Virus record (IMG/VR): IMGVR_UViG_3300031957_000962
Span: 1 to 39,708 of that record
Length of the DNA stretch: 39,708 bases
Strand: one strand, 5' to 3'
Source: a virus
Shown here: positions 1 to 39,708 of the stretch, one piece after another
Layout of the letters: each line of letters begins with the position of its first letter
Position numbering within the stretch: position 1 is the first letter of the stretch
The notes under the pieces: generated by a model
Seen by the model: only the letters and a program-made list of their open reading frames with translations
Database searches by the model: none
Told to the model about the DNA's origin: nothing
Made by a program: the position numbers and the translations under genes

Positions 1-2
1 CT

Positions 3-125
3 ATTAGATTATCCATTATAAAAAGATTAGCGTCTATGGATGATGCAGAACTAATATCTGAGGTTCAGTTAGAAGATACAATAGAGGAGGAAGAAGAGGT
101 GGAGTTGAAATGGACAAACCAATAG
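3..125 (+). CDS. C-terminal end of a cut hypothetical gene
   Basis: An open frame enters from the left edge and ends at TAG 123-125, giving 40 codons. The visible tail is very acidic, with a run of Glu near the end (IEEEEEVEL). It overlaps the next gene by 16 bases, as is normal in this tightly packed early block. No family is recognisable from the fragment. It shows that rightward genes continue to the left of the window. Confidence 0.5.
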   Translation: MRLSIIKRLASMDDAELISEVQLEDTIEEEEEVELKWTNQ

Positions 126-304
126 ACATAAAAAGAAGAGGTTATTTAAACTTCTTCAAAGATGGAGTAACTGATGCTTTAGTTAATGGGAGCAGAGATG
201 AGGATAAATTATTCTCTGCTTACTATAAGCAAGGTTATGATTTTGGATTAGTTTTATATAACGATTTATATGGTAAAGATTGGGAGAATGAAAATGGCAT
301 TTAA
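110..304 (+). CDS. Small hypothetical protein (64 aa)
   Basis: ATG at 110 follows a purine-rich stretch (GAGGTGGAG) that can serve as a ribosome binding site. The product is soluble, mixed charge, with aromatic residues in the second half (YYKQGYDFGLVLYNDLYG). It overlaps the preceding acidic frame by 16 bases and the next gene by 11 bases, so the three are probably translated together. I do not recognise the family. No membrane segment or cysteine motif is present. Confidence 0.6.
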   Translation: MDKPIDIKRRGYLNFFKDGVTDALVNGSRDEDKLFSAYYKQGYDFGLVLYNDLYGKDWENENGI

Positions 305-488
305 TGAAATGAATATAGAAGATATGTTGTGCGACATGTATGACATAAGGAGAATGGCTAAGTTTACAACTTTTGATCAATCTCCTAAAGATTCAAACGG
401 AACTATTTTTACAATTAAAGACTGTATTGATAATGTTATTGAACAATTGGAAGATCATGCAGAGAGGAATAATATTGAAGTTACTTGA
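294..488 (+). CDS. Small hypothetical protein (64 aa)
   Basis: I chose ATG 294 because GGGAG at 282-286 lies seven bases upstream; the longer frame from 270 lacks such a site. The product begins MAFNEMNIEDM, is acidic and probably helical, and ends in ERNNIEVT. It overlaps the 110-304 gene by 11 bases. Its stop at 488 leaves 56 bases before the convergent terS stop at 545. No family is recognised. Confidence 0.6.
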   Translation: MAFNEMNIEDMLCDMYDIRRMAKFTTFDQSPKDSNGTIFTIKDCIDNVIEQLEDHAERNNIEVT

Positions 489-544
489 CTTCCCAGGTTT
501 AATAATGTTAAACAGAAATTGCACGGAGCAATATCAGGAATTGC

Positions 545-1042
545 TTATGTTTGGTCGGAGAGTTTTGTCCTCCCCTTATCCTCTCCGACCACCTTAAAAT
601 CACCTTCAATAAAAGCAGATGGATGTTGTTTTCTTATTTCAGAGAGTCTGGCTACTATTTCTTCACGAGATAATTGATCTAACTGATGAGTTGTTTCTCT
701 TCGATCTATAGTTAAGCCTCCGAGTGCAGAGCGTATCTTCTCGGCATTAATCGCAGATGAGAATTGACCTTCTGCCTCAGCTCCTCGACTTAAATCATGT
801 AGACGTTTGAGTTGACCCATAAGACTAACACCATATTTCTTTTCTCTAATCTCTCGGAGTTCTTTAAGATGTTCAGTTACCAACGGGAAGTCACGACCAT
901 TCAACAAAAGGCTTGCAGTCTTATATGCTTGCCCTTCGGAATATCCTGCTCTTCTTGCACATTCGGCATTACTATAAATGCCTTCACACACAAGTTTGCA
1001 GAATTCTTTTTGTCTATTAGTAAGGAATTTTTCTTTAGCCAT
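545..1042 (-). CDS. terS: Terminase small subunit
   Basis: The 165-aa product starts MAKEKFLTNRQKEF and continues with an N-terminal helix-turn-helix of the Terminase_2 type at about residues 8-60 (LTNRQKEFCKLVCEG, NAECARRAGYSE). A helical central part (about 60-120) would form the oligomerisation region. In this family TerS binds the viral DNA end or pac site and hands it to the ATPase/nuclease TerL. It is a lone leftward gene between rightward early genes, away from the capsid genes and without TerL in the window. No Shine-Dalgarno precedes the ATG, and the predicted promoter puts the transcript start on the ATG. The last codons lie in a perfect inverted repeat (552-591). Confidence 0.85.
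   Translation of the reverse strand: MAKEKFLTNRQKEFCKLVCEGIYSNAECARRAGYSEGQAYKTASLLLNGRDFPLVTEHLKELREIREKKYGVSLMGQLKRLHDLSRGAEAEGQFSSAINAEKIRSALGGLTIDRRETTHQLDQLSREEIVARLSEIRKQHPSAFIEGDFKVVGEDKGRTKLSDQT
552..591. repeat. Perfect 11-bp inverted repeat at the terS 3' end
   Basis: TGGTCGGAGAG (552-562) and CTCTCCGACCA (581-591) pair over 11 bases with an 18-base loop. The arms are GC-rich in an AT-rich genome and encode the TerS C-terminal tail. The hairpin lies where rightward and leftward genes converge. No long U tract follows on either strand, so it is not a classical terminator. It could be an mRNA 3' end, a weak bidirectional terminator or a packaging recognition site. Confidence 0.7.
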
Positions 1043-1048
1043 AAAAGT

Positions 1049-1077
1049 ATAATAGGTTTATTCTCATATTATTTCAA
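1049..1077 (-). promoter_or_regulatory. Sigma70-like promoter for terS, probably leaderless
   Basis: On the minus strand, TTGAAA (1072-1077) is followed after exactly 17 bases by TATTAT (1049-1054), each one base from consensus. The expected start point, about seven bases downstream, falls at 1042, the A of the terS ATG. No ribosome binding site fits between. Confidence 0.55.
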
Positions 1078-1110
1078 TTCAAAACGAATAAAAATGTTTG
1101 CGGCTTCACT

Positions 1111-1211
1111 CGTAACCTATTCAAGTGTAACAAGTGTAACACAAAGTGTAACAGAATACTCTATGTATACCAACAGTTACAGAGCTTTTGTTACAATGTT
1201 ACAATGTTACA
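1111..1211. repeat. TGTAAC/GTTACA hexamer array in the divergent control region
   Basis: TGTAAC occurs at 1126, 1135 and 1147 (each as GTGTAAC). Its reverse complement GTTACA occurs at 1176, 1190, 1198 and 1206. The two half-arrays face each other around a 23-base centre (1153-1175) containing GTATAC. GTGTAACA and TGTTACAC extend the match to eight bases for some copies. The array lies between the leftward terS promoter and the rightward early promoter. Likely roles are operator cluster, origin iterons or terminase binding site; the sequence alone does not decide. Confidence 0.8.
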
Positions 1212-1278
1212 CCTATTTTGAAAAAAATAAAAACAAAACAAAAAATTATGAGAGAAACACTATATGAAATTAAACTGC

Positions 1279-1307
1279 TTGACTTTTATAAGATTATTTA
1301 GGACAAT
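1279..1307 (+). promoter_or_regulatory. Sigma70-like promoter for the rightward early genes
   Basis: TTGACT (1279-1284) is separated by 17 bases from GACAAT (1302-1307), matching 5/6 and 4/6 of consensus. The first gene starts at 1331 behind AGGAG (1320-1324). This is the only clear promoter at the head of the 1331-4976 gene string. Confidence 0.5.
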
Positions 1308-1330
1308 TAATAAAAACCTAGGAGTATAAA

Positions 1331-1501
1331 ATGGAAACTTTAGACAGAAGAGTGGACATGCCTATAGAAGAAGCAATTAACAGACTAGAAAGAGTAGTGT
1401 CTGATAACTGTGAAGACCTAAGAAGAATAGACGGAGGTTACATCTATGCAGATGAACTTATGTCGGCCTGGAAAAAAGTTTTGAACGAAACAAGAATCTA
1501 A
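1331..1501 (+). CDS. Small hypothetical protein (56 aa), first early gene
   Basis: ATG 1331 is preceded by AGGAG (1320-1324) with a six-base spacer; the frame ends with TAA at 1499-1501. The product begins METLDRRVDMPIEEAINRLE, is charged and appears mostly helical. It has a single cysteine and no recognisable domain. It is the first gene behind the early promoter, abutting the next gene (ATG at 1502). The bases GGAGTATAAAATGGA around its start are repeated exactly at 5231-5245. Function unknown; early phage genes of this size often act on host processes, but nothing here shows that. Confidence 0.7.
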   Translation: METLDRRVDMPIEEAINRLERVVSDNCEDLRRIDGGYIYADELMSAWKKVLNETRI

Positions 1502-1735
1502 ATGTTCAAAGCATTATTATTAGTTTGCTCCTTGGTTCATGGATCGGGAGACAAGAAGAGTTGTTTCGAGTTACATGATTTGGAAGCTCCGAACGGCTAC
1601 ATTACGATCGAGAAATGTATGGGGAGAATACATGAGATGGTTGAGATGACACGAGTCATGGTTCCTTTTCCTCATCACATTAAATATAAATGTGAAAAAA
1701 AATTTGAGAGGACAAAAAATGAAATCAAATACTAA
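1502..1735 (+). CDS. Small cysteine protein with secreted-like N-terminus
   Basis: This 77-aa product has a short hydrophobic N-terminus (FKALLLVCSLV) like a signal or anchor segment, then four cysteines at residues 9, 21, 39 and 64. The 73-aa product at 8431-8652 has the same layout with Cys 8, 24, 39 and 70, so the two look like distant paralogues. The start directly follows the previous stop, implying translational coupling. Such proteins could sit in the inner membrane or periplasm and form disulphides. Role unknown; superinfection exclusion is one guess. The last residues overlap the start of the next gene. Confidence 0.65.
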   Translation: MFKALLLVCSLVHGSGDKKSCFELHDLEAPNGYITIEKCMGRIHEMVEMTRVMVPFPHHIKYKCEKKFERTKNEIKY

Positions 1736-2033
1736 GAAAGAAATAAAAAAGACAAAAGATTTAAATTATTGGGAGAAAAGAGAAAAATATGGAATATATA
1801 AAACACAACTCATGAATTACAGTAAAGCCGATTCTTATTATATAGAAGTTTTTACAAACATAAAAAGAATTATAAAGATTGAAGCTATTACTGAAGATGA
1901 AGCAATTCAAAAAGCTGTGAAAAGAGAAGAGAGAAGAAAAACTAGAAACTGTTATACATTTGTTGACTGTGACTATAATGTGGTCGAGGAAAAAGAATAT
2001 GAGGCTTATAAACAAATTAATAAGAAGGTTTGA
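1719..2033 (+). CDS. Lysine-rich hypothetical protein (104 aa)
   Basis: I place the start at ATG 1719 because GAGAGG (1706-1711) precedes it by seven bases; an in-frame ATG at 1692 lacks a good site. The product has a basic N-terminus (MKSNTKKEIKKTKDLNYWEK). A middle region follows with alternating hydrophobic residues (YYIEVFTNIKRIIKIEAITEDEA), which suggests a small alpha/beta fold. It overlaps the upstream gene by 17 bases and the next by 35. No known family is evident. Confidence 0.6.
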   Translation: MKSNTKKEIKKTKDLNYWEKREKYGIYKTQLMNYSKADSYYIEVFTNIKRIIKIEAITEDEAIQKAVKREERRKTRNCYTFVDCDYNVVEEKEYEAYKQINKKV

Positions 2034-2205
2034 AGAAGAGGCAATTGAATTTGCATCAGTAGGTATGGAAGAAGAGGCGAAAGATGCTCGAAGATTAGCT
2101 TCCAAATATACCGAGATGAAATACAATGGTCACACACATTCACTAAGATCGGAGATAAATGAAAAATGGAAGAAGAAACAAACTACGAATGGTCAAAAGA
2201 AGTAG
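1999..2205 (+). CDS. Small helical hypothetical protein (68 aa)
   Basis: ATG 1999 is chosen because GAGGA (1986-1990) lies eight bases upstream; the frame from 1960 would overlap the previous gene more deeply without a binding site. The product (MRLINKLIRRFEEEAIEFAS) is alpha-helical, acidic in the first half and lysine-rich at the end (KWKKKQTTNGQKK). It overlaps both neighbours. No family assignment is possible from what I see. Confidence 0.5.
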   Translation: MRLINKLIRRFEEEAIEFASVGMEEEAKDARRLASKYTEMKYNGHTHSLRSEINEKWKKKQTTNGQKK

Positions 2206-2366
2206 AAGAAAGAAACAAAGCTTCTAAAGAATTATTTACACATTGTGCCCCTCGTTGTCCAAGATGCCAAGGCACTTTACAGACAATGAATGTACATGGG
2301 CATGAACAATGTGTCCTATGTCATGCAATCATTGACGATTGTTGCCAAGGGTCTCAATTAAAATGA
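2166..2366 (+). CDS. Small zinc-ribbon protein
   Basis: The 66-aa product has CPRC (residues 31-34) and CVLC (49-52), the paired CxxC knuckles of a zinc ribbon, plus further cysteines at 27, 59 and 60. The N-terminal 25 residues are acidic and helical. Zinc ribbons of this size in phages are usually nucleic-acid or protein binding modules; no catalytic residues are visible. The start overlaps the 3' end of the previous gene, and the stop overlaps the next ATG (ATGA at 2363-2366). Confidence 0.7.
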   Translation: MEEETNYEWSKEVEERNKASKELFTHCAPRCPRCQGTLQTMNVHGHEQCVLCHAIIDDCCQGSQLK

Positions 2367-2602
2367 GTGACAACATTCTAAAATTTCCATATAAAGTAAA
2401 GAGAACAGCAAAACCCGTGCCTTTGGTATGCGAGTTGGCTGCAAAACAATTCGACCAGGTTTTGATTGTAGGAACAACTGTAGAAAACGGATATGTTCAA
2501 ATGATCACAACTATGAAAGACCCAGCCGAGGTGCTTTGGCACCTCGAGTCTGCAAAATTTGGTATAATGAATGGACTTGAAGAGGAGGAGAATGATGAGT
2601 AA
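2363..2602 (+). CDS. Small hypothetical protein, N-terminal MSDNILKFP
   Basis: ATG 2363 overlaps the preceding stop as ATGA, a standard coupling arrangement; an upstream in-frame ATG at 2339 would sit inside the zinc-ribbon gene. The 79-aa product starts MSDNILKFPYKVKR, a short N-terminal pattern seen in many small phage proteins. It then has a beta-like region (DQVLIVGTTVENGYVQMITT) and a conserved-looking segment DPAEVLWHLESAKFGIMNG. It ends in an acidic tail. Function unknown. Confidence 0.65.
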   Translation: MSDNILKFPYKVKRTAKPVPLVCELAAKQFDQVLIVGTTVENGYVQMITTMKDPAEVLWHLESAKFGIMNGLEEEENDE

Positions 2603-2777
2603 GAAGAATGAAAAAAAAGACCTACACTCTAAAGATAGAGATAACGTCATCCCTTTTCCCAAATCATCCACACCTAGCAGTAGCAGTAGCGAAGAAGATG
2701 TGGGAAGTGGGGAGGGATACACAATCCATTTCGAACCAGATTGGGACGGATGGGGAGACGATTCAAAAGATAGCTAG
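2595..2777 (+). CDS. Small hypothetical protein overlapping an HTH gene in another frame
   Basis: ATG 2595 (or 2592) sits behind an excellent GAGGAGGAG site and overlaps the previous stop. The 60-aa frame begins MSKKNEKKDLHSKDRDNVIPFPKS; NVIPFP resembles the start of the preceding gene product. It then becomes Ser-rich and acidic and ends WGDDSKDS. From 2608 it shares its DNA with a longer frame carrying an HTH. Both may be translated, or a shift at the A8 run (2611-2618) may join them. The strong ribosome site favours real initiation here; the C-terminal half is less certain. Confidence 0.5.
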   Translation: MSKKNEKKDLHSKDRDNVIPFPKSSTPSSSSSEEDVGSGEGYTIHFEPDWDGWGDDSKDS

Positions 2778-2985
2778 ACTAGAAGGTTGGAAGAGAAGAG
2801 AAAGAAATGCTTTAGATGGATGGGGTGGATATTGGGGACCCTTTCTAACGACAGAAGAGCAAAGTGAATTACCCGAGACAGATTTTAGAGGGACGGATGA
2901 TCCTGAAGCCGTCAAGGACGAAGAAAGATATAGAGACAAATACGAAGAAAGACAGTCTGCGAGTTCATCGCTAACATTCATATAA
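2608..2985 (+). CDS. Helix-turn-helix protein, dual-frame start region
   Basis: The 125-aa frame carries an HTH-like segment at about residues 24-65 (KKMWEVGRDTQSI, ETIQKIARLEGWKRR). It resembles the DNA-binding helices of small terminases and transposase-like regulators. A Trp/Gly-rich patch (GWGGYWGPF) and an acidic tail follow. ATG 2608 has only a weak ribosome site. The protein may instead be reached by a +1 shift at A8 (2611-2618) from the well-initiated 2595 frame, or begin at ATG 2698. It ends nine bases before the SNF2 helicase gene. It could be an early transcription regulator. Confidence 0.6.
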   Translation: MKKKTYTLKIEITSSLFPNHPHLAVAVAKKMWEVGRDTQSISNQIGTDGETIQKIARLEGWKRRERNALDGWGGYWGPFLTTEEQSELPETDFRGTDDPEAVKDEERYRDKYEERQSASSSLTFI

Positions 2986-2994
2986 GGGGACTAT

Positions 2995-4434
2995 ATGCAA
3001 TTCAAGTACAAGACAAAGCCTTATGCTCATCAAGAGGAGGCTTTGCAAAAAAGTCACAACAAGAAAAATTTCGCATACTTTATGGAGATGGGTTGTGGCA
3101 AATCAAAAGTTTTAATCGATAATATATATTGGCTTTGGCAGCAGAAAGAAATTGATACTGCGATAGTTGTTGCCCCCAAGGGTGTGTATATGAATTGGAA
3201 GAACAATGAGATACCAATTCATTTACCCGATGATATAGATGCAGATATATATTTATGGAAAGCTAGTTCTACAAAAAACGAAAAGAAAAAACTAAGCGAA
3301 GGTGTAACCAAAAGAGATAAGTTTAGAATATTATTAATGAATGTAGAATCATTCGTTACCAAAAAAGCACCCGTGTTCCTTGAATCGTTTACCCACAGAA
3401 GTGAATTCTTACTCGCTATCGATGAGTCAACAACAATCAAAAATGTAAAAGCAAAACGTACAAAATCAATCATGAAGTTTGGAGAGACTGCCAAGTATAA
3501 AAGAATACTAACGGGTTCTCCAATAACACAATCGCCCTTAGACTTGTATTCACAATGTGCTTTTCTAAGTAAATCTCTTCTTGGATATGATAGCTATTGG
3601 TCTTTTCAAGGAAGGTTTGCGATTATTAAACAACAAAGAATGGGCAGTATGAGTTTCAATCAAGTTGTTGGCTACAAAAATTTGGAAGAGTTAACACAGA
3701 AATTAAAATTTTTTGCCCACAGAACAACGAAGAAAGAAGCCTTGGATTTACCCGATAAGATTTATACAACAAGGCAAGTAGAACTAACCTCTACACAGAT
3801 AGATCAATATATAAGTATGAAGAAGACATCTGTCATCTATTTAGAAGATGGTAATATGGTATCTGCTCCCGAAGTTATGACAAGACTTCTTAGACTACAA
3901 CAACTGCTTTGTGGATATCTTGTGAATGATGATGGAGAAACAATAGAGTTAGCTAATAATAGAATAAAAGTCATGATGGAAGTCATCGAAGAAATGGATG
4001 GCAAAGTAATTATATGGTCAAGGTTTCGTTACGACATAAAGAAAATTAAAAACGAATTAGCAAAAGCCTATGGATCGGGTTCCGTGGTCACTTATTATGG
4101 CGACACCTCTCAAGAAGATAGAGACTCGGCAATACATAACTTTCAAACAAATCCAGAGACGAGGTTCTTTGTCAGTAATGCACAAACGGGTGGTCGAGGT
4201 ATAACTTTAACGGCTGCATCGAATGTAATTTACTACTCCAATGACTTTAACCTGGAGTCAAGAAAACAATCAGAAGACAGATGTCATAGAATAGGTCAAC
4301 ATAAACCCGTGCTATATGTTGATTTAGTGTGCCCCAACACAGTTGATGTACACATAGTTAAGTCCTTGTTACAAAAGGATAAAATAGCAAACAAAACATT
4401 AGGAGAGGAAGTATTAGAATGGCTAAAAGTATAA
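2995..4434 (+). CDS. SNF2-family superfamily II helicase/ATPase
   Basis: The 479-aa product has the two-lobed SF2 layout. Walker A is MGCGKSK (32-38), the DEAH-type box is DEST (143-146) and motif III is TGSP (173-176). Motif V is GGRG (399-402) and motif VI QSEDRCHRIGQ (425-435); the RIGQ ending is typical of SNF2 proteins. SNF2 proteins translocate on double-stranded DNA and remodel or clear bound protein. Phage versions sit in replication or recombination cassettes. ATG 2995 has AGGGGA upstream. It overlaps the nuclease gene by 16 bases, suggesting joint action. Length is that of a minimal phage SNF2 core without accessory domains. Confidence 0.92.
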   Translation: MQFKYKTKPYAHQEEALQKSHNKKNFAYFMEMGCGKSKVLIDNIYWLWQQKEIDTAIVVAPKGVYMNWKNNEIPIHLPDDIDADIYLWKASSTKNEKKKLSEGVTKRDKFRILLMNVESFVTKKAPVFLESFTHRSEFLLAIDESTTIKNVKAKRTKSIMKFGETAKYKRILTGSPITQSPLDLYSQCAFLSKSLLGYDSYWSFQGRFAIIKQQRMGSMSFNQVVGYKNLEELTQKLKFFAHRTTKKEALDLPDKIYTTRQVELTSTQIDQYISMKKTSVIYLEDGNMVSAPEVMTRLLRLQQLLCGYLVNDDGETIELANNRIKVMMEVIEEMDGKVIIWSRFRYDIKKIKNELAKAYGSGSVVTYYGDTSQEDRDSAIHNFQTNPETRFFVSNAQTGGRGITLTAASNVIYYSNDFNLESRKQSEDRCHRIGQHKPVLYVDLVCPNTVDVHIVKSLLQKDKIANKTLGEEVLEWLKV

Positions 4435-4976
4435 GATCGGAGAAATTAACAGGGACGGCTGGCGAACTTTTTGCAGCTTTCGAGTTAACAATGCTAGGAG
4501 TTCAATGTGACCTGGTTAAACAAGATGGAACAGATGTAGTTGCCATAAAAGGATTTGGTGTACCCATTGCTCAAAGAATAGAAGTAAAGACATCGACTCA
4601 TACGAATGAAAACTACAAGAAAAACGGAAAGCAATATAGTTTTACAACAAGTAAAGGTAACAATCCAAAAAGACCATACACAAAAGAGGACTGCGATATA
4701 TTAGCTTTGGTTTGTTTGCCCGAAAGAAAAATACAATTTCTTCCCGTAGGTATGGTTCGTGGTGTAACTAAAAAAATACATAAAGATGCATTCATTAATG
4801 ATCCAGACATTACGGCAAGATCATGGCAGTTTGCTTTAGATAGAAGTGTAGAAGAAACAGAAAAGTATTTACGGGAACGAAGAGAACTTTATGTAGCCAA
4901 AAATTTAGAACCTGGGTTGAATGCTCTTTTTGCAGATGAACAAATTTTAGCGAGGCTTTATCAAGATGTTCACTAG
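4419..4976 (+). CDS. PD-(D/E)XK-type endonuclease
   Basis: The 185-aa product shows the nuclease signature: E16 in GTAGELFAAFEL, D39 in QDGTDVVAIK and E55-V-K57 in RIEVKTST. This is the D...ExK arrangement of small PD-(D/E)XK enzymes such as PDDEXK_5-like proteins and resolvases. Its start lies inside the helicase gene, so it may cut branched or unwound DNA made by the helicase. The C-terminal tail contains LEPGLNALF (163-171), identical to residues 12-20 of the major capsid protein of this phage. A role in restriction-like host DNA breakdown is possible too. Family assignment is from motifs only. Confidence 0.75.
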   Translation: MAKSIRSEKLTGTAGELFAAFELTMLGVQCDLVKQDGTDVVAIKGFGVPIAQRIEVKTSTHTNENYKKNGKQYSFTTSKGNNPKRPYTKEDCDILALVCLPERKIQFLPVGMVRGVTKKIHKDAFINDPDITARSWQFALDRSVEETEKYLRERRELYVAKNLEPGLNALFADEQILARLYQDVH

Positions 4977-5002
4977 CCATATAAAAATAAATAAGAAATT
5001 AT

Positions 5003-5031
5003 TTGACATTATAGTAAATAGTAGGCATAAC
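5003..5031 (+). promoter_or_regulatory. Sigma70-like promoter upstream of the AlpA-like gene
   Basis: A perfect TTGACA (5003-5008) is followed after 17 bases by CATAAC (5026-5031; four of six). It lies in the 74-base gap after the nuclease gene, with GGGAG and ATG 5051 following. It probably starts a second early transcript covering 5051-6834. Confidence 0.5.
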
Positions 5032-5050
5032 AATTAAAAGGGAGAATTAA

Positions 5051-5239
5051 ATGAAAAATGTAGAATCTAGTCTAGATGTAATTTCAAGAAAAAAAATATG
5101 TTCAGAAATTGGTATATCAAGAGACACACTAAAAAATTGGGTTAAAGATAGAAAATTTCCTGAACCTTTAAATCTTCCCGTAAGACAACCTATATGGAAG
5201 TTATCTGAAGTAAAAAACTGGTTACGAGAGGGAGTATAA
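5051..5239 (+). CDS. AlpA/excisionase-like HTH protein
   Basis: The 62-aa product has a MerR/AlpA-type winged helix covering almost its entire length. RKKICSEIGISRDTLKNWVKD forms the HTH, and FPEPLNLPVRQPIWKLSEVKNWLREG is the conserved FP...W...V..W wing and helix of this family. In bacteria such proteins regulate transcription or excision. No integrase is in the window, so a regulator is more likely. ATG 5051 has GGGAG (5040-5044). It is followed one base later by an RHH-like gene, making a two-regulator unit behind its own promoter. Confidence 0.8.
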   Translation: MKNVESSLDVISRKKICSEIGISRDTLKNWVKDRKFPEPLNLPVRQPIWKLSEVKNWLREGV

Positions 5240-5240
5240 A

Positions 5241-5420
5241 ATGGATTCAGAAAAATGGAAATCAGTAGCAGTACCAATTAAGACTTGGAACATGCTAAAA
5301 GAATTGTCGCAAGACAATGACCGATCAATAGGCGGTCAGATTTCTTTTCTCACTAAGCAAGAATACATGTGGAAAAAGAGTCAAACAAATTCTATTGACA
5401 AGCAACAAGCTAGGGGTTAA
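5241..5420 (+). CDS. Ribbon-helix-helix-like regulator (59 aa)
   Basis: ATG 5241 has GGGAG (5230-5234). The product reads KWKSVAVPIKTWNMLKEL followed by DRSIGGQISFL, which fits a CopG/Arc-type ribbon-helix-helix. The beta strand is at about residues 6-11, and two helices follow around 13-22 and 29-44. Such dimers bind short repeated operators, so the TGTAAC array at 1111-1211 is a candidate target; this is inference. It shares the 15-base start module GGAGTATAAAATGGA with the gene at 1331. It sits directly after the AlpA-like gene. Confidence 0.65.
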   Translation: MDSEKWKSVAVPIKTWNMLKELSQDNDRSIGGQISFLTKQEYMWKKSQTNSIDKQQARG

Positions 5421-5473
5421 AACCTTAGTTCCAATACCGAAGGGTATAAACTTTAAACAAGAAGGAGAGAAAG

Positions 5474-6043
5474 ATGAGTGATGTGTTTTCACTGTTTGAA
5501 GAAGAAGCTGCCAACCCTCAAGCATTTGATAAGGTTGGAGAAGATGGTACTAAAAGACTATCTTCACTTATAAGGCAAACTGTTGACTTAGATAAACAAG
5601 TCAAAGATGCCGAAAAATACTTGAAAGACTTGCAGTACAAAAAGCGAACTATCGATGAGGAGGACATACCTTCATTAATGGAAGAGCTTGGAGTACAAAG
5701 TCTGACAGTAGATGGGAACAAAGTCTCCGTAGAAAAATTTGTATCAGCAAGAATTCCTGAAGATAAGAAGGCAGAAGCATTTAACTTTCTGCGTTCTATT
5801 GGCGAGGCTGATATAATTAAGAACGAAGTCGTTGTTCAATTTGGGATGGGTCAAGATAATGTAGCGGGGGCCGTGCTTGATGATTTATCAAAGCAAGGGC
5901 TAAATCCTGCCCAAAAAACCCATATACACCCAATGACTTTAAGGACATGGATAAAGAACAGAATCGAAGATGGTCAAGAGGTCGATTTCGATACGTTTGG
6001 AGTTTATGTTGGTAACCGTGCAAAGATTAAAGGAGGTCAGTAA
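5474..6043 (+). CDS. Coiled-coil conserved phage protein upstream of SSB
   Basis: The 189-aa product has an acidic N-terminus (MSDVFSLFEEEAANPQ) and a coiled-coil region at about residues 25-70 (DLDKQVKDAEKYLKDLQYKK). A globular C-terminal part follows (HPMTLRTWIKNRIEDGQ, DTFGVYVGNRAKI). The gene layout, overlapping the SSB-like start as TAATG, suggests a DNA replication or recombination accessory. The coiled coil recalls host-nuclease inhibitors such as Gam, but I cannot show homology. GGAGAG precedes ATG 5474. Similar N-termini here and in the SSB gene product (EEEA motif) may reflect a shared interaction. Confidence 0.75.
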   Translation: MSDVFSLFEEEAANPQAFDKVGEDGTKRLSSLIRQTVDLDKQVKDAEKYLKDLQYKKRTIDEEDIPSLMEELGVQSLTVDGNKVSVEKFVSARIPEDKKAEAFNFLRSIGEADIIKNEVVVQFGMGQDNVAGAVLDDLSKQGLNPAQKTHIHPMTLRTWIKNRIEDGQEVDFDTFGVYVGNRAKIKGGQ

Positions 6044-6834
6044 TGTCCCAAGCAGTAGCACAAAAAGCAAAGACAGAAGTAGCAGTATCAGATTTATCTT
6101 CATTACTTGAAGAAGAAGCTGGTGCTGGTCTTGAAAACTTCACAACAGACGATATGCAAATTCCTTTTATAAGGATACTACAAGCATTATCGCCACAACT
6201 AAACAAGCAAGACAGTATGTATATGAAGGGAGCCGAACAAGGCGACATCTTTAATACTGTGTCTCAACAAGTCTTCCGAGCAGAAGAAGGAATAATTGTT
6301 GTACCTTGTTTCTTTGAAAAGAAGTTTCTGGAGTTCGCCCTTAGATCAAGTGGTGGTGGTTTCATTAGAGAACTATCTCCCGATGATAAGGACATAACTT
6401 TAACAACTCGTGAAGGTGCGGCAGAAATTCTGCCATCTGGTAATGAGTTAGTTAGGACTCATCAACATCTCGTGCAAGTGATGGATCCCGAAACTAAGTT
6501 AAGTTCTCCAGCAGTTCTTGATATGAAGAAGACACAGTTAAAAGTCTCTCGTAGATGGAACACTATGAAGAATGGCATAAGACTACCTTCGGGTAAACCT
6601 ATGCCTCTCTATGGAACTGCATGGTCTATTAAGACTATTGCAGAAAGCAATGATCAAGGTAGTTGGTATAACTACAAGGTTGATCGTGTAACTGAGATGA
6701 CAAAGGAACTAGAGGCTATGATGTTAGAGGCTAGGACTATGTATCAAAGTTTTAGAAAAGGGGAAATTAAAATGGCTGCGGCTTCTGCCGATGAAATGTC
6801 ATCAAGTCAGAAGGACGAAGAAATACCGTTTTAA
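6043..6834 (+). CDS. Single-stranded DNA-binding protein (phage type)
   Basis: The 263-aa product ends in DEEIPF (258-263), the acidic tip with terminal Pro-Phe through which SSBs bind partner enzymes. The body has a globular domain (about 30-200; QIPFIRILQALSPQLN, GTAWSIKTIAES) and a helical, then Ser/Asp-rich linker (about 215-257). Length and layout fit phage SSB-like proteins rather than E. coli Ssb. It would coat single strands for PolA, primase and helicase encoded next. TAATG couples it to the upstream gene. A strong terminator follows at once, so SSB is likely made in larger amounts than the replication enzymes downstream. Confidence 0.7.
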   Translation: MSQAVAQKAKTEVAVSDLSSLLEEEAGAGLENFTTDDMQIPFIRILQALSPQLNKQDSMYMKGAEQGDIFNTVSQQVFRAEEGIIVVPCFFEKKFLEFALRSSGGGFIRELSPDDKDITLTTREGAAEILPSGNELVRTHQHLVQVMDPETKLSSPAVLDMKKTQLKVSRRWNTMKNGIRLPSGKPMPLYGTAWSIKTIAESNDQGSWYNYKVDRVTEMTKELEAMMLEARTMYQSFRKGEIKMAAASADEMSSSQKDEEIPF

Positions 6835-6840
6835 TTAACT

Positions 6841-6878
6841 GAGCCGTGGCTATGTCCTCCAAGCCACGGCTCTTTTTT
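6841..6878 (+). terminator. Strong intrinsic terminator after SSB
   Basis: GAGCCGTGGCT (6841-6851) pairs perfectly with AGCCACGGCTC (6862-6872) around a ten-base loop and is followed by TTTTTT (6873-6878). It begins six bases after the SSB stop. The next gene starts 15 bases beyond the T run, leaving no room for a promoter. Confidence 0.93.
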
Positions 6879-6892
6879 CTATGGAGTGAAGA

Positions 6893-8431
6893 GTGAATTT
6901 AGCAGAAGAATTAATGAAAGCCTTTGAAGGTTTTCGATCAGCACATGGTCAGACAGAAGTGTCAAGCCAAAGAACGGCTGGCAAACAAAAAGCAAAATCT
7001 TACATTGTAAGAAATCCATTAACACTTGAATTAATCCAAAAGCACATCGATGGTAAACAAGGTGTCGGTGCTATACCAATCAATGAGGATAACAAGTGCA
7101 AGTTTGGTGCTTTAGATATAGATCAATATCCTCTTGACCATAATGAATTAATAGATAAATTAGAAAAGTTCAATGTTCCGTGTATCGTGTGCCGTAGTAA
7201 ATCTGGTGGTGCACATATATTCTTTTTCTTTGAGGAGTGGATGAATGCGAGTGATTTTAGAGACAAGGCTGCTGAAATATCTGCTGCTCTTGGGCATGGT
7301 CGGTGTGAAATATTCCCGAAGCAAGAACAGGTTCTTGTCGAGCGGGGCGATGTGGGTAACTTCATTAATTTGCCGTATTTTGACTCGGATCAAACTTTCC
7401 GTTATGCGATCCTCAAAAAGGAGGGAACGTACAAGGATGCTTCGTTACAGGAATTCATTGAAGAGATACAAAAAGTCAAAACGAATCCGAAAGATTTCTT
7501 AAAGATACCAATCGGTGGGGCAGTCGAATTATATCCTAACTATGTTCCGTGCTTACGTTCATTAATGTCAATAGGTATATTCGAAGGGGGGAGAAACCGA
7601 GCTGCTTTCCATCTTGGTGTTTTCTTACAAAAAGCTTTTCCCCAAGATTGGAAATCTAAATTAGAAGAACATAATGCAAAAGACTTTACACCACCACTTA
7701 CGGCATCAGAAGTTGTAGCAATACAAAACACATTAGAAAAAAAAGAATATCAATATTTATGTAAAGAAGAACCTATGTCCTCTCATTGTAATCAAGGAGT
7801 ATGTAGAACTTTAAAGCATGGTATTGGTGTTGGATCTATGCCTACAATTAGTGGACTATCTGTTATCTTATCGGAGCCAAGACTATGGTTCGTGGATATA
7901 GGTGGGAGAAGACTTGAGTTAACAACAGATGAATTACAAACTCCAAGACTGTTTCAAAGAGCATGTATGGAACAATTAAATTTCATGCCCCCGAAGTTAA
8001 GAGATAATCTTTGGGAAGAACAAATCAATGGTTTATTAGAAAACTGTAATGAAATAAATGTACCCGAGGAACTTACATACAAAGGACAGTTTATATCTTT
8101 GTTAGAGACTTATTGTACGGGGCGAGTACAAGCACAAACCTTTGAAGAAATTATGTTAGGTAAACCATACACAGAGGCAGAAGAGAGTAAGACTTATTTT
8201 AGGCTTGAATCTTTGATGGAGTTTATGAGACAGAAAAAGTTTGACGTTTATACAAGAGCACAAGTGCAAGAAAGATTAAAAGAAATAAATAGTGGAGATA
8301 GTTCTATTGTAAAAAGATTTAAAACATCAACGGGAAACTCTAAAACAATTCGTGTTTGGAGTATACCAGAATTTGTGTCAGAAGTAGAAATAGAACCCGT
8401 TAAGATAGAAGCAGGTGAGGCACCGTTCTAA
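6893..8431 (+). CDS. Archaeo-eukaryotic-type primase (TOTE/AEP)
   Basis: The 512-aa product matches AEP primases of the TOTE type. The catalytic D75-x-D77 is in FGALDIDQY, and the nucleotide-binding motif is SKSGGAH (102-108). Downstream come IFPKQ (140-144) and the GNFINLPYF segment (155-163). A cysteine/histidine patch (CKEEPMSSHCNQGVC) may bind zinc, and the C-terminal 100 residues look like a winged helix. It synthesises primers for PolA. The start is GTG 6893 with GGAG six bases upstream. It ends EAGEAPF, faintly like an SSB tip. The TAATG overlap couples it to the next gene. The terminator upstream should limit its expression. Confidence 0.85.
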   Translation: MNLAEELMKAFEGFRSAHGQTEVSSQRTAGKQKAKSYIVRNPLTLELIQKHIDGKQGVGAIPINEDNKCKFGALDIDQYPLDHNELIDKLEKFNVPCIVCRSKSGGAHIFFFFEEWMNASDFRDKAAEISAALGHGRCEIFPKQEQVLVERGDVGNFINLPYFDSDQTFRYAILKKEGTYKDASLQEFIEEIQKVKTNPKDFLKIPIGGAVELYPNYVPCLRSLMSIGIFEGGRNRAAFHLGVFLQKAFPQDWKSKLEEHNAKDFTPPLTASEVVAIQNTLEKKEYQYLCKEEPMSSHCNQGVCRTLKHGIGVGSMPTISGLSVILSEPRLWFVDIGGRRLELTTDELQTPRLFQRACMEQLNFMPPKLRDNLWEEQINGLLENCNEINVPEELTYKGQFISLLETYCTGRVQAQTFEEIMLGKPYTEAEESKTYFRLESLMEFMRQKKFDVYTRAQVQERLKEINSGDSSIVKRFKTSTGNSKTIRVWSIPEFVSEVEIEPVKIEAGEAPF

Positions 8432-8652
8432 TGGAAGTATTAATAGCTTTTTGTATTGTATTGGTTGAGGCACCTAGAATAGATGGTGGTAAGTCAATAT
8501 GTAGTGTTTATGAACCTAGGGTTGAGTTTAAAAGCAGACAAGAATGTATGGCAGATAAAAAACTAATAGAGGATTATGTTGTTGAAGAGGCTTGGAAGAT
8601 TCATCCCAAGGCAGTGCGAATATATGCGAAAGGAATATGTAGTGGAAAGTGA
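8431..8652 (+). CDS. Small cysteine protein with secreted-like N-terminus (paralogue of 1502-1735)
   Basis: The 73-aa product starts with a hydrophobic stretch (MEVLIAFCIVLVEAP) resembling a signal segment. Cysteines lie at 8, 24, 39 and 70, with the pattern KSIC...FKSRQECM...GIC. The product of 1502-1735 has the same size, hydrophobic start and cysteine layout. TAATG couples it to the primase gene. It sits oddly between two replication enzymes. Likely membrane or periplasmic; function unknown. Confidence 0.7.
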   Translation: MEVLIAFCIVLVEAPRIDGGKSICSVYEPRVEFKSRQECMADKKLIEDYVVEEAWKIHPKAVRIYAKGICSGK

Positions 8653-8881
8653 TGTAAGAGCAGACACAAAGTTGATGAACGATATTTGTGTTGAGGTTTT
8701 AAATGACTATTTAAAATATTTTAAAATGGCAGAAAGAGCTATGAGAAAACTTCCTGGATCTCTAACAAGAAAAGAAAGAACCGAATTAGTTTATTATCAA
8801 GAGATGGTTAGAAATATAGGAATGGTTAAAGATTACATAGATACTAGAACTGAATCAATAAATTTCGATTGGGATAGTTAA
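8642..8881 (+). CDS. Small helical hypothetical protein
   Basis: I choose GTG 8642 because AGGA (8631-8634) lies seven bases upstream. ATG 8624 and ATG 8576 are in frame but lie deeper in the previous gene without a binding site. The 79-aa product is helical throughout (LMNDICVEVLNDYLKYFKMAERAMRK). It carries a basic middle (SLTRKERTEL) and an acidic end (NFDWDS). It overlaps the helicase start as TAATG. No domain is recognised; the position suggests a small replication accessory. Confidence 0.55.
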   Translation: MESDVRADTKLMNDICVEVLNDYLKYFKMAERAMRKLPGSLTRKERTELVYYQEMVRNIGMVKDYIDTRTESINFDWDS

Positions 8882-10395
8882 TGGAGACAGTAATTTTTGG
8901 ACCCCCTGGCACGGGAAAAACAACAACCTTAATTGATATAATTAAGAAAAGCATTCAAGATGGAATGGATCCTACTAAGATAGCTTTCATGTCCTTTAGC
9001 CGTAAGGCTGCGACTGAAGCCAGAGATAGGTCTGCTATTGAACTTGGTCTAGATATAAAACAGATGCTTTATTTTAGAACATTACACTCTCTTGCTTTTA
9101 CATGGCTAGGTCTAGAAAGTAAAAGAGTGTTTAAAGGTTCTGACTATAATGATCTTGGTAAGCTTGTTGGCTTAGAGTTTAGATCGGCTCCGACTATTAG
9201 TTTAGAAGAAGGACCTTTGTTTCAAATAGGAGCTGGTGGGGACAAGTATATGTCCCTTATACAGATGGCTCGTGTTAGAGAAGTATCTTTAGAACAACAG
9301 TTTAATGATGCTTGGGATCACACATTACATTGGCAAGAGTTAAAAAATTTAGACAAAGCTTATCGTGATTATAAAGACGCTAAGAATAAATTAGACTTTG
9401 TTGATATGATTGAAAAATTTGTAGAACAAGGAACGTCTCCTAAGTTTGACTTACTTATAATAGATGAGGCACAAGATCTAGCACCTCTGCAATGGAAGAT
9501 GGTTAAAGAAGTATTAGTACCTAATTCAAAAAAAGTTTACTATGCTGGAGATGATGATCAAGCTATATACACTTGGATGGGTGTAAAGGTTTCTGATTTT
9601 CTAAATGCTTGTGATGATAAATTATTCTTAACACAATCGTTCCGTGTACCGAGTACCATTCACAAATTTTCACAAGACTTAATAAAAAAAGTAGCTACCA
9701 GACAATCAAAAGTATGGCAACCCGCCAAAAAAGATGGCACCATAACATGGCATCGAGATATACTTGATGTAGATTTAACTAGTGGCGAATGGTTGGTACT
9801 TGCGAGAACTAATTACATTACAAATAAAGTCTGTAATCGTCTCAAAGAAGACGGGTATCTCTATTGGAGAGAAGGCACTGGTTGGTCTATTTCCCCAAAT
9901 GTTATTAACGGAATAGAGGTATGGCTTAAACTATGCAAAAACCAAAACTTGTCTTCAGCAGAACTGAAGAGCTTTGCGAAAATATTGAACCCGAATATTA
10001 TTTCCAAATCTGGGAGAAAGTCACTATCGTCCCTAGATGCAGAACGAACTTATACTCTAGACGATATTTTAGAGAGTTGCAGTTTGAGCGTTACACACGA
10101 GACTCCGTGGCAAAAAGTCTTGAAAGTCTCGGATCAGGAAGTAGCATACATAATGTCAGTGAGGAGACGAGGGGAGAGGATACTGACGGGGACTCCGAGG
10201 ATTCGGATATCGACAATTCACAAAGCCAAAGGTGGAGAGGCGGATAACGTAGCTCTACTACTTGACTCAACCAAGGCCTGTGTTGAAAGCTTAGATCAAG
10301 ATTCTGAGATTAGAACTTTCTATGTGGGAGCAACTCGTGCTAAAAAAACATTGCACTTAATCGAATCAACAGCATTAAATAGGTTTAACATATGA
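8881..10395 (+). CDS. UvrD/Rep-like superfamily I DNA helicase
   Basis: The 504-aa product has the SF1 motifs in order. Walker A is GPPGTGKTT (7-15), motif II DEAQD (195-199) and motif III GDDDQAIY (223-230). The motif IV-like SFRVPSTI is at 253-260, motif V STIHKAKGGEA at 444-454 and motif VI YVGATRAKKTL at 481-491. These define a UvrD/PcrA-like 3'-5' helicase, though shorter than the 700-aa bacterial enzymes. It probably unwinds DNA at the fork, since no DnaB-like helicase is visible. Codon use from about 10000 to 10240 is GC-richer than its neighbours, and a second open frame runs there. Confidence 0.9.
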   Translation: METVIFGPPGTGKTTTLIDIIKKSIQDGMDPTKIAFMSFSRKAATEARDRSAIELGLDIKQMLYFRTLHSLAFTWLGLESKRVFKGSDYNDLGKLVGLEFRSAPTISLEEGPLFQIGAGGDKYMSLIQMARVREVSLEQQFNDAWDHTLHWQELKNLDKAYRDYKDAKNKLDFVDMIEKFVEQGTSPKFDLLIIDEAQDLAPLQWKMVKEVLVPNSKKVYYAGDDDQAIYTWMGVKVSDFLNACDDKLFLTQSFRVPSTIHKFSQDLIKKVATRQSKVWQPAKKDGTITWHRDILDVDLTSGEWLVLARTNYITNKVCNRLKEDGYLYWREGTGWSISPNVINGIEVWLKLCKNQNLSSAELKSFAKILNPNIISKSGRKSLSSLDAERTYTLDDILESCSLSVTHETPWQKVLKVSDQEVAYIMSVRRRGERILTGTPRIRISTIHKAKGGEADNVALLLDSTKACVESLDQDSEIRTFYVGATRAKKTLHLIESTALNRFNI

Positions 10396-10673
10396 ACAGA
10401 GAAGAAATTTTAAAGCAAGCAATAGAATTAATTAATGTAGACAGAGCAGAAGATTATGGGCCTGCCTACGAAAACCACAAAAGAATAGCAGAACTATGGT
10501 CTGTTGTGTTTGGTAAAGAGGTAACAGTATTTCAAGTTGTGTTGTGTTTGTTACTTTTGAAAATAGCCAGATTAATATATTCACCCAAGAAAACAGACAG
10601 TTGGATTGATATCGGAGGCTATACTGCTCTCGGTGGAGAATTTGCTGAGAGAGAAAAAAATGACAAATCATGA
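10392..10673 (+). CDS. DUF6378-like phage protein
   Basis: The 93-aa product has the pattern DRAEDYGPAYENHKRIAELW, then VVLCLLLLKIARL, then DSWIDIGGYTALGGEF. This is the conserved layout of phage proteins labelled DUF6378. They are widespread near nucleotide and DNA metabolism genes and have no proven activity. The short hydrophobic helix (VFQVVLCLLLLKI) is part of the fold rather than a membrane anchor. It overlaps the helicase stop by four bases and the PolA start by 14. Confidence 0.75.
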   Translation: MNREEILKQAIELINVDRAEDYGPAYENHKRIAELWSVVFGKEVTVFQVVLCLLLLKIARLIYSPKKTDSWIDIGGYTALGGEFAEREKNDKS

Positions 10674-12573
10674 TCAATATCACTTACTAGATCAAGACAT
10701 CAAAGATATTTCGTGGGGCAATGTAGATTCTGATTGGGAACCACCTCAAACACTGCCAGATTTATCACAACATAAAACTATATCTATTGACTTAGAAACA
10801 AAAGATTCAAACCTTTTAACTCTTGGGCCTGGGTGGACTAGAAAAGATGGATACATAATAGGTATAGCCGTTGGTGCTGGCGAAAGTGCTTGGTATTTTC
10901 CTACGGGGCATAAGGTTGGCAACATGCCGAAGAATCCCGTGTACAGTTGGTTAACAAAACTTTGTGCAGACGAAACTATAACTAAAGTATTTCATAATGC
11001 TTTGTATGATTTAGGATGGCTTCGAGCCGAGGGTATAGAAGTTAAAGGTAAAATCATAGATACAATGATTGCAGCTCCTTTACTAGATGAAAATAGGAAA
11101 TGGTATAATCTAAACTCACTTGCTAGAGATTACTTGGGAGAATTTAAGGATGAAAAATTATTAAAGTCTGCGGCAGAAGAGTTTGGTGTAGATCCTAAAT
11201 CTGGTATGTGGCAACTACCTCCTAGATATGTAGGTAAGTATGCCGAGCAAGATGCTTTGATAACTTTAAAACTTTGGGAAAATTTAAGAAAGAAAATAAC
11301 TCAACAAGAGTGCACAAGTATTTTTGAATTAGAGACAGATTTACTTCCCGTATTGTTTGAAATGAAAACAAAGGGGGTTCGTGTTGATGTAGAAAAAGCA
11401 CATCAAACTAAAAAAGATTTAACTAAAATAGAAAAATCACTTATTCAAGAGATAGTCAAGGAAACTGGAGTCACGGTTGAACCTTGGGTCGCCACATCTG
11501 TAGCAAAGGTCTTTGATGCCGTGGGACTTCCGTATTCTCGCACAGAAAAGTCCGGGGCTCCCATGTTTACAAAACAAGTTCTTGCGAATAATACTCATCC
11601 AATTGCACAAAAGATTATAAAAATACGAGAAATAAATAAAGCTAATACGACATTTGTTGATACTATTCTTGAGCACTCTCATAATGGTAGAATACATTGT
11701 GATTTTCACTCCCTAAGATCTGACGGTGGTGGCACGGTTACGGGTCGTTTTAGCTCAAGCAACCCCAATTTGCAACAAATACCTGCACGAGATCCTGAGA
11801 TCAAGAAATTAATTCGTGGTTTGTTTATCCCGGAGGAGGGCCACAAATGGGGTTCCTTTGATTATGCATCACAAGAACCAAGATGGTTAGTTCATTACTG
11901 TGCCACCTTGACAGGCGTAGATCGTCATCCACAGATTGATGAGGTTGTTGATAACTATCGTAAAGGTCTTGCTGATTTTCATCAGATGGTAGCTGACATG
12001 GCTGGCATTAAACGTAAAGAAGCTAAGACAGTTAATCTTGGTATTATGTATGGGATGGGTAAAGGTAAACTTGCTAATGTTATGGATATAGAAGTAGAAG
12101 AAGCAGAAAAACTAATAAACACTTATAATGAAAAAGTTCCTTTTTTAAAATCTTTATCTGAAAAAGCTATGAATCGTGCAAAAGAGCACGGAGTTATCAG
12201 AACATGGCTAGGTCGTAAGTGTAGGTTTGATATGTATGAGCCTGTGTCCTTTGGATTTAACAGAGCTTTACCTATGGAACAAGCTATCAAAGAATATGGA
12301 AGTAAAGGTCGAATTAGAAGAGCCTATACATACAAAGCTTTGAATAGGTTAATACAAGGATCAAGTGCCGATCAAACTAAGAAAGCTATGGTCGAATGCT
12401 ACAAAGAAGGACTATGTCCAACTTTAACTGTGCATGATGAACTGTGTTTCAATATAGAAAGTCAAGCACAAGCCGACAAGATTGTAGAAATCATGACAAC
12501 TTGTGTTCCAGACTTAAAGATACCTTTTGAAGTAGATACTGCTCTATGTGATAATTGGGGCGAAGTTGATTAG
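10660..12573 (+). CDS. polA: Family A DNA polymerase with 3'-5' exonuclease
   Basis: I start at ATG 10660 (GAGAGAG upstream), giving 637 aa; the frame from 10606 would overlap the preceding gene heavily. The exonuclease domain has DLE (44-46), FHNALYDLGWL (111-121) and YAEQDAL (194-200). The polymerase domain has TGRFSSSNPNLQQIP (361-375) and motif A FDYASQEP with D401. Motif B runs over 451-465 and motif C is HDE (592-594). No 5'-3' exonuclease domain is present, as usual in phages. Motif B has Leu460 where E. coli Pol I has Phe762, a variant linked to slower, more accurate synthesis. It ends convergent with the DUF1127 gene, overlapping by four bases. Confidence 0.96.
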   Translation: MTNHDQYHLLDQDIKDISWGNVDSDWEPPQTLPDLSQHKTISIDLETKDSNLLTLGPGWTRKDGYIIGIAVGAGESAWYFPTGHKVGNMPKNPVYSWLTKLCADETITKVFHNALYDLGWLRAEGIEVKGKIIDTMIAAPLLDENRKWYNLNSLARDYLGEFKDEKLLKSAAEEFGVDPKSGMWQLPPRYVGKYAEQDALITLKLWENLRKKITQQECTSIFELETDLLPVLFEMKTKGVRVDVEKAHQTKKDLTKIEKSLIQEIVKETGVTVEPWVATSVAKVFDAVGLPYSRTEKSGAPMFTKQVLANNTHPIAQKIIKIREINKANTTFVDTILEHSHNGRIHCDFHSLRSDGGGTVTGRFSSSNPNLQQIPARDPEIKKLIRGLFIPEEGHKWGSFDYASQEPRWLVHYCATLTGVDRHPQIDEVVDNYRKGLADFHQMVADMAGIKRKEAKTVNLGIMYGMGKGKLANVMDIEVEEAEKLINTYNEKVPFLKSLSEKAMNRAKEHGVIRTWLGRKCRFDMYEPVSFGFNRALPMEQAIKEYGSKGRIRRAYTYKALNRLIQGSSADQTKKAMVECYKEGLCPTLTVHDELCFNIESQAQADKIVEIMTTCVPDLKIPFEVDTALCDNWGEVD

Positions 12574-12770
12574 TAAGTAGACTTTGCATATAAATCATGT
12601 AGCTCTGACATAGGATCTTCTACGGGTTTTTCATTTTTGAAAACTTCGTATGCATGTGATCTAATATTTGATCTATGAATACCTATATCTTTTAATGTCG
12701 CATCATCCAAGCTGTGTAAAGCTGTAATTGTTCTTCCTATCTTAAAATTGTAAAACCACTTCGATAACAT
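12570..12770 (-). CDS. DUF1127 family small protein
   Basis: The 66-aa product carries the DUF1127 core at about residues 13-37 (RTITALHSLDDATLKDIGIHRSNI), with the arginine-rich start, L-D-D and DIG-x-x-R signature. In Alphaproteobacteria and enterics these tiny proteins are linked to stress, phosphate and carbon metabolism, and some bind RNA. A phage copy may tune host RNA or nutrient responses; that is inference. AAAGGA precedes the ATG. It has a 190-base gap and a possible promoter of its own, and its 3' end overlaps polA by four bases on the opposite strand. Confidence 0.85.
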   Translation of the reverse strand: MLSKWFYNFKIGRTITALHSLDDATLKDIGIHRSNIRSHAYEVFKNEKPVEDPMSELHDLYAKSTY

Positions 12771-12813
12771 TTTTATTCCTTTTTTGTTTATTAATGCTTA
12801 ACTCTGCATTTTA

Positions 12814-12819
12814 TTTATA
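12814..12819 (-). promoter_or_regulatory. Possible -10 element upstream of the DUF1127 gene
   Basis: The 190-base gap 12771-12960 is very AT-rich. On the minus strand TATAAA (12814-12819) lies about 45 bases before the ATG. No good -35 box accompanies it, so the assignment is weak. Nothing else is evident in this gap. Confidence 0.3.
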
Positions 12820-12960
12820 CATTCGTTCTTAAAAATAAAAAACTAGGCTAAAATGAAAGAAATAAGTTCCAAAAAAGCATGAATTAATTCTAGGGCATGT
12901 ATCTTAAATGTAGAAAAGAGAAGACTATTTTAGGTACCAATCATACCAAAGCCTTGTGTT

Positions 12961-13155
12961 TCAACGATTCTGAGGCATCTGAGAGCCTCGTTTTTTCGCA
13001 GATTCCATAATTTCTGTTCGTTTTTGACTTGAAAGCTTAGACCACACAGATATCTCATCTAAAGTTCTAAAACATCCAATGCATAAATTATCTTCTATTT
13101 TGCAGACGTTTTGGCACGGGCTTACAATAGGCGGTAATCTTTCTGAACTTGGCAT
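12961..13155 (-). CDS. DUF1289 family small cysteine protein
   Basis: The 64-aa product fits DUF1289. SPCQNVCKI...LCIGCFRTLDEISVWSKLS places four cysteines at 14, 18, 25 and 28, followed by the conserved R-T-x-x-E-I-x-x-W. Bacterial members are annotated as possible Fe-S or metal-binding proteins without known activity. They are common in Alpha- and Gammaproteobacteria, so this gene was probably taken from a host. Its start lies inside the upstream 13088-13285 gene, and only a weak GAGAT resembles a ribosome site. It is paired with DUF1127 at the junction of the early and late blocks. Confidence 0.85.
   Translation of the reverse strand: MPSSERLPPIVSPCQNVCKIEDNLCIGCFRTLDEISVWSKLSSQKRTEIMESAKKRGSQMPQNR
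12972..12996 (+). terminator. Possible rightward terminator embedded in the DUF1289 gene
   Basis: GAGGC (12972-12976) and GCCTC (12985-12989) flank an eight-base loop, followed by GTTTTTT. On the plus strand this fits a short intrinsic terminator about 400 bases past polA. It overlaps the leftward DUF1289 coding end. The stem is only five base pairs. Confidence 0.4.
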
Positions 13156-13285
13156 CTGGGTATGGAATCTCTGGTTGTTCGTTTAATCGTCTGGCAAAAT
13201 ACAGACAATCATTAACATTGGGGAATGTTTGGTCTTGATTAATTATTATTGTGCCTATCATATAGACTAAAGCAAACTCTATCAT
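13088..13285 (-). CDS. Small protein with hydrophobic N-terminus and two cysteines
   Basis: The 65-aa product begins MIEFALVYMIGTIII, a short hydrophobic stretch. The pattern F-x-x-V-x-D-C (Cys27) and A-Y-C (Cys54) follows, then a basic tail. The layout echoes the C-terminal half of the cysteine proteins at 1502 and 8431, so it may belong to the same loose group. Its start overlaps the stop of the 13282-13923 gene (ATGA). Probably exported or membrane-attached; no function can be named. The DUF1289 gene starts within its 3' part. Confidence 0.6.
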   Translation of the reverse strand: MIEFALVYMIGTIIINQDQTFPNVNDCLYFARRLNEQPEIPYPDAKFRKITAYCKPVPKRLQNRR

Positions 13286-13923
13286 TCATCTTTGGTTTTC
13301 CAAAAGTATTCATCCGTATCACCAAGTCTAAATTTTTGACCATTTTCAACCTGGTACTCTATTGTACTTACTTTGAAGTCTGGTTGCAATGGCTCTTGAG
13401 GTGTCAAAGAATTATCATAGACTCTCATTCTATTGTTTGGATACAAACAAAACTGTCCGTTCTTTAATTCTAAAAGATTAAATGATTTATGTTCTGCTGG
13501 TGTTTCGCTGGTAGAATAATCAATTACGTCTGGGTCTTGATGATAATTATCAAGAGTACAAATATATGTACCCGTCATTGTACCGTGATCCCTTGTTAGT
13601 ATCTCAAAGGACATTGATCCTATAAATTGTTTACAAATAGATACCACGCCATAATCCATGCAATTCCAAAACTGAAGATTGTAAAGATCCATATCTGTGG
13701 TCGGGGTATCGGGGCTCGATAAGAATGCTGAAATAGGTAGTTTGTCATACAAAGCACCATAATCAGGAAGGTAAGTTTCAAAATAAAAACTTCTGCCTGG
13801 AATAGATTTAGCACTAACCCAGACACCTTTTACGAATTCTCCATGTCCATCTTGATGATCCCTTAAATATTCTCGTCTAACCCATACGTCTACGGAGGGT
13901 AAGTTACAAATTAAAGTGGACAT
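13282..13923 (-). CDS. Conserved hypothetical late protein (213 aa)
   Basis: The product begins MSTLICNLPSVDVWVRREYLRD. It appears to be a beta-rich globular protein (GVWVSAKSIPGRSFYFETYLPDYGALYDKLP, MTGTYICTLDNYHQDP) with many aromatic residues. There is no signal peptide or membrane segment. It sits downstream of the endolysin and a 60-aa gene, each joined by one- to four-base overlaps, so it is a true member of the late operon. I do not recognise an enzyme family. It could be a virion or lysis-related protein. Confidence 0.7.
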   Translation of the reverse strand: MSTLICNLPSVDVWVRREYLRDHQDGHGEFVKGVWVSAKSIPGRSFYFETYLPDYGALYDKLPISAFLSSPDTPTTDMDLYNLQFWNCMDYGVVSICKQFIGSMSFEILTRDHGTMTGTYICTLDNYHQDPDVIDYSTSETPAEHKSFNLLELKNGQFCLYPNNRMRVYDNSLTPQEPLQPDFKVSTIEYQVENGQKFRLGDTDEYFWKTKDE

Positions 13924-14105
13924 TAATGCATAGTCACCAAAGGTAGTGAGTATGAAGTATCATGGTAGTCACCAGATTCAATAAAATCTCTTGTAACTAT
14001 ATGTCTTTTTAAAACACCCGCTTCTATTCTGTATGTTATTAGTTCTTGCCTAATAACACCTTCGGTGCTTTGTTCTAAACTATCTTTAAAAGGTCCATCT
14101 TCCAT
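13923..14105 (-). CDS. Small hypothetical late protein (60 aa)
   Basis: The frame is held tightly between two late genes by one-base overlaps (TAATG-type junctions at 14105 and 13923), which supports real coding. The product begins MEDGPFKDSLEQSTEGVIRQ and includes a beta-like segment (ELITYRIEAGVLKRHIVTRDF). No cysteine, signal or membrane segment is present. Function unknown; it may work with the adjacent 213-aa protein. Confidence 0.6.
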   Translation of the reverse strand: MEDGPFKDSLEQSTEGVIRQELITYRIEAGVLKRHIVTRDFIESGDYHDTSYSLPLVTMH

Positions 14106-14560
14106 TATATAATACCTTTCGTATATCCGTTTGCTCTTGTATATGTTAGCACATCTTTTCTATTAGCAACATCGTTGACATAAGATACATGCACCCAACC
14201 AGAGTTAGGGTCAATACCGTCCCAACATTCTAGTATTAATTGATCAAAGTTTAAATTGTTTTCTATATATTTTGCTAGGTCGTAATTACTTACGCCATAT
14301 ATTTCTATGTCTGCTGCTTCTCCATCGCAATGTTGTGAGGTGGATTTTGATCCAATGGCTTCACACAAAGCAACACTTCGATAGCCCGAATTGATATTGA
14401 TTGGCTTACCAAATGCTGATCTAACTCTTTCTAGTATATTATGACATAAAGATTCCATAGCCATAACATGTATTTCATTCGGTTTGTTGACTATGCCTTT
14501 TCTTTCGGCTGTCTGTGATTTAGTAAATTCTGTTAATGAAAAGTTGTCTGATAGTTTCAT
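14105..14560 (-). CDS. Peptidase M15 endolysin
   Basis: The 151-aa product matches M15A-type D-Ala-D-Ala or L-Ala-D-Glu peptidases. SGYRS (58-62) is followed by the zinc ligands H77 and D84 in SQHCDGEAAD and by H124 in GWVHVSY. The N-terminal segment LSDNFSLTEFTKSQTA is also typical. It would cut peptidoglycan cross-link peptides for host lysis. No signal peptide is visible, so a holin is expected; the single-membrane-span protein at 35815-36054 is a distant candidate. It overlaps the large ejection protein gene by four bases. Confidence 0.88.
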   Translation of the reverse strand: MKLSDNFSLTEFTKSQTAERKGIVNKPNEIHVMAMESLCHNILERVRSAFGKPININSGYRSVALCEAIGSKSTSQHCDGEAADIEIYGVSNYDLAKYIENNLNFDQLILECWDGIDPNSGWVHVSYVNDVANRKDVLTYTRANGYTKGII

Positions 14561-17500
14561 CTATTCCTCGCTATTTGCATATTTTTTAAAACGTCCTCTG
14601 GATTATCTCCTAAAATGGAAGGACTAACGGGTGTGCTCGAGCCAAATAAACTTGGAAATTTAGTACTGACATTATTTGTTGATGGTCTTGTAGCCAGTAA
14701 AGGAGCTGCCAAAGGACTGATAGGTCCTCTTGTTTGCTCACCTTCAGTCAAGTTAAATCTTTGAACTTTATTAAGATCAATAGGTCTAAACATTCCAGGT
14801 GCTTCCTTATCTAAAGGTTTTTTCTTAGCACTTAGCTTCAAATTATTTCTTAATAAGTAAGCTCTATTTAAAGCAGATGTTGGAATTCTAACATTCTTTT
14901 TTCTTAACTCTAACATTTTTTCCTTACTTGGTCTAAAAGGAACATATCTGTCCCTCATTAAAGCACTTCTTTCTTTTACACCCAAAGCAGAATCTTTCAA
15001 GACTTTTCTTATTAATCTATCCGAAGCTCCCAACTTTTTTATATCTTGAATATTTAATCTCATTTCTCTAAAGGTAGTTAATCTTGAATCATCTGCTTGT
15101 CTATAAGCTTCCATTATTTGATCTGTTGTAGGTCTTTCTTGACGAACAACTTGATTAAATATAGATGCAGCTTTGGATCTACTTTCTTTAAACTCTTGAG
15201 CTTTAAATCCTAGTATTCTTTCTTTATCAATAGTTTGAGTTCCAATACCAGTAAATGCTCTAAATAATTCACCTGCTGGTGTGTATTCTCTACCAGTTGT
15301 TGGCTCTTTCTTTTCTCCAAAACCGATACCTCTTGAAAGTCTACCAACTTCTATTCCTTTAACAGGAGAAGTAAGTTTTCCTCTTTCGATTGAACTTGCA
15401 ATTCCGATTTCTGATCCAATAGGCACTCTTACTGGTAGAATGCCAGGATTAAAGGTATTCATTATATGTACCATTGATTTTTCAAACTGTCTTAAACGGC
15501 TATCTTCTGTATTATAAACTTTAGCACCAGATCTTGTCTCACCATTTCTTCCAATCAAAGGAGCATTTACTGGCATAACATCGGCAACAGCCGAGAAGAT
15601 CATTGACTCGTCTAAGAAAGGATTAAAAAATTCAGACATAGATTCCCACATGGCTCTGGTTACAGTATCTGCAACGCCTTCTTTTAATCTACCACTTGTA
15701 TCCATGCCAGTAATTGCAGCTCGAATAGGTCTAAGTAATAAATCATATGGGTTGGTATGACTAAAATCAACAAATTCTAAATTACCTTTCTTGTCTCTGC
15801 CTACGGGTATAAACTGAGAGTTTCTCTGATATGGTGCAGATAATCTTTGTGCTGCTTTTATTTCTTCTTCATTTGTTCCTGTCATATATTGACCAAAATT
15901 TTGAACTGTAGAACCTATCGTACCGAAAGCAGTCATAGCACCCATCATTCGTCTAACACCAATTTCTCTTATAGCCGCTTCATTGCTTCCCATTTCTTTT
16001 AAAGCAACATTAATTGTGTTAAAACCAGTTCTCATTATTTCAGCTGGGAAAGATATAAAGTTACCTAAAGGTAGTTTTCTTAATCCTTTGATTGCTTCTG
16101 GAGTTAGATCGTAGTTAGGCACTAAGTTTCTTACATTATCCGAAGCAGTATTCTCAACCATTTCATCCATGTAATTTGCTATCTTTGAGTTAGTATCTAA
16201 GCCATCAAGCTTACCACCCATAGACATAATCAATCTTTTATTAGCATCGGCTCGAGCAGTGTTAATAAGAACACCTTGTCTCTTTATATCGAGATTTTCA
16301 AAATTTTTTCTACCAAACGAATTTATTCTTTTCTGAACTTCACTATTTATCATCTTTCTTTGAGCTTGTCTCAACTTATTCTTTTCAAAAGTGTAATTAT
16401 AAATTTTCCAAATATCATCACCACCTCTATACAAGTCTTCACTAAATTGTAAAAACTTACCAATGTATGGAATGTCTTTTGATCTTCGTATGTATTTTGC
16501 TCCTTGTTCAGGTGTGTCTGCTGCTCTTTCTATTTCCGTAGCAGTTTTTCTGTATCCTAACCCCTTTTGAATATTATCTAAAATCTCACGAAGGTTAGCT
16601 GAACTTCCGATAACACCTTGCTTCTGTAATTTAGCTAAGTAATTAAGTGATTCTTCATCTTGTTTAAAATCAAAGCCTAATGTTTTTACAGACCTTCCTG
16701 TGTCCACTATATCTCTTAATACCATGTCAACAGATTCAAATACGTTAGCACCCTTACCAATATTACCTTGAGCTAAAGCAAACATGGCGGCAGACGTTAC
16801 GTTTCTAACTTGAGTGTAAGGAGATAAAATTGTTTTAGCATATTGAGATACACCTTTCATCTTTAAGAAAGGAGCATATATAGCTCTTGCTATTTCTGTA
16901 GCAGAATTTTCAGATTGAACTTGAGTAGAAAGAGATTTATATAATGCTTTAGGAACAGCATAGCCGAACATGGCACCATATGGACTTGTGCCCATGATGT
17001 TTCTCTCATTTAAATTGTTACCTTCAGTTCTACCTAAAATATGTAAATCTTTTGTTCTTCTTTTTAACATTTCGAAGGCTTCAAATCTTTGTGCATCTGT
17101 TAGCTCATCGATGTTTACTCTTCTCCTAGAAGCATAGTCTTCCAACATTTTATTAGTGTCTATAAAAGCATCATTAATAAAATCTTGTTCTCTTTCCAAT
17201 TGATCTTCTGCAACGCCTCTTTGTCTTGCTTCATTGTTTCTAGCTCTAATATCATTATTAGCTGATCTGATAACGGCATTTCTTTCTGCTGTTTCTCTAA
17301 TAGATTTGTCTGCCATATTTTTGAATGTAGTGTAGTAAGCATCAGTTGATAAGAAACCAGAAAGTTCAGCTACAGTAGATATGTAAGCTTCTCTAGGGTC
17401 TTTTACTTGACCATAAATTTGTTGAATTATTTTGTCATCAACTTTAGTTTTATTTATCAAAGATGGATTAAGTCTATCAACTATATATCTAGTTGATGAT

Positions 17501-19164
17501 GGTGACTTATCAAAGCCTGCTCTGTCTTTAGCTAATTTAAAAACTTGATCTATATATATGTCTGCTTGTCTTTCGGTAATTGAGTAAGTTCCGTTTTTGA
17601 ATTCTTCTACATTGTCTGCACTAATTCTTATTTCATCAGATAACCCTGTCTTACTATTTAATATTTTTTGCATATGTTCAATATTAATAGCACTTCCTGG
17701 AGTTCCTTCTTGAGGAGCTCTACCTGTGATTTGAGCTTTGATGGCTTGTTTAGCTGAAGGAGTTACTTTGTAATTTTTATTACTAAATATTTGATATTTT
17801 CTTTGTAGATACCCACCAGAAGATATTTGTTCTCTAATAAGACGTTTAAAAGTTTCTTGATCCATGACCTTTTCAGATGCTCCAACTTCTGGTAAAGCTT
17901 TGAAAGCACCTGTCTTTTCCATTTGTTTAGATAAATTATCTATAACATTCTTTGCTTTTTCAAATTCTCTAAATAGCTCAATACTTAAAGGATTGTCTGG
18001 CGAAGAATTAAACTCATTAAATTTGGTTCCCTCTAATACATCCATAAAAGAATTCATTAATCTAACTTTTTGATTACCTGATAAGCCTCTTATGTCTTCT
18101 CTTTTTAATTCTTGGCTTATGGCATCATCAATATTTTTTAATTTTCTTTCTGCTATTTTCACATCGCCTTCAATAGCAGGAGCAATCAATGATCTCATCT
18201 TTGCAGTAACGGGATCTAGTAGTCCTTTATATGTTAATGTTGAGGCTACTTTACCAACGGCTGCATCTAAAGTATTCACAGATTCTCCAAGTTTAAATCT
18301 TTCTATAGAGCCTCCAAGTCTTTCTCCAGCTGCATCAATACCTTTTCTTGGAAGGTAAGAAACTATCTCTGACACACTGGTTCCACCCTTACCAACTGGA
18401 ATATTAGCAGAAGCTAAAGCAGTAGTTCCTTTTAAAAACCCTTTTATAGCACCTGGAATAACTGCCGTTGCTATTGCACCCTCGGCACCCATGTGAACCT
18501 TGTTCATGAACCTACGATAAGCATCCTCTCGTCCTTGGAGCCCGAGTCTTTTATCTGTTTGAAAAGGACCTTGTTCAAAAAAGTCAGATACAGTTTCAGT
18601 ATTATCAGTAGATACAATAGCATCTGCCAAACCTGCTGCACCAATTTGTTGAATAGCTATACCAGTTTTTCTGGCTCTGCTTATATTACCACCTTTTTGA
18701 GCAAGCTTTGCAGCTCGTCTAAAATTTTTAGTAACACCTAAAGTACCTTTGGCTACTAACCCTGCAGCACCTAAACCTGGTACACCAAACTGCACAAGTC
18801 CTTCGGTTATTTTTCCCGTCATACCTGCGGGATCAATACCTAATTTATTTCTAAGAGCTATGCCTTCTTCTTCAACATCTCGAGCTAATGTTTTTGTAAG
18901 ACCAGAGGCATCTGTAAGTATTCCAACAAGTTCACCTACACCTTGAAACATACCTATAACACCAGAGGCAACACCTTCACCCATCTCTGTTAGGAAACCT
19001 TCGTACTTAGGATTTTCGTATGTGCCTTTAGCAGCCGTGGATCGTGTTTCGGGAGCCGCTGGTTGTTTAGCTAAATGAGTTTTAATTCTGCTAAGAGCTT
19101 CTTCGTCAGAAACACCATCTTCGAAGGTATAGTCCACACCTCCGTAGTTCAGAGTCTTACTCAT
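14557..19164 (-). CDS. Large internal virion / DNA ejection protein (1535 aa)
   Basis: This is the largest gene. The product starts with a short conserved-looking domain (TLNYGGVDYTFEDGVSDEEALSRIKTHLA), then Gly/Ala-rich hydrophobic stretches near residues 70-160 (GVASGVIGMFQGVGELVG, GVPGLGAAGLVAKG). Long charged helical regions follow, with a Pro/Ser-rich tail. Size, position after other internal proteins and absence of fibre features fit the gp16-like ejection proteins of podoviruses. Those leave the capsid and build a channel through the host envelope. The hydrophobic segments could insert into membranes. I see no clear lytic transglycosylase active site. Confidence 0.75.
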   Translation of the reverse strand: MSKTLNYGGVDYTFEDGVSDEEALSRIKTHLAKQPAAPETRSTAAKGTYENPKYEGFLTEMGEGVASGVIGMFQGVGELVGILTDASGLTKTLARDVEEEGIALRNKLGIDPAGMTGKITEGLVQFGVPGLGAAGLVAKGTLGVTKNFRRAAKLAQKGGNISRARKTGIAIQQIGAAGLADAIVSTDNTETVSDFFEQGPFQTDKRLGLQGREDAYRRFMNKVHMGAEGAIATAVIPGAIKGFLKGTTALASANIPVGKGGTSVSEIVSYLPRKGIDAAGERLGGSIERFKLGESVNTLDAAVGKVASTLTYKGLLDPVTAKMRSLIAPAIEGDVKIAERKLKNIDDAISQELKREDIRGLSGNQKVRLMNSFMDVLEGTKFNEFNSSPDNPLSIELFREFEKAKNVIDNLSKQMEKTGAFKALPEVGASEKVMDQETFKRLIREQISSGGYLQRKYQIFSNKNYKVTPSAKQAIKAQITGRAPQEGTPGSAINIEHMQKILNSKTGLSDEIRISADNVEEFKNGTYSITERQADIYIDQVFKLAKDRAGFDKSPSSTRYIVDRLNPSLINKTKVDDKIIQQIYGQVKDPREAYISTVAELSGFLSTDAYYTTFKNMADKSIRETAERNAVIRSANNDIRARNNEARQRGVAEDQLEREQDFINDAFIDTNKMLEDYASRRRVNIDELTDAQRFEAFEMLKRRTKDLHILGRTEGNNLNERNIMGTSPYGAMFGYAVPKALYKSLSTQVQSENSATEIARAIYAPFLKMKGVSQYAKTILSPYTQVRNVTSAAMFALAQGNIGKGANVFESVDMVLRDIVDTGRSVKTLGFDFKQDEESLNYLAKLQKQGVIGSSANLREILDNIQKGLGYRKTATEIERAADTPEQGAKYIRRSKDIPYIGKFLQFSEDLYRGGDDIWKIYNYTFEKNKLRQAQRKMINSEVQKRINSFGRKNFENLDIKRQGVLINTARADANKRLIMSMGGKLDGLDTNSKIANYMDEMVENTASDNVRNLVPNYDLTPEAIKGLRKLPLGNFISFPAEIMRTGFNTINVALKEMGSNEAAIREIGVRRMMGAMTAFGTIGSTVQNFGQYMTGTNEEEIKAAQRLSAPYQRNSQFIPVGRDKKGNLEFVDFSHTNPYDLLLRPIRAAITGMDTSGRLKEGVADTVTRAMWESMSEFFNPFLDESMIFSAVADVMPVNAPLIGRNGETRSGAKVYNTEDSRLRQFEKSMVHIMNTFNPGILPVRVPIGSEIGIASSIERGKLTSPVKGIEVGRLSRGIGFGEKKEPTTGREYTPAGELFRAFTGIGTQTIDKERILGFKAQEFKESRSKAASIFNQVVRQERPTTDQIMEAYRQADDSRLTTFREMRLNIQDIKKLGASDRLIRKVLKDSALGVKERSALMRDRYVPFRPSKEKMLELRKKNVRIPTSALNRAYLLRNNLKLSAKKKPLDKEAPGMFRPIDLNKVQRFNLTEGEQTRGPISPLAAPLLATRPSTNNVSTKFPSLFGSSTPVSPSILGDNPEDVLKNMQIARNR

Positions 19165-20804
19165 TAGGATTTACCTTGGCTCAAGTCAACAGAACTGTTT
19201 TTAAATAATTGAGGAAACATTTTTATTGGAGCAGAACCCACTTTAATTTCTCCATCATCATCTAGTTTATCCTCTATAAGATACCTTTTAACCTCAGCGT
19301 AGGGTATTGAATTTATATCAATTAGAGCTCCTTGATCGGTATACTGTCTAACTAGAGCCAACAGAGTTTCGGCTGCTGTGTCAGGTCTGTCTTTAGTGTC
19401 TTTTATCCACTCTTTTTGAATTTTTTGCCACTGGTTTTGAAAAGTACCATCATTGTTTTTCCCGTCTTCTGTAAAAACAACACCAACACCAGCTACAGAC
19501 TTACCTTTATTGATTTCTATATTTTTTTCTGTGTCTGTTTTTCTGTATGTTCTAGTATTATCGTAAATATCTTTGGCAATCTTTATACCCTCTGGAGTAA
19601 AAGAATATGTATTTGGATCAGAGATGTCTACAGTATCCATAGTAAATCCATCTTTAGGTTTAATTAAACCTAACATGAAAGGAGTAGAAATAGCTTTGTT
19701 GTTTATAATAGTATTCTTTAAGGCTGCTTTAATTTTATTATCACTTAGTCTTTCTGTTTGATCCATCTTTTTAAGTTCAACCAAATAGTTAAGATTAAAT
19801 TTCTTTTGTTCAAATTCTGCGTTAGCTTCGGCTATTCCGTCAGCTCTCATCTGTCCAACTTCTGTTGAAGTTATATTAAAAATCTTCGCTTTCTTATCTA
19901 ACTCTAATGCTTCTTTTGCTAACTGCTCTGATCGTTTAGTACCTAATAATCGATACATAACATTGGTTGATTCTTTTCTGTCTGCTCTAAGATCATCTTT
20001 TAAATCACCGACATCTTTTCCAAAACTTTGTAAGCCTGCACCTAAACCTTTGGATATGTTAGTCAAGGCATTAGAGCTTTCGCCTGCGGCAACTTGTAAC
20101 CCAGCATTCATTAAGTTAAACCAGAAAGCTTGTCTTCTGTCGGAATCATAATTTTTTTCTAAATCTCTAGGATCATAGCCGAGTAACTTAATACCCTCAT
20201 CATAAACATCATCGAGACTAATCTCTTTGCCTTCTTTAGTAAGTTGACCAGTTAAATCATTAATCGCTTTATTGTATGTTGTGCCTGCAATATCAGTGTC
20301 TTTAAAATCTTTAGTTGTAGCAGTGGCTACCTTTTGCATAGCATTTGTTACTTCTTGATTTGCACCGATTAGAGCTGGATCTTCTGCTGCTGTTAAATCT
20401 TGCTTACCCCTAAGATTAAAATTTTTACCAAAAGGCATTAACTTGTTTACATCAAACTCTTCTTTCTTTTCGTTGTCTAAAATATTTTTATTAGTATCAT
20501 TAATATTAGGTTTTACTTCTGAAAGAGAAGTATCGACATTTTTATTTTCTAATGCTTTTTTGTCTTTTTCTTCTTTTAATTTATCTCCTATTTTAGAAGT
20601 ACCAATCTCTCCTAATCCAAGGTCTTCGCCAGGACTCTTAAATAGTTGAAATTTAGGAGTGTTATACATAGGGATTTCGGGAACACCACCAAGCTTGTAC
20701 CCCTTAACGGCACCCATCAACTCTGGCGATGATGCAAGAATACCCATAGGTTGTTTAGACATGCCCGCTTGACGAAACATTTTTCTTTGTAAAGGATCAT
20801 TCAT
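19164..20804 (-). CDS. Internal virion protein (546 aa)
   Basis: The product begins MNDPLQRKMFRQAGMSKQPMG, a short N-terminal pattern (MFRQAG, QPMGILAS) found in marine phage structural proteins. A Lys/Asp/Asn-rich, probably flexible stretch covers about residues 60-130. A helical body (about 150-340) and a mixed alpha/beta end follow. It sits between the 1535-aa ejection protein and a Gln/Ala-rich protein, joined by one-base overlaps. This suggests an inner-core or ejection role. No enzyme motif is visible. Confidence 0.7.
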   Translation of the reverse strand: MNDPLQRKMFRQAGMSKQPMGILASSPELMGAVKGYKLGGVPEIPMYNTPKFQLFKSPGEDLGLGEIGTSKIGDKLKEEKDKKALENKNVDTSLSEVKPNINDTNKNILDNEKKEEFDVNKLMPFGKNFNLRGKQDLTAAEDPALIGANQEVTNAMQKVATATTKDFKDTDIAGTTYNKAINDLTGQLTKEGKEISLDDVYDEGIKLLGYDPRDLEKNYDSDRRQAFWFNLMNAGLQVAAGESSNALTNISKGLGAGLQSFGKDVGDLKDDLRADRKESTNVMYRLLGTKRSEQLAKEALELDKKAKIFNITSTEVGQMRADGIAEANAEFEQKKFNLNYLVELKKMDQTERLSDNKIKAALKNTIINNKAISTPFMLGLIKPKDGFTMDTVDISDPNTYSFTPEGIKIAKDIYDNTRTYRKTDTEKNIEINKGKSVAGVGVVFTEDGKNNDGTFQNQWQKIQKEWIKDTKDRPDTAAETLLALVRQYTDQGALIDINSIPYAEVKRYLIEDKLDDDGEIKVGSAPIKMFPQLFKNSSVDLSQGKS

Positions 20805-21805
20805 TATGTTGCCCTCGACCCACCGAATAAATTACCAAAACTGCCCGCTGATCCTGCGGCACCAAGACCTGCAATACCTAAACCTAACAGTTGAGAACTG
20901 GTGCTTGGACCAGGGCTCGTGGTTGTAGAATAAGTTTGTTGTAGAGACGGAACACCTCTGAAGATATCAGACATGAAACCAACTTGTTGATAAGGTAATG
21001 CTTGTTGTGCAAGTGTGTTTGACCTTGCTGCATCAAGTTCTTTCTGTGTTTGACCTTGACCAAGTGCACCAACACCTAATAATGAGTTTACATCTTGAAC
21101 ACCCATTTGTTGTCCTAGTTGTCCTAATCCCGCCGTTGCCGTTCCTAGTTGTCCTATTGATTGACCAAGTGCACCAGTTGTTTGACCCAACTGTCCAGTA
21201 AGTTGAGCTTGTCTTAATTGCTGTTGTGCTGCTTGTTGTGCGGCATTTTGTGCTTGAGCAAAACCTTGAGATCTTAATTGTGACCCAGTTCTTGCTTGTT
21301 GATCCATAACATTTCTTGCTATTTCTGCTTGTGCAATACCTTGTCTTGACCCACCAAAAGCACCTGCACCCACGGCACCTGCACCTAGTTGGTTTTGTTG
21401 CATTTGTCCTTGTCTTGCTATATCTGCTTGTTGTGCTGCAATAACGGATTCTGTGAAAGGATCCATAAAGTCTTGATAAGAAGTAGGTGTATAGTCTGCT
21501 TGTCCAGCTCGATCTATCGCAGTTCCTATAGTTCCAAGTCCAGTACCAAGAGCCTCGATTCCCGTTCCAAGAGCTTGAGACCCTTGTTGGAGATATGGTT
21601 GAAAAGAACCGACACCTTGCATTGCACTTGTTATAGCTTGTTGTTGAGCATCAGAAAGACCAGCTACTTGCTGATCAGCATAAGGCATTTGTGAACCTTC
21701 ACCCGTTAATGCTTTTGCACTAGCAAATATATCAGCTAAGTAATCTTCTTGAAAAGGAGCTAACCTTACAACTTGTTCTTGTTTAACTTCTTGTGGATCT
21801 GCCAT
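20804..21805 (-). CDS. Gln/Ala/Gly-rich internal virion protein
   Basis: The 333-aa product is rich in Gln, Ala and Gly with quasi-repeats such as GTGIEALGTGLGTIGTAI and LGQTTGALGQSIGQLGTA. The N-terminus contains LAPFQEDYLADIFASAKAL. The Gln/Ala segments (around 130-215) should form amphipathic helices, as in ejection proteins such as T7 gp14 or gp15-type components. The C-terminus is Gly/Ser-rich and hydrophobic. It overlaps both neighbours by one base. It probably belongs to the ejection apparatus with its neighbours at 14557 and 19164; this rests on composition and location. Confidence 0.65.
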   Translation of the reverse strand: MADPQEVKQEQVVRLAPFQEDYLADIFASAKALTGEGSQMPYADQQVAGLSDAQQQAITSAMQGVGSFQPYLQQGSQALGTGIEALGTGLGTIGTAIDRAGQADYTPTSYQDFMDPFTESVIAAQQADIARQGQMQQNQLGAGAVGAGAFGGSRQGIAQAEIARNVMDQQARTGSQLRSQGFAQAQNAAQQAAQQQLRQAQLTGQLGQTTGALGQSIGQLGTATAGLGQLGQQMGVQDVNSLLGVGALGQGQTQKELDAARSNTLAQQALPYQQVGFMSDIFRGVPSLQQTYSTTTSPGPSTSSQLLGLGIAGLGAAGSAGSFGNLFGGSRAT

Positions 21806-22575
21806 TATGCGGCTCCTTCTAATTGTGACATCATGTCATACATTCTTGCAGCACCGACATTTCTATCCCCACCGCCTGCACCACGAACTGCTTTTGCAGT
21901 TAAAACAAACTCACCATCTGATAATCTAGCAGGAACAGAATCGGATGTTCCTGTTCCAGGCCCTTCAACTTCGCCTCCTGCCGCCGCAAGAATGCCTACA
22001 TCGTCCTCATCGTTTCGTCTGTTTCTATTATCTTCAAAATATTGTCTACGCTCATCTTCATCATCTAAATTATACATCTTATCGCCAATTCGTCCATACC
22101 CTAGTCTAGTTTTACCTACTGGGTAATCACGCATTTTTTGACCAGTTTTTTGTTCTTCTTCACCACCTGCTAAACCTGCTAAACCTAAACCTGCTATACC
22201 AGCAGTTAATGCTTTGTTGTCTTTTACAAAATTACCTATTTGATTTAAAACTCCACTACCACCAGCTTCTTGTATTGCTGAAATGGGAGTTGTGGTTGTT
22301 TGATTCATCATCATTTCTGGACCCGATATATTACTCATGCTTCCAGTGGATGCAGGTAATTTTTCAAAACCTTTACCATATCCACTCATATACGCAGTAC
22401 CACCTGCAAGTGCTGCATTTAATAAAGCTTGTTCTGTGTCTTGACCAGCTGCAAGAGAACCGATACCCGATCCAATTGAAGCCCCTATTGGACCACCAAA
22501 GTACATACCAATACCCGCTCCGATAATCGGTGCAGCTTTCTTTAGTGTCTTAGTGATGTTCTTAAAAATACCCAT
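21805..22575 (-). CDS. Glycine-rich virion protein with DGEFVLTAKAVRGAG motif
   Basis: The 256-aa product begins MGIFKNITKTLKKAAPIIG, a basic amphipathic helix. It then has GxxxG-rich hydrophobic stretches (GAGIGMYFGGPIGASIGSGIG) suited to membrane insertion. The C-terminal segment GTGTSDSVPARLSDGEFVL and TAKAVRGAGGG is a recurring element of marine phage structural proteins. It lies at the head of the ejection-protein group, after a 36-base gap. A membrane-penetrating ejection role is plausible but inferred. Confidence 0.65.
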   Translation of the reverse strand: MGIFKNITKTLKKAAPIIGAGIGMYFGGPIGASIGSGIGSLAAGQDTEQALLNAALAGGTAYMSGYGKGFEKLPASTGSMSNISGPEMMMNQTTTTPISAIQEAGGSGVLNQIGNFVKDNKALTAGIAGLGLAGLAGGEEEQKTGQKMRDYPVGKTRLGYGRIGDKMYNLDDEDERRQYFEDNRNRRNDEDDVGILAAAGGEVEGPGTGTSDSVPARLSDGEFVLTAKAVRGAGGGDRNVGAARMYDMMSQLEGAA

Positions 22576-22611
22576 AGTCTATACTACCAATTAATCGTTT
22601 ATTTTTCAATC

Positions 22612-22989
22612 CTATAACGCTGTTGTACTTCTGTTCTGTGCATATTCTTGTATACTTGCTACAACATGTAATCTGTTTCCTGTTGCTGCTTGAACTTTTA
22701 ATATTTCTCCACCTTGTAAGACAAGACTATGTGTTAATAGCTCAACTGTAGCATTAGCACCCACTGCTGCAACTTTAAATAAACTGAAAACATCACTACC
22801 GTTTGTAAGTGTTACTGTAAGTGTGTCTGCATTACCAGAATCTTCTGACACTAAAATAGAATTAACAACAGAAGCATTAAACTCTGCTCCACTAGGTGCA
22901 GTATATAAAGTAACCACACCAGTGCCTGTTAAATCTGCTTTTGCATTTGTTATATTTTGTATGTACTGAGGTATTGCATTAATTAACAT
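22612..22989 (-). CDS. Small beta-rich virion protein (125 aa)
   Basis: ATG 22989 overlaps the stop of the upstream tail gene as TAATG, which fixes the start; a frame reaching 23040 has no support. The product (MLINAIPQYIQNITNAKADL) reads as a beta-sandwich, with segments GVVTLYTAPSGAEFNASVVNSILV and DTLTVTLTNGSDVFSLF. It resembles the small structural proteins that accompany phage tail tubes or decorate virions. No cysteine or catalytic motif is seen. Confidence 0.7.
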   Translation of the reverse strand: MLINAIPQYIQNITNAKADLTGTGVVTLYTAPSGAEFNASVVNSILVSEDSGNADTLTVTLTNGSDVFSLFKVAAVGANATVELLTHSLVLQGGEILKVQAATGNRLHVVASIQEYAQNRSTTAL

Positions 22990-24890
22990 TATCTTCTTCC
23001 ATCTGGTCTCATATCGACACGAGGAGTACCAAGTTTCCAAGCCACTCCTTGATCAGTAGATTCTAATTTTAAACTAAACGATCTTCCTCTAAGTCTCACA
23101 TCGACAACATCTGTAAATTGTTCTACAGGAGTTGTTGCTGTTCTAGTCGATTGCCCAGAAGAATTTGTGTCATATGTACTTCCAGGACCATTTCTTGCCT
23201 GCAATGTAAATGTAGCATTTGGATTTCCAGTGCTTGATGTAGATCCTTCAAAAGTTATATCGGGTATTAATTGCTTAATAAAGCTAAATTGATAGCCATC
23301 TCCTATATCTAACTGACTTGATTCAACTGACGCAGTCATAGGAGAACCGTCATCATCATTACCATTTTCGTGTTCGTATAAATATTGAGAACCTGCTGCG
23401 ATAGGAAATTGTCTAACCCCTCTATCATGCCAAGCTGTTCTTGATAATGTCCCATAGTACCATGATTTATTAGCATAATTAAAAACAACATATTTGTTGT
23501 TTTCTTCACTATCGGCAGATGGGTAAAACCACCAAACCTCACTCCACTGAGAATTTACACCTGATACCACTTTGTCTTTTTGCGTTTCGTTAAAATCTAA
23601 GAAGACTTTATCACGAACAGTACATGGTATTTGTTGAGCTACCCCACCAGTATAAGCATAGAAATTTTCTTTACCCATCCACAAAACACTTTCATCAACG
23701 GCTACTGCTGCTTTTGAACTAATTATAGTAATATTTTTTGAAAGCTCTTGCAGACCAAATGTAAAAGGAGGACCTATAAATCTCATAGAAAATAAACTTC
23801 TATCTGTAAATATAAGTATCTGTTGCTTAGTCTCCACTGCTTGAACAAAGCTAGATCCACTACTTAATCTTAAATCTCCAGCAGTATTTGTTGCGGTGGG
23901 CGTAAAATCAGTTAAAGATTCTTGAGAACCAAAACGTATTAACAATGGATCTTGGACCGTGGTTCCAATAGTATTAGCACCAAAAGCAATAAAATGCCGA
24001 TCAATGTCAGAGACCATTACTTGTTTAGCAATCGTTGGAGAGTCAGAAGCTCCTGCTAAAGAAGAGAGAGCTACGGCTCTTGAACTAGTGCCGTTGGTTT
24101 TATCCCAATAAAAGATACCACCATCTCTTGGATTAATAATTAAATCTTCACCAAAATTATCATGCGACCAAACACGAACAGTTGCTGTTGTTCCAGAGGC
24201 GGCGGCTTCTCCCCAACCAAAAGTTGACAGATCTGCGTTGACTCCACTGTAGCCACCTGCTCCCCAACCATTTCCACCTACTGCTGTATCTAAACCAACA
24301 TTAACTTGATAAGAAGCATCTCCACCAGATCCACCATTTCCAGTATCAGAACTATTAGCTGTTACAGTATTACCACTAGTATCTTTGGCTACTATGACAT
24401 AACTATTGGCATTAGTTATTGACTCTATTTGATATTCTTGATTTAGAACTTCTGCTGTTATTAAGCCACCTAAACTAACAGCTCCTGCTAAAGTAACAAA
24501 GTCATTTACAACTGCACCATGAGAACTATCTGTAACAGTCACACTAGAAGAACCATCTGTAGCAGAGAAAGTAACAGAATTTGTAGATGTTTTACGAACT
24601 GGTGTTATATCTGAAAAAGCACCACCTTCTTCTATGTAATACTTCAACTGTGTTCCAACACCCATATAATTAGAACCATCTATTGCAACCCAATTATGTA
24701 AGGCTCTTGCTGTTCCTAGATAAGTATTGCTAGATTGTTTTACCCATCCACCTATTTTTTCTGGAAAGGGAGTATAAAATCTTACCTTTTCACAATCAAA
24801 AAAGCCACCTTCATTAGAGTAAGATGTTATCTCTCTGTTGATTCCTGGTCTGAATTTTAAAGATTGTATAGGCATAGCCAATAATACCAT
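22989..24890 (-). CDS. Tail tube / stabilisation protein (P22 gp10-like)
   Basis: The 633-aa product starts MVLLAMPIQSLKFRPGINRE, with the conserved segment SNEGGFFDCEKVRFYTPFPEKIGGW. It continues as a long beta-propeller-like protein (LFSMRFIGPPFTFGLQELS, WWFYPSADSEENNKYVVFNY). This layout fits the podovirus tail hub or stabilisation proteins related to P22 gp10 and marine tail-tubular proteins. The start at 24890 follows the previous TGA directly; Met6 at 24875 is an alternative. It lies between the oxygenase cluster and the internal proteins. Confidence 0.75.
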   Translation of the reverse strand: MVLLAMPIQSLKFRPGINREITSYSNEGGFFDCEKVRFYTPFPEKIGGWVKQSSNTYLGTARALHNWVAIDGSNYMGVGTQLKYYIEEGGAFSDITPVRKTSTNSVTFSATDGSSSVTVTDSSHGAVVNDFVTLAGAVSLGGLITAEVLNQEYQIESITNANSYVIVAKDTSGNTVTANSSDTGNGGSGGDASYQVNVGLDTAVGGNGWGAGGYSGVNADLSTFGWGEAAASGTTATVRVWSHDNFGEDLIINPRDGGIFYWDKTNGTSSRAVALSSLAGASDSPTIAKQVMVSDIDRHFIAFGANTIGTTVQDPLLIRFGSQESLTDFTPTATNTAGDLRLSSGSSFVQAVETKQQILIFTDRSLFSMRFIGPPFTFGLQELSKNITIISSKAAVAVDESVLWMGKENFYAYTGGVAQQIPCTVRDKVFLDFNETQKDKVVSGVNSQWSEVWWFYPSADSEENNKYVVFNYANKSWYYGTLSRTAWHDRGVRQFPIAAGSQYLYEHENGNDDDGSPMTASVESSQLDIGDGYQFSFIKQLIPDITFEGSTSSTGNPNATFTLQARNGPGSTYDTNSSGQSTRTATTPVEQFTDVVDVRLRGRSFSLKLESTDQGVAWKLGTPRVDMRPDGRR

Positions 24891-25499
24891 TCATGATGGT
24901 TTATGTAAAGTTACGTTGACATTGAAGGATATAGAAACTCTAGGACTATCTGAAATATTAGGATGAGCCATATGTTGTAAAAAAGATGGGAAAAGTAAAA
25001 GATCTCCCTCTTTTGGTAAAACTCTGTATTCATCTCTATTTTGTTGATCACCCTCAATAGAATTCATATTTGCCTGTGGTCGTGGGTCAAAAAAAGATAT
25101 ATGTGAAGGAGCTAAATCTTTTCTATGAGTTACATATTTTTGTTGATTTGGCATACTCACATAATAAACTCCAGATAGCCAACTATGTGGATGATTATGA
25201 GGTACATGATAATCACCTTTTAAATTCATATTAGACCAACCAAACAAATTATAATCTAGATTATAATTAATACCTATATATCTTATGTAATTTGAAACAT
25301 GTATGTTAATTACTTTAATAAGCCACTGCACTGCATTGTGCTTTACAGTAAAAAAATTATTATTTCTATATTCTTCCGTCAAATTTGGTATGTTTTTATT
25401 CATTTCAAGTATCAGATCTTTTAAATCAGTGTTTACTAACTTAGTTTCTAATATTTCTTCATGCATAAAAACAGTTGGAAAGAGTGAATTAAAACTCAT
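24891..25499 (-). CDS. 2OG-Fe(II) oxygenase (TIGR02466-like), oxygenase 1
   Basis: The 202-aa product shows the TIGR02466/2OG-FeII_Oxy_5 pattern. HNHPHSWLSGVYYV (from residue 101) supplies the first iron ligands, and FFDPR follows at 136-140. LLLFPSFLQHMAHP supplies the distal His (176 or 179), with R187 in RVSISFN for 2-oxoglutarate. Enzymes of this fold hydroxylate peptides, nucleic acids or small molecules using Fe(II), oxygen and 2-oxoglutarate. It is the last of four consecutive oxygenase genes and ends at the tail protein start (TGAATG). Substrate unknown; a virion protein is plausible from its location. Confidence 0.88.
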   Translation of the reverse strand: MSFNSLFPTVFMHEEILETKLVNTDLKDLILEMNKNIPNLTEEYRNNNFFTVKHNAVQWLIKVINIHVSNYIRYIGINYNLDYNLFGWSNMNLKGDYHVPHNHPHSWLSGVYYVSMPNQQKYVTHRKDLAPSHISFFDPRPQANMNSIEGDQQNRDEYRVLPKEGDLLLFPSFLQHMAHPNISDSPRVSISFNVNVTLHKPS

Positions 25500-25501
25500 T
25501 G

Positions 25502-26107
25502 TTATAGAGAATTGATGTTATTTAAAAATTCTGCATTATGACTTAGAGTAGGTATTGGTTTAATCATTTCACATCCATACTCTCGAGTAATGCCTCCACC
25601 AAAATAGTTAATATTTATAGTTACTCTATATAATGCATTAGTTGGTGAAGAACTAAAGTGTGAAGTAGATGGATCAAAAAGCAGTAATCTATTTTCTTTA
25701 GATTCTATTTCAACTCCATCAAACATTGTAGTAGGTGCATCACAATTTGTTAGAAAGAATAAAGCACCTTGATGTACAAAAGAATTATCTATATGGGGAG
25801 CATGATAATTAACTTGAGATGTGTCACTAGTTATATACAAGTTTGCTTTCACTCTTATTGTAGCTTGAATATGTAACTTTTCTAAAATAGTTTGAAAGGG
25901 TCTTCTGTCTATAGAAGGTGCCCAGCCTTCGTCATTACAATTAAAATAAACCATTGTACCAAAGTACATATCTTCGTTCTTAGTATCACCATCATTTATT
26001 CTACCACTAAGATTCCAAGGAAAATTTCCATTTGGACCCAAAAATGACTTTAATAAACCAAACTCATGGGCTGGTAAAAAATCATCATAAACAATATAAT
26101 ACGACAT
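25502..26107 (-). CDS. 2OG-Fe(II) oxygenase-like protein, oxygenase 2
   Basis: The 201-aa product has a double-stranded beta-helix signature. HID (105-107) lies in YHAPHIDNS, GALFFLTNCDAPTTMFDG forms the core strands, and NRLLLFDPSTSHFSS carries the distal His150. R161 in YRVTINI would bind 2-oxoglutarate. The sequence differs strongly from its neighbours, so it is not a recent tandem copy. It is separated from oxygenase 1 by two bases. It may act on tail protein side chains, a host surface component or a metabolite. Catalytic residues look intact. Confidence 0.82.
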   Translation of the reverse strand: MSYYIVYDDFLPAHEFGLLKSFLGPNGNFPWNLSGRINDGDTKNEDMYFGTMVYFNCNDEGWAPSIDRRPFQTILEKLHIQATIRVKANLYITSDTSQVNYHAPHIDNSFVHQGALFFLTNCDAPTTMFDGVEIESKENRLLLFDPSTSHFSSSPTNALYRVTININYFGGGITREYGCEMIKPIPTLSHNAEFLNNINSL

Positions 26108-26115
26108 AAGTGCTC

Positions 26116-26700
26116 CTATTTAAAAGTTGGACCATTAACCCAACAAACTAAACTATATCTAATTCCCTTTGTGACAGGTTTAACACCATGTTGTAGATAA
26201 GAAGGAAAGAAAATTACCGTTCCTTGCTGTCTAGAATCCTCAACATTAAATTTTTCTTTGTCATCTGGAAATTCAAACTCTCCACCCTCATAATACTCTG
26301 GTGGTGTTAACTGTATAGACAATGATAATTTACGGACATTCGCTCCTGGGTTTAAACCATCATAAAAACCGTCTATATGAGGACTGTAAAATCCTTCATT
26401 GTTTGCACAATACTTAGTTATTTGAAAAGGTTCTGGTTCTACTAAATCAAAACCATAAAATTCTCGATTTACTTTTTCTATTAGTTGTGCGATAGGAATA
26501 AAGACATCAAGATGTTTCAAAGACCCAGTTAGCCAACTAGTTTCGCTTCTTCTTATAGTTGCATTGCTATGTCCTGCATGTTGATTTTCTATAGGCCCAC
26601 CTATTTGAGCAGGTACAAAATTATTCTCTGCCATTTTTATTATATGATTACATAAATTTGAATCAATAGCATCTTTAGCTACTATTATATTTCTTTTCAC
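26116..26700 (-). CDS. Prolyl-4-hydroxylase-like 2OG-Fe(II) oxygenase, oxygenase 3
   Basis: The 194-aa product is closest to the PKHD/P4H type. HID (108-110) in YSPHIDGF provides two iron ligands and the distal His171 lies in FFPSYLQHGVKP. R181 in GIRYSLVCWVNGP is the 2-oxoglutarate anchor, and EGGEFEFPDD is the typical core strand. Such enzymes often hydroxylate proline or other residues in proteins. It is one gene in a four-gene oxygenase run and lies four bases downstream of oxygenase 4. All catalytic residues are present, so activity is likely. Confidence 0.9.
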   Translation of the reverse strand: MKRNIIVAKDAIDSNLCNHIIKMAENNFVPAQIGGPIENQHAGHSNATIRRSETSWLTGSLKHLDVFIPIAQLIEKVNREFYGFDLVEPEPFQITKYCANNEGFYSPHIDGFYDGLNPGANVRKLSLSIQLTPPEYYEGGEFEFPDDKEKFNVEDSRQQGTVIFFPSYLQHGVKPVTKGIRYSLVCWVNGPTFK

Positions 26701-26703
26701 TAT

Positions 26704-27249
26704 TTATCCTTGTGTCTTGTTTGGTTCTACTGCGGTACGATATAAATATTCTCTTTGATCATATTTATATTTACGGTTTTCTTCTTTTTGTTCTATGTAA
26801 TGTAAAAAAACATGATTAGAAAAATCATAAGGATAAGGCTCTCTCCAATGTTCTTGTTCACAACCTTTATAAACTACTCCTTGTCCTGCTCTTAATGTTA
26901 TTGCAATATTATCTACAAAAATAGGATAAGGGTATTCTGGGTTTGATGAATTTAAGTATATTGTAGTACTGTACTCACAAGCAGGTCTATCGGTATGTTT
27001 TGGCAATAAAGAATCTTTTATGTATGACCTAAAGAAAGAATAAGTGGGCCAAAGTTTTTTGCCAACTAAATCTTCCATTTTCGGTAATAAATGTAATAAA
27101 AGACTTTCAAAAACTAAATCACCATAAAATGACTTACATGGCATACCCTTTAAGTGCTGCTCAATAGGTAAGTAATCTTTTAAACTATTTGCATGTGTAG
27201 TTAGATAATTTAATAAATCATCTGGTATAGCAAAAACACTGTTTTTCAT
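26704..27249 (-). CDS. 2OG-Fe(II) oxygenase-like protein, oxygenase 4
   Basis: The 181-aa product has HTD (85-87) in LLPKHTDRPACEYSTTIYLN and distal His134 in GCEQEHWREP. Strands around YPIFVDNIAITLRAGQGVVY give the double-stranded beta-helix. The usual distal arginine motif is less clear, though R136 is close. This version resembles small oxygenase-like proteins beside phage and cyanophage tail genes. It is first of the four oxygenase genes in transcription order and is preceded by a hairpin and a possible promoter at 27269-27314. Confidence 0.78.
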   Translation of the reverse strand: MKNSVFAIPDDLLNYLTTHANSLKDYLPIEQHLKGMPCKSFYGDLVFESLLLHLLPKMEDLVGKKLWPTYSFFRSYIKDSLLPKHTDRPACEYSTTIYLNSSNPEYPYPIFVDNIAITLRAGQGVVYKGCEQEHWREPYPYDFSNHVFLHYIEQKEENRKYKYDQREYLYRTAVEPNKTQG

Positions 27250-27268
27250 ATTTTGTTTTACTCATTAA

Positions 27269-27314
27269 ATGCTAAATTTTTCATAACTTTAGCATGTGAG
27301 TTTTAAGCAATCAA
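27269..27314 (-). promoter_or_regulatory. Hairpin and possible promoter before the oxygenase cluster
   Basis: In the 71-base gap 27250-27320, ATGCTAAA and TTTAGCAT (27269-27276, 27288-27295) form an 8-bp hairpin. On the minus strand TTGATT (27309-27314) and TAAAGT (27286-27291) are 17 bases apart, each four of six to consensus. The -10 overlaps one hairpin arm, so the hairpin could instead be an operator or mRNA processing site. Confidence 0.4.
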
Positions 27315-27320
27315 GTTAAA

Positions 27321-27668
27321 TTATGACCAAGGAAAGTCTGACTGTTCTGTTAGTCCCATTACCGAATCTTGATACGCTACTATTTGTGCCATTCGTCCTT
27401 TAATGTCTGTAAGATCCGAACTCAATCTGGTTTCAACAAAATCAATAACATTTGTTTTTGTTAAATCAGCATATGGTATAAAAGTAGACCAATCTGTAGG
27501 ATTTCTTAAATTTAAATCAAAACCATGCTCTGTATCTTCACCAGTAGCATCACTAGTACAAGTAATAATACCAAGCACTCTACCAACAACATTACTATAC
27601 GTTGTACCACTTTCTGTTACGTTTTTAGTAAAGACGGCAGAAATCGCCCAAGTATAACTATTTGACAT
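27321..27668 (-). CDS. Small conserved phage protein downstream of the adhesin (115 aa)
   Basis: The product begins MSNSYTWAISAVFTKNVTESG and continues with NVVGRVLGIITCTSDATGE. A helical end follows (TKTNVIDFVETRLSSDLTDIKGRMAQI). The N-terminal beta strand and C-terminal helix resemble small proteins that often accompany marine phage tail fibre genes. A fibre-assembly or adaptor role is possible; I do not recognise a named family with confidence. It lies ten bases after the glycine-rich adhesin gene and before the oxygenases. Confidence 0.65.
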   Translation of the reverse strand: MSNSYTWAISAVFTKNVTESGTTYSNVVGRVLGIITCTSDATGEDTEHGFDLNLRNPTDWSTFIPYADLTKTNVIDFVETRLSSDLTDIKGRMAQIVAYQDSVMGLTEQSDFPWS

Positions 27669-27678
27669 TTTTTTTCTC

Positions 27679-28914
27679 CTATGATGTTGGTGCCGAACCA
27701 GCTATTGTTCCGTTATTTGTTAATGATATAGTAACTGGACTTGCTCTTTCCCAAGCACCTCCAGCCGCTCCTCCTGAACCAGCCGCTCCACCAGAAGAAC
27801 CAGCAGCAGTAGAATTAGTTCCTGCACCTCCTGCATTTCCATTATTTCCTGCCGTTCCATAATCACCACCTGTTCCACCGTTTCCTCCAGCCCCACCGTT
27901 TCCAGCTTGACCAGTTGATCCCGAAGAACCACTACCTCCAGAGTCTCCACCCGGTGTATTTTGAAAACCTCTACCTAAACCACCAGCAGCTCCAGCTCCA
28001 CCAGCATGTCCAGTGACCTGTGTTTGTTGTTGTTGTGGTACTTGTCCAGGATATCTACGATAAATTGAAAAGTTGTTTGGTCCTCCCGGTCCTTTATAAT
28101 ATGTGTATTGCCCAACAGTAACAGATGTTGTGCCTTGTGGTAAATTAGTAGGAGCACCAGAACTAGCATTATAAGGAAAACTGGTTGCCCCCCAAGCTAC
28201 AGCCGTTCCGTCTGATCTAGGACCCCAGTAATACTGAGGACCTGCACTTGTATTAAAAATTGGACCTTGTTGTAAAGTTCCGGGTGTTGTTGTTTGTTGT
28301 TGTTGTTGTAAAGCACCACCTCTACCACCGCCTCCACCGCCTCCACCGCCTCCTCCTCCACCGAGGATAGAGCCGTTGTTGATAAGAGTTGCGTTTACAC
28401 TAAACTTCATAGCGTTACCACCCGCAGACCCAGCAGATGCAGCACCTCCAGCTCCACTAGATCCAGCGGCACCCGCAGACCCAGCAGCACCTCCAGCTCC
28501 AATTATTGTACCATTGTTCGTGATCGTAATAGTACCAGAAGCAGGAGCATCTAGCTCTAGACCATACTCTGCTGTATTAGCTGAGCCAAGTGTAATAGGA
28601 GCGGGTATAATTATATTTTTAGGGTAGTCTACAGTATAGTCATCACCAAAAATAGCAGAGGCATTTTGATCAGTAGCATCTGAAGAATAAGTAAAAGTAA
28701 AACCTTTAGCTTGATCATAATAGTCACTAGCATCTAATGCCCCACTTGTTGGAACATCTGCCGCAAGGTTTGTTGAGGTATTATTAGGAGCCTTTGCTTT
28801 AATATTAGAACCACCTCTATATAATGCCCCTAATGGTACAGCACTAGAGCCACCTATAAATTCAGTTCTCAATGCAGAAAAAGATAAAGACTGTCCAGAA
28901 CTTGGAATAGCCAT
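27679..28914 (-). CDS. Glycine-rich (polyglycine) tail adhesin
   Basis: The 411-aa product starts MAIPSSGQSLSFSALRTEF, the adaptor-like N-terminus of many marine phage tail proteins. It has glycine-rich segments at about residues 139-168, 185-200 (13 consecutive Gly) and 302-387, broken by a Gln/Pro-rich, Tyr-containing insert. An INNGxIxG-type motif borders each segment (about 131-139, 176-184, 398-406). Such layouts fit polyglycine-II sandwich adhesins like the host-binding tip of phage S16. It should be at the fibre tip and determine host binding. Four oxygenase genes follow close by, so Pro, Asn or Gly-loop modification is worth testing. Confidence 0.75.
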   Translation of the reverse strand: MAIPSSGQSLSFSALRTEFIGGSSAVPLGALYRGGSNIKAKAPNNTSTNLAADVPTSGALDASDYYDQAKGFTFTYSSDATDQNASAIFGDDYTVDYPKNIIIPAPITLGSANTAEYGLELDAPASGTITITNNGTIIGAGGAAGSAGAAGSSGAGGAASAGSAGGNAMKFSVNATLINNGSILGGGGGGGGGGGGGRGGALQQQQQTTTPGTLQQGPIFNTSAGPQYYWGPRSDGTAVAWGATSFPYNASSGAPTNLPQGTTSVTVGQYTYYKGPGGPNNFSIYRRYPGQVPQQQQTQVTGHAGGAGAAGGLGRGFQNTPGGDSGGSGSSGSTGQAGNGGAGGNGGTGGDYGTAGNNGNAGGAGTNSTAAGSSGGAAGSGGAAGGAWERASPVTISLTNNGTIAGSAPTS

Positions 28915-28917
28915 ATA

Positions 28918-29931
28918 TTAAGCTCCATTATTAATTTGTTGTTTTAAAGTCTGTACTTCAATATTTAATTGTTTTACTGCCTCGATTAATACTGCTGTTA
29001 GTTTACCATAGTCAACTGATTTTGTTTCCATATCATCATCCGCCGTAAGAACAACTTCTGGTAAAATAGCTTCCATATCTTGTGCTAAAACACCAACTTG
29101 TTCTCTAGGATTTTCTACATCATTTCTTTTGTAATAAACACCTTGCATCTGCATAACTTTTTCTAAACCATTTTCTATTGGTTCAATGTCAGTTTTTAAT
29201 CTTTTGTCAGAAAAAGCAGTAACATCATTGTTAAATGTTGCGGCTCCAGCAGCAGACATATCTATTGTTAATGCTGTTATCTCACTTGTTGAGTCTTGCC
29301 CTTTGATAATAAAGTCTTTGTCATCAACATCTGTAGCTATTACAAAATCACTTGAAGAATTTATAAATTTTGCAATGGTTGTACCACCATCTTTAAAGAT
29401 GACATCAGCACCGTCTGCATCAAGTATAATATCTCCAGCAGAATCAAATGTCATATCACCAGAGTTTGTCTTCACTGTACTAACATTTACAGAACCACCA
29501 GATAAATCTAAATCTACAAAAGCATCAACAACTGCCGCTCCAGATCCTGCTCCATCTAAATATACTGCTTTAGCATCCCCAGGACCAATAGTGATACTGG
29601 CTCCACTACCTTGACTAATTACAATATTTTGTGCTCCACTCGTTGCATTTTCAATAATGTGAAATCGTTTAAGTGTGTTTGGACCGATAGTTATTGTACA
29701 CGAAGAATCAAGTGTTCCCGTATATTTAAGAAACATTGCTCTACCTGCATCCGTTGAACCATCTGCTACAGTTGTAGTATGTGTGTCTGCATTTGTAGTG
29801 ATGGCTTCAGTTCCAAAGCCTAATGCTTCACCAATAAGTTCAAGGTTGGTGTTTGTCGATGTACCCCATGTACCCGATTCATCACCAGTACCTATCTCTT
29901 TTAATCTAAGATTATTAACATATGTCGCCAT
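28918..29931 (-). CDS. Tail fibre with C-terminal S74 chaperone domain
   Basis: The 337-aa product has a fibre-like N-terminal region (YVNNLRLKEIGTGDESGTWG) and a repetitive beta middle (DMTFDSAGDIILDADGADVIF). A peptidase_S74 intramolecular chaperone starts at S241-D-K-R-L-K246 and includes REQVGVLAQDMEAILPEVV and KSVDYGKLTAVLIEAVK. In the family, the chaperone drives trimer folding of the beta-helix and then cuts itself off next to the serine of the Ser-Lys pair. It is encoded between the cupredoxin-like tail protein and the polyglycine adhesin, a fibre module. TAATG couples it to the upstream gene. Confidence 0.9.
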   Translation of the reverse strand: MATYVNNLRLKEIGTGDESGTWGTSTNTNLELIGEALGFGTEAITTNADTHTTTVADGSTDAGRAMFLKYTGTLDSSCTITIGPNTLKRFHIIENATSGAQNIVISQGSGASITIGPGDAKAVYLDGAGSGAAVVDAFVDLDLSGGSVNVSTVKTNSGDMTFDSAGDIILDADGADVIFKDGGTTIAKFINSSSDFVIATDVDDKDFIIKGQDSTSEITALTIDMSAAGAATFNNDVTAFSDKRLKTDIEPIENGLEKVMQMQGVYYKRNDVENPREQVGVLAQDMEAILPEVVLTADDDMETKSVDYGKLTAVLIEAVKQLNIEVQTLKQQINNGA

Positions 29932-31154
29932 TATGCTGCCCTTTCAATCCAATTAGCCTCTTGAGTGGGTTCAATTAAGCTATAAACTTGTTCTTCACCA
30001 GTAGCACTAGTAGCACTAACTCCCGTTAAAGATAACACAGAACCTGCTGTTATTGCAATAGCTCCTGCTGAAATTGATAAGCCAGCCAATGTAACTGCTA
30101 CACCCGCTCCAGCTGTGACTGTCTCTGAACCTAATGCCGTTGTTCCAACAACATTTGTTGTTGGTGCACCAGTAGAAGTAAGTATAGAATAAACAGTAGG
30201 AGTATTAGCTTGACCACCCATTGCACTATGAACACTACAATAATAGTAGAGAGTTGGTGCTTTAGTGGCTACCGTTATCTGTGTATATGCTCCAGAAGAA
30301 CCTGGAGTTCCACTAGTGGTTACTCCAGTTGTGTATTCTGAACCACTGTTATGTGTACCATTCGAAGTTGTACTAAATCTTAATGGATGACCACTGTTAC
30401 TACTATCGCTTTGATCAAAGTAATATGTATTTCCCTCAAATAATTCTAAAGTTGCTTGTTGAACACCATCAACAAAATATTTGTTAGCACCACTAACATC
30501 TTGAACAGTAATTGTTTTGGTTACTGTAGAAGCTTCATATCCACCTATAAGAATAGAAGCAGAAAGACCTGTTTCAATAACAACACTAGTTCCAGTTACA
30601 CCTTCATCGCCAACCGCTCCAGTTCCAACAACTCCAGTAGCCACAAATCTCATTTGTGCATCTACTACTTCATTGCCAACCGCTCCAGTTCCAACAACTC
30701 CAGTTACACTGAAATTACAATCTCCAATTATTGTTGGAGTTTGGACTAAACCTTGAGCAACATTTGTGGAAACTGCGAGGGTCTGTCCTACATCGGCAAA
30801 AACACCACCACCCCATATATGATCTCCCCAAGCAGAGGAACCCCATCCAGACAGAAATCCAGATGTTGCTGAAACTCCAGTGACACTAAATGTTATTGGT
30901 ATTTTTGCAAGGACATTACCAACAGATGCTGTACCTACGACAGAGGTAGGAATGATAATATGTATACTGCTAGCATTAACAGTACCAATAGAACCAGTTG
31001 CTTGAAGACCAGTTTCTACGACAACACTAGTTGCTGAAACACCTTCGTTTCCAATTTCTCCAGTTCCTGCGACACCCGTAACAGCAAAAGAGGTATTACC
31101 AATACCTCCCCAACCTACTGCACCCCAAGTACCTTGACCCCAACCGTTAGCCAT
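29931..31154 (-). CDS. Repetitive tail protein with cupredoxin-like domain
   Basis: The 407-aa product begins with Trp/Gly motifs (GWGQGTWG, GWGGIG), repeated near residues 103-117 (GWGSSAWGDHIWGGG). It carries repeats of the type VVGTGAVGxE (about 27-37, 153-162, 175-184). Residues 214-316 resemble a plastocyanin-like domain: GHPLRF gives H256 and YYYCSVHSAM gives C306, H309 and M312. That spacing is similar to a type 1 copper site. Related segments occur in marine phage structural proteins. It probably belongs to the tail or fibre base. Copper binding is inferred from motif only. Confidence 0.7.
   Translation of the reverse strand: MANGWGQGTWGAVGWGGIGNTSFAVTGVAGTGEIGNEGVSATSVVVETGLQATGSIGTVNASSIHIIIPTSVVGTASVGNVLAKIPITFSVTGVSATSGFLSGWGSSAWGDHIWGGGVFADVGQTLAVSTNVAQGLVQTPTIIGDCNFSVTGVVGTGAVGNEVVDAQMRFVATGVVGTGAVGDEGVTGTSVVIETGLSASILIGGYEASTVTKTITVQDVSGANKYFVDGVQQATLELFEGNTYYFDQSDSSNSGHPLRFSTTSNGTHNSGSEYTTGVTTSGTPGSSGAYTQITVATKAPTLYYYCSVHSAMGGQANTPTVYSILTSTGAPTTNVVGTTALGSETVTAGAGVAVTLAGLSISAGAIAITAGSVLSLTGVSATSATGEEQVYSLIEPTQEANWIERAA
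30609..30704. repeat. 30-bp exact direct repeat inside the tail gene
   Basis: Thirty identical bases occur at 30609-30638 and 30675-30704, a 66-base period. They encode the VVGTGAVG repeats of the tail protein. Identity at DNA level suggests recent duplication or gene conversion. Confidence 0.8.
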
Positions 31155-31165
31155 AACGGTTTACT

Positions 31166-31618
31166 TTAAGCTATACGAATTATAGCGTTTGAAGCATCAG
31201 CAGTTGGAAACTGAACAGTAAATGTGCCTGATGTAGATGTTTTATTAGTTGAAAAATCTAATACACACACAGATTTATCACTGTTTGTGTCATTATAAAT
31301 TAATGCACCCATAGCAGTAATCGTTGCTGTAGTAAAACTTATATCAGCAAAATCTGTAAAAGCAGTTGTACCAGAAGTATTCGGAGCTACTTTTGTTAAC
31401 GCACCGCCACCAGCTGTATAACTACCACTATTAGCAATTTCACCAGTTGTTGTGTAGGCAGTTGTTGCTGCTCCTAATGTTGCAGTAGTAGAAGATTTAC
31501 CACCACCACCTTCTGCATAAAGTGCTAATTTAAAAGCATTTCCGTTTGTCGCAAAGTTATGTGTTCCTAACATCAATTCTTTTTTAAATGATGTACACAT
31601 CGCTTGGGCTATAGCCAT
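31166..31618 (-). CDS. Conserved virion structural protein (150 aa)
   Basis: The product begins MAIAQAMCTSFKKELMLGTHNF. It has the recurring marine phage pattern NAFKLALYAEG, TLGAATTAYTTTGE, FTDFADISFTTATITAMGALIYN and a C-terminal QFPTADASNAIIRIA. This all-beta protein is widespread in tail or head-tail regions of marine podo- and siphoviruses, with no enzymatic motif. AGGAG precedes ATG 31618 closely. It precedes the tail fibre genes in transcription order and probably forms part of the tail hub or tube. Confidence 0.8.
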   Translation of the reverse strand: MAIAQAMCTSFKKELMLGTHNFATNGNAFKLALYAEGGGGKSSTTATLGAATTAYTTTGEIANSGSYTAGGGALTKVAPNTSGTTAFTDFADISFTTATITAMGALIYNDTNSDKSVCVLDFSTNKTSTSGTFTVQFPTADASNAIIRIA

Positions 31619-31619
31619 G

Positions 31620-31907
31620 TTATAATCTCCTTATATATTCAGCCATTTCTTTATGACCGTTTGATTTCAAAGCTTGGATTATAGTACCACGCTCTTCTTT
31701 TCTTGCCAAGAGCAGATAGTGATAGAGAACATGTTTAAGGTGTTCTCTAAATTGATTCGCTTGTTGCCTTATATGAGCTGGAGCTTCATCAGAGATACTA
31801 ACTATTTTATCAACTGCCAAATCAGCAACTTGCTCATTTGATAAACCTCCTTTGTTAGAAGTCATTACATTAACACTTCCTACATTGCTTATACCTAATT
31901 CAAACAT
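31620..31907 (-). CDS. Conserved small late protein (95 aa)
   Basis: The product is helical: EQVADLAVDKIVSISDEAPAHIR, then QANQFREHLKHVLYHYLLLARKEERGTII, then NGHKEMAEYIRRL. This pattern is familiar from marine phage late operons, where it is encoded next to adaptor or tail genes, without a known role. A single buried helix (LKHVLYHYLLLA) is amphipathic rather than transmembrane. It is one base from its downstream neighbour. It may be a tail assembly factor. Confidence 0.65.
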   Translation of the reverse strand: MFELGISNVGSVNVMTSNKGGLSNEQVADLAVDKIVSISDEAPAHIRQQANQFREHLKHVLYHYLLLARKEERGTIIQALKSNGHKEMAEYIRRL

Positions 31908-31909
31908 TT

Positions 31910-32617
31910 TTACTCCTCATAAGTTACTCCTGCTATGTCTTCTCTGCCTACTATGTTAGGCTTTTCTTCTATTGGATTTGGTGGTTCTAGTTTAGATTTT
32001 CGTGTAATCAACATACTACCTTGAGTTACTGTTGAAACAATAGGATCGTCTAGTCTGTGATAGCCATACAATTTTTGATCGTCTGGAACATTAGTATCTA
32101 ATAAAGAAGAATTGTGTGCTATATGAATTTTTATTCCTTTTGCAGTAGCAATGGCTAACCAAAACTCGCAACAAGCTCTACCAGCTTCGGCAAAGGCTAC
32201 GTTTTTATGAGTAAAATCAATACCATATAAATGAATATCCGACACTTCTTGTGCTACGGCATAAGCAATACTGTAGGCAACAGTGTTATTTAAGTATGCA
32301 TATTTAGTTTTTTCAAGAACTTCTTGCAATGGATATTCAACAACATCTGGACATCTCTCGTCTAAGATACACGAAAATATAGGTATATTTAACTTAGCTT
32401 CTAACCTTTGTTTCATAATATCTGTTTGCTTACCTGCAAACTTTTGATCCAAGAAACGAGAAGGTGGATCCATCATAAACACTTTATCATGATAAATAAC
32501 ACCAGACATAGCATTTATTGCCCAGACTTCATCAAAATGTTCACTTCTAATTTTGGCTAATATATATTCTGAAAAGCTATTACCTAGCCCAACAATTGCT
32601 ACGCTTTTATCTTTCAC
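31910..32617 (-). CDS. Rossmann-fold protein within the tail genes (MAF/DUF115-like)
   Basis: The 235-aa product starts with a glycine-rich loop (VAIVGLGNSF, 6-15). It continues with DEVWAINAMSGVIYHDKVFMMDPPSRF, LYGIDF and AEAGRACCEFWLAIATAKG. The alternating strands and helices and the GxGxS loop indicate a Rossmann-like nucleotide-binding fold, recalling DUF115/MAF-type proteins. The protein is a common but unexplained part of marine phage late operons. A transferase that modifies virion or host glycans is possible; no activity is shown. It lies between an adaptor gene and a helical protein gene. Confidence 0.7.
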   Translation of the reverse strand: MKDKSVAIVGLGNSFSEYILAKIRSEHFDEVWAINAMSGVIYHDKVFMMDPPSRFLDQKFAGKQTDIMKQRLEAKLNIPIFSCILDERCPDVVEYPLQEVLEKTKYAYLNNTVAYSIAYAVAQEVSDIHLYGIDFTHKNVAFAEAGRACCEFWLAIATAKGIKIHIAHNSSLLDTNVPDDQKLYGYHRLDDPIVSTVTQGSMLITRKSKLEPPNPIEEKPNIVGREDIAGVTYEE

Positions 32618-32626
32618 ACGGGTACC

Positions 32627-33274
32627 TTACTGTCGTTTGACTCTAGGTAATCCATCTCTGTAAGCATCGCTATTTTCTTGACCTTCACCGTAAACTTTAA
32701 GTCTGCTCACGGCTTCCCCGTATCTTTGTGTGTATAAAGCTAACATATCTGCTTCACCCTTCATAAAGGTGTAAGCTTCAACTAAGCAAGCATATAACAA
32801 AGCATCAGGAGCATTTTCACTTAACCATGTTGTACCACTATCATCAGTTGTTATTGATGCGGGTCTATAGAAATAATGTAATTCTACAGTGTAGTTTGAA
32901 TCTGGAGTAGGTCCAACAATAAAGTTGTCTACATCATAAGAAGCATAATATTTTGGTGACCCAGTAGTTGCTGGATTAGGATTATACTCTTGTATAAAAT
33001 TCACATCTTTTTGTAGAAGAAATACATTTTCGCTACTTGCATTTACATAAGATAAGGAAAAAGAGGCTAAGTAATCTGAAGGCTTTTGTAGAAATTGATT
33101 ACTGCTACTCATTGAACCAGTTACATTTTTTCTAAAATAGTCTAAATCAACAACTTTAAAAATTCTTTCTTCTGCATTCTTTATAATGAAGTCAAGTTCA
33201 CCTACAAAAGTTGATTCACTGTTTTGTGTCCAATCTTGTATAGATTGTTTTAATGTTGTTAATGTAAAACTCAT
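32627..33274 (-). CDS. Head-tail adaptor (SU10 adaptor-like)
   Basis: The 215-aa product starts MSFTLTTLKQSIQDWTQNSE, followed by LDFIIKNAEERIFKVVDLDYFRK. A beta part (NFIVGPTPDSNYTVELHYFYRP) follows, then a helical bundle (APDALLYACLVEAYTFMKGEADMLALYTQRY). This order is typical of adaptor proteins sitting under the portal, as in phage SU10. It overlaps the 105-aa gene by four bases. A second adaptor-like gene lies at 33819, so the two probably form successive neck rings. Confidence 0.8.
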   Translation of the reverse strand: MSFTLTTLKQSIQDWTQNSESTFVGELDFIIKNAEERIFKVVDLDYFRKNVTGSMSSSNQFLQKPSDYLASFSLSYVNASSENVFLLQKDVNFIQEYNPNPATTGSPKYYASYDVDNFIVGPTPDSNYTVELHYFYRPASITTDDSGTTWLSENAPDALLYACLVEAYTFMKGEADMLALYTQRYGEAVSRLKVYGEGQENSDAYRDGLPRVKRQ

Positions 33275-33588
33275 GATGTACTCACTGTAACTGTTCCAAC
33301 ACTAGCCGTAGCCTCATAACTTGTCAACTTTTTTCCTATAATCCCGTCGCCAGTGCTTGTGTAAACTGCAAAAATAGTTGTTTCTTTATCTTGATGTGGT
33401 CGTGGTTGATACAAGGCTGTCGGATCTGGGCCTGGATGATTAGGTTCCAACTGTGGGTGTTTAGCCTCGTACTCATCAGGACCAACCTTCAAACCATTCC
33501 ATTCAGTTCTCATTTCTCGCAGACGATAACGAAAGCCAGAACGATCTGAAAAACCCCATGCTCTTTTTCCTGTTGCGTATCTAGCCAT
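33271..33588 (-). CDS. Conserved small virion protein (105 aa)
   Basis: The product has the marine phage pattern ARYATGKRAWGFSDRSGFRYR, MRTEWNGLKVGPDEYEAKHPQLEP and a Thr/Val-rich beta end (TSYEATASVGTVTVS). Its conserved aromatic and charged N-terminus appears in T4-like cyanophages and marine podoviruses near neck or adaptor genes. No membrane segment. It overlaps the adaptor gene by four bases and the 78-aa gene by eight. It is probably structural; exact place unknown. Confidence 0.7.
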   Translation of the reverse strand: MARYATGKRAWGFSDRSGFRYRLREMRTEWNGLKVGPDEYEAKHPQLEPNHPGPDPTALYQPRPHQDKETTIFAVYTSTGDGIIGKKLTSYEATASVGTVTVSTS

Positions 33589-33817
33589 TTTTCTTAAAAC
33601 TCATTTTAATTTTTTCTTCTAAATGACCAATCATAACCCTTCTCATGTATTCGGCTCTTGCTAAATTTGTAAATGAGTACTCACGAATATCATCATTATC
33701 AACTCTAATAGAAAAATTATAGAACGCTCCAGACTTCTTGATAGTAGAAGCACTACCAGAAGCTATCTTGCTTGGGCTAACTAATGTTCCAAATTTTGTT
33801 TCTATTATATTTGTCAT
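33581..33817 (-). CDS. Small hypothetical late protein (78 aa)
   Basis: The product begins MTNIIETKFGTLVSPSKIASGS. It is beta-rich (AFYNFSIRVDNDDIREYSF), then helical (ARAEYMRRVMIGHLEEKIKM). It lies between two adaptor-like genes, one base after the upstream gene and overlapping the downstream by eight bases, so it is probably a head-tail joining component. No recognised family. Confidence 0.6.
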   Translation of the reverse strand: MTNIIETKFGTLVSPSKIASGSASTIKKSGAFYNFSIRVDNDDIREYSFTNLARAEYMRRVMIGHLEEKIKMSFKKNG

Positions 33818-33818
33818 T

Positions 33819-34484
33819 TTAATAACTATAGTAGGACATGCTAGGTGTTAATTTTAAAGGAGTACTGTTAGCATCCTCGGCTGCTGCTCTTTGAAATTCT
33901 TCTTCATAGACAGATTTTAATAGTTGAACTCTTTCTGGTGCTCTCTTCATAGATAAATAGTATGCAAGACCAGCTACCATACAAGGTAGAAATCTAAAAG
34001 GAGTGTCTGCATTATTAACTAAACTGTCTGCATCTTGAATACGACTTACATAATAGTAAACTAAAGTATAAGAAGCATCTGGAGTAGACCATAAGGTTAT
34101 TGTTGGAGTAACCTGCCTATCAAAAAAGTATTGACTAGGTTGCCCACTACTAGCTTTGTTAGGAATGGTTAAATATTCACTTCTACTCATTTGAGTTAAT
34201 GTGAAATCTGTACCACTACTATTCCTTAAAACAACTTCCAAGAGATCGACATAAGTAGCATCGAAAGAATAAGTTGCCGTACCCGAAGTAATAGCTTTAG
34301 TAGCTTGTGTAACTGTCCACATATTCAATCCTCTGTTTGCCCAATCAGCAAACATAAGATTCAAAGAACGTCTAGCAGTCTTTGCATCGTAGCCAGTACG
34401 CATTTCCAAGCCACAACGCTCATAAGCCTCTTCTATTATTTCACCGACATCTAAGTCGAAATCTCTTGAATTTGATGTTGCCAT
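33819..34484 (-). CDS. P22 gp4-like tail accessory / head-tail adaptor
   Basis: The 221-aa product opens with DVGEIIEEAYERCGLEMRTGY and AKTARRSLNLMFADWANRGLN, the N-terminal helices typical of P22 gp4-like tail accessory factors. A beta domain follows (SYTLVYYYVSRIQD), then the helical DTPFRFLPCMVAGLAYYLSMKRAP. These proteins bind below the portal, seal the packaged DNA and carry the tail. Two genes downstream is a second adaptor. This and the gp10-like protein support podovirus morphology. Confidence 0.85.
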   Translation of the reverse strand: MATSNSRDFDLDVGEIIEEAYERCGLEMRTGYDAKTARRSLNLMFADWANRGLNMWTVTQATKAITSGTATYSFDATYVDLLEVVLRNSSGTDFTLTQMSRSEYLTIPNKASSGQPSQYFFDRQVTPTITLWSTPDASYTLVYYYVSRIQDADSLVNNADTPFRFLPCMVAGLAYYLSMKRAPERVQLLKSVYEEEFQRAAAEDANSTPLKLTPSMSYYSY

Positions 34485-34487
34485 TTA

Positions 34488-35147
34488 TTATGTAGACCCC
34501 ATCATAGATCTTCTTTTTCTCTTGGCTTGTAAAGGTGTCCTAGTTATACCTTGTGTTGTCTTTTTTGGAACTTTTGTAGTCATAGCTTTAGAACCAAAAC
34601 CAGTTTTTGTTTTTTTCTTTTTCACAGAAGAACTAGGACCATCGATACCTGACCTAGATACTTTTAGAGAAGGCACTATTTTATTTTTACCTCTATTCGG
34701 TGCTGGTGGTGGAGCTTTAGGAGCAGAAGATTTTTTTACAACTTTCTTTACAACTTTCTTCCCGTCTTTTCTTGTTAAGCCTCTTTCTTTATTTAAGAAG
34801 TCTCGTAAAGACAAACCAGATGCGGCTAGTTCTTTCTTTGAAACAATTCTAGGCTTGTTTGTTTTTGTTTTAGGCTTAGTTTTATTAGACCCTGCAAAAT
34901 CTGACTTATCTTTTGCTTTACTAGATATTTTTGCAATATTAGTGTCCGCAGAAAAAGTGGTCTTTCCACTAGAAGCTCTTGGTTTTACTCCTGCATCACT
35001 AGCAAAAGTGTTCTTCATTTTTGAAGTGTTTGTTCTTATTTTATTCTTACCGGCAAAATCTGATAAGTCTTTCTTTTTTTTGTCTGTTGAAAAATCTGAC
35101 TTATCTGTCTTTTTTTTCTTTAATCTTTTTGAAAAATCCGTTTCCAT
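34488..35147 (-). CDS. Lysine-rich disordered protein with SDF repeats
   Basis: The 219-aa product is strongly basic, with more than a quarter Lys or Arg by eye. The first half contains repeated short motifs around Asp-Phe: TDFS (3-6), KSDFS (16-20), LSDFAG (28-33), TFSAD (64-68) and KSDFAG (81-86). The rest is Lys/Pro/Ser-rich. Only KKELAASGLSLRDFLNKERGL looks folded. It would bind DNA or packaged genome, or act as an internal virion protein. Overlap with the previous stop (TAATG) supports the start. It heads a set of basic genes. Confidence 0.65.
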   Translation of the reverse strand: METDFSKRLKKKKTDKSDFSTDKKKKDLSDFAGKNKIRTNTSKMKNTFASDAGVKPRASSGKTTFSADTNIAKISSKAKDKSDFAGSNKTKPKTKTNKPRIVSKKELAASGLSLRDFLNKERGLTRKDGKKVVKKVVKKSSAPKAPPPAPNRGKNKIVPSLKVSRSGIDGPSSSVKKKKTKTGFGSKAMTTKVPKKTTQGITRTPLQAKRKRRSMMGST

Positions 35148-35425
35148 TATTTTTTCCTTCTCTTTAGTGATGCTACTCTTCTAGGCTTACCCGAAGGTTG
35201 ACCCAACTTATTCTTCTGATTTATTCTACTACGTTTTTCAGCAGAAGTCATCTCCGAAGACGTTTTTGGAGTTTTAGAAGAAACTCTCTTACTAGGACGA
35301 CAATAAGGTGTGCTCCTCTTTTCACCTTTTTTACGACCACATGCTTTACCCGTCTTTACATCTTTCCAATCTTCTTTAAACCATCTTTTTAAAGCTAATC
35401 CTGCTTTGGTTTTTCTTACTGCCAT
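35147..35425 (-). CDS. Small basic protein (DUF5872-like)
   Basis: The 92-aa product begins MAVRKTKAGLALKRWFKEDW, then KTGKACGRKKGEKRSTPYCRPSKRVSSKTP. It has the W-F-K-E-x-W...C-G-R-K...Y-x-x-C-R-P pattern I associate with DUF5872-type proteins in marine viruses. The C-terminus is Lys/Arg-rich (RRVASLKRRKK). Highly basic, with two cysteines. Likely nucleic-acid binding; whether it enters the virion is unknown. It is linked by one-base overlaps to the genes on both sides. Confidence 0.7.
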   Translation of the reverse strand: MAVRKTKAGLALKRWFKEDWKDVKTGKACGRKKGEKRSTPYCRPSKRVSSKTPKTSSEMTSAEKRSRINQKNKLGQPSGKPRRVASLKRRKK

Positions 35426-35685
35426 TATGAATACTTTGTGACTTTACGTCTTTCATTCAAGACTTGACCACAACCTCTTGCGACATTTTTATTATTTGAT
35501 TTTCTTTTTGTAAAAGCTTTACCTTGTTTAGCAGTGATCACACCACCTTCTGCTTTTTTCTTGGATTTGTTTCCATAATTAGCAGCACCAACTTTACGGC
35601 ACTTTGCGATGGCTCCTCCAGCATAGGCACTTGGAAAAACCTTAAATCTTGCTTTTACTTTGCGATAACATGCGTCTTTTGGCAC
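35425..35685 (-). CDS. Small basic cysteine protein (86 aa)
   Basis: The product carries KDACYRKVKARFKVFPSAYAGG and AIAKCRKVGAANYGN, a conserved element seen in many marine phage basic proteins, often beside the DUF5872 group. It ends with QGKAFTKRKSNNKNVARGCGQ. Basic overall, with three cysteines. Probable DNA-binding or virion protein. It overlaps the start of a further small gene by 44 bases. Confidence 0.7.
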   Translation of the reverse strand: MPKDACYRKVKARFKVFPSAYAGGAIAKCRKVGAANYGNKSKKKAEGGVITAKQGKAFTKRKSNNKNVARGCGQVLNERRKVTKYS

Positions 35686-35824
35686 TTCTTATCTCCTCTA
35701 ATCCACTGACCCTATAACATGTACAAGTCCATCTTTTCTTTTTACAATTCAGACAGTATTTAACAGGACTTCCTCTGAATATTTTTTGTTTTTCGTTTTC
35801 TTTTTGGTCTTTTTTTATTTCCAT
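35642..35824 (-). CDS. Small Cys-cluster protein (60 aa)
   Basis: The product has YCLNCKKKRWTCTCYR, four cysteines in a Cx2C...CxC layout that could bind zinc. The surrounding residues are basic. It overlaps the downstream gene by 44 bases and the upstream one by ten, more than its neighbours do, so its reality is less certain. The cysteine knuckle argues for real coding. Confidence 0.55.
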   Translation of the reverse strand: MEIKKDQKENEKQKIFRGSPVKYCLNCKKKRWTCTCYRVSGLEEIRSAKRRMLSQSKSKI

Positions 35825-36054
35825 TTGAGACTGAGTTTTTTATTTGTTTGCTCATCGAGCCCCTCGACATAACCATCTTTCTTTCTCCTAATAAAATCTT
35901 CCCACAAAGGTGTTATCATTTTATGGTTTTCAGATACTTTTTCTGCCATGATAGCTGTTCTTTTATCAACCTCAATTAAAGTTGATACAGACCATCCTAT
36001 AGCACCTGCAAATAAAACTATCATTACACCAGTTGAAATCTCTTTAGTGTTCAT
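35815..36054 (-). CDS. Single-span membrane protein, possible holin or spanin-like
   Basis: I choose ATG 36054, joined to the upstream stop as TAATG; the frame reaching 36066 would start inside that gene. The 79-aa product (MNTKEISTGVMIVLFAGAIG) has one hydrophobic span at about residues 8-27. A charged helical tail follows (EVDKRTAIMAEKVSENHKM). The layout fits small phage membrane proteins such as class III holins, but its place among basic virion genes, far from the endolysin, leaves this open. Confidence 0.65.
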   Translation of the reverse strand: MNTKEISTGVMIVLFAGAIGWSVSTLIEVDKRTAIMAEKVSENHKMITPLWEDFIRRKKDGYVEGLDEQTNKKLSLKWK

Positions 36055-36350
36055 TAGCACTTCCACCTTCTTCTAGCTTGTCTTAATCTACTATTAGGAT
36101 TCTTTGCAGCTTTAGGAAATTGTTTCATTTGCCCAGCTGATCGTGCACAATATGACTTACGTCTCTTTGCAGCGGTGCTACCTTTTTTTACTTTACCAGT
36201 AACAGCCGTTTTTAGTTTACTTCCAGGGTTGTCTCTACGATATTTTTCAACACCCTTTTTAGTCATTCCCGCACCAGATTTGGTGGGACGCTTTTGCCCA
36301 CCACCTATGGTGTGTCCCTTCATAGTGCCTTTTTTCTTTTTCTCAGCCAT
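36054..36350 (-). CDS. Small basic protein (DUF6321-like)
   Basis: The 98-aa product starts with a Lys-rich stretch (MAEKKKKGTMKGHTIGGGQK) and shows GAGMTKKGVEKYRRDNPGSKLKTA, KSYCARSAGQMK and NPNSRLRQARRRWKC. This K-G-x-x-x-Y-R ... S-x-C-A-R-x-x-G ... S-R-x-x-x-x-x-R-x-W-x-C pattern matches DUF6321-type phage proteins. Very basic; probably binds nucleic acid. It precedes the membrane protein gene by a TAATG junction. Confidence 0.75.
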   Translation of the reverse strand: MAEKKKKGTMKGHTIGGGQKRPTKSGAGMTKKGVEKYRRDNPGSKLKTAVTGKVKKGSTAAKRRKSYCARSAGQMKQFPKAAKNPNSRLRQARRRWKC

Positions 36351-36359
36351 ATTAAAAGC

Positions 36360-36992
36360 CTATGCGTGAAAGTAACTCATCATGTCTACTGTAGTATTAG
36401 TCCACACGATATATAAACCATTTTCAAATAAAACTCCATTTTGTGGAATTGTATTATCTACTGTAGTATTATCTGTACCAAGTGTTCTAGCTTTAAATAA
36501 AGCAGATCCACTATTATTAGGGTCACCATTAAAAAACTCAACAACTCCTGCTGTACCACCAGAAACTATTGAATAGCCTTTTAATCTGGTTCTTTCTACA
36601 TTAACTACTTCTGCGGCAGAGGCTGTAGTTCCTGCTACAACGGTTCCCGCTGGATCACCAACGGCAGTAATACTCGCAACTGTTCTAAAGAAATTTGTAC
36701 TTGTAGCAGTTGCTGAATCAACACCTGTAAGAGACTCTGTTATAGCATCTCCATTAATACCAGTTCCTACAATAGTAAAAGATATACCTGAATCATCTCC
36801 TCCTGAAGTAATTTCTATTTTTCTTGCTGCTCCTGCTAAAGCTATAGCATTACCAGAGTGTAAAGCACCACCTATTACTAAAGCGGCATTATTGGCTACT
36901 TGTGCTGATACAGAAATACCATCTGGATCTGCAGCTATCTCGTCAGTTATAAAGGCAACTTTTACGTCTGATTTACCACCCGACATACTCAT
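36360..36992 (-). CDS. Virion structural protein (210 aa)
   Basis: The product begins MSMSGGKSDVKVAFITDEIAAD. It is a beta-rich, Ala/Gly/Thr/Val-rich protein with a repeat-like run (ISFTIVGTGINGDAITESLTGVD, FFRTVASITAVGDPAGTVVAG). This pattern is common in phage head decoration or tail structural proteins. AAGGAG lies in front of ATG 36992. It follows a terminator at 37012-37032. Specific location in the particle is unknown. Confidence 0.7.
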   Translation of the reverse strand: MSMSGGKSDVKVAFITDEIAADPDGISVSAQVANNAALVIGGALHSGNAIALAGAARKIEITSGGDDSGISFTIVGTGINGDAITESLTGVDSATATSTNFFRTVASITAVGDPAGTVVAGTTASAAEVVNVERTRLKGYSIVSGGTAGVVEFFNGDPNNSGSALFKARTLGTDNTTVDNTIPQNGVLFENGLYIVWTNTTVDMMSYFHA

Positions 36993-37011
36993 ATTAATCT
37001 CCTTCTAAAAG

Positions 37012-37032
37012 ATGGGGGTATAAAACCCCCAT
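37012..37032 (-). terminator. Hairpin terminator after the 37036-37662 gene
   Basis: ATGGGGGT (37012-37019) and ACCCCCAT (37025-37032) pair perfectly over eight bases with a five-base loop, just past the stop at 37036. On the minus strand CTTTTAG follows, a short U-rich tract. It should act as a partial terminator or mRNA 3'-end stabiliser. Confidence 0.65.
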
Positions 37033-37035
37033 AAA

Positions 37036-37662
37036 TTAAGCTTCGTAGCCCATCAATTCAATGAATAACTTACCAGCACTGTAATCTGCATCTGTTGCAT
37101 CACCAGTTGTTAAGTATAAGAATTGATCTGCGGCTGGAACGCCAGTAAAGTAAACTTTACTTCCAGTTGTTGCGTCACCTGCGTTTACCAATAGTGTCTC
37201 TGTTAAATCACCGATAGCTCCATCTTCAACACCAGTACCTTCTGTTGCAGAGTGTACGTTAATGTCTGGATCACCACCAGCTGGTGCTTCAAAACATTCC
37301 ATACTACCTGTTAAGATTGTACCATTTCTTGCAGCAGTGATCTGACCAATGTGACAAACCAATGATGTTCCGTTAACACCAATGATGTCACCAGAACCAG
37401 TTGATCTTAAACCAGTTAAGTCAATTAGAATTCTTGTTGTGATTATACCACCAACTCTTTGAACAGAACTTCTGTAGATAGTTCCAGAACCTGTTGTGAT
37501 ACCAGTACCAGCTTCTACCGGCATTGTGTTCGCATCAAAAGATGTAATACCACTTGAGTTAATGCTTGATTGTGTAGTAATTGCTCCAGTTGTAGCGTTT
37601 TTACTTATTGTAGTAAATCCACCTTCTGATCGGACTGGACCCGAGAAAGTTGTATTAGCCAT
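37036..37662 (-). CDS. Abundant virion structural protein (208 aa)
   Basis: I choose ATG 37662, which has AAGGAG in front; the frame from 37704 has no such site. The product begins MANTTFSGPVRSEGGFTTIS, a familiar start of marine podovirus structural proteins. It continues with Ser/Thr/Gly-rich beta strands and ends in SAGKLFIELMGYEA. It lies between two terminators and next to the major capsid gene, possibly with its own promoter, so it is likely made in large amounts. It may be a capsid decoration or head-fibre protein. Confidence 0.8.
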   Translation of the reverse strand: MANTTFSGPVRSEGGFTTISKNATTGAITTQSSINSSGITSFDANTMPVEAGTGITTGSGTIYRSSVQRVGGIITTRILIDLTGLRSTGSGDIIGVNGTSLVCHIGQITAARNGTILTGSMECFEAPAGGDPDINVHSATEGTGVEDGAIGDLTETLLVNAGDATTGSKVYFTGVPAADQFLYLTTGDATDADYSAGKLFIELMGYEA

Positions 37663-37721
37663 ATCAATCTCCTTGTCTTGGCAAATGTCAGTCGCACCAT
37701 GCAACTGTCAAGGTTTAGTTT

Positions 37722-37749
37722 ATTATACACAAAAAAGGGCAGTATGTAA
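37722..37749 (-). promoter_or_regulatory. Possible promoter overlapping the capsid terminator
   Basis: On the minus strand a perfect TATAAT (37722-37727) follows TTACAT (37744-37749; four of six) after 16 bases. The -35 lies in the hairpin of the terminator. It could restart transcription for the 37036-37662 gene. Confidence 0.35.
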
Positions 37750-37758
37750 CTGCCCTTT
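37734..37758 (-). terminator. Intrinsic terminator after the major capsid gene
   Basis: AAAGGGCAGT (37734-37743) pairs with ACTGCCCTTT (37749-37758) around a five-base loop. On the minus strand the stem is followed by TTTTTTG. It begins about 20 bases after the capsid stop at 37779. The plus strand also has a short T run, so it may work both ways. Confidence 0.85.
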
Positions 37759-37778
37759 CTTTAAAGTTTTAATTAAGC

Positions 37779-38681
37779 TTACGCTCCTGGTGAACCAAAC
37801 ACGGCACGAGGATCAGAGAAACCAAAAGAATATCTTTCTCTTGCTTTATATCTCATGTTTCCTGTCTCGAAATCTGGATCCATCGCAGTAGCTAAAGACA
37901 TTCTTTCGAAGTGCTTTAGACCATTCGGTGCATCTGTCTTAATGAAGAAAGCATCTGTATCAGTCAAGAAGTCATTGACCACATAACCATTTGGTAACAT
38001 GCCCATTGACTGTACAGCGTTGACATCGTTGTCTGCTGTTCCTGGTCTCATATTAGAAGCCATCAATCTTTCTGCTACAAATTGTAACTGACGAGGGATA
38101 ATTAACTTCATGCCTCTTAAAGCAATGATTAATCCTCTCTCATCTGTAAAACCTGCAATATTGATTAATGCATCTTCTAAAGATGTTTCGTTAAGATCTG
38201 CTGCTGCAACATTGTCTAGAGTTCCACCATTTGTTAATGGGTGATCTGCTACACATAATGCTTTTCCGTCACCACCAGTTACAGTTGTGTCGAATGCATT
38301 ATTTAATACACCTGCTGCTTTTACTTGCTTAGTATGTGCCATAGATCTTGCAAGTGCTCTTGTATAACGAGAAGAGATTTTGTCATAAAGGTTATCCTCT
38401 ACGGCTTCTTCTGTTATTGAGAACGCCATTGCAACTGTCTCATGGTTATACCTTGCAGTATAAGCCTCATTTGCATCGTCAAATGTCACTGCGTTACCTT
38501 CCGACTTAGTCGGTGCAGCTCCAAATCCACTCAACATTACTTCTTCTTCAAACGCTCTGTCAGATGACTCGGTGTCAAAGATTTCTGAATGTTGACCTTC
38601 ATACCTATTATACTCCATACCAAAGAGGGCGTTTAAACCCGGCTCTAATTCCTTGGCGAGTTGTGCTCTTGAAATTGCCAT
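37779..38681 (-). CDS. Major capsid protein
   Basis: The 300-aa product fits marine phage major capsid proteins with an HK97-type fold. The N-terminal arm is RAQLAKELEPGLNALFGMEYNRY, then SDRAFEEEVMLSGFGAAPTK. YTARYNHETVAMAFSITEEAVEDN resembles the E-loop and spine helix region. The P-domain/A-domain part includes TGGDGKALCVADHPLTNGG and IIPRQLQFVAERLMASN. The end is YSFGFSDPRAVFGS. AAGGAG precedes ATG 38681. A strong terminator directly follows, as is typical for capsid genes. Residues 12-20 (LEPGLNALF) recur in the early nuclease at 4419-4976. Confidence 0.88.
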   Translation of the reverse strand: MAISRAQLAKELEPGLNALFGMEYNRYEGQHSEIFDTESSDRAFEEEVMLSGFGAAPTKSEGNAVTFDDANEAYTARYNHETVAMAFSITEEAVEDNLYDKISSRYTRALARSMAHTKQVKAAGVLNNAFDTTVTGGDGKALCVADHPLTNGGTLDNVAAADLNETSLEDALINIAGFTDERGLIIALRGMKLIIPRQLQFVAERLMASNMRPGTADNDVNAVQSMGMLPNGYVVNDFLTDTDAFFIKTDAPNGLKHFERMSLATAMDPDFETGNMRYKARERYSFGFSDPRAVFGSPGA

Positions 38682-38693
38682 AGTTAAGACTCC

Positions 38694-39317
38694 TTATGAT
38701 ATAGCAGCATCAGCATCACCAGAAGAACTGGCAAATACATGATTGTTGAGTTTAACGATATAAGAGATACCTGCGGCAGAGTGATCAGCGTTAGTCACAT
38801 CTTCATGAATACCCACAATCATTAATGGGTTTGAAGGATCTGATGCTTCAGCTGTTGATATATCAATCATAGCACTTGAAAGACCAGTTGTGGTATTTCC
38901 AGAAGTAGCAGTAGCTAATTGTGCTGTTTTGAATATATCTGCTTTTGCAGTTGCTCTATTAGTGTTAGTCCCATCTGATGCAATAATAAATTTTTGCATT
39001 GGATTGTCATAGACAAAACACTTTATATCGTGGTTAGTATCGGCAGTACCTGACCCTGCCCATGTGTTTTTAAAGGTTAATTTACCTGTTGACGCATCAA
39101 CGTATTCACATCCAGCAAAAACACCAAGGAGTTGTTTACCATCTCCATCGGCACTTGTTATGATTGCTGCGGTTCCACCTGTCAACTCGACTTCAACTGG
39201 AGAACCCTGGAAAATCGCTGAAGCATCGCTTTTGATAAAATACTGACTAGTAGAATTGATGCCACCACCAATAACACTAATCGGCTTTAACCCAAACTTT
39301 ACGTTTACATTAGCCAT
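38694..39317 (-). CDS. Head decoration / capsid-associated protein
   Basis: The 207-aa product begins MANVNVKFGLKPISVIGGG. It then has NSTSQYFIKSDASAIFQGSPVEVE and LLGVFAGCEYVDASTGKLTFKNTW, a beta-rich pattern often encoded immediately upstream of marine phage major capsid proteins. AAGGAGC precedes ATG 39317. It may be a decoration protein bound to the outside of the head. There is no protease active site that I can see. Confidence 0.7.
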   Translation of the reverse strand: MANVNVKFGLKPISVIGGGINSTSQYFIKSDASAIFQGSPVEVELTGGTAAIITSADGDGKQLLGVFAGCEYVDASTGKLTFKNTWAGSGTADTNHDIKCFVYDNPMQKFIIASDGTNTNRATAKADIFKTAQLATATSGNTTTGLSSAMIDISTAEASDPSNPLMIVGIHEDVTNADHSAAGISYIVKLNNHVFASSSGDADAAIS

Positions 39318-39346
39318 TTATTTAGCTCCTTATAGCTTCATTATAG

Positions 39347-39708
39347 TTACTCGGTTGGTTTTGCTTTACCACCGAAAGATACACGACTTTGCCTCTCATT
39401 ACTGATTGGCATTGAAGGATGTTGTTCCCTCATTAGGTTTTCATCCACGGCTTTCATCTGGTTGCGGGTCTGGTCCCGATAATATTCAGTTCTTTCCTCT
39501 ACCGTTTCTTCTGGTATTCGAGCAAGCATTAAACCACCTACACCGATTACCCCTGCATTCTTACCATCTTCAATTGTTGGATACATGTCTCCAGCATCTG
39601 GATACTCATCCGCTCTAACTGGTTCCCAGCCTTCCCGAAGTCTTGAGTGCATATTCGTTTTATCATCCTCACCTCTTAAATGAGTTCTGATCCAACGATG
39701 TTTGTACC
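39347..39708 (-). CDS. Conserved phage head protein, N-terminus cut by window edge
   Basis: The frame stays open from the stop at 39347 to the right edge (YKHRWIRTHLRGEDDKTN precedes Met at 39652). The gene therefore starts beyond the window rather than at 39652. Visible features are REGWEPVRADEYPDAGD, IEDGKNAGVIGVGGLMLARIPEE and the helical TEYYRDQTRNQMKAVDENLM. This pattern is common upstream of marine phage capsid genes. Scaffold, portal-associated or head assembly roles are possible; none can be shown. The portal and TerL genes should lie further to the right. Confidence 0.75.
   Translation of the reverse strand, partial: YKHRWIRTHLRGEDDKTNMHSRLREGWEPVRADEYPDAGDMYPTIEDGKNAGVIGVGGLMLARIPEETVEERTEYYRDQTRNQMKAVDENLMREQHPSMPISNERQSRVSFGGKAKPTE

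Follow-up and report, generated by a model that had tools for sequence, protein, structure and literature searches.

Marine phages are known to carry multiple oxygenases of the 2-oxoglutarate (2OG)-Fe(II) type. Up to five per cyanophage were recorded in 2010 (PMC3037559), and later reports give ten for the Synechococcus phage S-CREM1 (PMC9964418) and 24 for S-SCSM1 (PMC9602691). The ten of S-CREM1 are mutually divergent, and its ORF72-80 form a run of nine consecutive oxygenase genes, one of them named JmjC (PMC9964418). In the Pelagibacter phage Mosig EXVC030M, six adjacent genes (gp60-gp55) lie next to tail-fibre genes and include members named 'putative ferrochelatase' and 'putative DNA endonuclease V'. 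In the HTVC023P-type pelagiphages, oxygenases adjoin a gene called ferrochelatase (HTVC023P gp65-67); the published account, in its accessible part, treats these as co-located partner genes, places the oxygenases 'nearby but not adjacent' and makes no link to the tail tip (PMC9599517).

Here we describe a run of four such genes, designated A to D, in a 39.7-kb virus record (the window, that is, the whole stretch of DNA analysed). Like the S-CREM1 set, the four are mutually divergent; unlike the S-CREM1 run, which adjoins a tryptophan halogenase, they adjoin a tail-tip module. The setting resembles that in Mosig, whose run includes homologues of both D and B; however, Mosig is a myovirus, and its run has a different order and membership and is followed by a haem oxygenase and a bilin reductase. 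The gene called ferrochelatase in HTVC023P is likewise a homologue of D. The cyanophages P-RSM4 and S-CAM8 also carry a D homologue and several oxygenases near tail-fibre genes, but these phages are T4-like and their clusters are broken by other small genes. A sequence-only reading of the window had taken one or two oxygenases per genome as usual and a cassette of this size as undescribed; the 24 genes of S-SCSM1 and the runs in Mosig and S-CREM1 overturn both statements. Multiplicity and long runs were thus already known, and what is new here is the identity of the B and D families and the switching of the slot that houses them. Our literature search, which mostly excluded subscription journals, found no work tying such runs to tail-tip hydroxylation.

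As a separate observation, Mosig has a second cluster resembling modifying enzymes directly beside its tail-fibre genes (54701-60954), with an Asp/Arg hydroxylase domain, a taurine dioxygenase, an acetyltransferase, a methylase and an aminotransferase.

Genomic setting of the oxygenase genes

The window has plus-strand replication genes on its left (3-12.6 kb) and minus-strand structural genes on its right, and the oxygenase genes are located in the tail gene region of the latter (Table 1). The sequence-only reading had described four adjacent genes with gaps of 2-8 bases, and its coordinates proved exact: in the order of transcription, D-C-B-A (27249 to 24891), the D/C, C/B and B/A gaps are 3, 8 and 2 bases, and no base separates A from the structural gene ending at 24890. 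The dN/dS ratio against relatives is below 0.5 for each of the four, which points to maintained genes. Promoter and terminator signals flanking the cassette did not rise above the level of shuffled sequence, and no close DNA match to the window was found in the phage collection. Elsewhere in the window, two genes at 5474-6834 match the Pam3 gp33-like and gp34-like families (PF23984, PF23977).

Table 1. Features of the oxygenase cassette and its neighbours in the window
Feature	Position	Strand	Remarks
Virion structural protein	22989..24890	-	phrog_3287; marks the conserved downstream edge of the slot
Gene A, 2OG-Fe(II) oxygenase	24891..25499	-	202 aa; PF13759/TIGR02466; H101/H103 (His-x-His), H176, R187
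Gene B, DSBH oxygenase	25502..26107	-	201 aa; phrog_274 ('DNA endonuclease V'); H105/D107/H150/R161
Gene C, 2OG-Fe(II) oxygenase	26116..26700	-	194 aa, GTG start; PF13640; H108/D110/H171/R181
Gene D, DSBH oxygenase	26704..27249	-	181 aa; phrog_2954 ('ferrochelatase'); H85/D87/H134, invariant R74 and R136
Small DUF7936 (PF25590) protein	27321..27668	-	Directly upstream of D; C-terminal FPW motif
Glycine-rich (23% Gly) putative tail adhesin	27679..28914	-	phrog_10745; candidate substrate
Tail fibre, C-terminal Peptidase_S74 chaperone domain	28918..29931	-	

Fold, metal site and co-substrate

Profile searches placed A in PF13759 (E 1.9e-25; 89.6 bits against a cut-off of 27) and TIGR02466 (79.6 bits against a curated cut-off of 62.5), and C in PF13640 (E 3e-15, above the curated cut-off), as the sequence-only reading had suggested might be checked; the nearest solved relatives of C are PiuC/PKHD-type enzymes and prolyl hydroxylases. 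B and D matched no Pfam family, and for these two we obtained AlphaFold predictions from alignments of 25 (B) and 45 (D) relatives. The models have a mean pLDDT of 92 and pTM of 0.90 for B and 93 and 0.88 for D, and with Foldseek both matched 2OG oxygenases. In VIA-align comparisons the top-ranking solved structures for both are 2OG oxygenases: D superimposes on 2rg4, a solved relative of A, with a Z of 16.7 over 148 residues (rmsd 2.3), and B on 6n1f with a Z of 14.8 over 158 residues (rmsd 2.5); the corresponding values for PHD2 are about 15 for D and about 14 for B. B and C match peptidyl hydroxylases. Among the closest folds to D is the Pseudomonas putida prolyl hydroxylase 4iw3, whose structure was determined with EF-Tu, and the structural neighbours of D also include the small-molecule enzymes SnoN, BesD and HalA.

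The paired metal ligands and distal His listed for each protein in the sequence-only reading are all present and conserved across relatives. The canonical HxD...H triad is invariant in B, C and D: H105/D107/H150 of B, along with R161, occur in 41/41 relatives, H108/D110/H171 of C in 57/57 (R181 in 56 of them), and H85/D87/H134 of D in 78/78 distinct relatives. A instead has a His-x-His...His arrangement, like its solved relatives 3bvc and 2rg4, and H101/H103/H176/R187 are retained in 6/6 close relatives. With curated models for A and C and predicted structures for B and D that match solved 2OG oxygenases, none of the four lacks the double-stranded beta-helix (DSBH), a fold whose absence from two or more had been named as grounds for rejecting the reading. 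We therefore hold it as nearly certain that A to D share this fold and the metal site of the non-haem iron (2OG-Fe(II)) oxygenase superfamily.

The usual 2OG-binding Arg, 10-11 residues past the distal His, can be recognised in A (R187), B (R161) and C (R181), and the three very probably use 2OG. D has no Arg about 10 residues past its distal His; the only such conserved residues are R74, R136 and H150, which are invariant or nearly so both in phages and in the 12/12 bacterial relatives checked. Its use of 2OG is thus an inference, albeit a probable one. Direct comparison among A to D gave no cross-match at E<=10, though iterated profiles connect A, B and C, in agreement with the earlier view of an assembled set of dissimilar members rather than a tandem duplication.

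Two misnamed phage families

The database families to which D and B belong are named 'ferrochelatase' and 'DNA endonuclease V', respectively. A tblastn search of 50,697 phage records recovered relatives of D in 155 and of B in 206, and among the matches listed for the two proteins many bear these names. 'Ferrochelatase' proteins from HTVC033P, Mosig, P-RSM4, S-CAM8, ACG-2014f and HTVC023P (gp67) align to D, and 'denV' proteins from P-SSM2, P-SSM7, S-IOM18 and Mosig align to B, in every case with the triad intact. The Pfam ferrochelatase model gave no match at E<=1 for D or any of its 45 relatives, and the pyrimidine-dimer glycosylase (endonuclease V) model gave none at E<=1 in 25 B-family members, 14 of which match PF13640. 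No ferrochelatase or endonuclease V chain is among the structural matches listed for B and D, although absence from such a list is not proof.

The ferrochelatase name has a history in the literature: a 'ferrochetalase domain' protein was already listed in cyanophages (PMC3037559), phrog_2954 was reported, still as a ferrochelatase, to be enriched in seasonal phages (PMC11561400), and the fact that 'ferrochelatase' and 2OG oxygenase are constantly neighbours was read in PMC9599517 as an iron or haem partnership. Both of the latter papers based ecological ideas on the name, and the pairing of ferrochelatase beside oxygenase that they describe is one oxygenase beside another. Renaming these two abundant families takes away the published idea of a ferrochelatase partner in pelagiphages, and the seasonal enrichment of phrog_2954 is to be read as that of one more oxygenase, not of haem metabolism. 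For the D family the renaming is not wholly new, as S-CREM1 ORF80, a relative of D, is already annotated as a 2OG oxygenase.

Other names in these neighbourhoods call for similar care. The DUF6445 family (phrog_1644, 'minor coat protein') occurs in such runs (L021:8501-9178, L036:5076-5777, L060:5579-6193), and the last of these members also matches phrog_274 (E 5e-8), so that this family may be another misnamed oxygenase relative. In the window, the gene at 13282-13923 matches phrog_3704 'ferredoxin' with E 1e-110 and has zero Pfam matches; this name is probably a transfer error.

A variable slot beside the tail-tip genes

When D, B and the structural gene served as queries, the loci retrieved had oxygenase-like genes in runs of up to seven. 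With the structural gene as the anchor, we surveyed 65 loci that extend as far as the fibre module and found 0-8 oxygenase-like genes in the interval between the two; each gene was classed by its best match among a small number of superfamily profiles, which does not denote orthology. The interval is thus a variable slot, bordered on one side by the tail-tip genes (fibre, S74 fibre, adhesin, DUF7936) and on the other by the conserved structural gene. Its turnover is apparent even at short distances: loci with a structural protein 91-94% identical to that of the window have two, three or none of these genes (L100, L103, L104) as against four.

The content of the slot varies in step with the adjoining tail-tip genes. 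All 16 dereplicated loci with both the adhesin and DUF7936 carry D and 3-7 oxygenases, compared to D in only 4/33 other loci, and the DUF7936 gene and a second small family (MAHFAK...) replace one another, no locus having both. The co-occurrence with the adhesin that the sequence-only reading proposed to survey is hence borne out by the counts but not by the number of independent events: the structural-gene tree implies seven or more changes of slot type, yet only 3-4 independent switches or pairs are well supported, and a sign test of cassette against adhesin type on independent pairs gives p about 0.25. With so few pairs, the association between cassette and tail tip is not statistically secured.

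Several related phages have PP-loop genes (QueC-like; PF06508 for L021) among their oxygenases (L021:10397-11098, L016:8188-8850). D is about double its usual length in four contigs (L012, L013, L028, L032), and the extra N-terminal part in the first of these (7461-7994) is a domain of unknown function (phrog_28122). Cyanophage ACG-2014f and phrog_3531 provide examples of D and C genes joined into one.

Co-inheritance of D with the DUF7936 gene

We measured co-inheritance as the correlation of pairwise protein distances across 40 loci. DUF7936 is the strongest partner of D (r 0.74, n=40), and the other pairs gave much lower values (adhesin-DUF7936 0.28, adhesin-D 0.23, D-C 0.29, C-B 0.18). All compared pairs except adhesin-D are neighbours in the window; since D-C, C-B and adhesin-DUF7936 are equally adjacent and yet weakly correlated, proximity alone does not account for the value of 0.74. 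D is thus co-inherited with the DUF7936 gene, and this makes DUF7936 the first candidate for a partner or substrate of D. Adjacent genes nevertheless recombine as blocks, so that co-inheritance can be hitchhiking, and a recombination border between the adhesin and DUF7936 could account for the correlation. The adhesin, which the sequence-only reading had named among the possible substrates, does not behave as the partner of D, its weak correlation falling to -0.03 in an 18-locus set.

At the C-terminus of the DUF7936 proteins, a variable linker leads to a Phe-Pro-Trp that is almost invariant. We considered this motif as a site of prolyl hydroxylation and rejected it because the Pro-Trp persists in phages without PF13640 oxygenases: the DUF7936 relatives of two phages with no match to this family end in ...KDAPWA and ...TTPPWVTPSAE. 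A protein search for further DUF7936 members in other phages returned two weak matches and then none. Roseobacter phage CRP-235 has two DUF7936 copies, along with a putative toxin-activating lysine-acyltransferase gene in its tail region (L185, 12343-12765), possibly another modifier of tail proteins.

Relatives of D in bacteria

A scan of bacterial genomes found relatives of D in 29 contigs, at least one of which (L220) resembles a phage fragment. The Mycobacterium attenuatum relative has a class II lanthipeptide synthetase (PF13575 and PF05147) on one side and, one gene further on the other, an ABC transporter; in Spirosoma, a fusion of a C39 peptidase and a 2OG oxygenase is found near D; and a Thiogranum bin has a TPR-sulfotransferase followed by D and then two C-type genes. 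The few loci examined thus speak for substrates that are peptides or proteins.

Functional interpretation

Taken together, we propose a four-oxygenase cassette, situated in a variable slot and linked to the tail tip, which hydroxylates peptide or protein side chains of tail-tip substrates; as a whole, we would give this account slightly less than an even chance of being right. A to D would be transcribed with the tail genes, and with 2OG and O2 the enzymes would hydroxylate side chains on tail-tip proteins just made from the upstream genes, with DUF7936 as the first candidate for D, followed by the adhesin and the fibres. Each version of the tail tip would bring its own tailoring enzymes. That the substrates are tail-tip proteins is itself a tentative proposition. 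Doubtful is the further notion that the cassette parallels the tailoring enzymes of peptide natural products, hydroxylating the phage's own tail-tip proteins and being exchanged with them, such that host recognition needs matched sets of protein and enzyme. In the accessible parts of the S-SCSM1 and S-CREM1 reports, no oxygenase is named among the virion proteins; this is compatible with enzymes that modify virions and do not remain part of them, but lends no support to the idea. The interpretation of the sequence-only reading as a whole is partly supported.

The foremost alternative is that these are host-directed auxiliary enzymes that alter host metabolism or proteins, for instance the 2OG level and nitrogen signalling, translation factors, or surface or small molecules, with the tail slot merely accepting cargo genes. 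Published interpretations of cyanophage oxygenases point this way, invoking 2OG and NtcA (PMC3037559) or host reprogramming (PMC9602691, PMC9964418), and the proximity of D's fold to the EF-Tu-bound 4iw3 is in keeping with them. The slot also admits PP-loop and DUF6445 genes, and in ACG-2014f, P-SSM7 and P-SSM2 homologues of B and D are found far from tail genes, with replication or metabolic genes around them, which leaves room for a host or metabolite substrate. Against this, the cassette content tracks the tail-tip type, D tracks DUF7936 in its divergence, and the 4-8 divergent members per slot exceed what lowering 2OG would need. We consider the host-directed role unlikely, though a serious contender.

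A role in tailoring free small molecules or secondary metabolites, as amino-acid hydroxylases or halogenases, is more improbable still. A tryptophan halogenase precedes the run of nine in S-CREM1, another adjoins a denV-named gene of S-H38, and SnoN, BesD and HalA are near D in structure; but no halogenase or other biosynthetic gene was recognised in the window, and the resemblance of B and C is to peptidyl hydroxylases. Modification or repair of DNA or nucleotides in the manner of AlkB or TET/JBP had been suggested earlier for 2OG enzymes encoded next to uvs genes in cyanophages (cited in PMC3037559, PMC9146016), and 3/45 relatives of D weakly match PF13532 (E 0.06). However, A to D have no TET/JBP or AlkB family match and the cassette is set apart from the replication genes, making this role very unlikely. 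That D is a ferrochelatase supplying haem or iron to oxygenase partners, as its database name and the reported co-occurrence (PMC9599517 and PMC11561400) would have it, is scarcely credible given its oxygenase fold, its conserved HxD...H and the failure of the Pfam ferrochelatase model to match.

Marine phages carry very many oxygenases of this kind, and for the tail-tip account the slot and DUF7936 provide concrete substrate candidates. If tail tips are indeed oxidised, host range would depend on a protein modification that is invisible to sequence-based host prediction.
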